Shown: piece by piece, positions 1 to 64,000 of the stretch
How positions within the stretch are numbered: position 1 is the stretch's first letter
How the letters are laid out: every line of letters begins with the position of its first letter
Assembly: GCF_000013205.1 (NCBI RefSeq)
Contig: NC_007775.1
Span: 1,918,501-1,982,500 of the forward strand
Direction of reading: 5' to 3'
Source: Synechococcus sp. JA-3-3Ab
GTDB taxonomy: Bacteria > Cyanobacteriota > Cyanobacteriia > Thermostichales > Thermostichaceae
Length of the DNA: 64,000 nt
Notes under the pieces: model-generated
The model's input: the letters and a program-made list of their open reading frames with translations, nothing else
What the model was told of the DNA's origin: nothing
The model's database searches: none
Program-made: the position numbers and the translations under genes

Positions 1-237
1 CCGGTGCCCGATGGCCGCCTCAAGGCTTTGGGAGAAATTTTTTACAACGATTACCAGCAGGCCCTTTGCGATTTGGTCGTAGATATTGTGCGGGAACAGC
101 GTCCTTTCGACTTCTTGCCCCCAGACGTCAACCGCTTTGCCCAGATCGCCCGGCGAGCCGACCTCACCCGTGAGCAGAAGTTTCAGATGGCTCTCGAGCT
201 GGCCAACCGCTACTACGAGCCCAGGGATCCCGAATAA
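1..237 (+). CDS. C-terminal part of an unidentified protein, cut by the window edge
   Basis: The reading frame is open from the first base and ends with TAA at 235-237, so about 78 residues are visible and the true start probably lies outside the window (a GTG at 4 is the only internal candidate near the edge). The visible part is soluble, helical-looking and charged, with a Tyr-rich stretch (IFYNDYQQ) and an acidic tail ending EPRDPE. I do not recognise a family. GGGATCCC at 224-231 overlaps the last codons. No function is proposed. Confidence 0.5.
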   Translation, partial: PVPDGRLKALGEIFYNDYQQALCDLVVDIVREQRPFDFLPPDVNRFAQIARRADLTREQKFQMALELANRYYEPRDPE

Positions 238-413
238 AATAACTTAACAAAAGCACGGTCTAGCGCTGGGAAAGCTTTGGGCTGGGCAAAGAGCAGTTGC
301 CTGGCTTTCGTCTATGGGACCCTTGAGGCGCAGGGATTCCATCCTAGGTTGAGCTTAGAGGGGGGATCCCCTCCCAGCCGCAGCAGGGCAAGTTGGTCTA
401 TCCGGACAGGCAA

Positions 414-1601
414 ATGTCAACCGGTTTGAAATTGCGCTGGTGCCACGATATTCGCGGGATCCCAGCATCTGCCTGGCAAGCGCTGCAGACGGAGCGCACC
501 TCTCCTTTTTTGGAGTACGAGTGGCTGCACAGCCTAGAAGCCTCCGGCTGTGCCAGCCGCAACACGGGGTGGTTGCCCTGTCACCTGTTGGTGGAGTCGG
601 ATGGGCAACTCATCGCCGCTGCCCCCTTGTATTTGAAAAGCCATAGCCAGGGCGAATTTGTCTTCGACCAAGAGTGGGCTGCGGTTGCCAACCAACTGGG
701 AGAACGCTACTACCCCAAGCTGATCGGCATGGCCCCTTTTACGCCGGCCACCGGCTATCGCATTCTCGTCCATCCCGACTACTCGGAAGCAGAGGTGTGG
801 CCGTCGATGCTGGCTGCTATCGATCGCTTCTGCCAGGACAATGATATTTCGCTGTTCAGCCTGCTCTATGTGGACTTAGACTGGCGGGCCCAACTGGAGG
901 CCGATGGATTGACTCCCCGAATTACCCACAACTACCAGTGGCACAATCCCGGCTATCGCTCTTACGAAGACTTTTTGAGCCAGTTCAACGCCAACCAGCG
1001 GCGCAACATCAAGCGAGAGCGGGCCGCCATGGAAAAAAGCGGCATAGAACTCAAGATCTACACCGGAGAGGAGATCACGCCGCGCCTTCTCTCTCTCATG
1101 TACGACTTTTACAGCAACACCTGCGCCCAATTTTGGAACTGGAGCAAATATCTCAACCGCCGCTTTTTCGAATCTCTCTATCCCAACTACCGGCAGCGGC
1201 TGGTGCTGGTGGCCGGGGAACGAAATACAGAAATTGTGGGGATGTCTTTTTGCGTCCGCAAAGGGGATCGCCTCTTTGGGCGCTACTGGGGCTGCCGAGA
1301 AGAGGTGAAGTTCTTGCACTTTAATGTGTGCTACTACGAGCCGATTGCCCTAGCCATCCGCGAAGGGATCCGCAACTTTGATCCCGGAGCTGGAGGATCC
1401 CACAAGATTCGGCGGGGATTTCCAGCCACTCCCGTGTATAGCTACCACCGTTTCTACCGCCCCAGGCTAAAGCAGGTGCTAATCCCCTATCTGAATCGCG
1501 TCAACCCTCTCATGTTGGCTGAGCTGGAGAGGGTAAATCAAAACGAGGTTCCCTTTCGAGAAGATATTCTACCCTCTCTGTCTACTCTTACGCGAGGTTA
1601 A
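414..1601 (+). CDS. FemAB-like GNAT-fold N-acyltransferase (COG3146 / DUF482 type)
   Basis: A soluble protein of about 395 residues. The order of conserved blocks matches the DUF482/COG3146 family: FLEYEWLHSLE near the N-terminus, LIAAAPLYLKSHS, the basic block FNANQRRNIKRERAAM in the middle, and near the C-terminus GRYWGC, HFNVCYYEPIALAI and FDPGAGGSHKIRRGF. The family is related to peptidoglycan FemABX acyltransferases, but the substrate is unknown. I prefer the ATG at 414; a TTG at 393 in the same frame would add seven residues. It converges on the response regulator that follows, with only 5 bp between stops. Confidence 0.8.
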   Translation: MSTGLKLRWCHDIRGIPASAWQALQTERTSPFLEYEWLHSLEASGCASRNTGWLPCHLLVESDGQLIAAAPLYLKSHSQGEFVFDQEWAAVANQLGERYYPKLIGMAPFTPATGYRILVHPDYSEAEVWPSMLAAIDRFCQDNDISLFSLLYVDLDWRAQLEADGLTPRITHNYQWHNPGYRSYEDFLSQFNANQRRNIKRERAAMEKSGIELKIYTGEEITPRLLSLMYDFYSNTCAQFWNWSKYLNRRFFESLYPNYRQRLVLVAGERNTEIVGMSFCVRKGDRLFGRYWGCREEVKFLHFNVCYYEPIALAIREGIRNFDPGAGGSHKIRRGFPATPVYSYHRFYRPRLKQVLIPYLNRVNPLMLAELERVNQNEVPFREDILPSLSTLTRG

Positions 1602-1606
1602 ATGAA

Positions 1607-2281
1607 CTACCACTGGATAAGCTTTTTCTGAACGGCTGCCATACACATGGCAACGCGAGCGTTGATCTCATCTTCAGAGCCAAAGATATCCAGTTTCTCT
1701 TTGAGCCTTTGAATACAGTTTTGTACGGTTTTTTTGCTCGTGTGAATGCGGTCGGCGATGGCCTGGTCGGTGAGGGCCTCTTTGCAGAGCAGGTTCAAGA
1801 CCTCGATTTCCCGCTCCGTCAGCTTTGTTAAGCCGCGCAACTCTCGCGGCATGCGCAATTCCCCATTGAGGGCACTTTTGGCTCCTTCCAAGAAGACACT
1901 GCGCCGCTCCATTTTGTTGACGGCGGCAAATCCGCCCTGGTGCTTGCTGATTAGGCCCACCAGGGGAGTTAGCAGCAGCGGCTCGCTGGAATAAACCATC
2001 ACGTTCAGGGTGGGGTAGTTCTCGAAAATATGGCGCAAGAACTCTAGGCCCGGCTCGGCAGACTGTTCGCCGCTGGTTTGGCCGTAGAGCAAGTCGGCTA
2101 CTACCAAGTCCGGCTGTTCCCGCTGCAGGCGCAGGATGGCGTCCATCGGGTTGGAGACTGTGATGCACTGAGCATCGGCTGCAAGCCGTTGCAGCCATTC
2201 GCAATTGTTTTGGGCAACCTCGGGATGATCCTCGACAATCAAGAACTTGAGCGGGGCAGTTCGGCTCTCGACCTCAAACAT
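1607..2281 (-). CDS. NarL/LuxR-type two-component response regulator
   Basis: 224 residues with two domains. The receiver domain (about 11-130) has the acidic pair E17-D18, the likely phosphoacceptor D63 in VVADLLYG and the conserved lysine K123 in VNKMERR. The C-terminal LuxR-type helix-turn-helix (about 152-215) has LTEREIEVLNLL and AIADRIHTSKKTVQNCI. It should bind DNA when phosphorylated. No histidine kinase lies next to it, so its partner and targets cannot be read from the context. The start ATG is at 2279-2281, and about 160 bp separate it from the divergent rhomboid gene. Confidence 0.9.
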   Translation of the reverse strand: MFEVESRTAPLKFLIVEDHPEVAQNNCEWLQRLAADAQCITVSNPMDAILRLQREQPDLVVADLLYGQTSGEQSAEPGLEFLRHIFENYPTLNVMVYSSEPLLLTPLVGLISKHQGGFAAVNKMERRSVFLEGAKSALNGELRMPRELRGLTKLTEREIEVLNLLCKEALTDQAIADRIHTSKKTVQNCIQRLKEKLDIFGSEDEINARVAMCMAAVQKKLIQW

Positions 2282-2441
2282 CGATCCACTCCTCCAAATC
2301 CAGCGTCGGCTGCGGGGGGACGGCCAAAACCCCTTTGCAGTTTAGGGATCCCACCGACAAACTACCCTAGTGTAGCCCCAAGTTGGGCCTGAGAAGGCGC
2401 AGCAGGGTAGGCTAGAGGGTGATGTTAACCGGATCCCGACT

Positions 2442-3188
2442 GTGGTACCCCTGCAAGATCGCAACCCAACCACCCGCACTGCCTACGTTACCTATGCTTT
2501 GGTGCTTATCAACATCCTGGTTTTTGTGTATGAGCTTACCCTATCACCGCAAGAGCTGGCGGCTTTCTTCCGAGAGTGGGCAGTGGTGCCAGCGGAACTG
2601 ACCGCCAGCTTTCGGGGGGAGGCCACCTCTTCGCTGCGCCCCGAATGGGTAACGCTATTTACCTCGCAATTTTTGCACGGGGGCTTTTTGCATCTTGGCG
2701 GCAACATGCTCTTTTTGTGGGTTTTCGGCAACAATGTTGAGGATCGCTTGGGGCATGTGCGCTACCTCATTTTTTACCTAACTTGTGGAGCCTTGGCCGC
2801 CCTAACCCAGTGGTTTTTCGATATGGAATCCACCATTCCTTCGCTGGGGGCAAGTGGGGCCATTGCCGGGGTGTTGGGAGCTTATATCTTGCGTTTCCCG
2901 CGAGCTGAGATCCTGACTTTGGTACCCCTGGGCATTTTTATCACAACCGTCTACGTTCCCGCCTGGGTGTTTTTGGGTTTTTGGTTTGTACAGCAGGCGT
3001 TTTACGGCATCGCCAGCCTGCAGACGCCCACCAACATCGGCATGCAGGGGGGAGGGATCGCCTACTGGGCCCACGCGGGCGGCTTTGTGTTTGGGGCCAT
3101 CTTGGGGCCGCTGATGGGGTTATTTTCTGGCAAAAGCCCTTATGACCGCCAAGCCGCTTGGCGACAGCCCGACAGGGACCTGTTCTGA
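2442..3188 (+). CDS. Rhomboid-family intramembrane serine protease
   Basis: 248 residues with about six hydrophobic segments. The catalytic dyad is visible: Ser138 in the GASG loop and His211 in YWAHAGGFVFG. The oxyanion-side Asn88 lies in HLGGNMLFLWVFG, after the usual H-G-G-F-x-H-L block. A long loop between the first two membrane segments (about 35-70) is typical of bacterial rhomboids of this type. It cleaves membrane proteins within or near the bilayer; the substrate is unknown. The start is a GTG at 2442. The gene is followed after about 50 bp by the Uma2-type gene on the same strand. Confidence 0.9.
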   Translation: MVPLQDRNPTTRTAYVTYALVLINILVFVYELTLSPQELAAFFREWAVVPAELTASFRGEATSSLRPEWVTLFTSQFLHGGFLHLGGNMLFLWVFGNNVEDRLGHVRYLIFYLTCGALAALTQWFFDMESTIPSLGASGAIAGVLGAYILRFPRAEILTLVPLGIFITTVYVPAWVFLGFWFVQQAFYGIASLQTPTNIGMQGGGIAYWAHAGGFVFGAILGPLMGLFSGKSPYDRQAAWRQPDRDLF

Positions 3189-3238
3189 TTGAACCTCAAT
3201 CCTTTTTGTGTCAGAGACCAACTTGAGAGGAGGAAATC

Positions 3239-3880
3239 ATGGTTCGTCTGTCTGCCAAGCCCCTAACCCTGGAAGAGTTTCTGCAGCAGCCAGAAGCTCA
3301 ACCCGCCAGTGAATTCATCGAGGGAGAGATCATCCAGAAGCCCATGCCACAGGGAAAGCACAGCCTACTCCAGGGGGAGCTAACTTCTTTTATCAACGCA
3401 AACCTCAAACCCAAACGCCTCGGGTGGGCATTTCCAGAGTTGCGCTGCACTTTTGCCGGCTATGCGATTGTGCCCGATATTTCTGTGATCGCCTGGGATC
3501 GGATCCCTGTGGATGAAGATGGCACCATTCAAAATCTCATTCCCTTTTGCCCAGATTGGATGATCGAGATTCTCTCTCCCGATCAAAACCAAGTGAAGCT
3601 GGTCAAAAAAATCTTGATCGGCTTGGCCCACGGCTGCCAGATGGGGTGGATCGTAGCTCCCGAAGAAAGGCTCGTTTTCGCCTACCCTGCCGGACAGCAG
3701 CCAACCGTGCATGAGGATCCGCAAGAGCTGATCCCCGTTCCCGCGTTTGCCCAAGGGATCCAACTGACGGTCGAAACGTTGTTTGGTTGGATGCGGGTTC
3801 GAGCTGACGAGAGCGGCAAGCACAGCGGAGATGCACAGGCGGGGCACTCGCCTAACCCCAGCCCTTCCGGTGCCCAGTGA
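3239..3880 (+). CDS. Uma2-family (DUF820) predicted nuclease-fold protein
   Basis: 213 residues. The PD-(D/E)XK-like core is recognisable: FIEGEIIQKP at 22-31, VPDISVIAW with the metal-binding Asp, and WMIEILSP with the acidic residue on the next strand. Uma2 proteins are very numerous in cyanobacteria and are thought to be nuclease-related, but their job is unproven. The stretch after the ILSP strand (LVKKILIGLAHGCQMGWIVAP) departs from the more usual K-x-x-x-Y-x-x-x-G form, so the active site may be altered. A strong Shine-Dalgarno AGGAGGA precedes the ATG. The IS element starts about 70 bp downstream. Confidence 0.8.
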   Translation: MVRLSAKPLTLEEFLQQPEAQPASEFIEGEIIQKPMPQGKHSLLQGELTSFINANLKPKRLGWAFPELRCTFAGYAIVPDISVIAWDRIPVDEDGTIQNLIPFCPDWMIEILSPDQNQVKLVKKILIGLAHGCQMGWIVAPEERLVFAYPAGQQPTVHEDPQELIPVPAFAQGIQLTVETLFGWMRVRADESGKHSGDAQAGHSPNPSPSGAQ

Positions 3881-4039
3881 GAAAAAAGCCGAGACCGGCT
3901 GGACCAGTGGCACGCCTTGCTGACAAGCTGCCCCAGCCTCCCTCGCCTCCATCAGAACCTCCGGGGTACTCCCGCCACAGCGCAGCTTGGCGGGATGGGG
4001 GATAGGCGGTGAGACGAAGGGGTTCAATGCCCCTGAGTC

Positions 4040-4447
4040 TCACAATCTGGGCGTTGCCTGCTGCTCGACATACTTCTTCAACTCCTCAACGGTGACCCCA
4101 CCACAAGAGGCAACAAAATAGGCCCCTGTCCAAAATACAGGCTTGCTGTAGAACCGTGCCACCTCTGTGGCGAACTCTTTGCGAATCAACCGGCTGGAGA
4201 CTGTTTTCAGGTTGTTCACCAGCTTCGAGACCTGAACATCCGGCGGAAAACTCACCAACAGATGCACATGATCCGCCTCACCGTTGAACTCCACCAAGGA
4301 ACAGCGCCACTTTTGGCAGGTCGCTCGAAATATATCTTCCAGCCTCTGCAACATTGGAGCAGTTATCACCCGACGACGGTACTTTGTCACCAGCACCAAG
4401 TGGATTTGTAGGCTGTAAACAGAACGATGGCCTATGTTGTAGCTCAT
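4040..4447 (-). CDS. tnpA: IS200/IS605 TnpA, Y1 (HUH) single-strand transposase
   Basis: 135 residues from ATG 4445-4447. The HUH metal-binding motif is DHVHLL and the nucleophilic tyrosine is in KKYVEQQ near the C-terminus; the N-terminal block VLVTKYRRRVI is also typical. It cuts and joins single-stranded DNA at the hairpin ends of the element. A longer frame runs back towards 4516 but would overlap tnpB, and its extra residues are not family-like, so the internal ATG is chosen. Only 24 bp separate its start from the divergent tnpB start. All catalytic residues are present, so this copy could move itself and its relatives. Confidence 0.93.
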   Translation of the reverse strand: MSYNIGHRSVYSLQIHLVLVTKYRRRVITAPMLQRLEDIFRATCQKWRCSLVEFNGEADHVHLLVSFPPDVQVSKLVNNLKTVSSRLIRKEFATEVARFYSKPVFWTGAYFVASCGGVTVEELKKYVEQQATPRL

Positions 4448-4471
4448 TGCGCTAAATGCTAGAACCGTCTC

Positions 4472-5713
4472 ATGATTATCACCTACGAGTACCGGATCCT
4501 GCCCAGCGACGACCAAGCCGCTCTGATGACCGAGTGGCTGGAATTGTTGCGGCGGCAGTGGAACGACGCTCTGGGGCAGAGACTGGATTGGCTGACCGCA
4601 ACCCGTTGTCCAATTGACCGCTGCAGCCTTGTCTCTTGTCCGTTGCCTGTGTCAGAACCCCCGCTGGAGCCGAATTATTATCGGCAGGCGGGATCCCTCA
4701 AACAAATCAAGCAACTGTTCCCGGCCTACCGGGGCATTTACGCCGAGGTGCTGCAGCAAAACTTGATGCGGCTGGACAAGGCGTGGAAAGCGTGGCGGGA
4801 GCCGGATAGCACAGGCAAGCGGCGGGGGCGGCCCCGCTTCAAAAAAGCGGGGGAGTTGAGATCCTTCACATTCCCCCGCATCAATTGCCCCAAGGCGGGA
4901 GCGCATCTGGAAGGGGAGACTCTGCGGCTGAGCAAGATTGGCTCGCTGCCTGTGGTGCTGCACCGCCCCTTGCCGGAGGGGTTCGCGCCCAAAACCTGCA
5001 CAGTGGTGCGCAAGGCCGATGGGTGGTATGTCTGCATCACCTTGGAGGACAAAAGCGTTCCTCTCCCAGAGCCTGTGCCGATCAAAAAGGCGGTGGGCAT
5101 TGATGTGGGATTGGATAGGTTTCTCACCACCAGCGATGGGGAGGTGGTGCCTATCCCGCGGCACTACCGCCAAGCTCAAAAGCACTTGGCCCGACAGCAG
5201 CGGCAACTGAGCCGCAAAGTGAAGGGGTCCGCCAACTGGAAGAGACAAGCCACGAAAGTTGCTTGTTTGCAGTTGCACGTTGCCCGACAACGCAAAGCGT
5301 TCCACTACCAAGTGGCGCACTGGCTGGTGGGGCAATACGACCTGTTGGTGGTGGAGGATCTCAACGTCCGAGGGCTGGCACGGACTCGGTTGGCTAAATC
5401 GATTTTGGATGCGGCTTGGGGACGATTTCTCGACATTCTGACAGCAGTGGCGGTCAAACGCGGCAAACAGGTGTTGAGAGTGGATCCCCGTGGTACGTCC
5501 CAAAATTGTTGTGTTTGTGAGGAGCGTGTTCCCAAGGCCTTGTCGGAACGGGTGCATGATTGCCCCCGTTGCGGGTCGTGGGACAGAGACTTGAACGCTG
5601 CTATCGAGATTTTGAAGCGTGGACTCAGGTCCCCCCGTATACGGGGGGATATAGGGGGGCGGTGGGACTGCCGCTCTCTGGCTGTGGAGGATCCTGGTTT
5701 ACCAGTCCGTTGA
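4472..5713 (+). CDS. tnpB: IS605-family TnpB, RNA-guided nuclease (C-terminus altered by a 29-bp insertion)
   Basis: 413 residues. The RuvC residues are visible: Asp in GIDVGLDRF, Glu in VVEDLNVRGL, and Asp in SWDRDLNAAIEIL. The zinc finger pairs CCVC and CPRC lie just before the last motif. TnpB cuts DNA guided by an RNA made from the element's right end. After the last RuvC motif a 29-bp palindromic insertion (5630-5658) shifts the frame, so the last 26 or so residues differ from the tail of the copy at 50762-52033. All catalytic parts lie upstream of the insertion, so activity may survive. Confidence 0.93.
   Translation: MIITYEYRILPSDDQAALMTEWLELLRRQWNDALGQRLDWLTATRCPIDRCSLVSCPLPVSEPPLEPNYYRQAGSLKQIKQLFPAYRGIYAEVLQQNLMRLDKAWKAWREPDSTGKRRGRPRFKKAGELRSFTFPRINCPKAGAHLEGETLRLSKIGSLPVVLHRPLPEGFAPKTCTVVRKADGWYVCITLEDKSVPLPEPVPIKKAVGIDVGLDRFLTTSDGEVVPIPRHYRQAQKHLARQQRQLSRKVKGSANWKRQATKVACLQLHVARQRKAFHYQVAHWLVGQYDLLVVEDLNVRGLARTRLAKSILDAAWGRFLDILTAVAVKRGKQVLRVDPRGTSQNCCVCEERVPKALSERVHDCPRCGSWDRDLNAAIEILKRGLRSPRIRGDIGGRWDCRSLAVEDPGLPVR
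5630..5658. repeat. 29-bp GTATAC-centred palindromic element inserted in tnpB
   Basis: The core CCCCCCGTATACGGGGGG is a perfect 18-bp palindrome, followed by ATATA and another G-run. The second IS copy runs straight from GGACTCAGG into GCGGTGGG at the equivalent point (about 51920), so this block is a clean 29-bp insertion here, or a precise loss there. Closely related blocks occur at 48265-48294 and 22569-22598. No target duplication longer than a base or two can be seen because both flanks are G-rich. Confidence 0.85.
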
Positions 5714-5744
5714 AGCAGCAACTCCGGGAAGTGATTCTCGGAAG

Positions 5745-5778
5745 CTCCCGTCTACAGCCCGTCAGGGCTTAGCGGGAG
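5745..5778 (+). ncRNA. Right-end hairpin of IS copy 1; likely 3' scaffold of the TnpB guide RNA
   Basis: Two nested stems: CTCCCG 5745-5750 with CGGGAG 5773-5778, and AGCCC 5756-5760 with GGGCT 5765-5769 closing a GTCA tetraloop. In IS605 elements the right end is both the transposase substrate and the 3' part of the omega RNA; the bases just outside the element (from 5789) would form the guide. Here those bases are the antisense of the last codons of ndhD. RNA production is inferred from the family, not seen. Confidence 0.55.
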
Positions 5779-5789
5779 AGGATGTCACT

Positions 5790-7397
5790 TCAGTCGGCGC
5801 TGTAGAGAGCAGGAGCTTGGGCAACCGTCGCTCCAATAGAGGAGAGTTCTTGGCGCAGCAGCGCCACCAGGGCATTGGTGGACTGGTCGTAGAGGCTAGT
5901 GACCAGCTTGGGATAGAGCCCAATGCCGATGATGGGGATCAGCAGGCAGGCGATGATGAACACCTCCCGCGGCTCGGCATCCACCAGTTCCTCGTGTTCG
6001 GTCAGCTCTTTGTTTTCCGGGCCAAAGAAGATCTGCCGCAACATCGACAGCAGGTAGATAGGAGTCAGGATCACCCCAACCGCCGCCAGAAAGACCACCA
6101 CCAGCCGGAAGGGGAGGGAGTAGGCATCGGTGGTGGCCATGCCGATGAACACCATCAGCTCCGCCACAAAGCCGCTCATCCCCGGCAGAGCCAGAGAGGC
6201 CAGCGAGCAAGCGGTGAACATGGAGAAAATCTTGGGCATCTTCAGGCCGACGCCGCCCATTTCCTCCAGCTCCAGCGTGTGGGTGCGGTCGTAGGTGGCC
6301 CCCACCAAGAAGAACAGGCTGGCCCCGATCAGCCCGTGGGAGATCATCTGCAGCATGGCGCCGCTCATGCCGATTTCGGTCAGGGATCCGATCCCGATGA
6401 GGACAAAGCCCATGTGGCTGATGGAAGAGTAGGCGATCTTGCGCTTGAGGTTGCGCTGGGCAAAGGAGGTAAGGGCGGCAAAGATGATGTTCACCACCCC
6501 CAGCACGATCAGCACCGGCGCAAAGTAGAGGTGGGCATCCGGCAGCATGCCCACATTCATGCGCATCAGGGCATAGCCCCCCATCTTAAGCAAGATCCCG
6601 GCCAGCAACATGTGAACCGGCGCCGTGGCTTCGCCGTGGGCATCGGGCAGCCAGGTGTGCAAAGGGAAGACGGGCAGCTTCACCCCGTAGGCGATGAGGA
6701 AGGCCCCATACAGCAGCAATTGGAAGCTCAGCGGATAGGCCTTGTGGGCCAGATCCGTCATGTCAAAGCTGATGGGATCCCCGTAGAAGGCCATGGCCAG
6801 GCCCGCCACCAGGATAAACAGGGAGCTGAGGGCGGTGTAGAGAATGAACTTGGTGGCCGCATAGAGGCGGTTGTACCCCCCCCAAATGGAGAGGAGCAAA
6901 TACACCGGGATCAGCTCCAGCTCCCACATCAGGAAGAAGAGCAACATGTCCTGCACGGCGAACACCCCGATCTGCCCGCCGTACATGGCCAACATCAGAA
7001 AATAAAACAGGCGCGGCTTGAGGGTGACCGGCCAGGCGGCCAAGATGGCAAGCGTGGTCACAAAAGCCGTGAGCAGGATCAGCGGCATGGAAAGGCCATC
7101 GGCCCCCACCGACCAGCTCAGCCCCACCTGCGGCACCCAGGTGTAGCGCTCCAGCAGTTGTAAGCTTGTCTGGCTGGGGTCATAGCCGACATAGAAGCCA
7201 GCCAGCAAAATGAGCAGGTCGGTAACCGCGATGAAGAGGGCAAACCAGCGAACCCGTTCTGCCAACTTTTGCGCGTAGACCCGGGTAGTGGGATCCCCAG
7301 CGGGCGCCGGGATCAAGGGGATGAAGAGGGCGGCCACCACCGGATAGACGATGACCGTGGTCAGCCAGGGAAACTCGTGCAAGCTGGGCAGCGCCAT
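5790..7397 (-). CDS. ndhD: NAD(P)H-quinone oxidoreductase chain 4 (NdhD / NuoM-like)
   Basis: 535 residues, almost entirely membrane-spanning (about 14 helices), the normal length for NdhD. Diagnostic blocks include [13 protein letters not shown], with the Glu of the antiporter-like core, [20 protein letters not shown], and [19 protein letters not shown]. It is a proton-pumping subunit of thylakoid NDH-1, used in respiration and cyclic electron flow. Unlike many cyanobacteria, no ndhF lies beside it. The stop codon (5790-5792) is one base from the right end of the IS element, so the transposon sits at the very end of the gene without touching it. Confidence 0.95.
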
Positions 7398-7766
7398 GAA
7401 GATAACCTCGTTACGCTAAGTTCATACCACACCCTTCCAGGGGGATTGCCGTCGGCTACAGCCAACAGCCTTTTACCAGAATCGCTCCTGAGTATCTCTG
7501 CTCAGCAAACCTCCAGAACTATCTTAAGGCTCTTTACCTAGTTTGCCGGGATCCCTGGCCGGGCTCGACCAGGACTCAAGCATTGACCTGGTCATCAAAC
7601 CTGGCTATTAGAAACCTCATCACCTGGCCCCCGGCTAGCCGACCCTGCGCAATTGCGCCTGGACAGGACTGCCGCTGTTGGATAACAGTAGAAATAGTAC
7701 TTAACAACCAAGCCAGGTCCGCCCTTGGCGGGCGGTGAGGGGAGCCTCTGGGGGAAGCTTTGAAGT
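7398..7766. other. Intergenic region between divergent ndhD and the deaminase gene
   Basis: No convincing gene. A 65-codon minus-strand frame (7576-7773) has low-complexity composition, overlaps the deaminase start and is rejected. The region must hold promoters for both divergent genes. A GC-rich inverted repeat (CCGCCC ... GGGCGG) lies around 7710-7740, close to the deaminase start, and one GGGATCCC copy near 7550. No operator I can name is visible. Confidence 0.5.
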
Positions 7767-8801
7767 ATGGCACTGCATGCGGAGTTACACCGCCACCTAG
7801 GCGGTTCGGTCGTTCCTAGGATTTTGTGGCGCTACCTGCATCGCCAGGGATCCCCTCTGGCAGCACGCTTTCCTGACTACGCCGAGTTTGAGGAGTTCTA
7901 CACCCGCCCGCGCAACACCCTTGAAGATTACTTGGAGCTGCACACGCTAGTGGAACAGGTGCAAACCCTGGAAAGCTTACCTTATTTCATCTACCGTCTG
8001 CTGCGGGGGGCCTATGTTTTTGAGGATTTGGCCTATCTAGAGATTCGCTACACCCCCTATCTGCGCACAGATCCCAGCTTGGACGAGGCGGATCGCCTCA
8101 AGCAGATGCGCCAAGTTATCGAAACGGTAGGGCAAGCCAGCCAGCAGCGGGAATATCCCATCGTCACCACCCAGATTGTGTGTTTGCACTCCCGCCTGCC
8201 CAGCCATATCAACCGCGCCATGGTGGAGGCCGCCGCCGAGTCCGAATACGTGTCTGCCATCGACCTGGCGGGGGGAGATAAGGCCTACGGCGAACGCATG
8301 GACGAGTGGATTGAGCTGTTCAAATATGCCCTGGCCCGTGGCCTCAAAACCACTGCCCATCTCTATGAGACTTTGGATGGCTGTTACCCAGAGCTGCTGC
8401 CCTATGTCTCGCGGATTGGCCACGGGATCCAGATCCCTCTCCACTACCCAGAGCTGCTGCCAGAGCTGGCGCGGCGCGGCCAATGCCTGGAGGTCTGTCC
8501 CACCACTTACCTGAAGACGGGGACGCTGCCCAGCTTGGAGCCCCTCAAAATCGTCTTCGACCGCTGCTTTGACGCGGGGGTAGATATCGCCATCTGCACC
8601 GACAACGCCGGCCTGCACAACGTGCGCCTGCCGTTTGAGTACGAAAACTTGCTCACGCACGACATTATCGATTTCGACCAGCTCAAGCGCTGTCAGGAGG
8701 CGGCTTTTCGTCACGCTTTTGCCTGGCCCTACAAGGAGCACCCCGCCTCGTTGCTGTCGGAGCTGCAGCAGTCAGCCTCGAAGTCCCTAGTTCCCCTCTG
8801 A
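7767..8801 (+). CDS. Adenosine deaminase-family amidohydrolase
   Basis: 344 residues, the usual size for bacterial adenosine deaminases. The N-terminus gives the zinc-binding HAELHRHLGGS. Later blocks fit the family: AIDLAGGDK, HLYETLDG (the H-x-x-E region), IGHGIQIP, EVCPTTYLKTG, and ICTDNAGLHN with the catalytic-site Asp. The family covers adenosine, adenine and aminodeoxyfutalosine deaminases; the ICTDNAG form in place of the usual TDDP and the divergent ECCPTSN-like block leave the substrate open. It most likely acts on a purine (nucleoside) in the cytoplasm. Confidence 0.82.
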   Translation: MALHAELHRHLGGSVVPRILWRYLHRQGSPLAARFPDYAEFEEFYTRPRNTLEDYLELHTLVEQVQTLESLPYFIYRLLRGAYVFEDLAYLEIRYTPYLRTDPSLDEADRLKQMRQVIETVGQASQQREYPIVTTQIVCLHSRLPSHINRAMVEAAAESEYVSAIDLAGGDKAYGERMDEWIELFKYALARGLKTTAHLYETLDGCYPELLPYVSRIGHGIQIPLHYPELLPELARRGQCLEVCPTTYLKTGTLPSLEPLKIVFDRCFDAGVDIAICTDNAGLHNVRLPFEYENLLTHDIIDFDQLKRCQEAAFRHAFAWPYKEHPASLLSELQQSASKSLVPL

Positions 8802-8877
8802 GAGGGGCAAACAGGACTTTGCTTGACATTTCCGCCGCCAGACTTGGTCGCGCTTGCCCGGCGAGGGCTGGCGCAGG

Positions 8878-9927
8878 TCAAAACGACATCCCCCTGAGTC
8901 GGACAGCGGCCTCCTGTAGGCTGCTCTCGGAGAGGTCAGGCAGCTCAAGGCGAGCGCGGATACGGTTAAAGTGTTGCTGCAGGCCGTGGCGATAGGTGGG
9001 ATCGTAGTGCTGCTGCAGTAGCTCCCGCACAAATTGCGGCCAGTCTTGGGCGTCGATGAGCTCAAACCAGCGCTGCAAACAGGCCTGGCCGTAGCGGGAC
9101 TTCAAAGACAGCAATTTTTCCTTTAGCGCCTGGGGGTGGGCTATCCAGTGGGGATAGTGGGCGATCAACCCCTTCACCCGTTCTTCTAGAGGCAACTGCA
9201 CCTCTACGCAGTCGGCTTGGGTGATGGCCTGCCAAAGAGCAGGGGGCAAATGAAGCTGGCCCACTTTGGCACTTTCCGACTCCACCCAGACCGGCTTGGC
9301 GGGATCCCACTGGAGAAAGGCCTGCACCAGTTGACTTTCAAAGCTCTTCTGACTGGGCTGTGGCACCCCCCACTCGGCCCCCAGCACCGATCCGCGGTGG
9401 CAGGCCAGCTTTTCCAGATCGAGGACTTGGGCTCCCCGCTGCTGCAGATGGCGCAGCAACTGGGTTTTGCCGCTCCCCGTTGGCCCGCAGAGGACGCGGT
9501 AGGTAAACTCCTGGGGCAAAGTCTGCAGTTGTCGGCGCACCCAGGCGCGGTAGGTTTTGTACCCCCCTTGCAAGACGGTTACCTGCCAGCCCACCTGGGA
9601 CAACACCAGCGCCAGACTGGCCGAGCGCTGCCCGCCCCGCCAACAGTAGATGAGGGGGTGGTAGTCCCGGCCCTTGTCGGCAAAGTGGGTCTGCAAATGG
9701 CGGGCGATGTTCTGGGCCACCAGGCTGGCCCCCCGCTTGCGGGCTGTAAAGGGATCCACTTGCCTGTAGAGGGTGCCCACCTCTGCCCGTTCTGCATCGT
9801 CGAGCACGGGCAAGTTGATGGCCCCCGGCCAATGGTCTTCGGCAAACTCTGCCGGAGAGCGCACATCGATAATTTCGCTGTAGGTGTGCAGCCAGGGCTC
9901 TGCAGTGAAGTGAATCGGAGGAGACAC
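8878..9927 (-). CDS. mnmH: tRNA 2-selenouridine synthase (MnmH/SelU)
   Basis: 349 residues with two parts. The N-terminal rhodanese domain has IDVRSPAEFAEDHWPGA and the active-site loop YCWRGGQRS, with its Cys. The C-terminal part has a P-loop, LCGPTGSGKT, starting near residue 145, followed by the HRGSVLG block. MnmH exchanges sulfur for selenium on the wobble 2-thiouridine of certain tRNAs through a geranylated intermediate. It is convergent with the deaminase gene. No selD is visible in the window, so selenium supply cannot be judged here. Confidence 0.92.
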   Translation of the reverse strand: MSPPIHFTAEPWLHTYSEIIDVRSPAEFAEDHWPGAINLPVLDDAERAEVGTLYRQVDPFTARKRGASLVAQNIARHLQTHFADKGRDYHPLIYCWRGGQRSASLALVLSQVGWQVTVLQGGYKTYRAWVRRQLQTLPQEFTYRVLCGPTGSGKTQLLRHLQQRGAQVLDLEKLACHRGSVLGAEWGVPQPSQKSFESQLVQAFLQWDPAKPVWVESESAKVGQLHLPPALWQAITQADCVEVQLPLEERVKGLIAHYPHWIAHPQALKEKLLSLKSRYGQACLQRWFELIDAQDWPQFVRELLQQHYDPTYRHGLQQHFNRIRARLELPDLSESSLQEAAVRLRGMSF

Positions 9928-10118
9928 AAACCTGCGGATAGAAATGGTAAGCTGTGTTCTATCTTGGCAGGGTTCTGGCCAAGGCTCACCGCCCCAGCTT
10001 TAACTTGGGAGAGCCGAGGTCAAGCGCAGGGTGACCCGAAGGCTTGGGTTGGATATCCCTCTTGATTGGGCTTTTGCTCTTTCTTTGCTCTTTATTGAAT
10101 TGATTTGCCAGAGGTGCT

Positions 10119-10814
10119 ATGGGATCCTATATTGCGGCAGAACCTTACCCCTATCCCTACAACGGTGACTTACGGCCTGAGAACACCGCCCTGATCGTCA
10201 TCGATATGCAGACCGATTTCTGCGGGGTAGGTGGCTATGTAGACAAAATGGGCTACGACATTTCCCTCACCCGTGCCCCCATAGAGCCGATCCGACGGGT
10301 TTTGGCGGCAATGCGAGCCCTGGGTTTTTTCATCGTGCATACCCGCGAAGGCCATCGCCCCGATCTATCAGATTTGCCGGAAAACAAGCGCTGGCGCAGT
10401 CAACGCATTGGGGCAGGCATTGGGGATCCCGGTCCCTGTGGGCGCATCCTGGTGCGAGGAGAACCCGGCTGGGAAATTATCCCGGAACTGGCTCCTCTGC
10501 CAGGGGAGGTGATCATCGACAAGCCGGGCAAAGGCGCTTTCTATGCCACCGATCTGGACTTAATCCTGAGGCGCAAAGGCATCCAAAACCTGATCTTGAC
10601 GGGCATCACCACCGATGTATGCGTCCACACCACCATGCGAGAAGCCAACGACCGGGGCTATGAATGTTTGTTGCTATCCGATTGCACAGGTGCCACAGAC
10701 TACGGAAATTATCTCGCTGCTCTGAAGATGATCCAGATGCAAGGCGGGGTTTTCGGGGCAGTTGCCGATTCAGGTGCCTTGATAGCAGTACTTCAGGAAC
10801 TCAAAACCGACTAG
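10119..10814 (+). CDS. biuH: Biuret amidohydrolase (BiuH-like cysteine hydrolase)
   Basis: 231 residues of the isochorismatase/cysteine-hydrolase fold. The catalytic triad is D29 (VIDMQTDF), K135 (IDKPGKG) and C168 (TTDVCVHTT), with Q208 in KMIQMQGG. From memory these align with D36, K142, C175 and Q215 of the Rhizobium leguminosarum biuret hydrolase at a constant offset of 7, and long blocks such as [11 protein letters not shown]-type and [17 protein letters not shown] agree closely. BiuH turns biuret into allophanate plus ammonia. It is followed after about 50 bp by an ABC ATPase and faces the urea transporter genes, which fits nitrogen scavenging. No allophanate hydrolase is in the window. 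Confidence 0.85.
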
Positions 10815-10864
10815 ACCTCGATTTCTTTACGTGAGACACCCAAACCAGGAGATCTTGACCAACC

Positions 10865-12410
10865 ATGACTACCACTGCCCAAACTGAAATCTCAACAGCA
10901 CGGAAAGCCCCCCCCGGAACTGGAGGTCGTCAACCTCACCAAGCGATTTGGATCCCTGTTGGCCCTAGACCACGTCTCGATGAAACTCAAGCCGGGATCC
11001 CTTCATGCCTTACTTGGGGAAAACGGAGCCGGGAAAAGCACCCTCGTCAAGTGCGTGATGGGCTTTTATCATGCTGACTCTGGCGATGTTTGCATTGATA
11101 AACGAGCTCGTGCCATCCACAGCCCACGGGATGCCTATCACTACGGCATTGGCATGGTGTACCAACATTTCACCTCTGTACCCGCCATGACTGTGGCGGA
11201 AAACTTGGTCTTGGCCCGCCCAGATTTGCCTTTGGTGATTGACTGGAAAGAAGAGGAAAAAAAGCTGGCAGATTTTATGGAAACAGCCCCTTTCCAAGTC
11301 AACTTGCGGGCTTTTGTTTCCGAACTATCGGCAGGAGAAAAGCAGAAGGTCGAGATCCTCAAGCAGCTTTATTTGAACACCAAGATCCTGATCTTGGACG
11401 AGCCTACTTCTGTGCTCACGCCAGAGGAAGCCGACGAAGTCTTGGGCCTTGTGCGTCGTTCGGTGGAAGCTGGCGACCTGAGTGTATTGCTCATTACCCA
11501 CAAGTTTCGCGAGGTGAATGCCTTTGCCGATGAGGTGACGGTGTTGCGACGTGGGAAGGTGGCCGGCCATGGACAAGTGAAAGATTTATCCACAGCAGAA
11601 ATGGCCGAAATGATGCTGGGCCGGCAACAGGTGCAGATCCAGTTGGAGAAAGCCTTGGTCAAAGGGGGATCCCCTCTGCTGGAAATTGAAGGGATCCAGG
11701 CTGACAAGGACAATGGCTTGCCCGCTGTGCGGGGGGTGACCCTGACTGTTCATGGAGGTGAGATTGTGGGAATTGCCGGCGTTTCCGGCAACGGCCAGCG
11801 GGAGTTGATGGAAGTCTTGGCCGGGCAGCGGATGGCTACAGCCGGGCAGATCAAGATCAACGGGCAACTGTACAGGGCCACCCGCGCAGAAATGGTGCGC
11901 CACCGGGTTTGCTGTTTGCCGGAGGAACCTCTGAGAAATGCCTCGATCCCCAACATGAGCGTTGGCGAAAACTTGGCCCTGCGTCGTTATGACCGGGATC
12001 CTATGGCCAAAGGTTGGATGTTGATCTGGCAAGAGATTTGGCGCTATGCCCGCGCGTTAATCGAGCAATTTAAGGTGAAAACGCCTGCAGCCCAAACTCC
12101 CATCAGCCACCTGTCGGGGGGTAATGTCCAGCGAGCCATTTTGGCACGGGAACTCGCCGGAGATCCACAAATTTTGATCGCCGCCAATCCTTGTTTTGGT
12201 CTGGACTTTGCGGCAGTAGATTACATTCACTCGCAGATTGTGGATGCTCGTAACCGAGGAGTTGCCGTCTTGCTGATCAGCGAAGATCTGGACGAGCTTC
12301 TCAAGCTCTCCGATCGTTTGCTGGTGATGGCGGGCGGTCGGATCGTCTATGAAAGTCCTATCAGCAGCGTGGATCTCAAAGAAGTTGGCCACAAGATGGG
12401 CGGACATTAA
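10865..12410 (+). CDS. RbsA/YufO-type tandem ABC ATPase with a frameshift in a C8 tract
   Basis: Two ABC cassettes: the first with GENGAGKST, LSAGEKQKVEIL and ILILDEPTSVLT; the second with a degenerate Walker A (GVSGNGQRE), LSGGNVQRAIL and ILIAANPC, as in RbsA/YufO ATPases for nucleosides or sugars. AGGAG at about 10847 points to the ATG at 10865 (MTTTAQTEIS). That frame leaves the gene at eight Cs (10908-10915). With seven Cs it would continue as ELEVVNLTKRFGSL and join the main frame. As written, translation can only begin at TTG 10959, which removes the first strand of cassette 1. No permease or binding protein follows. Phase variation, a pseudogene or a sequence error all fit. Confidence 0.8.
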
Positions 12411-12461
12411 GCATTAAGTGATTTGGTAAGTAATCAGCAGTGAATATGACATGGCTTCCCC

Positions 12462-13214
12462 TCAAATGGAGAGGTGAGCCCGAACTTTTTCTTCATCCAT
12501 CTGGTTGGTCTGCCCCTCCATGATAAGGGATCCATTTTCCATAAGATAAAAGTAATCGGCTAGGCTTTGGGCAAACTCAAAATACTGCTCCACCAGCAAC
12601 ACCGAAACGCCCCGCTCCTTTTGAATGCGGCTGATGGCTTCTTCGATCTCGATAATGATAGAGGGCTGGATCCCTTCTGTGGGCTCATCCAGGAGCAAAA
12701 GTTTGGGCTCCGCCACCAAAGCTCTGGCGATGGCCAGTTGCTGCTGCTGCCCACCGCTCAAATCCCCACCCAGCCGTTTAAGAAAAGAACGCAGAATTGG
12801 GAATAGGTCATAGACAAACTCAGGTATGATCCGTTCTCTGTCCGGTGCCGCTTCTAGCCCCACCAGCAGGTTTTCCTCAACCGTTAGGCGGGGAAATATC
12901 TCTCGACCTTGGGGTACATAGCCAATACCGGCGCGGGCTCGCCAATTGGGAGGGTAATGGTTGATAGGACGGCCCTCAAAAGCAATTTTGCCTGTGCAGT
13001 CTTTCAGAAGTCCCATCAGGGCTTTAAGTGTGGTGGTTTTGCCCATACCATTGCGGCCCAGAAGGCAAACCGCTTGGCCGGGAAAGATCTTAAAAGAGAG
13101 ATCCTTCACAATTAAACTCTGACCATAGTAAACCCTCAAGTTGGAGACCTCCAGGAGAGGCCCGGATCCATCTCGGGATAAGTTTTGTGTTGCGGTCGCG
13201 TTTTCCGTATTCAT
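12462..13214 (-). CDS. urtE: Urea ABC transporter ATP-binding subunit UrtE
   Basis: About 250 residues from ATG 13212-13214 (another ATG at 13226 is possible). It has Walker A GRNGMGKTT, Q-loop GYVPQGREIF, signature LSGGQQQQLAIAR and Walker B LLLLDEPTEGI; the ending LLVEQYFEFA is typical of the LivF/UrtE branch. Last gene of the urtABCDE cluster on this strand, convergent with the RbsA-type ATPase. It powers high-affinity uptake of urea across the inner membrane together with UrtD. Confidence 0.93.
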   Translation of the reverse strand: MNTENATATQNLSRDGSGPLLEVSNLRVYYGQSLIVKDLSFKIFPGQAVCLLGRNGMGKTTTLKALMGLLKDCTGKIAFEGRPINHYPPNWRARAGIGYVPQGREIFPRLTVEENLLVGLEAAPDRERIIPEFVYDLFPILRSFLKRLGGDLSGGQQQQLAIARALVAEPKLLLLDEPTEGIQPSIIIEIEEAISRIQKERGVSVLLVEQYFEFAQSLADYFYLMENGSLIMEGQTNQMDEEKVRAHLSI

Positions 13215-13260
13215 AGGCCTGCGCATGAGTCGATTAGATACAGAACTATAGCCTCTTTGC

Positions 13261-14028
13261 TTAGTTTTTCCCCTTGTGGGATCCAAGATAGACCTCAATC
13301 ACTCGCGGGTCGTTTTTCACATCCTCAAAGGTACCTTCGCACAGCACCGAGCCTTGGTGTAAAACGGTAACCTTGCGGGCAATTTGTCGGACAAACACCA
13401 TGTCATGTTCGATCACCAAAATGGTGTGGCTTTGGGCTAAGGATTGAATTAACTCTCCTGTAGCTTCTGTTTCTTTGTCCGTCATCCCGGCCACGCATTC
13501 ATCCAGCAGCAGCAAATCCGGATCTTGAGCAATCACCATGCCGATCTCCAGCCATTGCTTTTCTCCGTGGGAAAGCAGCCCTGCCGGAACCCGATCCTTA
13601 CGGCTGAGGCCAATGGTTTCCAAAAGAGCATCCGTTTTTTCTCGCAGATGCTTTTTGCCCAATAGGGTGGAAAAAACCCTTTTGTCAGGGTTGAGGGATA
13701 GCTCCAAGTTTTCTCGCACGCTCAAGTTTTGATAGACCCGCGGCGTCTGAAACTTGCGCCCAACACCCAAAATCGAGATCTCGTGTTCCTTGAGCTTGGC
13801 CAGATCCTTTCCTTTGAACAGCACCCGTCCTCGGGTGGGCTTAACCTTGCCCGTCAGCACATCGAGAAACGTAGTCTTGCCTGCCCCATTGGGGCCGATG
13901 ACCACCCGCAGCTCCCCTTCCTCCAGAGAGAAGTTCAGCCTGTCCAAAGCCTTGAAGCCATCAAAGCTGACGGTGAGATCCTGAGTTTGTAAAATTTGTC
14001 GGGTGGCGGTGGGAGCTGCAGTAAGCAT
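13261..14028 (-). CDS. urtD: Urea ABC transporter ATP-binding subunit UrtD
   Basis: About 255 residues from ATG 14026-14028; a frame ten codons longer exists. Walker A is GPNGAGKTT, the family-specific VGRKFQTPRVYQNLSV follows, then LSHGEKQWLEIG as the signature and LLLLDECVAGMT as Walker B. The LSHGEKQ form and the ECVAGMT ending separate UrtD from LivG. Pairs with UrtE. It ends about 46 bp before the urtE start, consistent with one transcript. Confidence 0.93.
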   Translation of the reverse strand: MLTAAPTATRQILQTQDLTVSFDGFKALDRLNFSLEEGELRVVIGPNGAGKTTFLDVLTGKVKPTRGRVLFKGKDLAKLKEHEISILGVGRKFQTPRVYQNLSVRENLELSLNPDKRVFSTLLGKKHLREKTDALLETIGLSRKDRVPAGLLSHGEKQWLEIGMVIAQDPDLLLLDECVAGMTDKETEATGELIQSLAQSHTILVIEHDMVFVRQIARKVTVLHQGSVLCEGTFEDVKNDPRVIEVYLGSHKGKN

Positions 14029-14198
14029 GGGGATCACATCCAAGAACGGAAAGGCCAAAGGTCAAACCGGATTCTCAACCCATCAAATAAACCCATCAAA
14101 TAGGAGAGGAAACTTGGCATCGCTGGCTCACCCATGGGATCCTCTTACCTTAAACTTATATCTTGCACATAACTGACATCCTCAAGAGAAAGCCAGAT

Positions 14199-15344
14199 TT
14201 AGGCTGGAGAAGTATTTGCCAAACGCCTGCGCCAAAGCTGAACGGTGACCCAAAGTTGCCTGCCTTGGGTGCGCACCCAACCCACCAGTCCATCCGGCAA
14301 CACCAGCACCACCAGCAGGAACAATCCCCCCTGGAAAAACAGCCAAATCTCCGGAAAATTTTCGCTCAGCAAGCTCTTGGCAAAGTTAACCAACAGAGCC
14401 CCCAGCACCGCCCCCACCAAACTGGCCCGACCGCCCACCGCCACCCAGATTACCATCTCAATGGAAAAGGGAACGGCCATCGCATTGGGAGAGATGATCC
14501 CAGTTTGCAAGGTAAACAAAGCTCCGGCAACACCCGCCAGGGCAGCAGACACGGCAAACACCAGAACTTTAAAGCCGGTGGGATCGTAGCCGGAAAAACG
14601 AACCCGCGGCTCGTCATCTCGAATGGCTACCAGGATCCGACCGAATAGGCCGCTGGTCAGCCAACGACAGAGAAGGTAAGCCAAAACCACCGCCAGAACT
14701 GTAGTGACATAGACAGCAAAGCGCATTTCGGACGAGTTGACATCTAGGCCAAACAAAGTCTGGAAGTTGGTCAGGCCGTTGGTGCCGTTAATTAAGCGCT
14801 GTTGGCCGTTGAAGAAGTTAAAGAAAATGATCGTGGTGGCCTGAGTTAAAATGGAAAAATAAACCCCTCGGATGCGATTTCTCACCACCAAATACCCCAG
14901 GGCTGCCGCCACCAAAGCCGGGATCAAGACAACAGCAACAGCCGTAAACGGAAACGAATAAAAGGGATACCAAAACCAGGGCAATTCCGTTACCCCGTAG
15001 AGGCTGAAAAACTCTGGTATCTGACCTTCCGGCAATTGCAATTTCAGGTGCATCCCCAGAGCGTAGCCCCCCAAGGCGAAGAACACCCCATGCCCCAGGC
15101 TGAGCATGCCGGTATAGCCCCAGATGAGGTCGATCCCCAAAGCTACAATGCTGAGGGCCAGAAACCGCCCCAACAAGTTGAGCCGAAAGCCAGACAGCAC
15201 AGTTGGGGCCACAAAGATCAAGGCCAGCACCAAAACGATGAGGATCCCGGCCTCCCACAGAAGCTTGCGAGAAGAATTGGGATCCCCACCCGCGGCGGGA
15301 GCAGCCACTTCATGATCAGCACGGGGGGAATGAACCAGTTTCAT
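14199..15344 (-). CDS. urtC: Urea ABC transporter permease UrtC
   Basis: About 381 residues from ATG 15342-15344. A hydrophobic protein with roughly ten membrane segments, of the LivM type. Characteristic blocks are DLIWGYTGMLSLGHGVFFALGGYA (given here in part: GYTGMLSLGHGVFF), RNRIRGVYFSILTQA, and FAVSAALAGVAGALFT. The protein pairs with UrtB to make the channel. The gene is separated from urtB by about 66 bp when the internal ATG is used. Confidence 0.92.
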   Translation of the reverse strand: MKLVHSPRADHEVAAPAAGGDPNSSRKLLWEAGILIVLVLALIFVAPTVLSGFRLNLLGRFLALSIVALGIDLIWGYTGMLSLGHGVFFALGGYALGMHLKLQLPEGQIPEFFSLYGVTELPWFWYPFYSFPFTAVAVVLIPALVAAALGYLVVRNRIRGVYFSILTQATTIIFFNFFNGQQRLINGTNGLTNFQTLFGLDVNSSEMRFAVYVTTVLAVVLAYLLCRWLTSGLFGRILVAIRDDEPRVRFSGYDPTGFKVLVFAVSAALAGVAGALFTLQTGIISPNAMAVPFSIEMVIWVAVGGRASLVGAVLGALLVNFAKSLLSENFPEIWLFFQGGLFLLVVLVLPDGLVGWVRTQGRQLWVTVQLWRRRLANTSPA

Positions 15345-15410
15345 AGGCTTTGTGAGGGAGTAGAAGATGGAGAGTCTGGTCCTAGAGTTTTCGCCAAGCG
15401 AGATCATTCC

Positions 15411-16568
15411 CTAGGCATCCACCATACGACCTTTTTCGGGGAAAAGGCCCCGAGGTCGCACCTGCAAAAAGGCCACGATCAAAGCAAAGACCATCACCTT
15501 GGCCATGCTCGTGGTGGCAAAAAAGTTGAGGGTATCGGTCAGGATGGGCACGTTGGGAAAAATCAAAGCCAGCGTCCCTGAGCCGATGACAAAGTTGGCA
15601 ATCCCGATCCCAAGCGCCGCCACAATACTGCCTAAGAGCTTACCAACACCCCCCACGACGACCACCATAAAGGTATCCACGATGTAGTTCTGGCCGGTGT
15701 TCGGCCCCACGGATCCCAGCAGGCTGACCGCCACGCCGGCTACTCCCGCCAGACCCGAGCCGACGGCAAAGGTAAGGGCATCCACCTTTTGCGTGGGGAT
15801 CCCTACACAGGCGCTCATGGCCCGATTCTGGGTAACCGCCCGGATGCGCAGCCCCCAGCGGGTGCGTTGCAAGAAGAAGTACAGCCCCAGGATGCAGAGG
15901 ATGGTGAGGGCGATGATAAACAGGCGGGTATTGGGCAAAAACAGGTTGCCCACCGGGATCCCACCCCCCAGCCACCGGGGAGCCGTCACGTCTTTGTTCT
16001 GGGCGCCGAACCAAGGCTGGGTAACCGCCAAAGCATAGGTTTGCGCCAGCACCCGCCCCCCCACCGATGCAATGGCCGTGGAGAGCACCAACAGCAGCGC
16101 CAGCGTCCACCCCTTGAGACGCGGCCAATCCGCCCGCCTGGACAAAAGCCACCAGCCGCCGAAAAAGAGCACCGCGAAGGCCCCCAAGCGGAAAGCCAGC
16201 ACCCAATTGACGCTGCGCACAAACTGCTGCAGGATCAGGCTCACACCCCAAGTGGCCAGAAGGGTTTCCAGCGGTCGGCCATACAAAAAGCGGATCACCC
16301 CCCGCTCCAGGGCTAGTCCCACCAGAGCCGTGACGGCAAAGGCAGCTACCAAAGCTGGAAAGATGTACAGATCCCGCCAGGGATCCCCTAGGGGACGAAA
16401 GGCATTTTGAACCACAAAAGTGGTGTAGGCCCCCAACATCATCAGCTCCCCATGGGCCATGTTGATGACCCCCATGAGGCCGAAAACAATAGCCAAGCCC
16501 AAGGCGGCTATCAGCAAGACGGTGCCAATGCTAAGGCCGTTGAACAAGCTGTCCAGGAGCAAGGTCAT
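15411..16568 (-). CDS. urtB: Urea ABC transporter permease UrtB
   Basis: 385 residues, strongly hydrophobic, LivH type. It begins with the family signature GLSIGTVLLIAALGLAIVFG and INMAHGELMMLGAY, and has AVTQNRAMSACVGIPT and VVVVGGVGKLLGSIVAALG later. An extra hydrophobic block between about 135 and 190 is normal for UrtB compared with LivH. The start is supported by AGGATCCTCC-like purine context about 8 bases upstream. About 100 bp separate it from urtA. Confidence 0.93.
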   Translation of the reverse strand: MTLLLDSLFNGLSIGTVLLIAALGLAIVFGLMGVINMAHGELMMLGAYTTFVVQNAFRPLGDPWRDLYIFPALVAAFAVTALVGLALERGVIRFLYGRPLETLLATWGVSLILQQFVRSVNWVLAFRLGAFAVLFFGGWWLLSRRADWPRLKGWTLALLLVLSTAIASVGGRVLAQTYALAVTQPWFGAQNKDVTAPRWLGGGIPVGNLFLPNTRLFIIALTILCILGLYFFLQRTRWGLRIRAVTQNRAMSACVGIPTQKVDALTFAVGSGLAGVAGVAVSLLGSVGPNTGQNYIVDTFMVVVVGGVGKLLGSIVAALGIGIANFVIGSGTLALIFPNVPILTDTLNFFATTSMAKVMVFALIVAFLQVRPRGLFPEKGRMVDA

Positions 16569-16672
16569 GGGCAGGGGATCCTCCTTCCAACTAAACTAGG
16601 GAGGCTAACCGAGCATCTAGGCGGGATCCCCGACCCTATCCAAACGGCAAGGGATCCCAGCCCTGGCCAGGA

Positions 16673-17947
16673 CTAGCTGACTTTGTAGCGACCGCCCTTG
16701 GCCGGATCTGACCAATCGCAGGCAAAGCCCTTGGTCTCTGCCACAAACTGGTTCCAGGGCTGCGGCTCCACGGCATCCGTAGAAAAGATGACATCAAACA
16801 AACCGTCAGAGCGCACCTGGCCGATCCGCACATACTTGGTCAGGTGGTGATTGGTGTTCATGGTTACCAAGCCTTCTGGGGCATCAAAGGTCTGGCCATA
16901 GGCTGCCTGCCGCACGGCGTCGATTTCCACTGTTCCCGCTTTTTCCACTGCCTGCTTCCAGATGTAAACCATGATGTAGGCGGCTTCCATCGGGTCGTTG
17001 GTGACGCGGTTTTGGCCGTATTCTGCCTTGAAAGCTTCCACAAACTTCTTGTTGGCAGGCGTATCCACCGTCATAAAGTAGTTCCAGGCGGCAAAGTGCC
17101 CTTCCAAAAATTCGGGGCCGATGGCCTGTACCTCTTCTTCGGCAATGCTGACGGACATGGAAGGATAGCGATCTGGCCCCAGCCCTGCCCCTTCCAGTTG
17201 TTTGAAAAAGGCCACGTTGCTGTCGCCGTTCAAGCTGTTGTAGATCACACCGCCATTGGGAAGAGCGGCCCGGATCTTGCTGATGATGGGGGTAACTTCT
17301 GTGCTGCCCAAAGGCAGATAGTCTTCACCCACCACTTTGCCCCCCAGGGCTTCCAACTGGGCCTTGATGATGGTGTTGGCCGTGCGGGGGAACACGTAGT
17401 CGGATCCCACCAGGAAGAACTCTTTGCCCTTGTTCTTGAGCAGCCATTCCACCGAAGGCTCGATCTGCTGGTTGGGGGCAGCGCCGGTGTAGAAGATGTT
17501 TTTGGAGCACTCTTGTCCTTCGTACTGCACGGGATACCAGAGCAGGTGCTGCTTGGATTCAAACACCGGCAACACGGCTTTGCGACTGGCCGAAGTCCAG
17601 CAGCCGAATACCGTTGCCACCTTGTCCACATCGATCAATTTGGTGGCTTTCTCGGCAAAGGTTGGCCAATCGGAAGCCCCATCCTCGATAATCGGCTCGA
17701 TCTGCTTGCCCAAAACCCCACCGGCGGCATTGATCTCTTTGATAGCCAGCTTTTCGGCATCCACCACGCTGGTTTCCGAAATGGCCATGGTGCCGCTAAG
17801 GGAGTGCAAAATGCCAACGCGGATGGTCTCTCCCTGGGCGTAGGCGGGCACGGATCGCTTCACCCAGATCTGCGGCCCTAGGGCAGCCCCGGCTCCGGCC
17901 AGAGCGCCCATTTTCAGCACTTGACGACGATTAAATGATAGAGCCAT
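16673..17947 (-). CDS. urtA: Urea ABC transporter substrate-binding protein UrtA
   Basis: About 424 residues from ATG 17945-17947. The N-terminus is a twin-arginine signal ([19 protein letters not shown]), so the protein is probably exported folded. The mature part begins [19 protein letters not shown], typical of UrtA/AmiC-type urea or short-chain amide binding proteins, with [16 protein letters not shown]-like and [11 protein letters not shown]-like blocks. First gene of urtABCDE. A perfect NtcA site lies about 258 bp upstream (18205-18218). A 23-codon longer frame upstream is not signal-like and is rejected. Confidence 0.94.
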
Positions 17948-18344
17948 CGGTGATCTCCGAAACGAAGTGAGTGCAAAGGGTATTAAGAAGTCCAGTTGTT
18001 GCAGCAGCCCGGCCAACAGAGGGAAGCACTTAGCTCATCACCTCGCCCATGTGTTGAACCTGCCCAACTGCGCTCAGCTGAGGCTTTCACCGAATGCCTT
18101 CCCAACGTCAACAGAGGAAAAGGCTAATCCTGCAGTCGAGAAAGCGCCGTGCGTCCCTGTTGCCTTAACGTGTTCCATCAAACCCATTCAGCCCGGAGAG
18201 AATTGTATCGCGGGATACCTTTTCCCAGAATCCGAGCCTGTTCTCGGCTCCCTTTCCCCACAGGCTGTAGGCAAAGGCAGGGATCCCTTGCTGCCGGCAT
18301 AATAGGGGTTCTGGGGTCGAGAATTAGTTGAGAGTTAACAGCTT
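17948..18344. other. Intergenic region between divergent urtA and the S9 peptidase
   Basis: No gene is supported in these 397 bp. It carries the promoter side of urtA, including the NtcA box described separately, and the start region of the S9 peptidase. Two GGGATCCC-type octamers lie near 18280. The frames seen here are short and have no family features. Confidence 0.6.
18205..18218 (-). promoter_or_regulatory. NtcA-binding site (GTA-N8-TAC) upstream of urtA
   Basis: GTATCGCGGGATAC fits the NtcA consensus GTA-N8-TAC exactly. Read on the minus strand towards urtA, a -10-like TTTGAT starts 22 nt after the TAC, the usual spacing in NtcA-activated class II promoters. The implied leader to the urtA ATG is long, about 220 nt. 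NtcA activates nitrogen-assimilation genes under nitrogen limitation, which suits a urea transporter. Confidence 0.72.
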
Positions 18345-20279
18345 ATGGTGCAACAGGCTGGCTATGGATCTTGGCGATCCCCGATTACCGCTGACCTGGT
18401 GGTGACGGGATCCCTACGGCTAGGGCAACCGGCTTGGGACAAGGGGGATCTCTACTGGACGGAGGGTCGCCCCCAGGAAAAGGGGCGCAACGTGCTGAGG
18501 CGGCAAGCTGCCGGTGGGGCGGTGCAGGAGCTGACGCCGGCCCCTTTTAACGTGCGCACCCGCGTGCACGAGTACGGCGGCGGGGCCTACTGGGTCTCTG
18601 AGGGGGTGGTGTATTTCTGCAACTTTGCCGATCAACGGCTCTACCGCCTGCTGCCGGGTTCGGATCCCCAGCCCCTGACGGAAGCAGGCCCCTATCGCTA
18701 TGCAGATGGGGTGGTGGATCGGGCGCGTGGACGCATCCTCTGTGTGCGGGAGGATCACAGCCGCCAGGGAGAGCCGGAAAACAGCCTTGTCTCGATTGAC
18801 TTAGCAAGTGGATCCCAGCAGATTTTGGCTTCTGGGCACGACTTCTACGCCAGCCCGCGCCTCAGTCCAGACGGCCAGAACTTGGTATGGCTGACCTGGG
18901 ATCACCCCCAGATGCCCTGGGATGGGACGGAACTGTGGCGAGCAGAGGTGGCAGCAGATGGCACTCTAGGAGAGCCCCAAAAGCTAGCCGGTGGCCCTGC
19001 CGAGTCGATCTTCCAGCCCCAGTGGTCACCGCAAGGGGATCTCTACTTTGTTTCGGATCGCAGCGGCTGGTGGAACCTCTATCGCTGGGATCCCCAGGGC
19101 CCCATTCCCCTCTGTCCTATGGAAGCAGAGTTTGGAGAACCCCAGTGGGTGTTCGGCCTGAGCACCTACGGCTTTGCTGGGGATGGGCGCATTCTGGCCT
19201 GTTATGAACAAGACGGGCTGTCTCATCTGGCTTATCTGGATCCCCATTCAGGACAGTTGGCAGGGATCCCCTTGCCCTACACCCAGATCAGCGGTTTGCA
19301 GGTGAGTGGGGAAAAAGCCGCTTTCCTGGCCGGATCCCCGACGGAAGCCACTGCCTTGGTCTGCCTATACTTACCCTCCAGCCAAGTGGAGGTGGTGGCC
19401 CGTTCCAGCAGCGTGGCGGTGGATCCCGACTATCTGTCGATCCCAGAGCCCATTGTTTTTCCCACCGGTGGCGGCAAGGAAGTGGCCTACGCCTTCTTCT
19501 ATCCCCCCAAAAACCGAGACTTTGTTGCCCCTGCTGGCGAAAAGCCACCCCTGCTGGTGAAAAGCCACGGCGGGCCCACCGGGGCGACGGCAGCCGTGCT
19601 CAACCTGGGGATCCAATACTGGACCAGTCGGGGGATTGCCGTTTTGGATGTGAACTACCGGGGCAGCAGCGGCTACGGACGGGCCTATCGGGATGCTCTC
19701 AAAGGCCGGTGGGGCCTGGTAGATGTGGAAGATTGCATCGCTGGGGCCCAATTCTTGGCAGCCCAGGGCAAGGTGGACGGGGAGCGGCTGCTCATTCGCG
19801 GCGGCAGCGCCGGCGGCTACACCACCCTGGCGGCCCTGACGTTTCACACCGTCTTCAAGGCCGGCGCCAGCTACTACGGGGTGAGCGATCTAGAGGCCCT
19901 AGCCCAGGAGACCCACAAGTTTGAGTCCCACTACTTGGACAGCTTAATTGGCCCCTACCCGGAGCGGCGGGATCTCTACCGGGAGCGCTCTCCCATCCAC
20001 CACCTGGAGGGTCTCAACTGCCCCGTTATCTTCTTTCAAGGCCTGGAGGACGCCATCGTCCCTCCCAACCAAGCAGAGAGGATGGTGGCTGCCCTGCAGG
20101 CCAAGGGGATCCCGGTGGCCTATGTCCCTTTTGCCGGTGAGCAGCACGGCTTTCGCCAGGCAGCCAACCTCAAACGGGCCCTGGAGGCAGAGCTTTATTT
20201 CTACGCCCAGATCCTAGGGTTTCCCTTGGCGGAGCTTATCGAGCCGGTTCCCATTGCCAACTGGCCTCCTCCTCGTTGA
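18345..20279 (+). CDS. S9 (prolyl oligopeptidase) family serine peptidase
   Basis: 644 residues. The N-terminal two thirds is a beta-propeller, with repeated strand patterns such as [14 protein letters not shown], and the C-terminal third is an alpha/beta hydrolase. The triad is Ser488 (RGGSAGGY), Asp569 (LEDAIVPP) and His601 (GEQHGF). Blocks HGGPTGAT and [15 protein letters not shown] are typical of the DPP/acylaminoacyl peptidase branch. No signal peptide is seen, so it probably acts in the cytoplasm on short peptides. It is divergent from urtA. Confidence 0.9.
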
Positions 20280-20346
20280 GGTTACTTGTCCTGGCTCAGC
20301 GCCTCCCCATTGGGTATCCTAGTCAAGGACGCTGGGGAAGGGAGGC

Positions 20347-22473
20347 ATGCAGAGCAGAACAAGCCACCGGCAACTCTGGAGGCGATGGCTTGCCGCGACC
20401 TTAGCAGCAGGCGGAGTACTGGGCGGCGTCCTGTGGGGCTTTTACGCCTCCTCCTGGGCAGAACCTGTCGAGATGGCGGCGGCGCCTCCAGCACCCCTGA
20501 GCTCGACTTCTGGCGCCGCCTTTTTGCGCGCCTACAAAGCCCTGCAGGCCGGCCAAGCGCAAGCGGCCCTGGAGCACCTGCAGGGCTTGGAAGAAAAGCT
20601 GCCAGTTCTCACCGACGAGATCTGGAAGCTCAGGGCTCAGGCTTATGAAAAGCTGGGGGATCGAGAAACAGCCCGCCAGATCTGGTGGCCCAAGATCTTG
20701 CACGAGTATCCCCACAGCCCGGTGGCCGCCTACGCCCTCTGGGGAATGGGCCAGGTGGATCAGTTGCGGCGGCAATTTCCCACCCACCCCCTGACGGCCC
20801 GCGCCCTCAAGCACCTGCTGGAGCTGGATCCTGACCGGTATGACCTGCTGCGGGATCTGGCCTTGCACCACCCGCAAACCCCTGGGTTAACGCCGCTGCT
20901 GGATCGCTGGCGGCAAGCCCAAGAGGGATCCCTCACGGCCTCCGATTGGCAGATCCTGGCCGATGCCTATTGGGAGCAGCGGGAGTACGGCAAAGCCGCC
21001 CGCGCCTACGGGCGTGCCCCCACCACCTCTCGCAATCTCTACCGCCAGGGGCGCAGCCACCAGATCTCGCGGGAGTTGCCCCAGGCGAGAGCCGCTTACC
21101 AAGCGCTGCTGGCTCAATTTCCCGACGCCGCCGAAGCCTCCCTCACCCGGCGCCGCCTGGCCGAGCTGAGCGACCTGCCGACGGCAATCGAGCTGCTTCG
21201 CCAGGTGGGATCCGGCTCGGATAGAGAAGCTCCAGAAGCGTTGCTCAGCCTCAGCCAACTGTATGACCGCAACGGCAGCCCGCAATCGGCCCAGGCGGTG
21301 CGGCAGACCCTTTGGGAGCGCTTCCCAGTCAGCGAAGCCGCGGCCACCGCCGCCTGGACGGTGGCTTGGCGCCAGGCGCAAACGGGCAATCTCAGCCAAG
21401 CCATTGCTCTAGCCCAGCAGATTGGCTTGGCCCAGCGGGATACGGAAATGGGGGCGCAACTGCTCTACTGGGCCGGCAAATGGCGGGAACGGCTGGGGGA
21501 GGTGGCTGCGGCGCGGCAAACCTATCAGCAGGTGCTGCGGCAGTTTCCCCACACCTACTACGCCTGGCGGGCGGCGGCGCAACTGGGCTGGCCAGTAGGA
21601 GATTTCTCCAGCGGCCGCCAAAGGGTTGAGGTGGATTTTCAGCCCGTTCGCCAACCTTTGCCCGCCGTTTCCGAGGCTACCCAGACCCTGCATCTCATTG
21701 GCGCTGGCCAACTGGCCTGGGAGCGCTGGCAGGGGGAAATGGCTCTGCTGCAACGGGATCCCGGCCAGATGAGCGTGGCCGAGCGCTTTGCCAGCGGCAT
21801 TTTGCGCAACAACGCCGGCGAGCACCTGCGGGGCATCAACCAGGTGGCTGCCCTGCGCTTTAGCGCCGAGCCCGACCCGCTGCTGCCGACCCTGAGACAG
21901 CGCCAGGATTTCTGGCAGGCCATCTACCCGCTGCACTACTACGCCAGCCCAGAAAACACCTGGGAAAGGGATCCCTACGCCCAGCCCGGCCTGGCCCGCT
22001 GGTCGCGGCAATTTAACCTCAATCCCTTGATGGTGGCGGCCCTGATCCGCCAGGAATCCCGCTTTGAGCCAGAGATCGTCTCGGCCTCGGGAGCGCTGGG
22101 CCTGATGCAGGTGATGCCTGCCACCGGCCGCTGGATTGCCCAAAAAATCGGCCTAGCCCAGTACAGCCTCACCAACCCCGCCGACAATCTTCACCTGGGA
22201 TCCTGGTACTTCGACTACACCCACCGCACCTACCAAGACAACACCCTCCTGGCCCTGGCCAGCTACAACGGCGGCCCCGGCAACGTGGCCAGGTGGCTGA
22301 GCCGCTTCGGCTTTGAGGATCCCGATGAATTTGTGGAGCAGATCCCCTTCGCCGAAACCCGTGGCTATGTCAAGTCTGTCTTTGGCAACTACTGGAACTA
22401 CTGGCAGCTCTACACCCAAGAGGGGCGCACCTTGGTCAGCCAGCGCCTGCAACCGCACCTGTCAAATGATTGA
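20347..22473 (+). CDS. Slt70-like lytic murein transglycosylase with TPR region
   Basis: 708 residues. An N-terminal hydrophobic segment (about 12-35) acts as signal or anchor. It is followed by a long alpha-helical superhelix with TPR-like units, such as QAQAALEHLQGL and YGKAARAYGRAP, and then a C-terminal SLT domain. The catalytic Glu is E570 in IRQESRFEPE, followed by SGALGLMQVMPATG and NLHLGSWYF, with ALASYNGGPGNV near the end. It cleaves peptidoglycan glycan strands in the periplasm. GGGAGGC precedes the ATG. A hairpin follows the stop codon. Confidence 0.92.
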   Translation: MQSRTSHRQLWRRWLAATLAAGGVLGGVLWGFYASSWAEPVEMAAAPPAPLSSTSGAAFLRAYKALQAGQAQAALEHLQGLEEKLPVLTDEIWKLRAQAYEKLGDRETARQIWWPKILHEYPHSPVAAYALWGMGQVDQLRRQFPTHPLTARALKHLLELDPDRYDLLRDLALHHPQTPGLTPLLDRWRQAQEGSLTASDWQILADAYWEQREYGKAARAYGRAPTTSRNLYRQGRSHQISRELPQARAAYQALLAQFPDAAEASLTRRRLAELSDLPTAIELLRQVGSGSDREAPEALLSLSQLYDRNGSPQSAQAVRQTLWERFPVSEAAATAAWTVAWRQAQTGNLSQAIALAQQIGLAQRDTEMGAQLLYWAGKWRERLGEVAAARQTYQQVLRQFPHTYYAWRAAAQLGWPVGDFSSGRQRVEVDFQPVRQPLPAVSEATQTLHLIGAGQLAWERWQGEMALLQRDPGQMSVAERFASGILRNNAGEHLRGINQVAALRFSAEPDPLLPTLRQRQDFWQAIYPLHYYASPENTWERDPYAQPGLARWSRQFNLNPLMVAALIRQESRFEPEIVSASGALGLMQVMPATGRWIAQKIGLAQYSLTNPADNLHLGSWYFDYTHRTYQDNTLLALASYNGGPGNVARWLSRFGFEDPDEFVEQIPFAETRGYVKSVFGNYWNYWQLYTQEGRTLVSQRLQPHLSND

Positions 22474-22480
22474 CGTTCTC

Positions 22481-22499
22481 CCCAGCCCCAAGGGGCGGG
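22481..22499 (+). terminator. Hairpin just after slt; terminator or relic IS200/IS605 right end
   Basis: CCC-A-GCCCC, AA loop, GGGGC-GGG gives an eight-pair stem with one bulge, beginning 8 nt after the slt stop and followed by ATTCTTTCTT. This can end transcription. The same shape (TGACGTTCTCCCC ... GGCGGGAATTC) is also common at right ends of IS200/IS605 elements, but no transposase remains nearby. Confidence 0.5.
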
Positions 22500-22568
22500 A
22501 ATTCTTTCTTGCTCATCGCGAGCTACGCAGACGTACCGGTGAGATTGCCACCGCACGCCTCCTTCTTT

Positions 22569-22598
22569 CCCCCCCGTATACGGAGGGATGAAAGAGGG
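22569..22598. repeat. Diverged copy of the GTATAC-centred palindromic element
   Basis: CCCCCCCGTATACGGAGGG matches the 18-bp core of the insertion in tnpB copy 1 with one mismatch, and the following ATGAAAGAGGG corresponds to its ATATAGGGGGG arm. It lies in the intergenic region between the transglycosylase and the DUF3082-type gene, about 70 bp past the slt hairpin. Confidence 0.65.
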
Positions 22599-22712
22599 CG
22601 CGGGGCCTGCGCCGCCAAGGTTTTGGTCAAACTAGTGTCCAACCTGAGCGAGAGGCTGGAGGGTAGCCTCCGGCGCGATCTGTTGGCCAGCAGGCTCACA
22701 GCTCTTCTAGAG

Positions 22713-22991
22713 CTAGCGTCGGGAGGAGGTCAGCCTTTCCCCCAGCAACTGCACCGAGTAGGCCGCCAGCCCCAAGCCCACCATGAAAAACATGAAGGCG
22801 ATCAGGGAAACGGATCCCACCAGCAGGTAGCGCACCAGAATGCTGATCCCCCGCGCCAGGGATCCGCTTTCCAGGTCGATGGGCGGCAACTTGGCCAGCA
22901 TCGAGAGCAGCAATTGTAGGAACCCATAGCCCAAACTGGCAGCAAAGGCAGCCCCCAAGAGGGCGCTGAGGGGATGGGGGGAGGACGGCAT
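22713..22991 (-). CDS. Small two-helix membrane protein, DUF3082-like
   Basis: 92 residues with two hydrophobic segments: about 8-35 (LLGAAFAASLGYGFLQLLLS) and 55-82 (LLVGSVSLIAFMFFMVGLGL). The size and arrangement fit the cyanobacterial DUF3082 family of unknown function. It is divergent from the J-domain gene, with about 47 bp between start codons, so the two promoters must overlap. No function is proposed. Confidence 0.65.
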   Translation of the reverse strand: MPSSPHPLSALLGAAFAASLGYGFLQLLLSMLAKLPPIDLESGSLARGISILVRYLLVGSVSLIAFMFFMVGLGLAAYSVQLLGERLTSSRR

Positions 22992-23038
22992 GGGGCAGCA
23001 CCGGAAAACTCACCCTTATTGTAGGCTCCAGGTACAAT

Positions 23039-23758
23039 ATGAGCGTTTGTCCTGAGAACGAAATGATGGGGAGCGGGTCTGAAGCAGTTTCCCACTACGA
23101 AGTGTTGGGGGTTTCGGTGCTGGCGACGGCAGCGGAGATCAAGTCTGCCTATCGCCGTTTGGTCAAGTACCACCATCCCGACAGCCTGCTGGCCAAAAAA
23201 GACGGGGCTGCTGCTGAACGCATTCGCCAGATCAACGCCGCCTACGCGGTGCTCAAGGATCCGCAAGCCCGCCGCGAGTACGACCGACAACTGCGCGCTA
23301 GCTGGGCCTCGCGCCACCCTCAGCCGACGGGCTCCCCCTCGGAGACGGTCAGCCAGGAGGCTATTGCCCGCGAAGCCTGGATTCGGCAGGTCTACACTCC
23401 TCTGAACCGAGTTTTGGGGCCTTTACTGTCTTCTCTCAAGCCGCAGTTAAATGCCTTAGCGGCAGATCCTTTTGATCCCGACCTGTTGGAGTCCTTCGCC
23501 ACCTATTTGGAAGAGTGTAGCCAGAAACTGGCCCAAGCTCAGCAGATCTTTCGGCGCCTTCCCAATCCCAGCAGCTTGGGGGGAGTGGCTTCTCGCCTCT
23601 ACTACGCCCTCAACCACCTAGAGGACGCTCTAGAGGAGCTGCAGTATTTCCCCCTGAACTTCGACGACCGCCATCTGCACACCGGACAAGAGCTGTTTCG
23701 GCGGGCGGAAGGGTTGCGTCGAGAAGCCATAGACACCTACGCCCAGAGTTCGCCCTAG
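23039..23758 (+). CDS. J-domain (DnaJ-like) protein
   Basis: 239 residues. The N-terminal J domain (about 17-85) has HYEVLGVSVLATAAEIKSAYRRL and the required HPD in KYHHPDSLL, then AYAVLKDPQARREYDRQL. The rest lacks the Gly/Phe region and zinc fingers of DnaJ; it is a helical cyanobacterial domain with a Leu/Gln-rich pattern. It should stimulate a DnaK/Hsp70 ATPase for a specific client. Its TAG stop shares the bases CTAG with the stop of the convergent protease gene. Confidence 0.85.
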   Translation: MSVCPENEMMGSGSEAVSHYEVLGVSVLATAAEIKSAYRRLVKYHHPDSLLAKKDGAAAERIRQINAAYAVLKDPQARREYDRQLRASWASRHPQPTGSPSETVSQEAIAREAWIRQVYTPLNRVLGPLLSSLKPQLNALAADPFDPDLLESFATYLEECSQKLAQAQQIFRRLPNPSSLGGVASRLYYALNHLEDALEELQYFPLNFDDRHLHTGQELFRRAEGLRREAIDTYAQSSP

Positions 23759-24618
23759 CGAGACCCGCCGCCGGGTGGAGAGGGGCGGGAATCGTAGGGG
23801 GTGGGAATGTACTGCACGGAAGGACGGCCCATGCTGGCCTGGGGGTACAAGTCCATCAGGGCATAGATTTGGGGTGGCAACTCAGTAGAAATGGGCAGGC
23901 CCAACCTTTGGGCTTCTTCGGCGGTGATGGGGTAGTCGTGGGTAACTTGTCCGCTGGTTAGGTACTGGATGAGGGGCTCGATCCGTTCAGGGGCAATTTT
24001 GCGCTTGGGCACATCGTCCTTCAAGAGATCCCGCACGAAGTTCTGCACCTGTTGCATTGCTTTGCGGGCCAGATCCGCCAGGATCAGGGTTTGGTCGTCG
24101 ATCTCGGCAATGGGCTTTTCCGCCACCACCTGCAGAATACTGGCGGCAGCATACCCCCCCAACTGCGGATCCACCGGCCCCAGGACTGCATTGGCATCCA
24201 TGACAATTTCATCGGCGGCCAAGGCCAGCATCGTCCCCCCCGACATGGCGTAGTGGGGCACAAACACTGTCACTTTGGCCGGATGGCGGATCAGGGCGCG
24301 GGCAATTTGCTCCGTAGCCAGCACCAGGCCACCGGGGGTATGCAAAATCAAATCAATCGGGGTATTGGGTGGAGTGAGGCGAATTGCCCTCAACACCTGC
24401 TCGGAGTCCTCGATGCTGATGTAGCGGGAAACCGGGATCCCCAAAAAACTAATCGACTCCTGGCGGTGAATGAGCAGAATCACCCGGCTGCCCCGCTTTT
24501 GCTCCAACTCCCGAATGGCCATCAAGCGCCGGAACTCTTGGACACGACGGTTCAGCAGAGGTTGCAAAGAGCTGAAGATCAGAAAAATCCAGAACAGGCT
24601 GCCCCAGTCCACTTTCAC
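23755..24618 (-). CDS. SDH-family Clp-fold serine proteinase (ClpP/crotonase-like)
   Basis: 287 residues. One N-terminal membrane segment (about 5-22) is followed by a ClpP-like fold. The nucleophile Ser is in YAMSGGTMLALAAD, preceded by DLILHTPGG, with VLGPVDPQLG after it. This matches the serine dehydrogenase proteinase / DUF114 family of membrane-bound proteases. Substrates are unknown; by the family they are probably membrane proteins. It overlaps the J-domain gene by four bases at their stops. Confidence 0.85.
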   Translation of the reverse strand: MKVDWGSLFWIFLIFSSLQPLLNRRVQEFRRLMAIRELEQKRGSRVILLIHRQESISFLGIPVSRYISIEDSEQVLRAIRLTPPNTPIDLILHTPGGLVLATEQIARALIRHPAKVTVFVPHYAMSGGTMLALAADEIVMDANAVLGPVDPQLGGYAAASILQVVAEKPIAEIDDQTLILADLARKAMQQVQNFVRDLLKDDVPKRKIAPERIEPLIQYLTSGQVTHDYPITAEEAQRLGLPISTELPPQIYALMDLYPQASMGRPSVQYIPTPYDSRPSPPGGGSR

Positions 24619-24682
24619 ACCTCAAGTGGGATCCCTTTGCCTCCAGCATAGAGGATACGGAACCTCTGGTGATCTGCAGGCC

Positions 24683-25564
24683 TCACGCGTTGGGTTCAGA
24701 CGCCGCAAAAAAGCGATCCAAGGCCCGCAGCAAATCCGGTACAGAAGTTTGGTTAATCCAGGAGCGAATGTAAGCCCGCTGCTCCGCCAAGTTTTCAATG
24801 CAGCCCAACTTTTGCATGGCCAAGTAGCGGGTTTCTGCCGCGGCGCGATTGGTTTGCAAGTCCAGCCGCTGCTCCGGGGTAAGCGGATACTCTGTTTGGG
24901 CCAACAGGTGATCGGCCACCATCATGAACAGCAGAGGCCCCGCCAATTCCACCTGAGGCTCGGCTTCTGGCTCAGAATCGGCCCCGGCGAGATCCTGGAG
25001 ATCTTGAAAGAGATCCTGCCCCAGTTGCAGCAGCTCTTCTGCTGAGGCAGCCCGCAGCGCTGTCTCCGCAGCAGCCCGCAGCGGCTCTGGGGAAACCTTG
25101 TGGCGAGCGGCCAATTCTGCCAGGGCCTGTTCCCATTGATCCCGTTGGGCTTGCAACACAGCTTTCTCTTGCGGAGAAAAATCCAGCCGCTCCAGCAACA
25201 CCTGCAAAGCCACAGCCCCCACCAACAGGGGCGGAAAGCGCAACAGGGTAGAGCCGGATCCCGCCTGCTCCAAAAAGGCTTCCAAATCGGGGCCGGATCC
25301 CCTGTCCAACAAATCCTGCAGGTAGGCCAGCACCTGCGGCGGCGAAGTCAGCCTCAGGATCCCTCGGGCCTGCGCCCGCAACTCTGCCGGGATCCCAAGG
25401 GTTTGCAATTGGGCTTCCGCCCGCGCTTGCGCTTCCGCAATCACCTCTGGCAAATCCGCCGTCGCCTGACCGGCCTGTAAGAGAACCTGGCTGGTGTCCT
25501 GCAGCAAGCTGGCCGCCTCCACAAACAGCAGCAACTGAGGGATCCGCAGCGTCGGCAAGACCAT
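24683..25564 (-). CDS. Uncharacterised helical protein
   Basis: 293 residues, rich in Leu, Ala, Glu and Gln, almost certainly all-helical, with heptad-like stretches (for example 40-65 and 150-180) and no catalytic motif I recognise. No signal peptide. A hydrophobic patch near 106-121 (LLVGAVALQVLLERL) is too amphipathic for a confident membrane helix. The 3' neighbour is the SDH-type protease on the same strand (64 bp away), and crtR ends 1 bp upstream of its start. Coding is supported by length and by the tight fit between its neighbours. No function is proposed. Confidence 0.7.
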   Translation of the reverse strand: MVLPTLRIPQLLLFVEAASLLQDTSQVLLQAGQATADLPEVIAEAQARAEAQLQTLGIPAELRAQARGILRLTSPPQVLAYLQDLLDRGSGPDLEAFLEQAGSGSTLLRFPPLLVGAVALQVLLERLDFSPQEKAVLQAQRDQWEQALAELAARHKVSPEPLRAAAETALRAASAEELLQLGQDLFQDLQDLAGADSEPEAEPQVELAGPLLFMMVADHLLAQTEYPLTPEQRLDLQTNRAAAETRYLAMQKLGCIENLAEQRAYIRSWINQTSVPDLLRALDRFFAASEPNA

Positions 25565-25565
25565 G

Positions 25566-26540
25566 TTAACTAAGCCTCAGATCCGCAGCGGATCCCGCAG
25601 ATTCTGGATCGGCTGGCGCAGCGGAACGGGTTGGCCCGTTGGGCTTGTGCCAGTGCAGGCCAATCAGCGCGTCGTACAAAAAGCTCCAAAACTCCCCTCT
25701 CTCCCAGATCCCCAGCGTTTGCTGGCAGTTACGCGCGTCCAGCTCAGGTTTGGCCGCCCAGTAGGCCGCCTGATACTTGTACCAGGGAACCGAGGGCCAG
25801 AGATGGTGGATCAAGTGATAGTTTTGCCCCAGCAGCAGAATATTGGTCAGCCAGCCAGGGTAAACCCTGGCGTTGTACCACCGCTCTTGGGATTGAAAAG
25901 GGCGATGGGGCAGATAGTCGAAAAACAGGCCCAACAAGAAGCCCATAATAAAGGCGGGGGGCAGCCAATAGTTCATGATGTAGTCGGTGTAGCCAAAGTG
26001 AATGGCCAGCGCAAACGTTAGGATCACCACCAGCCGACTCAGCCCCCATTGCAGCAGATCCCAGCGACCTTTGCGCCAGAGCTGCCGCTTGAAGAAAAAC
26101 ACCTCATGGTAGAAAAAGCGCGGCGCAATTAGCCACAGCGGCCCGCCCGTAGACACATAGTGATCGGGATCGTCTTCGGGATGGTTGACGTGGGCATGGT
26201 GTTGCATGTGCACCCGCTTAAAGACCGGATAGACAAAGCCCTGTAACAGGGCAGAGCCATGGCCCAGCGCCTCGTTTAAAAAGCGGTTGCGGTGGGCCGA
26301 GCCGTGCGAGGCATCGTGGATCACTGTGCCCAGAACATACAGGGCGACAAAATTCAGCCAAAACACCAGCCAGCGGGGCCAATGCCAGAAGGCGTACCCG
26401 CCAAAGCAAGAGGCCGAAAGCGCCACCGCCGCCAAAAACATCAGCAGGGTGGGATTCCAAAATTCTGGCGGCGGCCCCAACAGCTCACGGGGTAACGCAA
26501 AAGGCTTGGGATCCGGTTGCGGAGTCGCAGCAGCAGTCAT
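25566..26540 (-). CDS. crtR: Beta-carotene hydroxylase CrtR / fatty-acid-desaturase superfamily
   Basis: About 324 residues from ATG 26538-26540; an ATG eight codons earlier is possible. The three histidine boxes of the membrane di-iron desaturases are present: HDASHGSAH, HMQHHAHVN and HLIHHLWP, plus YLPHRPF. The spacing and PSVPWYKYQ ending fit CrtR, which hydroxylates beta-carotene to zeaxanthin. Four hydrophobic segments are visible. It ends 1 bp from the start of the next gene, so the two may be co-transcribed. It is divergent from psaK. Confidence 0.9.
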   Translation of the reverse strand: MTAAATPQPDPKPFALPRELLGPPPEFWNPTLLMFLAAVALSASCFGGYAFWHWPRWLVFWLNFVALYVLGTVIHDASHGSAHRNRFLNEALGHGSALLQGFVYPVFKRVHMQHHAHVNHPEDDPDHYVSTGGPLWLIAPRFFYHEVFFFKRQLWRKGRWDLLQWGLSRLVVILTFALAIHFGYTDYIMNYWLPPAFIMGFLLGLFFDYLPHRPFQSQERWYNARVYPGWLTNILLLGQNYHLIHHLWPSVPWYKYQAAYWAAKPELDARNCQQTLGIWERGEFWSFLYDALIGLHWHKPNGPTRSAAPADPESAGSAADLRLS

Positions 26541-26880
26541 CGGCAGCCATCCTTGGGTGTGCACAGCGCAGACGGTGAGGATGGATTAAGGCAACAAAGC
26601 CAGGTCATCACCTCAAAAGCGGGGGAAGAGAACAATTTGTTAACTTTCGTTAGTATACGGCAGAGAGCTGCTCCCCTCGTTGGCCCAGGCCGGATTTTTC
26701 TTGCCAACTCCAGCCCGTCTCGACCGTTCCCGGCGAGGGGTAGATCGGCCATGAGGCCAGAAGAAGCCACAGTGTGAGGTTTTGTTGCGGCCTCTGTTGC
26801 AATTCATGTGGGGATCCCTTTGGGAGTTGCGGAATGGGGGTAATCTAGGGGGCGGTTAACCTGAGCTGAGGAGGAAAACC
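26541..26880. other. Divergent promoter region of crtR and psaK
   Basis: No gene is supported in these 340 bp. Towards psaK there is a -10-like TAATCT at about 26842 and a strong Shine-Dalgarno GAGGAGG just before the ATG. Towards crtR there is an AT-rich patch around 26630-26660 (TTTGTTAACTTTCGTTAGTATAC). Short frames in the region are not gene-like. Confidence 0.55.
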
Positions 26881-27126
26881 ATGCTGCCCATTGTTGCGCC
26901 GTTGGCTATGACTGCCCAAACCAGCCCTTGGTCTCCCCTGAGCGCGGTGATTATCCTGCTCTGCACAGGGCTGGCCTACCTAAGCTTCAAGTCCTCTTCG
27001 GGTGTGGCTTCAGAAACCGGGCCTGTGTTGGGGATGACCTGGCCGGAAGTGCTGGGGGTCGCCAGCTTCGGCCATCTGCTGGGCGTGGGGGTGATCTTGG
27101 GCCTCTCCAATATGGGGGTTCTCTGA
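26881..27126 (+). CDS. psaK: Photosystem I reaction centre subunit PsaK
   Basis: 81 residues with two membrane segments (about 19-37 and 58-78). The C-terminal block [22 protein letters not shown]-type ending ([15 protein letters not shown]) is the clearest signature of PsaK; the N-terminal [12 protein letters not shown] matches the family's x-x-W-S-P-x-x start. PsaK sits at the outer edge of photosystem I near the antenna contact sites. The loop between helices ([14 protein letters not shown]) is short and positively charged only weakly. The gene is followed by psbK after about 125 bp. Confidence 0.9.
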
Positions 27127-27251
27127 GGCATTTTCCGTTTACATTTCTTGACCTTAGCGGGAATCTCCGCCCGGCAATGTTAAACTCTCTATCAATCCTG
27201 AAAAAGAGCAGTTTCTCCAGCTCCACTTCCTTCTTGTCGAGGTTTGTTGTC

Positions 27252-27389
27252 ATGCCTGCGATGATGCTCCTGGCGGCTTTGCCAGAAGGCTATGAGTTGT
27301 TCGATCCCCTGATCGACATTTTGCCGATTATCCCCGTTTTGTTTTTCCTGCTGGCTTTTGTTTGGCAGGCGGCGGTGGGCTTTAAGTGA
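27252..27389 (+). CDS. psbK: Photosystem II reaction centre protein PsbK
   Basis: 45 residues from ATG 27252, with GAGG about nine bases upstream. The mature sequence starting [16 protein letters not shown] and ending [11 protein letters not shown] is a near-textbook PsbK, with a single membrane helix. The short N-terminal piece (MPAMMLLAA) is the leader that is removed. A longer frame reading in from inside psaK is an artefact. PsbK binds near CP43 in photosystem II. Lying next to psaK puts two photosystem small subunits together. Confidence 0.93.
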
Positions 27390-27553
27390 AGCCCTCGGAA
27401 TCTGCGATTGGCAACTACGGACTTTGGGACTGCTTTTGCTTACCCCTCTTGTTCTGGCGGGGGGATAGTTTTAGTTGGGGCAGGTTTGGGGCAGGCCGCT
27501 GCGCCGCAGGCCTGATTCTCTGCCTTGCAAAGCTGAGACTGGCTGGCTGGGGT

Positions 27554-28093
27554 TCAGGGCTCGCGGTCGAGGGCGCCGGTAATCCAGAGCACCCCTGCCA
27601 AGCAGACGAAGTGGGCAAAGGTAACGTTGATATTGGCAGCCAGCAGCAGCACTCCTGCCGTCTGGGTGCTCAGCGTGCGGGTAAACAGCCGCACCAGCAG
27701 CTCTCCCACCTGCGCCTCCATAGCGATGAGGGCCAAGAAAGCGCCGGTCAGGCTGACATAGGTAACCCATTGCAACTGCTTGGGCAGATCCAACTGGCTT
27801 GGGGTAGCGGCGGATACTGAGCGGCGCTCCGCCTGGATCAGGTAGCGCCAGTTAAAGAAGAGACCGGCTGCCAGGGTTAGAAGGGTAAACAGGGTAAACC
27901 AGAAGGCGATAAAGGCCCCCGTCGAGTCGTCGCGATAGAGGGTATTCTGGCCAACCAAAAATCCCAGCCAGAGCAGCAGAGCTGTTGCCCCCAGAACCGC
28001 CTGAAACCAGAACCCGAAGCGGCGCGTCAGGCGCAAGCGAGACTTCATGCGCTCGACAGCCACCCGTACTGACGGCGACATAGGCTCGTTCAT
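27554..28093 (-). CDS. DUF3611-family membrane protein
   Basis: 179 residues with four hydrophobic segments (about 26-46, 60-82, 112-132, 150-172). The opening RMKSRLRLTRRFGFWFQAVLG and the segment order fit the DUF3611 family of cyanobacteria and plastids; its function is unknown. It may sit in the thylakoid or inner membrane. It is convergent with psbK and followed downstream by about 165 bp without a gene. Confidence 0.75.
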   Translation of the reverse strand: MNEPMSPSVRVAVERMKSRLRLTRRFGFWFQAVLGATALLLWLGFLVGQNTLYRDDSTGAFIAFWFTLFTLLTLAAGLFFNWRYLIQAERRSVSAATPSQLDLPKQLQWVTYVSLTGAFLALIAMEAQVGELLVRLFTRTLSTQTAGVLLLAANINVTFAHFVCLAGVLWITGALDREP

Positions 28094-28204
28094 CGCTCTC
28101 CCCCCGCTCTCTACGGACGAGCACTGACCTCCGCTTCCAGCCTACCGCTATCTTCCGTCCTCCGTCACATCCAGGCCAAAGCGCTGCAGGGGATCCAAGG
28201 GGGG

Positions 28205-28618
28205 TTAGGGTTTGGGGCTAGGGCTCACGCTGGGATCCCCGCTTTGCAGGCGCAGGATTTCGGCTTCGATGCGATGTCGGAGGGTTTTGCCTTCTTCGGA
28301 GCGAATCCACAAGGTAATGCGGTTGTATTCGGGCACGGTCATGCCGTGGCGGGTGATGATCTCGGTGGCGGTGCGAATGAACTCCCGCCGGATTTGATCT
28401 TTGCTGGCCGGATCCGCGGTGGCCTGGGAGCGCTGCTGGGCCTGTTGTCGGTGGGGCTCCATCTCCAGGACGATGCGGGCGTACTTGGCGACCTGTTCAT
28501 CGGTCAAAACCAGAGAGGTGGCCGGGGTTTGGGCTACGGCAAGGGAAATGCCCAAGACAGGGATCCAAGTACAGGCCCAGATCAGGCCCACCAGCCCTTT
28601 TTGGGCCAAGTTGGGCAT
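28205..28618 (-). CDS. Secreted DUF4168-family protein
   Basis: About 137 residues from ATG 28616-28618. The N-terminus is a cleavable signal (LVGLIWACTWIPVLGISLAVAQ, cleavage likely after AVA). The mature part starts LTDEQVAKYARIVLEME and continues with helices containing TATEIITRHGMTVPEYNRIT, which is the DUF4168 pattern. The function is unknown; it is probably periplasmic. Proline/serine-rich tail. Divergent from chlI. Confidence 0.75.
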   Translation of the reverse strand: MPNLAQKGLVGLIWACTWIPVLGISLAVAQTPATSLVLTDEQVAKYARIVLEMEPHRQQAQQRSQATADPASKDQIRREFIRTATEIITRHGMTVPEYNRITLWIRSEEGKTLRHRIEAEILRLQSGDPSVSPSPKP

Positions 28619-28957
28619 GGAGAATGCTGTCCACCGTCTCCGACTTGCTTGACCTGACACCGCTGCTATCTCCCCACCCGATAACTGGTCTTCAACAGGG
28701 TTGCTGGCGCTTTTGGGATCCTCCCTACTTTGGTGTAGCTCTCGCCTTTACCCAGCTTCAACCCACTCCGGGTATAGGCTCTGATGCTATCTGTTTTTCC
28801 CGGCAAAAGGCCAGGGATCCCAGAGCCTGCTTTTTATTTGACCGAAAAGCGGCCTTGAGGTTCCTGGTGCGGCCTTTCCATCTCTTTCCTGCCCATCTCG
28901 ACGGCCCAGGGGGAGTGGCCTCTGGGATAATGGGGGTAGATGCTCGTTGTTGCCTCT
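28619..28957. other. Divergent promoter region of the DUF4168 gene and chlI
   Basis: No gene is supported here. Close to chlI a -10-like GATAAT is at about 28925. An AT-rich patch (TGCTTTTTATTTGACC) lies around 28830. One GGGATCCC copy is near 28814. A longer frame entering chlI from 28940 (MLVVAS) adds only six residues to that gene. Confidence 0.5.
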
Positions 28958-30016
28958 ATGAACTTGGAACGTCGCCCGGTTTTCCCGTTTACCGCCATTG
29001 TCGGCCAGGAGGAGATGAAGTTGGCCCTGCTCCTCAACGTCATCGATCCCCGCATCGGCGGGGTGCTAATCATGGGGGATCGCGGCACGGGCAAGTCCAC
29101 CACCATCCGCGCCTTGGCCGATCTGCTGCCCCAGATCGAGGTTGTCAAGGGGGATCCGTTCAACAGCCACCCGCGGCAGCGGGATCTGATGAGCGACCAG
29201 GTGTGGGAGCGCCTGCAGGCGGGGGAAACCCTGGAAACCACCTGGATCCAGGTGCCGATGGTGGATCTGCCCCTGGGAGCCACGGAAGACCGGGTCTGCG
29301 GCACTCTCGACATCGAGCGCGCCTTGTCTCAGGGGGTGAAGGCTTTTGAGCCGGGGCTCTTGGCCAAGGCCAACCGCGGCATCCTCTACGTGGACGAGGT
29401 CAACCTCCTGGACGACCACCTGGTGGATGTCTTGCTGGATGCGGCGGCCTCTGGCTGGAACACGGTGGAGCGGGAAGGGATTTCCATTCGCCACCCGGCC
29501 CGCTTTGTCCTGGTGGGATCCGGCAACCCTGAAGAGGGAGAATTGCGGCCCCAACTCTTGGATCGCTTCGGCATGTTTGTCCGCATCGAGACGGTGCGGG
29601 ATCCGGCCCTGCGAGTGCAGATCGTGGAGGAGCGCAGCCAGTTCGACGCCGACCCCCAGGCTTTTCTGGCCAAATACGCCGAGGCCCAGCAGCGCCTGCG
29701 GGAGCGCATTGAAAAGGCCCAGCACCTCTTGCCGACTGTGATGGTGGATCCTGAGTTGCGCCTGAAGATCTCCGGCGTGTGTGCGGCGCTGGAGGTGGAT
29801 GGGCTGCGGGGCGATATCGTCACCAACCGGGCAGCCAAGGCGTTGGCAGCTCTGGAGGGGCGCAGCGAGGTCACCGTTGCCGATATTCGCCGGGTCATCA
29901 GCTTGTGTTTGCGCCACCGCCTGCGCAAGGATCCGCTGGAAACCATCGACTCCGGCTACAAGGTCGAGAAGGCCTTTAGCGAGGTGTTTCAGGTGAGCCT
30001 GGAGAGCGCCGCTTAG
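28958..30016 (+). CDS. chlI: Magnesium chelatase ATPase subunit ChlI
   Basis: 352 residues from ATG 28958. AAA+ features: FTAIVGQEEMKLALLLN, Walker A GDRGTGKST, the ChlI-specific insert RVCGTLDIERALSQGVKAFEPGLLA, Walker B ILYVDEVNLLDDHLVD, sensor GSGNPEEGELRPQLLDRFG, and sensor 2 near RAAKALAALEGR. With ChlD and ChlH it inserts Mg into protoporphyrin IX, the first step of chlorophyll synthesis. No other chelatase subunit is nearby. A terminator-like hairpin follows the stop. Confidence 0.96.
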   Translation: MNLERRPVFPFTAIVGQEEMKLALLLNVIDPRIGGVLIMGDRGTGKSTTIRALADLLPQIEVVKGDPFNSHPRQRDLMSDQVWERLQAGETLETTWIQVPMVDLPLGATEDRVCGTLDIERALSQGVKAFEPGLLAKANRGILYVDEVNLLDDHLVDVLLDAAASGWNTVEREGISIRHPARFVLVGSGNPEEGELRPQLLDRFGMFVRIETVRDPALRVQIVEERSQFDADPQAFLAKYAEAQQRLRERIEKAQHLLPTVMVDPELRLKISGVCAALEVDGLRGDIVTNRAAKALAALEGRSEVTVADIRRVISLCLRHRLRKDPLETIDSGYKVEKAFSEVFQVSLESAA

Positions 30017-30032
30017 CTCTCACCCCCAGCCC

Positions 30033-30049
30033 CTCTCCCCCTGGGAGAG
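30033..30049 (+). terminator. Hairpin after chlI
   Basis: CTCTCCC (30033-30039), loop CCT, GGGAGAG (30043-30049): a seven-pair stem 16 nt after the chlI stop. It lies in a CACCCCCAGCCCCTCTCCC block of the kind repeated in many cyanobacterial genomes, so it may be a dispersed repeat used as a terminator. No T-run follows, so termination strength is doubtful. Confidence 0.5.
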
Positions 30050-30078
30050 CATGACTCTAGTCAATGATACGCTGGACT

Positions 30079-30110
30079 ATACTGAAAATAATGTACAATA
30101 TGTTCAGTAT
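30079..30110. promoter_or_regulatory. Inverted repeat upstream of IS607 tnpA
   Basis: ATACTGAA (30079-30086) and TTCAGTAT (30103-30110) are exact inverted copies 16 nt apart, just 11 bp before the tnpA start, around an AT-rich centre with TGTACA. This placement suits an operator/end-binding site for the MerR-type N-terminus of TnpA and overlaps its likely promoter. Binding is inferred only. Confidence 0.45.
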
Positions 30111-30121
30111 GGCTGCTTGGT

Positions 30122-30739
30122 ATGGCTAGATATGTAAAACCGAGAGAAGCGGCGGATTATTTTGGGGTGTGTCTCCACACTTTGAGGCGATGGGAACAGA
30201 AGGGCTGGATCCATGCAGTACGTACACCATCTGGTAGAGCGAGAAGGTATGACCTCGACAGCTACATTGGCCTCCGGCCCGCTGACGCGAACAGAGCGCC
30301 CAAGAAGGACAAACGAGTCGTTTTGTACGCCCGAGTCAGCAGTCGAGGGCAGAAACCAGACTTGGAGAGACAGATTGCAAGACTGGTTAACCTCTATCCT
30401 GGAGCCGAAGTGGTCGGAGAGGTTGGCGGCGGTCTCGACTTCAAAAGACCAAAGTTCCTTGCCTTATTGGAACGAGTTCGTGCGGGAGATGTCGGAACAA
30501 TTGTGGTCGCTCACAGGGATCGACTCTGCCGGTTTGGATTTGAGTTCGTTGAGTGGTACTGCCGTCAATACGGGTGCGAAATCTTGGTTCTCGATGACGA
30601 TCACCTTTCTCCCCAGCAGGAACTGGTTGAGGATATCCTCACCATCCTGCACTGCTTCAGCAGTCGGCTCTACGGACTCAGAAAATACCGGGCTGCAATC
30701 GAGAAAGATACGGATTTATCCGGAGCCAGCGCTGGCTAA
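30122..30739 (+). CDS. tnpA: IS607-type TnpA, serine recombinase
   Basis: 205 residues. An N-terminal MerR-like HTH (KPREAADYFGVCLHTLRRWEQKGWI) is followed by a resolvase catalytic domain: VVLYARVSSRGQKPDLERQ, with the nucleophilic Ser in ARVSS, and the arginine block VVAHRDRLCRFGFEFV. The order HTH-then-catalytic is diagnostic of IS607 transposases. The C-terminus (YRAAIEKD) is normal. Its end overlaps the start of tnpB in another frame. Confidence 0.93.
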   Translation: MARYVKPREAADYFGVCLHTLRRWEQKGWIHAVRTPSGRARRYDLDSYIGLRPADANRAPKKDKRVVLYARVSSRGQKPDLERQIARLVNLYPGAEVVGEVGGGLDFKRPKFLALLERVRAGDVGTIVVAHRDRLCRFGFEFVEWYCRQYGCEILVLDDDHLSPQQELVEDILTILHCFSSRLYGLRKYRAAIEKDTDLSGASAG

Positions 30740-31874
30740 AGTCTGGAAGCAGTGGCAAGCGGCGTGCCGGTACTGCTACAACCAAGCGATTGCCTATCAG
30801 CGTCAGCATGGTGCCCCAAAAACGGCCAGAAAGCTGCGGGACATCATCCTGCGCTCCGACCTGCCCGGGTGGGTGAAGGACGCCCCCTGCCACATCAAGC
30901 AGAACGCGGTCGTCGAGGCGTGGTTGGCGTTCCGCCGAAGCAAAGACGCGAGGTTTCGCAGTGTGCGGGACAGGTCGCATACGCTGCAATTCAACGCCGG
31001 CAACTTTCGCAATGGGACGTGGTATCCGAAACTCACCCGAGGTTTGGCGTTCCGTGCATCCGAGGAGATGCCCAGAGAATGGGCACGTGGAACTGAGCTA
31101 ATGCGGGTGAAAGACAGATGGTATGCCATCTTTCCTGAGCCCGTGAACGAGCAGTGTTCGTTAGCAAAGGGGGTGATCGCACTTGATCCTGGAGTAAGAA
31201 GTTTCCTTACAGGGTTTGATGGGGCGGGCTTTGTAGATATCGCCAAGGGAGACTTTGGCAGGATCGTTCGGCTGTGCTACCACCTAGACGATCTGCAATC
31301 TAGGCTGAGTAAAGCACCGAGACCCAAGCGTAGGCGAATGCGGCAAGCGGCGTTTCGTCTGCGGGAGAGAATCAGGAACTTGGTGGACGAGTGCCATCGC
31401 AAGGTAGCGGCGTTCCTAACGGATAACTACCGATTGATATTCCTCCCCACTTTCGAGTCAGCCAAGATGGTTGCCAAGGCAGGGAGGAAGTTTGGTAGCA
31501 AGACAGCAAGGGCGATGCTCACCTGGGCGCACTATCGGTTCAAGCAGCTCCTGAAGTTTCAAGCCAAGAAGAAAAACGTGGTTGTCGTGGAAGTATCGGA
31601 AGCGTACACCAGCAAAACCTGTACCAAGTGCGGGCACATCCACACCAAGTTGGGTGGCGCAAAGGTGTTTAGATGCCCAAAGTGCAACCATAGGCTACCA
31701 CGAGATTGGCAAGGCGCTCTGGGTGTTATGCTCAGGGCTTTGCGGGATACCGCCTTTCTGTTTGGACTCCGTCCGAGTAGCGCGGTCGCGTCAGCATCGC
31801 GTAGTGACAACGGAAACGGACAGAATGCTATCGCTTCACCGCTGAGCAGTAATGCTCAGCAGTGTTCAGCGTAA
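30594..31874 (+). CDS. tnpB: IS607-associated TnpB nuclease
   Basis: TnpB-like sequence is recognisable from RKIRIYPEPALAKVWKQW (about 30700) onwards. RuvC residues: Asp in ALDPGVRSF, Glu in LPTFESAKM, and a final Asp in PRDWQGALGVML, where most TnpBs have DRDxNAAxNI. The zinc finger is CTKC ... CPKC. No good ATG lies at the expected point; ATG 30594 is the nearest upstream in frame and would add about 35 unrelated residues from tnpA overlap, so the true start may be CTG or another weak codon. The frame is open as far back as 30213, an accident of the overlap. Confidence 0.85.
   Translation: MTITFLPSRNWLRISSPSCTASAVGSTDSENTGLQSRKIRIYPEPALAKVWKQWQAACRYCYNQAIAYQRQHGAPKTARKLRDIILRSDLPGWVKDAPCHIKQNAVVEAWLAFRRSKDARFRSVRDRSHTLQFNAGNFRNGTWYPKLTRGLAFRASEEMPREWARGTELMRVKDRWYAIFPEPVNEQCSLAKGVIALDPGVRSFLTGFDGAGFVDIAKGDFGRIVRLCYHLDDLQSRLSKAPRPKRRRMRQAAFRLRERIRNLVDECHRKVAAFLTDNYRLIFLPTFESAKMVAKAGRKFGSKTARAMLTWAHYRFKQLLKFQAKKKNVVVVEVSEAYTSKTCTKCGHIHTKLGGAKVFRCPKCNHRLPRDWQGALGVMLRALRDTAFLFGLRPSSAVASASRSDNGNGQNAIASPLSSNAQQCSA
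31841..31860 (+). other. Right-end hairpin of the IS607 element
   Basis: GCTGAGCA, loop GTAA, TGCTCAGC: a perfect eight-pair stem overlapping the last codons of tnpB. By analogy with other TnpB elements this could be the 3' part of the guide RNA and the element end. It may also stop transcription before the convergent CCB gene, whose stop is only 24 bp away. Confidence 0.5.
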
Positions 31875-31883
31875 ATGTATCAG

Positions 31884-32552
31884 CTAGGCAAATAGGGCTT
31901 CCAGTTTGTCGGCGATGGCGGCAACCCAGGCCCGCTCCTGGCGGCTGAAGCTGCGCGGCCTGTCGCTGCCCAAAATGAGGCATCCCCTCTGGCCGATGGG
32001 CTGGCAGAGAACTGCCTGGGATCCGGGGGGCAACAGGCCGTCGAACTCGGCGCGGGCGGGGAAAAATCTCAGATCCCCCAGGTAGAGGGGCTGACGTGTC
32101 TCCAATACCTGCTGCAGGGTGCCCTGAAGCTGCAGGGAGGGCAAGTGGCCGGGGCTGGCCAGGATCCCCCGCTGCAGCAGGGTGCGCCCCTCCACCCAGA
32201 TCACCACGGTGCGGGCGGCGGTGGTGCTGAGCAGGGTGTGGGAAGCCCAGGCCAGCTCCAGTTTTTCCCTCTCGGACAGATCCGGGTGCCAGTCGCAACC
32301 TGGACTTCCCTGCAGGGGGGCAGCCTGGGGAGGACGCGGCTGGATCTGCTGCCACAGCAGGCCGGTCAAGATCAAAACAGCGCTGAGGAGGATCCCCAAG
32401 GCGTCGGAGCGGGACTGGCTGGCCAGCAACTCCGGCGTAAACAGCAGGCGATTGGCCAGCACAAGGACGCTGCCCAGAAGGCCGGTCACCAAAGGCAGCC
32501 GCCTCAGCCAGCGATTGGGATCCCGGGAAGCCGGAGTGGATTTAACCCTCAA
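31884..32552 (-). CDS. Cofactor assembly of complex C subunit B (CCB2/CCB4-type)
   Basis: 222 residues. Two N-terminal membrane segments (about 17-35 and 50-67) precede a soluble GAF-like region with the family's VVIWVEGRTLLQRGIL, SQAVLCQPIGQRGCLILGSDRPRSFSRQERAWVAAIADKLE ends (partial). CCB2/CCB4 homologues help attach the covalent c' haem of cytochrome b6. Its TAG stop lies 14 bp beyond the IS607 right-end motif. It faces away from the nuclease-like gene upstream by about 57 bp on the same strand. Confidence 0.75.
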   Translation of the reverse strand: MRVKSTPASRDPNRWLRRLPLVTGLLGSVLVLANRLLFTPELLASQSRSDALGILLSAVLILTGLLWQQIQPRPPQAAPLQGSPGCDWHPDLSEREKLELAWASHTLLSTTAARTVVIWVEGRTLLQRGILASPGHLPSLQLQGTLQQVLETRQPLYLGDLRFFPARAEFDGLLPPGSQAVLCQPIGQRGCLILGSDRPRSFSRQERAWVAAIADKLEALFA

Positions 32553-32609
32553 AGCAGGCAGACGTCTCTCAGAGTGCCCAGTAAACCCAGTCTAGAGCTA
32601 TCCAAGGCG

Positions 32610-33134
32610 TCAGAGGCGGCTCCAGATGCCGAGGCGCTCTTGGCGGGCTCTTTTTTGCAGGCCACCGAAGTAGCTGTCGTATTTGATGTTGTGGCTGTAG
32701 GGAGCGATGCGGGCCAGGCCGTTGCGCACCAGCATAGCGTTCATCTGCTGGCCCTCCAGCCAGACGTAGGCCTCCACCAAGCCGGTGGCATCCACATTGC
32801 GCAGCAGCTTATCCCCTTCCAGCTTGACGGTGCGGTGCAGGATGCGCTCCCGCATCAGCTCAATTGCTTGCTGGTAAAAGGGATCCTCCTCCGGGCTAAG
32901 ACCTTGGATCCCGGCCAGGCGGATGAGGCGCAATTTCTGTTCCCCTTCGACCTGCACCACCAGCGTGTCACCGTTGACCACGCTCACCACCACTGCATCC
33001 GGGTAGCGATCAAAGTAGTGGTTGTCGAAGTAGAAGGGGGTATCGGGCACAACCCGCCGCTCCCCAAAGCCGTGGCCGGGCAGGGCCAAGAGCCATCCCA
33101 ACACCGCAGAGCCAACAGCAATACGCCGGAACAT
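32610..33134 (-). CDS. Exported SNase-like (thermonuclease fold) protein
   Basis: 174 residues from ATG 33132-33134, with a signal peptide (VGSAVLGWLLALPGHGFG). The OB-fold of staphylococcal-nuclease homologues is visible: VSVVNGDTLVVQVEGEQKLRLIRLAGI, YQQAIELMRERIL, and the closing QKRARQERLGIW. The catalytic Arg/Glu set appears only in part (LIRLAGIQ, RNGLARI), so activity is uncertain. A 78-codon upstream extension in the same frame is proline-rich junk and is not used. Confidence 0.75.
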   Translation of the reverse strand: MFRRIAVGSAVLGWLLALPGHGFGERRVVPDTPFYFDNHYFDRYPDAVVVSVVNGDTLVVQVEGEQKLRLIRLAGIQGLSPEEDPFYQQAIELMRERILHRTVKLEGDKLLRNVDATGLVEAYVWLEGQQMNAMLVRNGLARIAPYSHNIKYDSYFGGLQKRARQERLGIWSRL

Positions 33135-33277
33135 GTCTTTCCCCCTTGCGGATAGCGGCTCCCCTCCCCCAGGGAGCGTTTGTCGGCAACACCTAAGGCG
33201 TAATGGTAGCGGCAACTGCCTGGAAGACAACCCCTTGCCAGGGATCCGATGGCCGGTTTGGGAGATGGGGATTCCTA

Positions 33278-34441
33278 CTATGGGTGGGGGTTCTGGGCGA
33301 GAAACTCCCGATCCAAGGATAGGGGAGCAACCGGCTGGGTGAGCGTAAACTGACCGCTTACAATCCATTGTTTGAGGATCTCAGCAACTTGCATCGAGCG
33401 GCGCAGGCTGGCCAGGGGAGCGGTGCGCACCTTGCGGCCGTTGAGGGTGATGTGGCCGGATTTGAGCTGGGCATAGCTCACCAGGCCAAAGGTGGGGCGC
33501 ACCCGCCGGGGGATGGAAAAGTCGATCACCGGCGCCACCAGCTCCTCATCCCGGATGGCGATGGGCTCCAGATCGGCGGGGGAAAGGATGGGGATGGGGA
33601 TCCCAACCCCCAACATCAAGCTGGGGCCGTAGTTGCGGAAGTAGCAGCCCCGCACCCATTCGGCTTGCATCTGTTTGGCGTCGCCAATGAGGGCCAAGGT
33701 GGCGGCAGGGCCGATGGGGGTTTGGTTGGGCAGCCGTTTTTGCCGCGGGAAGTGTTGGGTGCCTTCCCAGGCGATGTAGCCGATGCCGCCCCCCAGAAAG
33801 ATGCGGCTGCCGATCCCCACCCGGCGCAGGAGGGGGTCGTTGAGGAGGGGGGAGAGCTCACCTGGATTGGAATAGACGGCATTGCCCAGGTGCGGCTCCA
33901 GCAGGCCCAAATAGGTGTACAGGGGCCGATCCCCGCCGTTGACGCCGACAATGAAGTTTTGGTAGGCGTTGCGGGGGTTGAACAGGTAGAACTGGTTGAG
34001 CTGATCCCGCGTCAGGGTGGTCTCGTAGTCAGCGCGGGGATAGCAGTCGGTTACCTGGCCAACAGCCCGCAGGTGCACCCGCTTGCCGGCCACCAGATCG
34101 GCGATAACGTGGCCGCCCCCGTAGGGGTGATCGGCTTGCTCGCTGGGCTGGGCTGCCCCTAGGTAAAGATCCACGGCGCCAAAGCCGGCATAGGCGGGCA
34201 CCCCATTTAGCCAAGCCTGGCGAATCTTGATCGGCGGATCCGTATGGCCCAGGTTGAGGATGGCCCCCGACGACTCCATCGGCTCAAAGGTGCCCGTGGT
34301 TACCACATCCACCTGCTCAAAGGCCTCCTCAAGGCTGAGGGTGGCCAGCTTGGCCTTGGCTTCCAGGGCCGTCCACACCCGCACCTGGCCTTTGGCAATG
34401 CGCCGGTTAATTTCTTCTAGAGTTCTTTCCATCGCCTTCAA
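33278..34441 (-). CDS. DUF39 homocysteine-biosynthesis protein (HcyBio)
   Basis: 387 residues. The DUF39 (HcyBio) family blocks are clear: TLEEINRRIAKGQVRVWTALE, VVTTGTFEPMESSGAILNLGH, PPIKIRQAWLNGVPAYAGFGAVDLYLG and TDCYPR with its Cys. In methanogens and sulfate reducers the family helps make homocysteine from aspartate semialdehyde and sulfide, usually with CBS domains or a ferredoxin partner. Here no CBS or Fe-S domain is present. It ends in a Pro-rich tail. The role in a cyanobacterium is unproven. Confidence 0.8.
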   Translation of the reverse strand: MKAMERTLEEINRRIAKGQVRVWTALEAKAKLATLSLEEAFEQVDVVTTGTFEPMESSGAILNLGHTDPPIKIRQAWLNGVPAYAGFGAVDLYLGAAQPSEQADHPYGGGHVIADLVAGKRVHLRAVGQVTDCYPRADYETTLTRDQLNQFYLFNPRNAYQNFIVGVNGGDRPLYTYLGLLEPHLGNAVYSNPGELSPLLNDPLLRRVGIGSRIFLGGGIGYIAWEGTQHFPRQKRLPNQTPIGPAATLALIGDAKQMQAEWVRGCYFRNYGPSLMLGVGIPIPILSPADLEPIAIRDEELVAPVIDFSIPRRVRPTFGLVSYAQLKSGHITLNGRKVRTAPLASLRRSMQVAEILKQWIVSGQFTLTQPVAPLSLDREFLAQNPHP

Positions 34442-34566
34442 AAGATGGCAAGGGTCTGGGCAGATCTCCCTCCCAGAGGGGCCACAGCGCCAATCAATAT
34501 CAATAGCTTAGAGAGCCCAAAGGCGCTCGAGGGGGGAGGGTTGCCGTCGGCTGAGAGGGGGATCTT

Positions 34567-35361
34567 TCAGTACCCTTTCAGAGCTAGGTTGGGCATTTGC
34601 AGGGCGGCTTCCACCCGTTGCACCTGGGTTTTGAAGCTGCCATCCTGCTCCAGCCATATCTGCCTCAGGGCCGGGGGGATCACGTCCAGGCTAAACCGAG
34701 AGCTTTTGGGGCGAAATTGCACACAGGTGGAGGGACAGGCAAAGTAATCGACCCCCTGCCGGCGGCGGTGCAGGTCTTGGTGGATGTGGCCGAAGATCAC
34801 CAGGCGAATGTGGTCGAACTCGTCCAAAACCTGAAACAGCCGCTCCGGCTGCTGCAGGGCACTCTGATCCAGCCAGTCGGAATCCACCGAGAAGGGGGGG
34901 TGATGCAGGGCCAAGAGAACATGGTTCTGGGCAGCCTGGCTGCGCTGCAGCTCCTGGCGGAGCCACAGCAAGGCGCCATCCGTTAGGTAGCCGCTGTCTT
35001 TGCCCGGCACCAGAGAGTTCAACAAAATAAAGCTCCAGTTCTCTCGGCTGAAGCTTTTCTCCCGGTGTACTCGCTCGGCGCAGAGCTCTGAGTTCATGTT
35101 ATGAAGGCGATCGTGGTTTCCCGCCAGCCAATAGGTGTCGATGGGAAGAGCTCGCAGATGCTCCCGCAAACGGGCATAGGCGGCGGCGCTGCCATCCTGG
35201 GCGAGATCCCCGGTGAGCAGCAGCAGATCGGGCAAGGGATCCAAGGCGGCAATGGCCTTTTGCACCTGCAGGAAAGAGGTCTCCGTGTCCACCCCCAACA
35301 GCCGCTGGTGCGGCTTGGCAAACAGATGCAGGTCGCTGATCTGAACCACGTATACGGTCAT
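34567..35361 (-). CDS. Calcineurin-like metallophosphoesterase, CpdA-type
   Basis: 264 residues from ATG 35359-35361. The metal-ligand series is complete: QISDLHLF, LTGDLAQDG, AGNHDR, LALHHPPF, and IFGHIHQDL. This order and the length match CpdA, the 3',5'-cyclic-AMP phosphodiesterase, and related class III phosphoesterases. Substrate identity cannot be settled from the sequence. It is cytoplasmic. The 3' end is about 126 bp from the DUF39 start on the same strand. Confidence 0.85.
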   Translation of the reverse strand: MTVYVVQISDLHLFAKPHQRLLGVDTETSFLQVQKAIAALDPLPDLLLLTGDLAQDGSAAAYARLREHLRALPIDTYWLAGNHDRLHNMNSELCAERVHREKSFSRENWSFILLNSLVPGKDSGYLTDGALLWLRQELQRSQAAQNHVLLALHHPPFSVDSDWLDQSALQQPERLFQVLDEFDHIRLVIFGHIHQDLHRRRQGVDYFACPSTCVQFRPKSSRFSLDVIPPALRQIWLEQDGSFKTQVQRVEAALQMPNLALKGY

Positions 35362-35578
35362 AGACCAGACTGAAGGGGGATAGAAGCCCATCTCTGCAGA
35401 TTTAAAACATTACCGTTTTAGCAGCAGATGTCTCGCCTGGGATCTGAAGAGCCAATTCGATCTCAATTGGTACAACCTTTATATGGATTGGGCATTGATG
35501 CAATTTCTGCAATCAGGCCTGCCTTGGCTGAGGCTTCCTAGAGCAGCTAAGATTCTCAAAAAATCTTGGAGAAAAGTC

Positions 35579-36163
35579 TTAAGAGACATTCAAAGAATGG
35601 CCCACATTCCTGAAGGCAGCCTGCACCTGCGGCCAGCGGGATTCTTGGGTGGAGGCAGTCAGAGTATAGAGGCGATGGTGGCGCACGGTTACCGTCACTA
35701 CCTCGTGGCGGAGCTGGGATCCGATATCGGTTTGGTACTCAAACAGGTAGTAGGGCCGGCCTTGCCGCTCAAAAGCTTCGGCGGCCAACAGCTTGGTCGA
35801 GCGACCAGAGCCTTCCGGGGCGATGATCTTCTCCGCCACCAATTGCCCCACCTCGTCCGGGCCACCCAGATCGGCAATCGTCTCTCCCTTATCAAAGGGG
35901 GCAATCATCAGGCTGACGTTCTCCGTCTCGTAGACCAAGTCGCGCAGAAGCACCGCTGGCCCTTTCCCTGGCCCCAAGTTCACTGCCACCATGCCGTTGG
36001 GATAGGCAAAGGCAAAGGCTCCGCCAGGATCCCTGTAGGCGCGCAAGTTAGAGCCTGCGGAGCAGGCACCGGTGAGCAAGCTGAGGCAAACACAGAGCAG
36101 TAACAACACCCCAGAGAGCCGCTGTCCGAATCGGGCAAGATGCCCACCTTGTGCTGCTGACAT
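35579..36163 (-). CDS. PsbP-like lipoprotein CyanoP
   Basis: 194 residues. A lipoprotein signal ends in LLTGAC (Cys about residue 34). The mature protein has the PsbP fold blocks RAYRDPGGAFAFAYPNGM, VLLRDLVYETENVSLMIAPF, YYLFEYQTD and the C-terminal QVQAAFRNVGHSLNV. CyanoP is a lumenal photosystem II assembly factor anchored to the thylakoid. The name is firm at family level. It lies between the phosphoesterase and the Rsh gene, all on the same strand. Confidence 0.88.
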   Translation of the reverse strand: MSAAQGGHLARFGQRLSGVLLLLCVCLSLLTGACSAGSNLRAYRDPGGAFAFAYPNGMVAVNLGPGKGPAVLLRDLVYETENVSLMIAPFDKGETIADLGGPDEVGQLVAEKIIAPEGSGRSTKLLAAEAFERQGRPYYLFEYQTDIGSQLRHEVVTVTVRHHRLYTLTASTQESRWPQVQAAFRNVGHSLNVS

Positions 36164-36257
36164 GCCGGGATCCTCCGCTCAGATTGGTTACCCATCTCAA
36201 TCATCCTAATATGGGCGCCTCCTCTCGAACCAGCGAAAAAAAGACCCTAGAAGTTCT

Positions 36258-38540
36258 TCAGCGGGATCCGTTCTGGTAGTGGCGGGAGCGCAACACCAGC
36301 ACATCCGAGAGCTGGCGCAATTGACTCTGAACTTGGTCGAGCTGTTTTTTGTCCCGCACATCAATACAGAGATCGATCAGAGCCGTACGGTTGGCAAAGG
36401 TCTGCACCCTGGCATTGCGCACATTAATGCTCTGATCCGAAAGACGGGAAAGGATGTCCCGCAGCACGCCAACGCGGTCAATGACCTCCAGGCGCAGTTC
36501 CACAGGGTAGATCTGGGTGCTCTGCCGTAATTGCTCCTCGTTCCAGCGCACCGGCACCAGCCGCTCCCCCGGAACCTGAGCCACCCGCGGACAATCGCGA
36601 TGATGAATGGTGATACCCTTGAAGCGGGTAACCACGCCCAGGATGGGATCCCCTGGCAGCGGGTTGCAACATTTGGCCAACTGGTGTTTCAGACCCTCCA
36701 CCCCCAGGATGGGAGATTGGGATCGGCTGGAACCTCGGCTCCCATTGGCCCGCGGCAGCAGCAGCTTGGCTTCCTCAAGGGATCCCTCCTCTGGCGGGGG
36801 AGAGACTGCCGGCTTGCTCACCTCCTGCAGCCGATGGAGCACCTGCGTGGGGGTGACCTCTCCATAGCCCAGCGCCGCCAGCAGGTCGTCCACGCTGGTG
36901 TAGTTGAGCTTCTCGGCCACCTTTTGCATCCGCTCCGACTTGAGCAGCGCATCGAACCCCGTTTTGCCCAGCTCCCGCTCCAGCAAGTCCCGGCCCCGGG
37001 CGATGTTTTGCTCGCGATTGCAGCGCTTAAACCATTGGCGAATGCGGTTGCGGGCCGAGCTGGTGGCTACAAAATTGATCCAGTCCAGGCTGGGGTGGGC
37101 GTTCTTGTGGGTGATGATTTGGACAATGTCGCCATTGCGCAGGCGGGTATTCAAGGGCACGATCTTGTTGTTCACCCGCGCCCCGGCACAGTGATCCCCA
37201 ATTTCAGAGTGAATGCGATAGGCAAAGTCCACCGGGCAGGATCCCTGGGGCAGGGCCAGCAAGTCTCCTTTGGGCGTAAAGACGTAAACCTCGCTCTCAA
37301 ATAGGTTCTCGCGAATGGTGTCCAGGTATTCTTTGTCGTCCTTGAGGTCGTTTTGCCACTCCAACAGTTGCCGCAGCCAGGTAAAGCGCTCTTCCTCGGG
37401 CTTTACGGGGGTGCTGCCGGCTTCTTTGTACTTCCAGTGGGCGGCAATGCCGTATTCGGCCACGCGGTGCATCTCTTCGGTGCGGATCTGCACCTCCACC
37501 GGTCGGCCCTGTAGGCCGATCACAGCCGTATGCAAAGATTGGTAGCGGTTGGCCTTGGGCAAGCCAATGTAGTCTTTGAAACGACCCGGAATGGGGCGAA
37601 AACAGTTGTGAACGACCGCCAGCACCCGGTAGCATTCGCTCACGGTTTGCACGATAACCCGCACGGCCAGGAGATCGTAGATCTCGTGAAATTCTTTGCG
37701 CTGCTGCTGCATCTTGCGGTAGATGCCGTACAGGTGCTTGGGCCGCCCGCTAATCTCAAAGTGCTCTAGCCCCCCTTGAATGAGGTGCTTCCGCAGCTCT
37801 TCAATAAACGCTTGGATCTCTGCCTCTCGCTCGCTACGCTTGGCGTTGACCAGCTCTTGAATCTGGCGATAGGCTTCGTAGTCCAGGTACTTAAAGGCCA
37901 AGTCTTCCAGTTCCCACTTGAAATGCCAGATCCCCAGCCGGTTGGCCAAGGGGGCGAAGATCTCCATAGTTTCGGCTGCAATCTGTTTTTGCTTGTGGGG
38001 GGGCAGATATTGCAGCGTGCGCATGTTGTGCAAGCGATCCGCCAACTTGACCACAATGACCCGGATATCCTTGGCCATGGCCACAAACATGCGGCGGAAG
38101 TTTTCTGCTTGCTGCTCCGTTTTGCTGGAGAAATTAAACTGAGAAAGCTTGGTTACCCCCTCCACCAGCAGGCGAACCTCAGGGCCAAATTCGGCCTCTA
38201 GGGCCTCCAGGGTAACTTCCGTATCTTCGACAACATCGTGCAGAAGGCCAGCAGCTACGGTAACGGCGTCACCCCCCAACTCCCGCAACAGGCTGGCCAC
38301 GGCCACCGGATGGGCGATGTAGGGATCCCCTGATTTCCGCTTTTGGCCCTTGTGCAAACAGTAGGCAAACTCGAAGGCCCGGCGCAGCAAATCTGCCTCT
38401 TCCGCCGTGTAGGATCGCAGCCCATCGCCGAGATCTTCAGCGCCTGAAAGCAAAGCCCGCAGCCATCCCGGCACCTCAAAATCCAGGCTATTTAGGTCAA
38501 AGCCTCCCTCTAAGCTGGCGGCAACAGCAGGCTGACCCAT
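36258..38540 (-). CDS. Bifunctional (p)ppGpp synthetase/hydrolase (Rsh, RelA/SpoT)
   Basis: 760 residues with the full set of domains. HD hydrolase: HKGQKRKSGDPYIAHPVAVA, HDVVEDTEVTLE, KLADRLHNMRTL. Synthetase: FKDYIGLPKANRYQSLHTAV. TGS: VYVFTPKGDLLALPQG with VDFAYRIHSEIG. A conserved Cys region, LAKCCNPLPGDP and HHRDCPRV, and a C-terminal ACT domain follow. Both enzymatic halves look intact, so it should make and degrade the stringent-response alarmone. 198 bp upstream carry no gene. Confidence 0.95.
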   Translation of the reverse strand: MGQPAVAASLEGGFDLNSLDFEVPGWLRALLSGAEDLGDGLRSYTAEEADLLRRAFEFAYCLHKGQKRKSGDPYIAHPVAVASLLRELGGDAVTVAAGLLHDVVEDTEVTLEALEAEFGPEVRLLVEGVTKLSQFNFSSKTEQQAENFRRMFVAMAKDIRVIVVKLADRLHNMRTLQYLPPHKQKQIAAETMEIFAPLANRLGIWHFKWELEDLAFKYLDYEAYRQIQELVNAKRSEREAEIQAFIEELRKHLIQGGLEHFEISGRPKHLYGIYRKMQQQRKEFHEIYDLLAVRVIVQTVSECYRVLAVVHNCFRPIPGRFKDYIGLPKANRYQSLHTAVIGLQGRPVEVQIRTEEMHRVAEYGIAAHWKYKEAGSTPVKPEEERFTWLRQLLEWQNDLKDDKEYLDTIRENLFESEVYVFTPKGDLLALPQGSCPVDFAYRIHSEIGDHCAGARVNNKIVPLNTRLRNGDIVQIITHKNAHPSLDWINFVATSSARNRIRQWFKRCNREQNIARGRDLLERELGKTGFDALLKSERMQKVAEKLNYTSVDDLLAALGYGEVTPTQVLHRLQEVSKPAVSPPPEEGSLEEAKLLLPRANGSRGSSRSQSPILGVEGLKHQLAKCCNPLPGDPILGVVTRFKGITIHHRDCPRVAQVPGERLVPVRWNEEQLRQSTQIYPVELRLEVIDRVGVLRDILSRLSDQSINVRNARVQTFANRTALIDLCIDVRDKKQLDQVQSQLRQLSDVLVLRSRHYQNGSR

Positions 38541-38738
38541 GGGAATCTAGCAAGGAGGATGGTTTACTCCCTGGAGTTTCTTACAGCCTATCCCCAACTT
38601 TACCCGTCCGCAGGCAGGTTAAAGGCAAAAAGCGCTGCGAAAAACTTCAGGGAAAAATCTGGCGCAGTGTTAGTATTCTAGTTCCATCCTATCACTCACT
38701 CTGCCGCATCTCGTAGCAACATATACAGACAGATGAAG

Positions 38739-39608
38739 CTAGCCTCTTGCTAGAGGGCTAGAGCTGGGAGGAATTTGCAAAGCTAGAGGCCCTAGCCATC
38801 CCTTGCGATAGTCGTTGAGAATTTGCCTTGCCGCTCGTTCGGCATCCCCTCGATACCGCCGCTCTGCGAGATCTTGCACTGCCACGCTGCCAGGGGGGAT
38901 CGGGTCGGGCCAGCCGTAGCGCTGTTGCAGCAGGGCTTGGGCCTGGGGCTGCACCTGCAGCAGTTGATCCACGAAGTAGGCGGCCACCTGCTCAGGATCG
39001 TAGGCTGCGGCGCCGATGTCATCACAGATGGCCAGCAGGGAGGCTGCCTGTTGATCCGGCAGCGAAGGCGGGAGGATGCCCGGCGAGTCCAGCAAATCCA
39101 ACTCCCCCCCTAGCCGTACCCACTGCAGTTGCCGGGTTACCCCAGGGCGCGCAGCGCTCTCGACGGCTCGCCGTCCCAAAAGTCGATTCAACAAGGCAGA
39201 CTTGCCCACATTGGGAAAACCCACCACCACGGCCCGGACAGCCCGCGGCCGCATGCCCCACCGTTGCCGCCGCTCGTTTACCGCTTGCCCCATCTGTAAG
39301 ATGGCTTGCTTGAGGCGGGGCACCCCTTCTCCCGATTGACCGTTGGTGGGATAGACCGGGATCCCTTGCTGCGAAAAATGCTCCTGCCACGCTTTGAGAT
39401 CCCTTGCCGCAATGGAATCGGCTCGGTTAAGCGCCAAGAGGCGAGGTTTTTCCCCCAGCCACTTGTCCAGCTCAGGGTGACGGCTGGCCAGCGGGATCCG
39501 CGCGTCCACCACTTCAATTGCCACGTCCACCAGCCGCAATTGTTCCCGCAACTGGCCAATGGCCTTGGCCACATGGCCGGGATACCACTGGATGGGCGGA
39601 GAGCTCAT
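38739..39608 (-). CDS. Ribosome biogenesis GTPase RbgA/YlqF-like
   Basis: 289 residues with the circularly permuted GTPase order: G4 first (ALNRADS), then G1 GFPNVGKSALLN, G3 DSPGILP. The start IQWYPGHVAKAIGQLREQL is typical of the YlqF/RbgA branch, as is the C-terminal KGWLGPLALQ region. It acts in late assembly of the 50S subunit. It is followed downstream by the rsh gene on the same strand and is divergent from the ferredoxin gene. Confidence 0.92.
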   Translation of the reverse strand: MSSPPIQWYPGHVAKAIGQLREQLRLVDVAIEVVDARIPLASRHPELDKWLGEKPRLLALNRADSIAARDLKAWQEHFSQQGIPVYPTNGQSGEGVPRLKQAILQMGQAVNERRQRWGMRPRAVRAVVVGFPNVGKSALLNRLLGRRAVESAARPGVTRQLQWVRLGGELDLLDSPGILPPSLPDQQAASLLAICDDIGAAAYDPEQVAAYFVDQLLQVQPQAQALLQQRYGWPDPIPPGSVAVQDLAERRYRGDAERAARQILNDYRKGWLGPLALQIPPSSSPLARG

Positions 39609-39787
39609 GCCGCCAAAACCTTGGAAAAGCTCGACGGCTACGCAAACAAGGACAGGATCTACTTTAGCCTGCCCAGCCCGCTCCTTCCCAATCCCAGGGC
39701 GAGTAAAAAATAATACAGTATAGGTGTGACTAGGATCCCTTGCCAGGACAAGCTAACGTTAAGGGATGTAACAACGAAGGAGAGACA

Positions 39788-40273
39788 ATGGTCAAGCGGG
39801 TGCGGTTGGATCCCATTGCTCAGGTGTCGGAAGTGGCCACCAACAGCAACTTGCTCTCGGTGCTGTTGCGGGAAGAGCTGAATGTCTTGAAAGAGTGCGG
39901 CGGGCGCGGCCTCTGCGCCACCTGTCATGTGTATGTAAAAGAGGGGATGGAATCGCTCTCGGCCATGACCCCCCGGGAGCAGCGCACCTTGGAGGTGATC
40001 ACCACTCGTAAGACCAATTCCCGCCTAGCTTGTCAAGCGCGGGTTCTGGGGGAAGGGGTGGTGGTGGAATTGCCGGTGGGAATGTACGCCAATGCTCTCA
40101 AGGATATCGAGGTGCTCATTGGGCGGCGGGCCGAGCAGCCCATCTTGCACCCTATCACTGGTGCTGTGTTGGTGCAGGCAGGAAAGCTGATTACCCGTTC
40201 GGTGCTGGAGTCGGTGAAGAACCTCGATCTAGACATCCAAGAGGCTTTGGCCCGCAGCAGCCGAGATTTCTAG
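39788..40273 (+). CDS. [2Fe-2S] ferredoxin-like protein with C-terminal extension
   Basis: 161 residues from ATG 39788, with AAGGAGAGA upstream. Cluster ligands: C37, C43, C46 (CGGRGLCATC) and C82 (SRLACQARV), giving C-x5-C-x2-C-x35-C, nearer to adrenodoxin-like than to plant-type spacing. The 75 residues after the last Cys (LPVGMYANALKDIEVLIGRRAEQ onwards) are not part of the standard fold. It probably transfers electrons in the cytoplasm; the partner is unknown. It ends 6 bp before the sugar-kinase start, so the two are likely co-translated. Confidence 0.85.
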   Translation: MVKRVRLDPIAQVSEVATNSNLLSVLLREELNVLKECGGRGLCATCHVYVKEGMESLSAMTPREQRTLEVITTRKTNSRLACQARVLGEGVVVELPVGMYANALKDIEVLIGRRAEQPILHPITGAVLVQAGKLITRSVLESVKNLDLDIQEALARSSRDF

Positions 40274-40279
40274 AGCTCT

Positions 40280-41701
40280 ATGGGACCTGTATTTCTCGGG
40301 ATCGACCTAGGCACTTCGGGAATGCGGGTGGTGGCCCTTTCAGAAGCGGGGGAGGTGGTGGGCAAAAGCGAGCGCTCCTGGGATCCCCCAGAAACCAACC
40401 CGGGCCGCTGGCTGCGCACCCTGAAGACGCTGCTGGCACACCTGAAGACCCAACTGGGGGATCGCTACGCCATCGTTGCCCTCAGTGCCTGTAGCACCTC
40501 TGGCACGGTTTTGCCGGTAGACGGGCGGGGCATGCCGCTGGATCAGGCCTGGCTGTATTCCGACCTGCGGGGACAGGCCCAGGCCCGGCGCTTGGGGATC
40601 CCGGCCAGTTGGGGGCTCAGCCGCTGGCTGTGGTGGGCAGAAGCCCATCCTGATCAATACCGGGACAGCTACCTGGCCCACCCGGCGGACTTTCTCCTGA
40701 GCCAACTGGGAGGCCGCCGGCGGGTAACCGATCACACCCATGCCCTAAAAAGCGGCTTCGACCTGGAAACCTACACGTGGCCGCGGGAGTGGCTGTCTCG
40801 CCATGGCCTCGACCCCAAGCGCTTTCCTGAGGTGGTGGCGCCAGGAACGGTTCTGGGAACGGTGCGGGCGGAGTGGGAGCTGGGGCCAGAGGTGCTGATT
40901 GCTGCCGGGATCACCGATGGCTGCGCCGGACAGTTGGCCGCAGGGGCTACTCGCTTGGGGCAGGTTGCCACCAGCCTGGGCACAACCCTCATCTTCAAGG
41001 CCAACAGTGCTGTTCGCGTGAGCGGGACGGAGTCCTATCCCGTGCAAACGCAAAGCCTCTACTCCCATCTGCACCCCGACCGAACCAGTTGGTGGCCAGG
41101 AGCAGCCTCCTTCTGCGGCGGCGGGGTCTTGCCCCACTTCTTCCCCGGCGGCAACTTTGCTGCCCTGGATCGGCAGGCGGAAGCCCATCTGCCCACGGGC
41201 TTGGTCAGCTATCCCCTCTGCCGACCCGGCGAGCGTTTTCCCATCCTGGATAGTGAATTTGCCGGCTTCTTGCCCCAGGCGGAAGTGGGATCCCCTCGCT
41301 TCTATGCAGCTCTCTTGGAAGGGGTGGCAATGGTGGAGCGGCTGGGGCTGGAGACCTTGGCCGCCCACGGGATCCCCATAGAGGGAACGCTGTTGACCAC
41401 CGGCGGCGGCTGCAAAAGCCCTCTGTGGCTGCGCCTGCGCGCCAGCCTCCTTGCCCGCCCCTTAGCAGTGGTCAAGCACCCCGAGGCCGCCGTAGGGGCA
41501 GCTGTCCTGGCCGCCTCGGCCTATTGGTGCTGCTCGGTGCAGCAGGCTGCCGATCGGCTGGTGCAGGTGGAACGCCTCATCCAGCCCGATCCCGAGTGGG
41601 TCAAGGCCTATACCGAGATCTACTCGGAGTTCCTTAGCCGCCTTCCTAATTTCTGGAGATTCCCTGAAGGGAGAGCCGCTAACCCGCTACTCACTGGGTA
41701 G
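40280..41701 (+). CDS. FGGY-family carbohydrate kinase (xylulokinase/ribulokinase-like)
   Basis: 473 residues. It has the phosphate-binding FLGIDLGTSGMRVVAL at the N-terminus, GITDGCAGQLAAGATRLGQVATSLGTT in the middle, and the second-domain LLTTGGGCKSPLWLRLRAS. This arrangement resembles the cyanobacterial/plastid XK-1 type, which has been linked to D-ribulose phosphorylation; the exact pentose is not certain. The last 12 or so residues (RFPEGRAANPLLTG) are encoded by a stretch that looks like a degenerate CRISPR repeat plus following bases, so the native end may be shorter. Confidence 0.85.
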   Translation: MGPVFLGIDLGTSGMRVVALSEAGEVVGKSERSWDPPETNPGRWLRTLKTLLAHLKTQLGDRYAIVALSACSTSGTVLPVDGRGMPLDQAWLYSDLRGQAQARRLGIPASWGLSRWLWWAEAHPDQYRDSYLAHPADFLLSQLGGRRRVTDHTHALKSGFDLETYTWPREWLSRHGLDPKRFPEVVAPGTVLGTVRAEWELGPEVLIAAGITDGCAGQLAAGATRLGQVATSLGTTLIFKANSAVRVSGTESYPVQTQSLYSHLHPDRTSWWPGAASFCGGGVLPHFFPGGNFAALDRQAEAHLPTGLVSYPLCRPGERFPILDSEFAGFLPQAEVGSPRFYAALLEGVAMVERLGLETLAAHGIPIEGTLLTTGGGCKSPLWLRLRASLLARPLAVVKHPEAAVGAAVLAASAYWCCSVQQAADRLVQVERLIQPDPEWVKAYTEIYSEFLSRLPNFWRFPEGRAANPLLTG

Positions 41702-41825
41702 CAGGTTTTCTTTTGTTTCCAATTTCTAGGGATCCCCCCGAAGGGGGAACCATCCGGGATGTTGCCCGGATACTCGGGCGGGTCCATCTGTTTCCAATTT
41801 CTAGGGATCCCCCCGAAGGGGGAAC
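41641..41825 (-). CRISPR. Mini CRISPR-like array: two identical 36-nt repeats and one degenerate repeat
   Basis: Repeats at 41715-41750 and 41790-41825 are identical over 36 nt, with a 39-nt spacer (41751-41789). A third block at 41641-41676 matches about three quarters of the repeat and lies 38 nt before the first, as expected for a degenerate terminal repeat. Read on the minus strand, the repeat starts GTTCCCCCTTCGGGGGGATC and ends AAATTGGAAAC, like many cyanobacterial repeats. The leader should then be at the high-coordinate side. No cas gene is in the window. The spacer contains ATCCGGG/CCCGGAT as an inverted repeat. Confidence 0.68.
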
Positions 41826-42083
41826 TCTACCCTTATTAAACCCAAGCGGGGCAAGGAATGCAAGGCCTATTTGCGAGGGGGTCGGTCGAAGAGGGCAAAA
41901 AAAGGCCTTGCAGAGGAGGGGTGAGAGGCCTGAAAGCCTTGTGGCGCAAGGCATCGAGCGGGTCAACGAAAAAATCGGCTTTTGCGGGTTTTGGCGAGGC
42001 GCTCGCAGAAGCGTTGATACCGTTTTTATGTGCTTTTGGCAACATGGCTAGGATCGGGATCCCTGGCAAGTCCGAGCTAGGGG
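41826..42083. other. Region between the repeat array and the UbiB-type gene
   Basis: No gene supported. An 86-codon frame (41858-42118) overlaps the next gene's end and shows no family features. AAGGCCTTGC, AGGCCTGAAAGCCTTG and GCGCAAGGC are related short motifs repeated between 41905 and 41955 and may form structure. If the array is read on the minus strand, this is where its leader would be. Confidence 0.4.
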
Positions 42084-43742
42084 CTAATTGCGCAGGCGAC
42101 CGGAGCGGAGGATGCTGAGGATGAGCCACAGTCCCAAGAGGCTGGCGGCGCCAAAAAGCAGCTCGCTCAGCCAGAAGACCTGGAAGCGCTGGGTTTGCGC
42201 CGAGATGATGGCGGCGCCGATAATCAGGGATCCGACCAGGATGCTGTAGGAGAGGCGGTTGGCCGACTGATCCAGGCTGATGCGGAGGTCTTCCAGCTCT
42301 TGGATGGTGAGGTTCCAGCGTTGGGTTTCCGAGGTGATGCGGCTAAGCAGCACTTCCAATTGCCGCGGCGACTGCAGCGAGAGGTTTTTCAGGTCCAAGG
42401 CTGTGCGCAGCAGCGAGGGTAGGGGAGCTTCCCCCAGCAACTGCTGCCGAAACACGTCCGCCATCAGGGGGCGAATTTGCTCCGGCAGATTGTAGTCTGG
42501 GGTGAGCTGGCGGGCGATCCCTTCCAGATTGGCCAGGGCCTTGGCGCACAGCCCCAGGTTGCCGGGGATGCGGATCTGGTTGCGCCGCGCTGCTTGCAGG
42601 ATCTCGGAGAAAAGCTGGCTAAAATCCAGCTCGGCCACAGTTAGGGTGTAGTACTGCCGCAAAAGACGCTCGTATTCCCGCTGCAACTGGGCCAGGCTGA
42701 CGGCGGGATCCCGCAAGCGGCCCCTGGGGCTTTCCGGCAGGGCCAGCTCCAGGGTGAGTTCGGCACAGCGCTGGGCATCCAGGCTGACGATGGCCAAAAT
42801 CAGCTCCAGCACAATCTGCTGCGTGCGCGGATCCAGCCGCCCAATCATGCCGCAGTCCAAGAGGGCTACGCGACCGGATCCCAAATAGAACAAGTTGCCG
42901 GGGTGGGGATCGGCGTGGAAGTAGCCGTCGATGCAGATCTGCTGGAAAAAGGCGCGGGTGAGCAGGCGGGCAAGCTGCTGCGGCTCGGCGTCGCTGCGAT
43001 CCGCCTCCAGGAGTGGCTTTCCTTCGATCCACTCCAGGGTCAGCACCTTGGGGGTGGTAAGAGCCCAATAGACGCGCGGCACCACCAGTTGGTTGGGATC
43101 AAACCAACGGCCAGCCTGCAGGCGTTGCCGCAGCTGCTCCGTGTGGCGGGCTTCCTGGGTAAAGTCCAGCTCCGCCTGAATGGCCCGGCAAAACTCATCC
43201 GCCAAGGCCACCACGTCTGCCAGCCGGCCAAATTCTGTTTGCGCCACCAATTCAGCAATGCTGCGGATGAGCCTTGTATCCCGCTCTACTATTGCCTCCA
43301 CGCCGGGCCGCTGGATCTTGAGGGCCACCGCTTCGCCGCTGACGAGATGGGCGCGATGGACCTGGGCAATGGATCCCGCCGCCACCGCTTCCGTGTCGAG
43401 GCTGCTGAATACCTGTTCCAGCGGCTTTCGCAACTGCTGGCGCAGCAGGATCTCCACCGCGTTCCAGGGCACGGGGGGCACATTGCTCTGCAGGGTGCTG
43501 AGGGCCTCGATATACTCCCGCGGCAGCAGGTCGGGGCGGGTGCTCAGCAACTGGCCCAGCTTCACATAGACCGGCCCCAGATCCACCAGGATGTTGCGCA
43601 GCACCAGGGGTGGTGGCAGTTGCGGCTCTTCCGCCTTGCCCAAAGAGAGCAAGCGCCGCATGTAGTCCCAGCCGTGGCGCAGGACTACTTCTAGGATCTC
43701 CGCCTGACGGGCGCTATTCTGGGCCAGCCGCGCAAAGACCAC
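42084..43742 (-). CDS. ABC1/UbiB (AarF) family atypical kinase
   Basis: 552 residues from a GTG at 43740-43742, preceded by GAGAGGAAAGAGG. UbiB hallmarks: GPVYVKLGQLLSTRPDLLP (the KxGQ motif), the Ala-rich nucleotide loop AVAAGSIAQVHRA, ALKIQRPG, ICIDGYFHADPHPGNLF and ALLDCGMIGRLD. Two membrane segments at the C-terminus (about 495-545) anchor it. The family supports ubiquinone or plastoquinone and other isoprenoid metabolism. Start choice is fairly secure. Confidence 0.92.
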   Translation of the reverse strand: MVFARLAQNSARQAEILEVVLRHGWDYMRRLLSLGKAEEPQLPPPLVLRNILVDLGPVYVKLGQLLSTRPDLLPREYIEALSTLQSNVPPVPWNAVEILLRQQLRKPLEQVFSSLDTEAVAAGSIAQVHRAHLVSGEAVALKIQRPGVEAIVERDTRLIRSIAELVAQTEFGRLADVVALADEFCRAIQAELDFTQEARHTEQLRQRLQAGRWFDPNQLVVPRVYWALTTPKVLTLEWIEGKPLLEADRSDAEPQQLARLLTRAFFQQICIDGYFHADPHPGNLFYLGSGRVALLDCGMIGRLDPRTQQIVLELILAIVSLDAQRCAELTLELALPESPRGRLRDPAVSLAQLQREYERLLRQYYTLTVAELDFSQLFSEILQAARRNQIRIPGNLGLCAKALANLEGIARQLTPDYNLPEQIRPLMADVFRQQLLGEAPLPSLLRTALDLKNLSLQSPRQLEVLLSRITSETQRWNLTIQELEDLRISLDQSANRLSYSILVGSLIIGAAIISAQTQRFQVFWLSELLFGAASLLGLWLILSILRSGRLRN

Positions 43743-43779
43743 CTCTTTCCTCTCCTCTTCCGGGCTTGCCTAGGAAGGC

Positions 43780-44367
43780 TTAGAAAAAGGGCACGGGAGC
43801 CACCCGGCGGGTTCCATCCCAGCCGCTGGCTAGCCCTTCTCGCAAGACCCGCAGCACCTCGTCGGTGCTGGCGTTGGGCTCGGCAAAGGAGAAGAGGTGC
43901 TTATAGCGCAGCCTCCCTTCGCGATCCACGATGAACTGGCCTGGCAGGGGCGCCCCCAGGGCTTGGCCGACGCCGTAGAGCCGAAAGGTTTTGCACTCCG
44001 GATCCACCAGCAGCGGATAGGGCAGTTCCAGGTCGGCTTGGATCTGTTGGCTTTGCACCGGGTCGGTGCTGGTAACCATCAGCAGCTCTGCTCCCAGAGC
44101 CCGGATCTCCTCGTAGCGGGCCTTCAGCTCCTGGATGTGGGGGTAGCAGAAGGGGCAGAAGAGCTTTTCTGTAAAGATGCGGGTAAAGGCCAGAACCACC
44201 GGCTTTTGGCCGCGGTAGTCCGACAGGCGCACGGGATCCCCGTGCACATTGGGCAGCTCAAAGTCAGGGGCCAGCTCGCCAATCTGCAGAGGGCTGTTGG
44301 CCGGCTGGGGGATGAAGTTGTCGAAAAAGCGACGGTTGAACAGGCTGCTGTTGCTGGTCATTGCCAT
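43780..44367 (-). CDS. Peroxiredoxin-like (AhpC/TSA fold) redoxin
   Basis: 195 residues. The thioredoxin-like fold begins APDFELPNVHGDPVRLSDYRGQKPVVLAF, then has CPFCYPHIQELK, the redox-active pair C-x-x-C rather than the single Cys of classic peroxiredoxins. VTSTDPVQSQ and PLPGQFIVDREGRLRYKH complete the pattern. It likely reduces peroxides or disulfides in the cytoplasm. Same strand as the two genes upstream (44399-44836 and 44840-45403), which may form a unit with it. Confidence 0.85.
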   Translation of the reverse strand: MAMTSNSSLFNRRFFDNFIPQPANSPLQIGELAPDFELPNVHGDPVRLSDYRGQKPVVLAFTRIFTEKLFCPFCYPHIQELKARYEEIRALGAELLMVTSTDPVQSQQIQADLELPYPLLVDPECKTFRLYGVGQALGAPLPGQFIVDREGRLRYKHLFSFAEPNASTDEVLRVLREGLASGWDGTRRVAPVPFF

Positions 44368-44398
44368 TTTTTACGTTTCTTTACTACCTGCCACCAGC

Positions 44399-44836
44399 CT
44401 AACCCAAAGCCTCGGCCACTGCCTTTAGCCGTCGCAGTTGTGCCCGCATGTCGTGCCGGGTCAGCTCCGCTGCCACCAGATAGAACCCTGCCGCCACCCA
44501 AGGGTTGGGGATGCAAAACTCAAAGCGGTTTACCAATAGCGTTCCCAGCGGCTGGGGGCAACATTCCCAGCGGTCGGTGCCCTGAAAAAAACCCTCAAAC
44601 TGCCACTGCACCAGGCCCTCGGCCCGCTCGGCGATCACGCAGTCTAGGCTGGGGGAAACCAGCGGCAGGCGCAGGAAAAAGCGGTAGCGGCTGCCCAGTT
44701 GCCCAGTGGGGGATCCCAGCGCCTCACAGCTCAACAGGGGGTTGAGCCAGCGCCGCATCAGCGCTGGATCGATTAGACAGCGCTCCACCTGGGCCACGCC
44801 AGCGGCAATTTCAATCGCTTGAGTATAGACGGGCAT
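44399..44836 (-). CDS. SRPBCC-superfamily protein
   Basis: 145 residues. The beta-rich pattern with an opening strand (YTQAIEIAAGVAQVERCL), a helix-turn (DPALMRRWLNPLL) and a long C-terminal helix (LVAAELTRHDMRAQLRRLKAVAEAL) suits the SRPBCC (START/Bet v1) lipid-binding fold. The ligand is unknown. Its start is 3 bp after the preceding gene's stop, so the two are probably translated together. Confidence 0.7.
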   Translation of the reverse strand: MPVYTQAIEIAAGVAQVERCLIDPALMRRWLNPLLSCEALGSPTGQLGSRYRFFLRLPLVSPSLDCVIAERAEGLVQWQFEGFFQGTDRWECCPQPLGTLLVNRFEFCIPNPWVAAGFYLVAAELTRHDMRAQLRRLKAVAEALG

Positions 44837-44839
44837 GCT

Positions 44840-45403
44840 CTAGGGAGCGGCTGCAGCGGCAGGCTGCGCTTCGCCGCCAGGGACGACGGTACTCAGCAAA
44901 ATCAGGATATCGCGATACTCCACCTGATCCGGCCCGCGGCGGGGGGATCCCACTTGGATGACCGCCTGCTGGGGCGGCCTGTCGGGGCGAGGGGGAGACT
45001 CGAACACCAGCGTGCGGATGCCGCCGGCCTGCTCGAGATCGGAGAGGAGATCCCAGCCCCGGCCCCAGAGGGTGCGGCGGTAGTAGGCGGCGATCTCCGA
45101 GAGAGGTTGAGAGGTCTGCAAAATCAGGGAGGCAAGCCCTCCTTCCTGATCCCAAATTTGCCCCGAAGAGATGACGGTGGCGTCGGGCAAGCGCAACTGG
45201 TGCGGGAAGTGGGGAGGGAGAGCGCGGGTATCGCCCACGGAAGCCTCAAAATGGGTGCCATCTTCGCCGATGTGGCGCAGCACCGGATCCGGGGGGGCAG
45301 CTTCGGAAGGAGATGCGTCTGGCCAAGGGCGACAGGCAGCCAACAACGCTAGCGACAGCCAAGCCAGAAGTTGCACCTGACCTGGGCAAAAATGTCCTCT
45401 CAT
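44840..45403 (-). CDS. Hypothetical lipoprotein
   Basis: 187 residues. The N-terminus has a lipoprotein signal, with LALLAACRP as the lipobox (Cys about residue 24). The mature part is Pro/Ala-rich at both ends, with a folded middle including LSEIAAYYRRTLWGRGWDLLS. I do not recognise the family. It heads a likely three-gene unit with the SRPBCC and peroxiredoxin genes. It is probably anchored on the periplasmic face. Confidence 0.65.
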   Translation of the reverse strand: MRGHFCPGQVQLLAWLSLALLAACRPWPDASPSEAAPPDPVLRHIGEDGTHFEASVGDTRALPPHFPHQLRLPDATVISSGQIWDQEGGLASLILQTSQPLSEIAAYYRRTLWGRGWDLLSDLEQAGGIRTLVFESPPRPDRPPQQAVIQVGSPRRGPDQVEYRDILILLSTVVPGGEAQPAAAAAP

Positions 45404-45527
45404 CGCATAGCCAGGGATCCCTCAGTGGGTTATAGCGGATCCCCATTCCTCCCCACAACCCGTTAGCAGGGATAGCAGGACCCCTCGAGCTGCACAAGCG
45501 GCAACTGCACAGCCTAAGATAGGTTCT

Positions 45528-45612
45528 GGAGAGGTGTCCGAGTGGTTTAAGGAAGCAGTCTTGAAAACTGTCGTGGCGCAAGCCACCGTGGGTTCGAATC
45601 CCACCCTCTCCG
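45528..45612 (+). tRNA. tRNA-Ser (anticodon UGA)
   Basis: 85 nt. Acceptor GGAGAGG pairs with CCTCTCC; discriminator G at 45612. The anticodon loop CTTGAAA (45560-45566) gives TGA at 45562-45564, reading UCA and other serine codons. The long variable arm (GTCGTGGCGCAAGCCACC region) is typical of class II tRNA-Ser, and the T-arm has GGTTCGAATCC. The 3' CCA is not encoded. Confidence 0.95.
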
Positions 45613-45717
45613 TCAAATCAAGTTTGCCGCAGGAAGACCATCCAGACCTAGCTGGATTCCCTTGTCTCAGTTCCCAGAGGTTTGTTTTCAGAGGCAGCCG
45701 GCCAGAGGCCGCGGCAG

Positions 45718-46527
45718 CTAGGATCCACTCTCAGCAGGATGAGGATCCTCTTTTTTTGGGGGTTCTCGAGGAGAAGATTTTTGGCTCCACTGGAGTTGTC
45801 GCAGGATCCCGCGTAACAGGGCCACCTCGGACACGATCAGGCCGGCGCGGTGAAAGAGGGCGCGCAGCTTGAGCATCTTGCGGCGAGCGGTGTGGGGGTG
45901 CAGGTAGCCAATTTGCAGCAACAGCGCCTCCAGGTGGCCGAAAAAACCCTCCAGCAGCTCGAAGGGAGCCGGCTTTGAGATCCCAGAGCTGGTCACTGGC
46001 GGGGGAAGATTCTGGCAGAGGAGGGTGCGCAGCTCGTAGCAACAGATGCCCACTGCCTGGGCCAAGTTCAGGGAAGGGTAGGCCGGATCGGTGGGGATCT
46101 GGATCTGGCGATGGCAGAGGGCCAGCTCTTCGTTGCTCAAGCCCCGATCTTCAGGGCCAAACACCAGAGCGGCAGGGCCGGCAGCCAGCAGCTCCGGGAA
46201 AGCCTGGCGGGGAGACTGAATTTGCCATTCGGGCGGGTAGGGCTCGCGGCGGCCTGCTGTCCCGAATACCTGCACACATCCCTGAAGGGCCTCGGCTAAG
46301 GTTGGCACCTGCCGGGCTTGGCGGAGCAAGTCCGTCGCATGCACGGCCATGGTGACTGCTTCTGCGTCGAGGGGATCGCATTGGGGATCCACCAACACCC
46401 ACTGCCGCAGGCCCATGTTTTTCATCACGCGGGCAATGGCCCCGAGATTGCGCGGCCCTGCCGGCCGCACTAACACAAGGCGTACCTGCGCCAATCGCTC
46501 CTGAGCCCAGTTGGACGATGCCGGCAT
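45718..46527 (-). CDS. trmJ: TrmJ/SpoU-family RNA methyltransferase
   Basis: 269 residues. The SPOUT trefoil-knot motifs are present: VLVRPAGPRNLGAIARVMKNMGL, LVFGPEDRGLSNEEL, and PSLNLAQAVGICCYEL. This order and size fit TrmJ, which 2'-O-methylates position 32 of tRNAs; a related SpoU role on rRNA is possible. The C-terminal part (helices with HPHTARRKMLKLRALFHRA) is the usual TrmJ extension. It is divergent from the lpxC-associated gene by about 66 bp. Confidence 0.85.
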   Translation of the reverse strand: MPASSNWAQERLAQVRLVLVRPAGPRNLGAIARVMKNMGLRQWVLVDPQCDPLDAEAVTMAVHATDLLRQARQVPTLAEALQGCVQVFGTAGRREPYPPEWQIQSPRQAFPELLAAGPAALVFGPEDRGLSNEELALCHRQIQIPTDPAYPSLNLAQAVGICCYELRTLLCQNLPPPVTSSGISKPAPFELLEGFFGHLEALLLQIGYLHPHTARRKMLKLRALFHRAGLIVSEVALLRGILRQLQWSQKSSPREPPKKEDPHPAESGS

Positions 46528-46593
46528 TGCTCAGAAATCGCAGATAGGGATCCCCTAAAGTAGAGGAGTTAGATCTTGTCATAGATTGCGCCG

Positions 46594-47169
46594 ATGGGAT
46601 CCGCCTACCGCCGTTGGCTGAGTTGGATGTGCCTATTGCTGCTGGGGTGCTGCTGGGGATCCCCAGCCTTGGCTGCCCATTCGTCGCTCTCCCCAGCAGC
46701 AGAGCCGACTCAGGTGTCGCCCCAGCTCGTTCGCGATAGCGGTGCGGAGCACTTTTCTCTGGCCGAGGCGCGACAGCGGCTGGAAGCCATTGCCGAGGCC
46801 ATGCGCTCGATCCGCCTATGCAGCCGCCCCAACTGCCGTTACCGCGATATCTCCGTCGAGGTTCGACCCATAGCAGGAGCCGAGCCGCCGGAGTACGAGG
46901 GCCGCATCGACGCCGCCATCGACCGCCCCTCCGGTAGCTTGGACAGGGCCCACTACCGGCTGCGATTTCGGGGGGGGCGTTGGCAGTTGTTGGGGGGGGA
47001 AGAGGTTTCCGATGTCTCCTCGTTTTTCTTTGAGGGAGATACTTACGAGGTGTTCAGCGCCTACGGCAGTCGCAAAGGCAAATTGGCAGACGCCAGCAGC
47101 AGCCTGCGCGTTGGCTATCGGGAACTCTACTATCGCGTTTTCGACCGGGGCCAAGAGCGTTGGCCATAG
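46594..47169 (+). CDS. Exported hypothetical protein upstream of lpxC
   Basis: 191 residues. An N-terminal signal (WLSWMCLLLLGCCWGSPALA, cleavage likely after ALA) leads to a soluble region with two Cys in RLCSRPNCRYRD and beta-strand-like repeats. Its family is not recognised. It ends 6 bp before lpxC, so it is probably in the lpxC operon and may share regulation with outer-membrane synthesis (inference from position only). Confidence 0.65.
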   Translation: MGSAYRRWLSWMCLLLLGCCWGSPALAAHSSLSPAAEPTQVSPQLVRDSGAEHFSLAEARQRLEAIAEAMRSIRLCSRPNCRYRDISVEVRPIAGAEPPEYEGRIDAAIDRPSGSLDRAHYRLRFRGGRWQLLGGEEVSDVSSFFFEGDTYEVFSAYGSRKGKLADASSSLRVGYRELYYRVFDRGQERWP

Positions 47170-47175
47170 AGACCT

Positions 47176-48087
47176 ATGAGAGAACAACAACACACCTTGG
47201 CCAGCTCTATTTCCCTAGAGGGGGTGGGCCTGCACACCGGCCTGCCGGTTCGCTGTAGCCTGCATCCGGCCCCTGCCAGCAGCGGTCGAGTCTTTGTGCG
47301 GGTGGATCAGCGGGGCTCCCCTCCCATCCCCGCTCGGTTGGGATCCCTGGCCCCTGCCGCTCTCTGCACCCGTCTACAGCAGGGATCCCCCCCTGTCCAG
47401 GTGCAGACGGTGGAACACTTGTTGGCCGCTCTTTACGTGCTGGGCATCGACAACTGCCGCATCGAGGTGGAGGGGCCGGAGCTGCCGATTCTGGATGGCT
47501 CCGCCCTGCCCTTTGTGGAGGCCGTTGCCCAAGCCGGGATCCTGGCCCAGGAGCAGCCGGCCCTGCTGGGGGTGATCCAGGAGCCGGTCACGGTCTGGGC
47601 AGGGGAAGCCTTTGTCAGCGCCGTGCCCTACCCCGGGTTTCGCTTTACCTATGGCATCGATTTTGCCGACTGCCCTATCGGCCAACAGTGGCTGAGCTGG
47701 CGGGAGAACAGGGCGGACTTTGTCCAATCCATTGCCCCGGCCCGCACCTTCGCCCGCCAACAGGATGCGGAGCTGGCCCACCAACAGGGGCTGATTCAGG
47801 GGGGCAGCTTGGAAAATGCTATCGTCTGCAGCAAAACCGAGTGGTTGGGGCCGTTGCGCTTCCCGGATGAGCCGGTGCGCCATAAGCTGATAGATTTACT
47901 AGGAGATCTCAGCTTGTTGGGCTGCCGCTTGCAGGGGCACATTGTGGCCTACAAGGCGGGCCACGCCCTCCACCACCGTTTGGCTGAGCAGTTGCTCAAG
48001 AGTGGATCCCTGCAGGTGGAGCCAGCTCAAGAGCAAGCAAGGGATCCCCTTTGCCTCGGTGGGGTGGAATCTCGCTCTTCGTTTTGA
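47176..48087 (+). CDS. lpxC: UDP-3-O-acyl-N-acetylglucosamine deacetylase LpxC
   Basis: 303 residues. Zinc ligands and catalytic residues can be placed: H81 (VEHLLAAL), H236 and D240 (HKLIDLLGDL), and H263 (GHALHHRL), at almost the same numbers as in E. coli LpxC (79, 238, 242, 265). ASSISLEGVGLHTG and LDGSALPFVEA are further markers. It does the committed step of lipid A synthesis in the cytoplasm. It is separated from fabZ by a tnpB-only transposon. Confidence 0.96.
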   Translation: MREQQHTLASSISLEGVGLHTGLPVRCSLHPAPASSGRVFVRVDQRGSPPIPARLGSLAPAALCTRLQQGSPPVQVQTVEHLLAALYVLGIDNCRIEVEGPELPILDGSALPFVEAVAQAGILAQEQPALLGVIQEPVTVWAGEAFVSAVPYPGFRFTYGIDFADCPIGQQWLSWRENRADFVQSIAPARTFARQQDAELAHQQGLIQGGSLENAIVCSKTEWLGPLRFPDEPVRHKLIDLLGDLSLLGCRLQGHIVAYKAGHALHHRLAEQLLKSGSLQVEPAQEQARDPLCLGGVESRSSF

Positions 48088-48167
48088 GGGGGATCCCGGC
48101 TGCTGGGATGGGTGAAAAGTTCCTGGCCTGCTGCAATTTCTCTGTGCGGCCTTGCTTTGGGTTCAAT

Positions 48168-48183
48168 GCCCGCCCATGCGGGC
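48168..48183 (+). terminator. Hairpin downstream of lpxC (terminator or left-end hairpin)
   Basis: GCCCGC, loop CCAT, GCGGGC followed by TTTAG. Six GC pairs and a short T-tract would stop transcription of lpxC, but the hairpin overlaps the left-end motif of the tnpB-only element, so it may be the transposase recognition hairpin instead. Confidence 0.45.
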
Positions 48184-48264
48184 TTTAGCTAATCCGCCGT
48201 TCGCGCTAGCGGGACGTAGTCCTGGAAGCCCCGCTCTGTACCCCCCAGTCCCCCAGCCCCCCAG

Positions 48265-48294
48265 TCCCCCCGTATACGGGGGGATATAGGGGGG
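48265..48294. repeat. GTATAC-centred palindromic element, intergenic copy
   Basis: TCCCCCCGTATACGGGGGG then ATATAGGGGGG: the same sequence as the 29-bp block inserted in tnpB copy 1 (5630-5658), apart from an extra G at the end. It follows a stretch of CCCCCCAGT repeats and is about 60 bp upstream of the tnpB start at 48355. Confidence 0.85.
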
Positions 48295-48354
48295 GCGGGC
48301 CGGTCAGAGTCAGGATGAGAGGCGGGAGCGTTCAACAGGTACAATGCATTCATC

Positions 48355-49581
48355 ATGAGAACCGCTTACCAGTACCGCTTGCGCCCTACTGCTAGCCAAG
48401 TCGCCCTGATGGGTGAGTGGCTGGAGCTGCTGCGTAAGCAGTACAACTATCGCCTGGCAGAACGGTTCAACGGGTGGGAGCAGAATCGCTGCAATATCCA
48501 TGCCTGCTCCTTGACGGTCTGCCATCTGCCTGAGTTGAAAGACAAGCCCGATTTCGACTCACAGAAACGAGACTTGGTAAACACAAAGGCTCTCTTCCCC
48601 GAATACCAAGCGATTCATTCCCAGGTGCTCCAAGACTGTGTAGAACGAGTGCAAAGAGCGTTTGACCGATGGCTAAAAGGTGACTGTAACGGCAAGCGGG
48701 CAGGCAGGCCCAGGTTTAAGGGTGTTGGGCGGTATCGCTCCTTCACCTTCCCTCAGATGAAGCAGGACTGCATTCGAGGGCAGTTTATCCATCTGCCCAA
48801 AATTGGGCCGGTCAAGCTGGTCCAACACCGTCCTTTGCCTGAGGGGTTTGTTATCAAAACGGCCACCATCACCCGCAAGGTGGATGGGTGGTACGTCACC
48901 TTGAGTTTGCAGGATTCGTCTGTCCCGGAATGGAGCCCTGACACGCCAACGTGGGAAAACACGATGGGGATAGACCTGGGGCTAAGCTCTTTCTTGGTCA
49001 CCGATGAGGGTGAGGCGGTTGAGGTTCCTCAGCATTACCGTAGGGCGCAAAAGCCCCTCAAGCGGCTGCAACGGTCTGTATCGCGCAAGCAGAAGAGGCC
49101 AAACCGCTACCAGAAAGCGGTCAAGAGGTTGAGCAAGGCACATCAGAAAGTAGCCAACCAGCGCCGAGATTTTCACCACAAAACTGCCCGCAAACTTTTG
49201 CAGACAAGAAAGCACATAGCCCATGAGGCGTTGGACATCAAAGGTCTGGCGAGGACTCGACTGGCCAAATCTGTGCATGATGCTGGGTGGGGGCAGTTCC
49301 TGCAAATTCTGGCAGCCAAGGCTGAAAGAGCTGGGCTGTTGACGATTGCAGGGGATCCCCGCGGCAGCAGTCAAGGGTGCTCGGGGTGTGGTCGTGAGGT
49401 GCCCAAAAAGCTGCATGAGCGGTGGCACGATTGCCCCTCCTGCGGGCTAAGGCTGTCACGGGATCACAACTCGGCGCGAGTTATCAAATCCAGAGCGGTG
49501 GGGCGTCCCGTTCTTCAAGCTCAGGAAATGTCCTGCCATTGGGCAGGAGTCACTGTTGGCGAAGCGTGGCGTAAGCCATGA
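48355..49581 (+). CDS. tnpB: IS605-family TnpB (stand-alone)
   Basis: 408 residues. It is a distant relative of the other two IS605 TnpBs (same [18 protein letters not shown] opening pattern). RuvC residues: Asp in GIDLGLSSF, Glu in [18 protein letters not shown], and Asp in [11 protein letters not shown]. The zinc pairs are CSGC and CPSC. All look intact. No tnpA accompanies it. It should make an RNA-guided nuclease using its own right-end RNA. Confidence 0.92.
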
Positions 49582-49586
49582 AGCCT

Positions 49587-49611
49587 GCACTCTATGCGTC
49601 AGCATGAGTGC
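49587..49611 (+). ncRNA. Right-end hairpin of the tnpB-only element; candidate guide-RNA scaffold
   Basis: GCACTC-T-ATGC, loop GTCA, GCAT-GAGTGC forms a ten-pair stem with one bulge. The GTCA tetraloop and the following GCGGGAG are shared with the right ends of the complete IS copies. RNA is inferred from the family. Confidence 0.5.
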
Positions 49612-49660
49612 GGGAGTACGTCACGGTTTCACGGTTTGTCTTCTGGCTCTGTGGGTTACT

Positions 49661-50161
49661 ATGTCCTCTGATGTCTCTCCTCCACCTCTTCTCTCGGCTG
49701 AAGCAGCTGCCCAGTTGGCAACCGCTCCCCCCGTCTTCACCACGGATCAAATCCTGGAGATCCTGCCCCATCGCTACCCTTTTTTGCTGGTGGATCGCGT
49801 GGTGGAGTATCAACCAGGGCAACGGGCGGTGGGCCTGAAAAACGTCACCTTCAACGAGCCCTTTTTCCAGGGGCACTTCCCCAACCGACCGATCATGCCC
49901 GGCGTTCTGATCGTCGAGGCCATGGCGCAGTTGGGGGGGATCGTGTTGACCAAGTTGCCGGATGTGGCTGGGCGGTTGGCTCTCTTTGCCGGCATCGATG
50001 GCGTTCGCTTCCGCCGCCCCGTGCTGCCGGGGGATCAGTTGCTGCTGTCAGCCAATTTGCTCACCATCCGGCAAAAACGCATCGGCAAGATGTTTTGTCG
50101 GGCCCAGGTGGGGGGACAGTTGGTGACCGAAGGGGAGCTGATGTTCTCCCTGGTGGATTGA
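49661..50161 (+). CDS. fabZ: (3R)-hydroxyacyl-ACP dehydratase FabZ
   Basis: 166 residues from ATG 49661. The hot-dog-fold active site is seen: H72 in [15 protein letters not shown] and E86 in [11 protein letters not shown], plus [15 protein letters not shown]. It removes water from hydroxyacyl-ACP during fatty-acid and lipid A acyl chain synthesis. The frame also reads back into the right end of the tnpB-only element (to 49556), but those residues are transposon sequence, not FabZ. Second gene of the lpx cluster. Confidence 0.94.
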
Positions 50162-50329
50162 TGGGCCAACAGCGGCCAGCAGCGGGGCCTTTGGCGCTCC
50201 GCAACCGCGGGGCAAGTGGGGGGTGGCCATCTGTTTTCCCCATCAGAACCTCCGGGGTACTCCCGCCACAGCGCAGCTTGGCGGGTGGGGGATAGGCGGT
50301 GAGACGAAGGGGTTCAATGCCCCTGAGTC

Positions 50330-50737
50330 TCACAATCTGGGCGTTGCCTGCTGCTCAACATACTTCTTCAACTCCTCAACGGTGACCCCACCACAAGAGG
50401 CAACAAAATAGGCCCCTGTCCAAAATACAGGCTTGCTGTAGAACCGTGCCACCTCTGTGGCGAACTCTTTGCGAATCAACCGGCTGGAGACTGTTTTCAG
50501 GTTGTTCACCAGCTTCGAGACCTGAACATCCGGCGGAAAACTCACCAACAGATGCACATGATCCGCCTCACCGTTGAACTCCACCAAGGAACAGCACCAC
50601 TTTTGGCAGGTCGCTCGAAATATATCTTCCAGCCTCTGCAACATTGGAGCAGTTATCACCCGACGACGGTACTTTGTCACCAGCACCAAGTGGATTTGTA
50701 GGCTGTAAACAGAACGATGGCCTATGTTGTAGCTCGT
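50330..50737 (-). pseudogene. tnpA: IS200/IS605 TnpA copy 2, start codon lost (ATG to ACG)
   Basis: The same transposase as at 4040-4447 with DHVHLL and the tyrosine in KKYVEQQ intact. The codon at 50735-50737 that starts copy 1 is ACG here, and one internal Arg has become Cys (QKWCCSL). The nearest in-frame alternative is a TTG near 50806, inside the start of tnpB, and no ATG or GTG is better placed. Expression is therefore probably poor or absent, and this copy may depend on copy 1. ACG starts can work weakly, so it may not be dead. Confidence 0.75.
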
Positions 50738-50761
50738 TGCGCTAAATGCTAGAACCGTCTC

Positions 50762-52033
50762 ATGATTATCACCTACGAGTACCGGATCCTGCCCAGCGAC
50801 GACCAAGCCGCTCTGATGACCGAGTGGCTGGAATTGTTGCGGCGGCAGTGGAACGACGCTCTGGGGCAGAGACTGGATTGGCTGACCGCAACCCGTTGTC
50901 CAATTGACCGCTGCAGCCTTGTCTCTTGTCCGTTGCCTGTGTCAGAAGCTCCGCTGGAGCCGAATTATTATCGGCAGGCGGGATCCCTCAAACAAATCAA
51001 GCAACTGTTCCCGGCCTACCGGGGCATTTACGCCGAGGTGCTGCAGCAAAACTTGATGCGGCTGGACAAGGCGTGGAAAGCGTGGCAGGTGCCGGATAGC
51101 ACAGGCAAGCGGCGGGGGCGGCCCCGCTTCAAAAAAGCGGGGGAGTTGAGATCCTTCACATTCCCCCGCATCAATTGCCCCAAGGCGGGAGCGCATCTGG
51201 AAGGGGAGACTCTGCGGCTGAGCAAGATTGGCTCGCTGCCTGTGGTGCTGCACCGCCCCTTACCAGAGGGGTTTGTGCCCAAAACCTGCACAGTGGTGCG
51301 CAAGGCCGATGGGTGGTATGTCTGCATTACTTTGGAGGACAAAAGCGTTCCTCTCCCAGAGCCTGTGCCGATCAAAAAGGCGGTGGGCATTGATGTGGGA
51401 TTGGATAGGTTTCTCACCACCAGCGATGGGGAGGTGGTGCCTATCCCGCGGTACTACCGCCAAGCTCAAAAGCACTTGGCCCGACAGCAGCGGCAACTGA
51501 GCCGCAAGGTGAAGGGATCCGCCAACTGGAAGAGACAAGCCACGAAAGTTGCTTGTTTGCAGTTGCACGTTGCCCGACAACGCAAAGCGTTCCACTACCA
51601 AGTGGCGCACTGGCTGGTGGGGCAATACGACCTGTTGGTGGTGGAGGATCTCAACGTCCGAGGGCTGGCACGGACTCGGTTGGCTAAATCGATTTTGGAT
51701 GCGGCTTGGGGACGATTTCTTGACATTCTGACAGCAGTGGCGGTCAAACGCGGCAAACAGGTGTTGAGAGTGGATCCCCGTGGTACGTCCCAAAATTGTT
51801 GTGTTTGTGAGGAGCGTGTTCCCAAGGCCTTGTCGGAACGGGTGCATGATTGCCCCCGTTGCGGGTCGTGGGACAGAGACTTGAACGCTGCTATCGAGAT
51901 TTTGAAGCGAGGACTCAGGGCGGTGGGACTGCCGCTCTCTGGCTGTGGAGGATCCTGGTTTACCAGTCCGTTGAAGCAGCAACTCCGGGAAGTGATTCCC
52001 GGAAGCTCCCGTCTACAGCCCGTCAGGGCTTAG
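50762..52033 (+). CDS. tnpB: IS605-family TnpB copy 2 (full-length C-terminus)
   Basis: 423 residues. The catalytic blocks (GIDVGLDRF, VVEDLNVRGL, SWDRDLNAA) and zinc pairs (CCVC, CPRC) are the same as in copy 1. Without the 29-bp insertion the frame continues through GLPLSGCGGSWFTSPLK to the stop just before the right end, which is probably the original C-terminus. A handful of substitutions separate the copies (for example Pro to Ala, Ala to Val). It should be functional. Confidence 0.94.
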   Translation: MIITYEYRILPSDDQAALMTEWLELLRRQWNDALGQRLDWLTATRCPIDRCSLVSCPLPVSEAPLEPNYYRQAGSLKQIKQLFPAYRGIYAEVLQQNLMRLDKAWKAWQVPDSTGKRRGRPRFKKAGELRSFTFPRINCPKAGAHLEGETLRLSKIGSLPVVLHRPLPEGFVPKTCTVVRKADGWYVCITLEDKSVPLPEPVPIKKAVGIDVGLDRFLTTSDGEVVPIPRYYRQAQKHLARQQRQLSRKVKGSANWKRQATKVACLQLHVARQRKAFHYQVAHWLVGQYDLLVVEDLNVRGLARTRLAKSILDAAWGRFLDILTAVAVKRGKQVLRVDPRGTSQNCCVCEERVPKALSERVHDCPRCGSWDRDLNAAIEILKRGLRAVGLPLSGCGGSWFTSPLKQQLREVIPGSSRLQPVRA

Positions 52034-52039
52034 CGGGAG
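52006..52039 (+). ncRNA. Right-end hairpin of IS copy 2; likely guide-RNA scaffold
   Basis: CTCCCG 52006-52011 / CGGGAG 52034-52039 and AGCCC 52017-52021 / GGGCT 52026-52030 around GTCA: identical to copy 1. The bases after 52049 would form the guide and come from the fabZ-lpxA intergenic region. Confidence 0.5.
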
Positions 52040-52240
52040 AGGATGTCACCGAGGAGGAGCCCAGCGGAGGCAACTTGGCGTGGAAAGACCCTGCTAAAGT
52101 GTTGGGATAGGGGCATGTCAAGTGCTGCTTTCACCTCCCGGTCGGAGTTTCACAGCAGAGCGGTGGAGGATTGTGCCCTCCCCAAGCAAGCCCTAATCGC
52201 AGGGTTGGGAGCGTAGCTACATTTGCTGGCTAGGTTAGAA

Positions 52241-53152
52241 ATGAGTTCGTTGGCTTCAGCGGGATCCACTCCCAACTCCTCTGTTCGGATTCATCCCACA
52301 GCGGTGATCCATCCGAAGGCTGAGTTGCACGAGACGGTACAAGTTGGCCCCTATGCGGTTATCGGCGAGCATGTGCGCATTGGCGCCCGTACGGTGGTGG
52401 GGGCCCACGTGGTGATCGATGGTTGGACAGATATTGGCGAGGACAACCAGATTTTTCCGGGGGCGGTGCTGGGCACGGAGCCTCAGGATCTGAAGTACAG
52501 CGGCGCGCCCTCTCAGCTGGTGATCGGCAAGGGCAACCGCATCCGCGAGTTCGTCACCATCAACCGAGCCACCAATGAAGGGGAAGCGACGGTGGTCGGC
52601 GATCACAACCTGCTGATGGCCTACGTCCACGTCGCCCACAACTGCGTCATCGAAAATCAGGTGGTGATCACCAACGCTGTCTCCCTGGCTGGCCACATTC
52701 ACATTGAGTCGCAGGCGCGCATCGGCGGCATGGTCGGGCTCCACCAGTTTACCCGTGTGGGGCGCCTGGCTATGGTGGGGGCCATGAGCCGGGTGGATCG
52801 CGACGTGCCGCCTTACATGTTGGTGGAGGGGCACCCGGCCCGCATCCGGGGCCTTAACTTGGTGGGGTTGCGGCGAGCCAAGGGGATGGAGGGATCCCTG
52901 GCGGCCTTGCGGCAGGCCTACCGGCTGCTCTACCGTTCCGGTTTGCCCCTGGAAAAAGCGCTGCAAACGCTGCGGGAGAGTCTGCGAAGCGAGGGGGGCT
53001 CTAGCATCTTCTCCCTGCAGGGGAAAGAGCTGGTGGACGAGACGGGATCCCTGCTCCATCTGCTGCAATTTTTGGAAGATTCCCTTTCCCAACCCCAACG
53101 GCGCGGCCCTCTGCCGGCCTTGCGCCGCAGCAGAGAAGAGGACGACCTGTGA
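52241..53152 (+). CDS. lpxA: Acyl-ACP-UDP-N-acetylglucosamine O-acyltransferase LpxA
   Basis: 303 residues from ATG 52241 (a start six codons earlier is possible). The left-handed beta-helix of hexapeptide repeats is clear (IHPTAVIHPKAELHETVQVGP, VVGAHVVIDGWTDIG), with the LpxA-specific FVTINRATNEG, the catalytic His in AYVHVAHNC and the IGGMVGLHQFTRVG block. The C-terminal helical domain contains LRQAYRLLYR. It starts lipid A synthesis from UDP-GlcNAc. It overlaps lpxB by 4 bp. Confidence 0.95.
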   Translation: MSSLASAGSTPNSSVRIHPTAVIHPKAELHETVQVGPYAVIGEHVRIGARTVVGAHVVIDGWTDIGEDNQIFPGAVLGTEPQDLKYSGAPSQLVIGKGNRIREFVTINRATNEGEATVVGDHNLLMAYVHVAHNCVIENQVVITNAVSLAGHIHIESQARIGGMVGLHQFTRVGRLAMVGAMSRVDRDVPPYMLVEGHPARIRGLNLVGLRRAKGMEGSLAALRQAYRLLYRSGLPLEKALQTLRESLRSEGGSSIFSLQGKELVDETGSLLHLLQFLEDSLSQPQRRGPLPALRRSREEDDL

Positions 53153-54339
53153 GCCATCTGTTTATCTGCACCGGAGAAGTCTCCGGGGATCTGCAGGCCG
53201 GCCATCTCATCCGCGAGTTGCTGCGCCAACGCCCGCACCTACGCATCACGGCAGTTGGGGGAGAGGAGATGGCCGCTGCGGGGGCCAATCTGTTGCACCG
53301 CACCACGGAGATCAGCTCTATCGGCATTCTGGAGGCTCTCCCCTTCGTCGGCCCTGCCCTATGGACGGAGTGGAAGATCCGCCGCTTCCTGGCGCAAGAC
53401 CCGCCTGATTTGGCCATCCTGGTGGATTACATCGGCATCAATAGCCGCATCGCCCGCCTGTTGCAGCGGCGACGCATCCCTGCCGTTTACTACATTGCCC
53501 CCCAAGAATGGGTGTGGTCGCCCAACAGCCGCCTCACTTACCGGCTAGCCCAGCAGATGCGACTGATGGTGGCGATTTTCCCTGAAGAAGCCCGCTACTA
53601 CGCCGCAGCAGGTGCCCAGGTTTGCTATGTGGGCCACCCCCTGCTGGATATTTTGGCGAGTGTACCCGGTCGCGCTCAGGCCAGGGCTGAGTTAGGGATC
53701 CCTGAGGAAGCGATGGTGGTGGCGCTGCTGCCGGCCTCCCGCCGCCAGGAGCTGCGCTCGGTTTTGCCCATCTTGCTCCAGGCAGCGCGGCTGTTGCGGG
53801 CTCGCCTGCCCCAGGTGCGGTTTTGGGCGCCGCTGGCCTCGCCCCGCTTTGCCGCCCCGATTGCCCGAGCCGCCCGCCGCTATGGGCTGGAGGATCTCAC
53901 CCTTCTCTTGCCTCGCCCTTCGCCTCCGAAGGCGCATCACCTGCTGTTGGCGGCCGCCGACCTGGTGCTGGCCAAGTCGGGAACTGTCAACCTGGAGGCG
54001 GCCATTTTGGGGATCCCGCAGGTGGTGATCTACCGCCTCAACCCAATTACCTTTTGGCTGGCCCGCCATTGGCTGAAGGTGTCGGTGCCCTTTATGTCTC
54101 CCCCCAACTTGGTGCTGATGCGCCCCATTGTGCCGGAACTCCTCCAGGAGGAGGCCCAGCCAGAGCGAGTCGCCCAACTGGCCTTGGAGCTGCTGACTCG
54201 GCCCGAGCGCCGCACCCAACTGCAGGCCGACTATGCTGCTATGCGGGCAGCGCTGGGGGAGCCGGGAGTTTTGGCCCGCGCCGCCAAGGCCATCCTGGAA
54301 GTGCTCGACAGCGAAACTCGCCCTAAGGGAGATCCCTGA
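53149..54339 (+). CDS. lpxB: Lipid-A-disaccharide synthase LpxB
   Basis: 396 residues from a GTG at 53149 that overlaps the lpxA stop (GTGA), so translation is coupled. The GT19 blocks are TGEVSGDLQAGHLI, YIAPQEWVWSPN, YVGHPLLDIL, LPASRRQELRSVLP and KSGTVNLEAAILGIPQVVIYR. It joins two acylated glucosamine units into the lipid A disaccharide. It ends 2 bp from the stop of the convergent DUF1611 gene. Confidence 0.95.
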   Translation: MSHLFICTGEVSGDLQAGHLIRELLRQRPHLRITAVGGEEMAAAGANLLHRTTEISSIGILEALPFVGPALWTEWKIRRFLAQDPPDLAILVDYIGINSRIARLLQRRRIPAVYYIAPQEWVWSPNSRLTYRLAQQMRLMVAIFPEEARYYAAAGAQVCYVGHPLLDILASVPGRAQARAELGIPEEAMVVALLPASRRQELRSVLPILLQAARLLRARLPQVRFWAPLASPRFAAPIARAARRYGLEDLTLLLPRPSPPKAHHLLLAAADLVLAKSGTVNLEAAILGIPQVVIYRLNPITFWLARHWLKVSVPFMSPPNLVLMRPIVPELLQEEAQPERVAQLALELLTRPERRTQLQADYAAMRAALGEPGVLARAAKAILEVLDSETRPKGDP

Positions 54340-54341
54340 GG

Positions 54342-55388
54342 CTAGCCTGTCGAGAGAATGGCATCCAAGAGGGGATCCGCCCCAAAGCGCACCACGTCGG
54401 TACAGGGCCGCCCGGTCTCCACTTCCACCTGGCGGATCTGGGCCAGGGCGGCTTCCTCCTCCCAACCGAAGGTATTGAGGGCCACCCCCACCACCGGCAC
54501 GGGGGCAAAGGCGCCGGCAGCTCTGGCCACCTGTTCGTACAGCTCGATGACCTTACGCAGGGGAGGGATGGGTACGTAGTCCATCCCTTTGATGTGGGTT
54601 TGCCCAGCTCGGTGGACCAAGATCAAGTGGGTGGGCTGGGATCCCCGCAACAGGGGCAGGGTTGCTGTAGAGGCGGGGTTGAGCAGGGATCCCTGGCCTT
54701 CGATGTGCAGGATGTCGTGGTCAAATCCATAGCGCAACACCAGTTGCTCCACAGCGCCGCTGGCATAGTCCACCCGCACCGCATCCAGGGGTATCCCATC
54801 GCCGCTGATGAGGATCCCGGTTTGTCCGGTGGCCAAAAAGCGGGAGCGCAGGCCGCGCTTCAGGCTGGCCCGGTGCAGCTCTAGGCTGGTGGACATTTTG
54901 CCCACGCTCATGTCGGTGCCCACCGTCAGTACCCGCCGACAGGGGAGAGAGCGAGCTAGGCCCCTCCCTACTCCCAGACCAGGGGGTTCGCGGCGAATGT
55001 CCCAGATCCAGGCTCCCGGCTGCAGCCACTGCCGCAACTGGGCATCTTCCGCTAGGGGGGTGTGCAGCCCGTTTGCTAAAGACAAGCCGGCTTGCAGGGC
55101 TTGGCAGAGCTCCTCCCGCCACTCAGGGGGCAACTGGCCGCCGGAAGGAGCGATCCCAATCACCAACACCTCGGGGCCGTAAACCAGCGCCTCTTGCACC
55201 GAGGCTACGATGGGAATGTCTTTGGCAATGCCCGTGAGTTGGGCCAGGGATCTCCCCGCCTGCTCCCGATCGATGACGGCCACCACTGGAAAAGGCCCAT
55301 AGCGCAATAGCCCCAGCCCTGTTTTGCCGTGCTCCCCCAACAGGCCGCCGTGGAGCAGGATGGCCACCCGAGTTTGACTGGAGAGCAT
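54342..55388 (-). CDS. DUF1611 protein, DgcN-type (probable D-glutamate N-acetyltransferase)
   Basis: 348 residues. The N-terminal DUF1611_N part resembles a Rossmann-like domain, with VAILLHGGLLGEHGKTGLGLLRY; the C-terminal part has GTDMSVGKMSTSLEL, a P-loop-like motif, and LHIEGQGSLLNPAS. It is paired with an epimerase gene (4-bp gap), the arrangement known for DgcN-DgcA, where DgcN acetylates D-glutamate and DgcA racemises the product. Assignment to that pathway rests on the pairing and family, not on an assay. Confidence 0.7.
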   Translation of the reverse strand: MLSSQTRVAILLHGGLLGEHGKTGLGLLRYGPFPVVAVIDREQAGRSLAQLTGIAKDIPIVASVQEALVYGPEVLVIGIAPSGGQLPPEWREELCQALQAGLSLANGLHTPLAEDAQLRQWLQPGAWIWDIRREPPGLGVGRGLARSLPCRRVLTVGTDMSVGKMSTSLELHRASLKRGLRSRFLATGQTGILISGDGIPLDAVRVDYASGAVEQLVLRYGFDHDILHIEGQGSLLNPASTATLPLLRGSQPTHLILVHRAGQTHIKGMDYVPIPPLRKVIELYEQVARAAGAFAPVPVVGVALNTFGWEEEAALAQIRQVEVETGRPCTDVVRFGADPLLDAILSTG

Positions 55389-55392
55389 GGTC

Positions 55393-56448
55393 CTACTCCC
55401 GCAACTCCACCCCTAGGCCGGGTCGGTCGGTGGGGATGAGACAGCCCTCCTGCACCGAAGCCCCGGAAAAGGGATCGTCGATGAGATTGAGGTGGCTGTC
55501 TAAGTCCACGTAGTCCACCAGCGGCGCTAGGTGGGCCGCCGCCGTGTTGCCCAGGGCGGTGTTGCTGTAGCAGCCCAGCATCACCTGGAGCCCATAGGCT
55601 TTGGCGGTGTGGATCATGCGCCAGGCTTCGCTAAGGCCGCCGCACTTCATCAGCTTGATGTTGATGCCGTGCACCCGATCCACCAGGGCGGGAATATCGC
55701 GGCTGTCGAAACAACTCTCATCCACGAAGATGGGCAGCTTCGACTCGTGCCAGAGGGTGATCAGCTTCGCCTCCTGTCCCCTCTCCAAGGGCTGCTCCAG
55801 GTAGCTCACCCCCTGCCCCGCCAGCCAATTGCTCATGCTCAGGGTTTGCTCCACCGTCCAAGCGCCGTTGGCATCCACTGTAATCAGGGATCCCAGCGGG
55901 ATCACCTCTTGTACAGCAATCAGCATGTTCTGATCCGCCATCAGCCCCAAGTCGCTGCCCAGCTTGATCTTGAAGGCCCGCGCTTGGGTCTGTTCCATCC
56001 AGGCCAAGGCACGCTGGCGGGCCGCCTGAGGGGTGGAAATGCCAATGGTCAAAGTGGTGGGCGGGATGCGGGAGCGATCCAGCCCCCACAACTGCCACAG
56101 GGGCCTCCCCAGCCGTTTGCCCATCCAATCGTGCAGGGCCATATCCACCGCTGCCCGCGCTGCCGAAGGGATCCCGGCCCGCAGCAGTTCTGCCTCGATT
56201 GGCTGGCGCTCCCAGGGGGAATGGCGGCGCAGGATCCCTTTGGCCACGTCCAAGCCCATCAGGATGTCGTCCAGAGACTGGTGGCAATCGTCGCTCACCG
56301 AAAAAGGGCAAGCCTCTCCCCACCCTTCAATTCCCTCCTCCTCAATTCGCACCCAAGCCAAGGTTGTATCGCTGTGGGTACCTCGGCTGATGGTCAAGGC
56401 GTAGCGCTTGTGAACGGTGAAAGGTTCGACGTAGAGCCGCATGGGCAT
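55393..56448 (-). CDS. Enolase-superfamily dipeptide epimerase / DgcA-type racemase
   Basis: 351 residues. Catalytic features of the muconate-lactonizing subgroup: a Lys pair in FKIKLG, metal ligands in VDANGAW, EQPLERG and VDESCFD, and the second Lys in INIKLMKCGG. Late blocks GCYSNTALGNTAAAHLAP and DLDSHLNLIDDPF resemble L-Ala-D/L-Glu epimerases and DgcA. The substrate is either a cell-wall dipeptide or N-acetyl-glutamate; the neighbour favours the latter. It is divergent from the acetolactate-synthase-like gene. Confidence 0.82.
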   Translation of the reverse strand: MPMRLYVEPFTVHKRYALTISRGTHSDTTLAWVRIEEEGIEGWGEACPFSVSDDCHQSLDDILMGLDVAKGILRRHSPWERQPIEAELLRAGIPSAARAAVDMALHDWMGKRLGRPLWQLWGLDRSRIPPTTLTIGISTPQAARQRALAWMEQTQARAFKIKLGSDLGLMADQNMLIAVQEVIPLGSLITVDANGAWTVEQTLSMSNWLAGQGVSYLEQPLERGQEAKLITLWHESKLPIFVDESCFDSRDIPALVDRVHGINIKLMKCGGLSEAWRMIHTAKAYGLQVMLGCYSNTALGNTAAAHLAPLVDYVDLDSHLNLIDDPFSGASVQEGCLIPTDRPGLGVELRE

Positions 56449-56620
56449 CTCCAGAAGAAGAAGCTTGGAGGGGCAATTGGGCCTGGGCCGTCCCTTTGAG
56501 CTTAGCTTGGTTCCCAGCCCAGCCTGCCCCCGTCCCCAAGCCCAGAAAACAAGTTATCCCTTGCCCCGTCCGCCGTCTATGGTGGGATCCAGATCCACCG
56601 TTCTCCATACCCTTGCCACC

Positions 56621-58258
56621 ATGAATACCGCCGAACTGCTGGTTCGCTGCCTGGAAAATGAGGGGGTGCAGTACATCTTCGGCGTTCCTGGCGAAGAAAA
56701 CCTGGAAGTCCTGCAAGCCCTGCGCCGCTCCTCAATTCGCTTTATCACCACCCGCCACGAACAGGGGGCCGCCTTCATGGCCGATGTCTATGGCCGGCTG
56801 ACGGGCAGAGCGGGGGTGTGTCTCTCCACCTTGGGGCCGGGCGCCACCAACCTGATGACCGGAGTTGCCGATGCCAACCTGGACGGAGCACCCCTAGTGG
56901 CCATCACCGGCCAAGTCGGCACCGACCGCATGCACATCGAATCCCATCAATACCTGGATTTGGTGGCCATGTTTGCCCCCGTCACCAAGTGGAATGCCCA
57001 GATCGTGCGCCCCAGCATCACCCCGGAGATCGTGCGCAAGGCTTTCAAATTGGCCCAAACCGAGAAGCCGGGAGCCGTCCACATCGACTTGCCGGAAAAC
57101 ATTGCCGCCATGGAAGCCAGCGGCACTCCCTTGAGGAGAGATCGCCTGGACAAAACCTACGCTTCCTATCAAAGCCTGAACGAAGCGGCCTCCCTGATCT
57201 CCCGCGCCCGCAACCCCTTGATTTTGGCCGGCAATGGAGCCATTCGCGCCCAAGCCAGCAGCGCCCTCACGGAATTTGCCACCCGCTTGAACATCCCCGT
57301 GGTCAACACCTTCATGGGCAAAGGAGTGATCCCCTACACCCACCCCTTGTCCTTGTGGGCCGTTGGCCTACAGCAGCGGGATCTGATCAGTTGTGGCTTC
57401 GACCGCACCGATCTGCTGATCGCCGTCGGCTACGACCTCATCGAATACTCCCCCAAGAAATGGAACCCCGACGGCACCATCCCCATCGTTCACATCGCCG
57501 CCCTGCCGGCTGAAATCGACAGCAGCTACATCCCGCAAGTAGAGGTGGTGGGAGACATTTCCGACTCCCTGATGGAGATCCTGCGCCGCTGCGATCGCAC
57601 GGGCAAGCCGGATCCCTATGGCATCAGCCTGCGGCAGAACATCGTCCGCGAGTACACCTGCTATGCCCAGGATCAGAGCTACCCGATCAAGCCCCAAAAG
57701 CTGATCTACGACCTGCGCCAAGTCCTGGAACCCGAAGACATCGTCATCTCCGATGTCGGCGCCCACAAAATGTGGATGGCCCGCCTCTACCACTGTGACA
57801 AACCCAACACCTGTCTCATCTCCAACGGCTTTGCCGCCATGGGCATCGCCATTCCGGGGGCCTTGGCCGCCAAACTGGTGCATCCTGACCGGCGCGTTGT
57901 GGCCGTGACCGGAGATGGGGGGTTCATGATGAACTGCCAAGAGCTGGAAACTGCCCTCAGGGTGGGCACCCCCTTTGTCACCCTCATCTTCAACGATGGC
58001 GGCTATGGGCTGATCGAGTGGAAGCAACACAACCAGTATGGCGAGGCTGCTTTCGTCAAGTTCGGCAATCCAGACTTCGTTAAGCTGGCGGAGAGCATGG
58101 GCCTCAAGGGCTACCGCGTCGAAAAGGCTGCCGACCTGATCCCCATCCTGAAGCAGGCCCTCGAGCAGCCGGTGCCCACCCTCATCGACTGCCCTGTCGA
58201 TTACGGCGAAAATCTTTACTTGACCCAGCGGTCGCAAGCGCTGGTCTGCGAGACTTAG
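56621..58258 (+). CDS. Acetolactate synthase-like ThDP-dependent enzyme
   Basis: 545 residues from ATG 56621; an upstream frame (to 56441) is not conserved-looking. The catalytic Glu is in TRHEQGAAFMADVYGR, the ThDP motif runs from GDGGFMMNCQE to NDGGYGLIEW, and the domain order PYR-TH3-PP is normal. LGPGATNLMTGVADANLDGAP is also typical of acetolactate synthases. It could feed branched-chain amino acids or acetoin. No small regulatory subunit (ilvN) is adjacent. Close ThDP relatives (glyoxylate carboligase, oxalyl-CoA decarboxylase) are less likely. Confidence 0.85.
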   Translation: MNTAELLVRCLENEGVQYIFGVPGEENLEVLQALRRSSIRFITTRHEQGAAFMADVYGRLTGRAGVCLSTLGPGATNLMTGVADANLDGAPLVAITGQVGTDRMHIESHQYLDLVAMFAPVTKWNAQIVRPSITPEIVRKAFKLAQTEKPGAVHIDLPENIAAMEASGTPLRRDRLDKTYASYQSLNEAASLISRARNPLILAGNGAIRAQASSALTEFATRLNIPVVNTFMGKGVIPYTHPLSLWAVGLQQRDLISCGFDRTDLLIAVGYDLIEYSPKKWNPDGTIPIVHIAALPAEIDSSYIPQVEVVGDISDSLMEILRRCDRTGKPDPYGISLRQNIVREYTCYAQDQSYPIKPQKLIYDLRQVLEPEDIVISDVGAHKMWMARLYHCDKPNTCLISNGFAAMGIAIPGALAAKLVHPDRRVVAVTGDGGFMMNCQELETALRVGTPFVTLIFNDGGYGLIEWKQHNQYGEAAFVKFGNPDFVKLAESMGLKGYRVEKAADLIPILKQALEQPVPTLIDCPVDYGENLYLTQRSQALVCET

Positions 58259-58414
58259 GGGACGAGATGGATGTGAATGCGAGATTTGAGCCGAGTTGGG
58301 GCATAGTAAGCCCAGGGTTGGCGGCCTCTGGGCAGTCCAGACTTATGTATCTTTACCGTTGACCCTTAGCAGCCAAGTGCAGTGAAATAGAGGCATTGTG
58401 GGTGACCCGCCAGC

Positions 58415-60481
58415 ATGAGCGATCTTCCTTCCCCTCCCTTTACCTCGCGCCGCGCCGGCGCTGCCAGCAAAGCCCTGGCCATTGCCAACGTCAGCATCAC
58501 TCCTTTCGGCCGCAAGCTCAAAGAGCTGGGCTTTGCCGACGATAAGCAAATCCAGGACATCCAAAACGCCCTCAAAGCCGATCGCGAAGGGGGCAGCAAG
58601 GCCCTAGCCCTGGTGGTCAAAGAGATTGTCGGCAAAGAGATCACCCCTGACCTGGAGCGGGCCTACAAGCGGCAGCAGCTCTTTGAGCTGAAAATCATCT
58701 ACGGGATCCCCCCCCTCGACATCGATTTGGAGCCGGTGGAGATCTCGGAGATGATCGGGCTCATCGACTCGCTCTTGCCTCTCGACATCTGCAACCGCTA
58801 CAAGTTCTTGCCCATCCGCCGCCAAGACAACCAAGTGCTGGTGGCGATGGTCAGGCCGGACAACCTGCAGGCGCTGGACGACATCCAGCGGCGCTTCCGC
58901 ATCCAGGGGCTGAAGCTGCAGCGGCGGGTCTTCACCCAGCGGGATTTCGACGCCCTGATCAACCGCTACATGGATGCCCAGGCGGAGCTGCTGGCCATCA
59001 AGGGCATCAACGACGCGGCTGCCCCTGTCCAAGAGGAAGAAGAGGTGGTGGTCAACATCGCCGAGCTCGATCTGGACAGCATCGAGGATGTCGCCGTCGA
59101 TGAGGCTGGCGAGGGATCCCTGGAGCAGCAGGTCAAATCGGCAGATGATGCCCCGATTATTAAACTGTCCAACCAGATCCTGGTCAAGGCCCTGCAGGAC
59201 GGGGCGTCGGACATCCACATCGAGCCACAAGAAGAATACCTGCGCATCCGCTTCCGCAAGGATGGGGTGCTGCGGCAGGCTTTTGAAAACTTTCCCAAGA
59301 AGATCGTCCCTGCCCTCACCGCTCGCTTCAAGATCATGTCCAACCTGAACATTGCCGAGCGGCGCTTGCCCCAGGACGGGCGGATTCGCCGCGTCTTCAA
59401 GGGGCGCAAGGTGGATTTCCGCGTCAGCACCCTGCCCTCCCGCTACGGGGAGAAGATCGTGCTGCGGATTCTGGACAACTCCGCCACCCAGCTCGGCCTG
59501 GACAAGCTGATCACCGACCCAGAGACCCTGGCCAGCTTCAAGGAGGTTGTCAGGCGACCCTTTGGCCTGATCTTGGTAACCGGGCCCACCGGATCCGGGA
59601 AAACCACCACCCTCTACTCGGCGCTGGCAGAAGTGAACGATCCCGGCATCAACATCAGCACCGCCGAGGATCCCATCGAATACTCCCTGCCGGGGATCAC
59701 CCAGGTGCAGGTGATCCGCGAAAAGGGCATGGACTTTGCCATGATCCTGCGCGCTTTCTTGCGGCAAGACCCGGATGTGATCCTGGTGGGGGAAACCCGC
59801 GACCACGAGACGGCCAAAACCGCCATCGAAGCCTCCCTCACCGGCCACCTGGTGTTGACCACCCTGCACACCAACGATGCCCCCGGTGCCATCGCCCGTC
59901 TGACGGAGATGGGGATCGAGCCGTTCATGATCTCCAGCTCGCTGTTGGGGGTGCTGGCCCAGCGCTTGATGCGTCGGGTATGTACCGAGTGTCGGATCCC
60001 GTACCACCCCACATCCGAGGAGTTGGCCCGCTATGGCCTCAGCCTCAGCGGCGACGGCGAACAGCTCACCTTCTACAAAGCCAACAAGCTCTCCCCCAAA
60101 GAGATCGAGCAGCGCAAAGCCACCGGCAAGCCCATCTGCGAGAAATGTGGGGGCGTGGGCTACAAAGGCCGCGTGGGGGTGTACGAGTTCATGCGCATGA
60201 ACGACCGCCTGGCCGAGTTGATCAACAAGGGGGCTCCCACGGAGGTCATCAAGGAAGCCGCTGTCGAAAGCGGCATGAAAACCCTGCTCGCCTACAGCTT
60301 GATGCTGGTAAAGCAGGGCCTGACCACGCTGGAGGAGGTAGATCGGGTTATCCTCACCGACAAGGGTTTGGAAACGGAGCTGAAGGCCCGTGCCAAGGCC
60401 CTTAGCACCTGCCGCAACTGTGGCGCCGCCCTGCAGGTAGACTGGATGGATTGCCCCTACTGCCTGACGCCGAAGTTTTAG
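58415..60481 (+). CDS. pilB: Type IV pilus extension ATPase PilB
   Basis: 688 residues. It has an N-terminal T2SSE-N region, then Walker A GPTGSGKTTTLYS, the Asp box STAEDPIEY, Walker B DPDVILVGETRD, and the His box LTGHLVLTTLHTND. A tetra-Cys zinc site follows (CTEC ... CEKC). At the very C-terminus a further zinc-ribbon-like CRNC ... CPYC is present. It drives pilin polymerisation at the cytoplasmic membrane and supports motility and DNA uptake. First gene of pilBTC. Confidence 0.95.
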   Translation: MSDLPSPPFTSRRAGAASKALAIANVSITPFGRKLKELGFADDKQIQDIQNALKADREGGSKALALVVKEIVGKEITPDLERAYKRQQLFELKIIYGIPPLDIDLEPVEISEMIGLIDSLLPLDICNRYKFLPIRRQDNQVLVAMVRPDNLQALDDIQRRFRIQGLKLQRRVFTQRDFDALINRYMDAQAELLAIKGINDAAAPVQEEEEVVVNIAELDLDSIEDVAVDEAGEGSLEQQVKSADDAPIIKLSNQILVKALQDGASDIHIEPQEEYLRIRFRKDGVLRQAFENFPKKIVPALTARFKIMSNLNIAERRLPQDGRIRRVFKGRKVDFRVSTLPSRYGEKIVLRILDNSATQLGLDKLITDPETLASFKEVVRRPFGLILVTGPTGSGKTTTLYSALAEVNDPGINISTAEDPIEYSLPGITQVQVIREKGMDFAMILRAFLRQDPDVILVGETRDHETAKTAIEASLTGHLVLTTLHTNDAPGAIARLTEMGIEPFMISSSLLGVLAQRLMRRVCTECRIPYHPTSEELARYGLSLSGDGEQLTFYKANKLSPKEIEQRKATGKPICEKCGGVGYKGRVGVYEFMRMNDRLAELINKGAPTEVIKEAAVESGMKTLLAYSLMLVKQGLTTLEEVDRVILTDKGLETELKARAKALSTCRNCGAALQVDWMDCPYCLTPKF

Positions 60482-60497
60482 GCAAGGCGCCTGGCTC

Positions 60498-60525
60498 TTG
60501 ACGCCGCCAAGGTGCTGATTATAAC
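60498..60525 (+). promoter_or_regulatory. Sigma-70-like promoter upstream of pilT
   Basis: TTGACG (60498-60503), a 16-nt spacer, and TATAAC (60520-60525) form a good -35/-10 pair. The expected start is near 60532, leaving a leader of about 110 nt to the pilT ATG. pilT may thus be transcribed separately from pilB. Not tested. Confidence 0.6.
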
Positions 60526-60641
60526 AGTCCTATACGAGTCCTGGAGGGTTGCCTCTAGCCCGGCTTTAGAAGGGTTTTTCATCGACAACTCCTAGGTCGA
60601 ACCCAGCCTGACTCAGCTTACCGATTGGAGACACCAGCCCT

Positions 60642-61784
60642 ATGCCACAACTCATGATCGAAGACCTGATGGAAGAAATCGTCCGCAGGGGCGGTTCTGA
60701 CATCCACATCTCAGCCGGTTTGCCCCCCTATTTCCGCATCAATGGCGAACTCCAGCCAACCGAGCACGAGCCCCTCACCCCTGAGGAGGTGCAGCGGCTC
60801 ATTTTCAGCATGTTGAACAACACCCAGCGCAAACACCTGGAGCAGAACTGGGAGTTGGACTGCTCCTACGGCGTGCGCGGGATCGGGCGCTTCCGCGTCA
60901 ACGTCTACCGGGATCGCGGCACCTACGCCTGCGCCATGCGGGCGCTGGCCTCTGAGATCCCCAACATCGACAAGCTGGGCCTGCCGGATGTGTGTAAGGA
61001 GATGGCCCGTCTGCCTCGGGGCCTGGTGTTGGTGACCGGCCCGACGGGATCCGGCAAGTCCACCACTTTGGCCGCTATCATCGACTTCATCAACCGCGAG
61101 CGGGCCGAGCACATCCTCACCATCGAGGATCCCATCGAGTACATCTACACTCCCATCCGCAGCATCATCCACCAGCGGCAGTTGGGCGAAGACACCAAGA
61201 GCTTTGCCAATGCCCTGCGGGCGGCGATGCGGGAAGATCCGGATGTGATCCTGATCGGGGAGATGCGGGATCTGGAAACCATCCAGTTGGCCATCACCGC
61301 CGCCGAGACCGGCCACCTCTGCTTTGCCACGGTCCACACCAGCTCTGCCGCCCAGACGGTGGATCGCCTGGTGGACGTGTTCCCGCCGGAGCAGCAGCAG
61401 CAGATCCGCGTGCAGCTCTCCAACTCCCTCAAGGCCGTCTTCTCGCAAACTTTGGCCCGCCGCCTCAACCCCAAGCCGGGAGAGCCCGGGCGGGTGCTGG
61501 TGCAAGAGATCATGGTGGTGACGCCGGCCATTGCCAACCTGATTCGGGAGGGCAAGACCGCCCAGATCTACTCGGCCATCCAGACGGGCGGCAAGCAGGG
61601 CATGAAGACCCTGGAGCAGGATCTGGCCAACCTCTACCTGCAGGGCAAGATCGACTTCGAGACGGCCATGTCCAAGACCTCTCGCCCTGAGGAGTTGCAG
61701 CGGCTGTTGGGCAACGTTGCCGGGCCCTCGCCAGCCGCGGCAGCTCAACACCAGCGTCCAGCGGGGGTTGCCGTCCGTCGTTGA
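60642..61784 (+). CDS. pilT: Type IV pilus retraction ATPase PilT
   Basis: 380 residues. Opens with LMIEDLMEEIVRRGGSDIHIS, then Walker A GPTGSGKSTTLAA, LTIEDPIEY, Walker B EDPDVILIGEMRD and the His box AETGHLCFATVHTSSA. It retracts pili, as PilT does elsewhere. A GGAG lies about 15 bases before the ATG. The last 20 or so residues are Ala/Pro-rich. It is followed by pilC after 160 bp. Confidence 0.95.
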   Translation: MPQLMIEDLMEEIVRRGGSDIHISAGLPPYFRINGELQPTEHEPLTPEEVQRLIFSMLNNTQRKHLEQNWELDCSYGVRGIGRFRVNVYRDRGTYACAMRALASEIPNIDKLGLPDVCKEMARLPRGLVLVTGPTGSGKSTTLAAIIDFINRERAEHILTIEDPIEYIYTPIRSIIHQRQLGEDTKSFANALRAAMREDPDVILIGEMRDLETIQLAITAAETGHLCFATVHTSSAAQTVDRLVDVFPPEQQQQIRVQLSNSLKAVFSQTLARRLNPKPGEPGRVLVQEIMVVTPAIANLIREGKTAQIYSAIQTGGKQGMKTLEQDLANLYLQGKIDFETAMSKTSRPEELQRLLGNVAGPSPAAAAQHQRPAGVAVRR

Positions 61785-61944
61785 GCCGCAGCGCCGCGTC
61801 CCGGGGTGAGGTCTTCTTGCCGATCTCTGGCCGCCGCCTCAATTTGTGGCTAAGCTCTAGCTGAGAAAGTTAGTTGCCCAAAGTTCGGGGGCTGGATCCC
61901 ACAACTCGAACCCTCTCATCATGAGTTTGAATCGGGGGTAAGCT

Positions 61945-63171
61945 ATGCCGCGCTACAAGGTTCGGGGGTTAAAGGCCGGTCAGCCGGTACGCCTGACGGT
62001 GGTGGCCAACAACTTGACCGAGGCGCGTGCACGGCTGCGCCGAGAGGGCGTTTTTGCCAAGCCAGAGGACATTCAGGAAGAAAAGCCCTTTTTCTCGCTG
62101 GAGACCTCTTTTGATTTCTCGATGCTGGGATCCATCGACATTCGGGACAAGGCGGTGTTCTCGCGGCAATTTGCTGCCCTGATCAACGCCGGCGTGTCGA
62201 TGGTGCGCTCCCTCACCATTATGGAGGAGCAAACCGGCAACCCCAAGCTCAAAAAATACCTGCGGGCGATTCGGGCGGAAGTGGAGGCGGGGAAAAACCT
62301 GTCCGATTCCATCCGCCCCTATCCGGATGCCTTTGACGGCCTCTACTGCAGCATGGTGCAGGCGGGGGAGGTGGGCGGCGTGCTCGACGAGGTGCTCAAC
62401 CGCCTGGCCAAGCTGCTGGAGGACATGGATCGCCTGCAGAAGCAGATCAAGTCAGCCATGACCTACCCGGTGGTGGTGACGATCTTGGCTGTCTTGATTT
62501 TCTTGGGCATGGTGCTGTTCATCTTGCCCACGTTTGAGAGCATCTACAACGACTTGGGGGGTGAGCTGCCCGCCTTTACCCAGTTTTTCATCAACATCAG
62601 CAAGTTCCTGCGCACGCCCCAGTACAGCTTGGGCCTGGTGGGCTTTCTGGTGGCGGTCTTCTTTGCCTTCCGCCGCTTTTATCGCACCCCCGCCGGCAAG
62701 GAGACCATCGACGCGCTGGCCCTCAAGCTGCCCATTTTCGGGGATCTGATCCAGAAGTCGGCGGTGGCCCGTTTTTGCCGCACCTTTGGGGCCTTGACCC
62801 GCTCTGGGGTGCCGGTGCTGACTTCGTTGGAAATTGTGCGCGACACTTCCGGCAACCAGGTGGTGGCCAACGCCATCGACGCCGCCCGCCAATCCATCTC
62901 GGAAGGGGGCCAGATCGCCCCGGCCCTGGATAAGGCCAAGGTCTTCCCGATCATGGCCATCCAGATGATCAGCGTGGGCGAAGAGACGGGGGAGCTGGAT
63001 GCCATGCTGATGAAGACGGCGGACTTCTACGAGCTGGAGGTGGAGGAGGCGGTGCGCGCCCTCACCAGCCTGCTGGAGCCGCTGATGATCGTGATCTTGG
63101 GGGGGATGGTGGGCTGCATCATCGTGGCCATGTACCTGCCGATGTTCAACGTGTTCGAGCTGGTGAAGTAG
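61945..63171 (+). CDS. pilC: Type IV pilus inner-membrane platform protein PilC
   Basis: 408 residues. Two T2SSF domains (about 70-195 and 270-395), each with the pattern FSRQFAALINAGVSMVRSL and RFCRTFGALTRSGVPVLTSL, and three hydrophobic segments near 165-190, 225-245 and 378-402. The N-terminal piece (YKVRGLKAGQPVRLTVVANNLTEARARL) is the usual short domain. It couples PilB/PilT to the pilus. Third in the pil set. Confidence 0.95.
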   Translation: MPRYKVRGLKAGQPVRLTVVANNLTEARARLRREGVFAKPEDIQEEKPFFSLETSFDFSMLGSIDIRDKAVFSRQFAALINAGVSMVRSLTIMEEQTGNPKLKKYLRAIRAEVEAGKNLSDSIRPYPDAFDGLYCSMVQAGEVGGVLDEVLNRLAKLLEDMDRLQKQIKSAMTYPVVVTILAVLIFLGMVLFILPTFESIYNDLGGELPAFTQFFINISKFLRTPQYSLGLVGFLVAVFFAFRRFYRTPAGKETIDALALKLPIFGDLIQKSAVARFCRTFGALTRSGVPVLTSLEIVRDTSGNQVVANAIDAARQSISEGGQIAPALDKAKVFPIMAIQMISVGEETGELDAMLMKTADFYELEVEEAVRALTSLLEPLMIVILGGMVGCIIVAMYLPMFNVFELVK

Positions 63172-63222
63172 CGACCCCGTCCCCAGGGCAACCAGGACAC
63201 ATAGGGAGGAGGAAGGGATCCC

Positions 63223-64000
63223 ATGCTGCGGCGCTGGTTGGTGGCCCTGGGGGTGTTCTTGGCCGTGGGGCTGGCGGTTTTGCTGTCGGAGCCGCCGACG
63301 GGATCCCTGACGGGGCGGGTGGAGCTGCCGGCAGGGGTGGCGCCGGGGAACGTCCAGGTGATTGCCGCCGGCCCGGTGAGCCGCAGCGTCAGCCCGTCTG
63401 CGGAGGGCGAGTATCGCTTGGATCAATTGCCCGTTGGGGAATACCGGGTGACGGTGCGGGGATCCGGCCTGGAAACCGTCTTCAGCGAGAGGCCTGTGCA
63501 GGTGCGGGAAGGGTCAGTAGCTTCTGCTCCTCTCCTGCGCCCGCAGCTTCTGCCCCCCAGCCTCTACCTCTACAGCACCAGCCAGGTGTTCACGACCGCC
63601 GAGCCGGCGCGGCTGGAGTGGAGGGCCAGTGGCTTGAGGGCGGTGCAGTTTGCCGTTTACCGCTTTTCCCTGGCCGATCTGGAGGGATCCCCTCGCTTGC
63701 GGAATTTGGCCCTCGGCTACGGATCCCTGGATCCGGATTTGTATTCCACCCTGCGAGGAGAGCTGCTGCGCCGTTGGCAGCAGCCGCTGGGGGGAGAAGA
63801 GGTGACCCGCACCTTGGATCTGGGGATCCTGCCGCCGGGGGCCTACTGGCTGGAGGCGGAAGGACAGGAGCCGCTGAACCCGAGTGCACCTTTGCCCCGT
63901 TCTGAGGAGTGGCTTTTGGTAAGCGACCTGGGCCTAATCCAGAAACAGGATGCCAGCCAGTTGGTGGTGCAGGCGGTGCATTTGCAGGAATTGCGTCCTC
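63223..64000 (+). CDS. N-terminal part of a large exported or membrane-anchored protein (runs off the right edge)
   Basis: At least 259 residues are visible. The ATG at 63223 has AGGAGGAAG upstream. An N-terminal hydrophobic segment (about 5-22, LVALGVFLAVGLAVLL) is followed by a prealbumin-like beta-sandwich (GSLTGRVELPAG ... GEYRLDQLPVGEYRVTVRG) and then strands such as LYLYSTSQVFTTAEPARLEW, which resemble the macroglobulin (alpha-2-macroglobulin) MG domains. This last link is a guess; it could be another surface protein. It begins 51 bp after pilC. Confidence 0.6.
   Translation, partial: MLRRWLVALGVFLAVGLAVLLSEPPTGSLTGRVELPAGVAPGNVQVIAAGPVSRSVSPSAEGEYRLDQLPVGEYRVTVRGSGLETVFSERPVQVREGSVASAPLLRPQLLPPSLYLYSTSQVFTTAEPARLEWRASGLRAVQFAVYRFSLADLEGSPRLRNLALGYGSLDPDLYSTLRGELLRRWQQPLGGEEVTRTLDLGILPPGAYWLEAEGQEPLNPSAPLPRSEEWLLVSDLGLIQKQDASQLVVQAVHLQELRP

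What the first reader, a model, noticed from the sequence alone, without database searches (positions are those of the whole stretch)
5630..5658. A 29-bp palindrome has inserted into (or been cleanly lost from) a tnpB, caught by two near-identical IS copies
Copy 1 of the IS200/IS605 element has CCCCCCGTATACGGGGGG plus a short arm exactly where copy 2 (at about 51920) has none; everything around matches base for base. The event changes the frame after the last RuvC motif and gives copy 1 a different C-terminus. This is direct evidence that a tiny, non-coding palindrome can move or be copied as a unit. Which copy is ancestral is inferred: copy 2 gives the tail that runs naturally up to the right end.
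Basis: seen in the sequence. Interest (0 to 1): 0.72.

Follow-up and report, generated by a model that had tools for sequence, protein, structure and literature searches.

The report
Mobile GC hairpin inside transposon gene
A 29-base piece of a repeated DNA hairpin has inserted into a transposon gene of this cyanobacterium; the same kind of hairpin recurs about 60 times in this genome and also in unrelated bacteria, which makes it a good natural example of a very small mobile DNA.

Summary
Window 5630-5658 holds 29 bp absent from copy 2 at 51919/51920. The genome has 16 copies of this IS200/IS605-type element: 9 with the block, 7 without. Homologous ISs in two congeners all lack it, so the block is a derived insertion and copy 2 shows the ancestral state. 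The 18-bp core occurs 32 times exactly and 64 times with up to 3 mismatches in the genome, but is absent (<=1 mismatch) from five congeners. The block is a left-truncated copy of a ~40-nt nested hairpin, C6-AGT-C6-GTATAC-G6-ATATA-G6. Related hairpins sit at a second site in the same tnpB, at terminal hairpins of two other IS605-type families, in frame in thyX, and at roughly 20 unique sites. The same architecture, with compensatory T:A/C:G changes in the core, recurs in MAGs labelled Anaerolineae and Zipacnadia, and the general pattern also in Thiotrichaceae and an unclassified MAG. It lacks the GTAG/CGTC tag of classical REPs. Most likely: an untagged REP-like mobile hairpin, copied at short C/G homologies, then spread by IS movement and conversion. 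The insertion is shown; the mechanism is inferred.

The parts
3949..5788 (+). IS copy 1 (IS200/IS605-type, tnpA+tnpB; 'IS-W' in this report), carries the block
   Evidence: shared ends CCATCAGAA...GGATGTCAC with unrelated flanks in 16 genomic copies
4040..4447 (-). tnpA, Y1 (HUH) transposase, 135 aa
   Evidence: Pfam PF01797 Y1_Tnp E=2.4e-42
4472..5713 (+). tnpB of copy 1, 413 aa with altered C-terminus
   Evidence: PF01385, PF07282, PF12323; ORF
5630..5658 (+). 29-bp inserted block TCCCCCCGTATACGGGGGGATATAGGGGG (site B), truncated type-1 hairpin
   Evidence: absent in 7 of 16 copies and in congener homologs
5631..5648 (.). perfect palindrome CCCCCCGTATACGGGGGG (core hairpin)
   Evidence: 32 exact genomic copies
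4879..4890 (+). site A (TTGCCCCAAGG region) of the same tnpB, empty in both window copies; 4 other genomic copies carry type-2 hairpin arrays here (+38, +52, +52, +63 bp)
50240..52049 (+). IS copy 2 without the block (ancestral state)
51919..51920 (+). empty site B in copy 2
50762..52033 (+). tnpB of copy 2, 423 aa, with the ancestral C-terminus
48241..48295 (+). full hairpin array (C6 AGT C5 AG C6 AGT C6 GTATAC G6 ATATA G7) in the left end of another IS605-type element (IS-Y)
48355..49581 (+). tnpB of IS-Y, just downstream of that array
   Evidence: PF01385/PF07282/PF12323
22570..22587 (+). further palindrome copy, 1 mismatch, symmetric arms CTTTC/ATGAAAG

Best explanation
The block is a derived insertion of a partial copy of a REP-like, untagged nested hairpin (about 40 nt, C6-spacer-C6-GYNNRC-G6-spacer-G6). 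Shown: polarity (absent to present), family membership, species-restricted amplification within the genus, and conservation of the hairpin by compensatory change in other genomes. Inferred: the hairpin was copied into tnpB by a replication or repair template switch (or single-strand annealing) of a hairpin-forming donor, using short C-run and G-run homology at the target, without target-site duplication. The filled IS then carried the block to other loci by transposition and gene conversion between IS copies. Array length later changes by gain and loss of C6-spacer units. The insertion changes the last ~26-36 residues of TnpB after the last catalytic region and leaves the reading frame open; it may also alter the guide RNA that, in this family, comes from the 3' end of tnpB (inferred).
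For: 9 filled / 7 empty copies with identical flanks; congener homologs empty; IS copies mosaic by the four-gamete test; 64 palindromes at <=3 mismatches in this genome, none at <=1 mismatch in 5 congeners; general nested pattern 53 raw matches here, 0 in congeners; second insertion at site A in 3 length versions with loss of the target AA; right edge of both inserts coincides with GGCGG already in the target, left edge with GCCCC (site A) or CAG(G) (site B); type-1 spacers (AGT/ATATA) in block B match left-end arrays, type-2 spacers (TG/TT) at site A match right-end arrays of IS-X, so existing copies were used as donors; intergenic insertions absent from congeners at 1240283 and 1243493; in-frame insertion in thyX; 4-5 array versions in 7 near-identical IS-Y copies; core pair 2:5 is Watson-Crick in 35 of 36 distinct elements of other genomes, shuffled mean 19.1, 0 of 20,000 shuffles reach it.
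Against: Junction homology at site B is only 2 nt that are certain (longer only if the donor resembled the IS-Y array). Only two junction pairs are base-precise; congener flanks at other sites are too diverged. No donor locus can be named. Most elements at unique sites are complete units with both outer arms, which a transposase would also give.
Confidence: 0.5

Rival explanations
1. REP-type transposition: a Y1 transposase (the IS's own TnpA, 13 of 19 Y1 matches in the genome) recognises the GC hairpin as single-stranded DNA and inserts it in trans, as proposed for REP/REPIN elements with RAYTs.
For: The genome has many TnpA (Y1) genes; hairpins sit exactly at the left-end and right-end hairpin positions of IS605-type IS-X and in the left end of IS-Y; stem-internal loop-stem shape as in REPs; many complete units at unique sites.
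Against: No GTAG/CGTC tag enrichment next to the elements here or in three other genomes; the only non-IS Y1 gene (457276) has no palindrome within 90 kb; no constant flanking target; block B lacks one outer arm; site A lost 2 target bases.
Confidence: 0.3
2. Hairpin-tip growth: the family arose in place from the IS-X left-end hairpin (TACCC-GTA-GGGT), whose tip duplicated inversely to CCC-GTA-TAC-GGG and then grew, and copies later leaked elsewhere.
For: Empty IS-X left ends have CACTGTACCC-GTA-GGGTCAGTG in the congener and in own copies; filled ones have the array exactly at the tip, with flanking stems kept by paired changes (CACTG/CAGTG, CCCTG/CAGGG, CTCTG/CAGAG). The core GTATAC is GTA plus its reverse complement.
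Against: The same nested architecture occurs in MAGs of other phyla in unrelated contexts; it could equally be insertion of a pre-existing hairpin into a hairpin tip.
Confidence: 0.15
3. Loss: the block is an old part of the IS and was cleanly deleted from copy 2 and the other empty copies.
For: Presence and absence alone cannot give direction; arrays of C6 units do lose units.
Against: All homologous loci in two congeners are empty and retain the copy-2 type tail; 7 own copies share the identical gap-free junction.
Confidence: 0.05

Closest known systems
REP elements / BIMEs, GTAG- and CGTC-tagged palindromes (PMC3733652)
   Same: 20-40 nt stem-loop repeats dispersed in many copies, known in several phyla including Cyanobacteria and Chloroflexi; some sit inside other palindromes (T. 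roseum GTAG-23)
   Different: no GTAG or CGTC tag near the elements; no associated RAYT found; stems are C6/G6 runs in nested arrays of variable length
REPIN-RAYT system (PMC3116915)
   Same: miniature non-coding hairpin DNA that appears to be mobile, with an evolutionary link to IS200/IS605 ends
   Different: not paired inverted REPs with a tetranucleotide tag; no dedicated transposase identified
Small dispersed repeats of cyanobacteria (Elhai et al. 2008, from memory; paper not held)
   Same: very short mobile repeats in cyanobacteria seen by presence/absence, including inside other repeats
   Different: those I recall are described mainly from Nostoc; sequence relation to this family not tested
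Rickettsia palindromic elements (RPE; described in PMC3733652)
   Same: palindromic elements inserted in frame into protein genes, as in thyX here
   Different: RPEs are longer and of different sequence (from memory); only one in-frame case was seen here
IS605-derived MITEs of hot-spring Synechococcus (Nelson et al. 2012, from memory)
   Same: internal-deletion derivatives with both IS ends are present here (IS-X left end-array-right end)
   Different: here the arrays at both ends may be the recombination points that generate them; the hairpin itself is not an IS-end derivative in tnpB or thyX

Membership tests
REP element (GTAG/CGTC super-families) | short imperfect palindrome, many dispersed copies | tested here: met
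   64 palindromes at <=3 mismatches, 62 examined in context; nested stem-loop fold
REP element (GTAG/CGTC super-families) | unpaired GTAG or CGTC tag at one end | tested here: not met
   own 19 unique sites: 2 GTAG and 3 CGTC against background 2.3 and 2.0; other genomes 3 and 4 against 5 and 8
REPIN-RAYT | RAYT-type Y1 gene flanked by the repeat | tested here: not met
   Y1 genes are IS-W tnpA copies or fragments plus one at 457276 with no palindrome within about 90 kb; a diverged RAYT below the Pfam cut-off cannot be excluded
Classical MITE/transposon unit | target-site duplication at a clean insertion | tested here: not met
   site B shows only 2-nt junction ambiguity; site A lost two target bases
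IS200/IS605 (the host element) | Y1 tnpA, OrfB tnpB, subterminal hairpins | tested here: met
   Pfam hits; ends shared by 16 copies; end hairpins seen by eye only
Small dispersed repeats of cyanobacteria | sequence or structural family described by Elhai et al. 2008 | not testable with these tools
   paper not held

The most novel reading that the evidence does not exclude
An undescribed, untagged family of mobile DNA hairpins (C6-spacer-C6-GYNNRC-G6-spacer-G6) is present in several phyla, has a conserved structure and a common mobilising factor or process, and uses IS605-type terminal hairpins as a favoured niche.
Probability: 0.3. Interest if true: 0.8.

Novelty: new variant of a known kind. 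Interest (0 to 1): 0.58.

Why it matters
How the smallest mobile DNAs without their own enzyme move is still open. Here sixteen copies of one IS in one genome give a polarised filled/empty pair at two independent sites, with three length versions at one of them. A compact, testable hairpin with structure-keeping changes recurs in unrelated bacteria. Strain or population sequencing could read insertion junctions directly. The arrays also offer a simple route to MITEs: when both ends of an IS carry the array, recombination between them deletes the middle.

Tried and rejected
Rfam: nothing in the window region; on other loci only sub-threshold microRNA models, judged chance. Literature search for the motif letters: 0 papers. 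Viral contigs: 0 exact matches. Loss from copy 2: rejected by outgroups. Nine independent insertions at site B: rejected as unnecessary, since the blocks are near-identical and the IS copies are mosaic. An IS tree was computed, but its support is low (34-96%) and recombination makes it unsafe for counting events. Exact junctions at intergenic sites were sought in congeners, but divergence of about 15% and local rearrangement blur them. An early layout that reversed some loci gave false contexts and was replaced.

Full report
What is there. The window holds two copies of an IS200/IS605-type element (called IS-W here): copy 1 at 3949-5788 and copy 2 at 50240-52049. Each has a Y1 transposase gene on the minus strand and an OrfB/TnpB gene on the plus strand (Pfam PF01797; PF01385, PF07282, PF12323). 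Copy 1 carries TCCCCCCGTATACGGGGGGATATAGGGGG at 5630-5658, and copy 2 does not. The insert shifts the frame after ...EILKRGLR and gives a 413-aa product in place of 423 aa. The genome is 2,932,766 bp, the size I remember for Synechococcus sp. JA-3-3Ab; G004 at 3,046,682 bp matches JA-2-3B'a(2-13). Both names are from memory.

Sixteen copies. A genome search and alignment gave 16 IS-W copies. The finding's site (site B) is filled in 9 and empty in 7; the blocks are identical except one base in copy 2361293. A second site in the middle of tnpB (site A) is filled in 4 copies, in three length versions (+38, +52 twice, +63 bp). All four combinations of A and B occur. Outside the inserts the copies are mosaics: 289 of 416 near and 850 of 1,295 far informative site pairs show all four gametes. 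So conversion between IS copies is frequent, and one insertion at B is enough to explain nine filled copies. Five filled copies keep an open 413-aa TnpB, and the copy with the +63 insert and B keeps an open 434-aa frame.

Direction. Homologs of the IS in congeners G001 (three loci) and G005 (three loci) align across site B without the block and keep the copy-2 type sequence on both sides. The block is therefore derived. Site A has no outgroup across it; there the direction is inferred from 12 identical empty copies.

A genome-wide family. The 18-bp palindrome occurs 32 times exactly, 53 times with one mismatch allowed and 64 times with three. The reversed-pattern control gave 0 exact and 2 with three mismatches. 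Five congeners have none at <=1 mismatch, and one of 33 more distant relatives has one. The core is flanked by further C6 and G6 runs with recurring spacers: type 1 is C6-AGT-C6-GTATAC-G6-ATATA-G6, type 2 is C6-TG-C6-GTATAC-G6-TT-G6. The 29-bp block is type 1 without its left outer arm. The full type-1 unit folds as a nested hairpin at -18.9 kcal/mol as DNA (z -4.05), whereas the 30-nt fragment is not unusual for its composition (z -1.25).

Where the copies lie. Clustering the flanks of 62 copies gives 9 at site B, 4 at site A, 7 in the left end of another IS605-type element (IS-Y, one copy in the window at 48241-48295), about 20 at the ends of a third element (IS-X) or in its short deletion derivatives, and about 20 with unique flanks, a few of which are short IS-X remnants. 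In IS-X the empty left end is a hairpin CACTGTACCC-GTA-GGGTCAGTG, present in the congener and in seven own full-length copies; filled left ends carry the array exactly at the hairpin tip and keep paired outer stems. Filled right ends replace about 83 bp between tnpB and the terminus. Derivatives joining left end, array and right end look like deletions between two arrays (inferred). In thyX the array is in frame, and the encoded protein still matches the Thy1 family. In intergenic sites at 1240283 and 1243493 the congeners lack it.

Other bacteria. An exact scan of 84,980 species genomes found the 18-mer in a handful of MAGs, many times in an unclassified MAG (JZ-2.bins.100) and several times in an Anaerolineae MAG (records of the own genome may be left out there). 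The scan fixed only the core, yet the flanks show the same nested arms. A pattern that leaves the six core bases free gave raw counts of 98, 51, 5, 14 and 15 in five of eight such genomes and 0 in the reversed control (raw counts include register duplicates). Among 36 distinct elements from three of these genomes the core is always G....C, and positions 2 and 5 are C:G 22 times, T:A 13 times and T:G once; shuffling gives 19.1 on average and never 35 in 20,000 trials. That is a structure-keeping pattern. Relatedness of elements inside a genome is not corrected for, but both pair types occur within single genomes. In JZ-2 the hairpins sit inside a short element with terminal inverted repeats TTTAGTAGGTG...CACCTACTAAA. 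Whether the families share descent or converged is not known.

How it works. Three facts bear on mechanism. There is no target duplication at site B, only a 2-nt slide. At site A two target bases are lost, and the target has GCCCC on the left and GGCGG on the right, which continue into the insert. The spacers show that the insert at B matches left-end arrays and the insert at A matches right-end arrays, so existing copies were donors. I favour copying by template switch or annealing at short C/G homologies, then spread with the IS. The main rival is insertion of the hairpin by a Y1 transposase, as proposed for REPs (PMC3116915, PMC3733652). Against it: no GTAG or CGTC tag, no constant flank, no palindrome near the only other Y1 gene. 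For it: the niche at IS605 terminal hairpins and the completeness of most unique-site units. I cannot separate them here; two exact junctions are too few.

Verdict. It is one visible step in the spread of an untagged REP-like hairpin family. The kind of thing is known; this family, its nested C6/G6 form and its recurrence in distant bacteria I did not find described, within the open-access papers held.

Noticed in passing
L003:1094-1966 (genome 240475) and L098, L104, L106: The same ThyX loop holds an in-frame GC-hairpin insert (proline-rich) in this genome, a different in-frame repeat in G004 and what looks like an intein nearby in G001, while G003 has a short loop. The site seems unusually tolerant of insertions.
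   Followed up: partly
IS-W copies at genome 2738564 and 2652277: Both carry a ~1-kb insert at the same TA in tnpA, in opposite orientations, with ends TACAGCC...GGCTGTA: probably another IS nested in this one.
   Followed up: no
IS-W copy at genome 262279: A 13-bp tandem duplication (TGAACTCCACCAA) breaks tnpA.
   Followed up: no
window 41734-41747 and 41809-41822: Two identical CCCCCCGAAGGGGG hairpins about 75 bp apart in a short direct repeat.
   Followed up: no
L049 around 10502 (genome 1241501): Left and right flanks of this palindrome map to different places in G004 (about 1467681 and 1623298): a rearrangement boundary coincides with the palindrome.
   Followed up: partly
L198-L234, L293-L295 (JZ-2 MAG): A MITE-like element with inverted ends TTTAGTAGGTG/CACCTACTAAA whose interior is a mosaic of nested GC hairpins and a second module GGACTTCAGCAGCAACCCCACGTCAGTCC, in many size versions.
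   Followed up: partly
L171-L177 (IS-Y left ends): Four to five array versions among seven near-identical IS-Y copies; in L177 the outer left arm C6-TATAT is mirrored on the right as G6-ATATA, as if one arm had been copied across the palindrome.
   Followed up: partly
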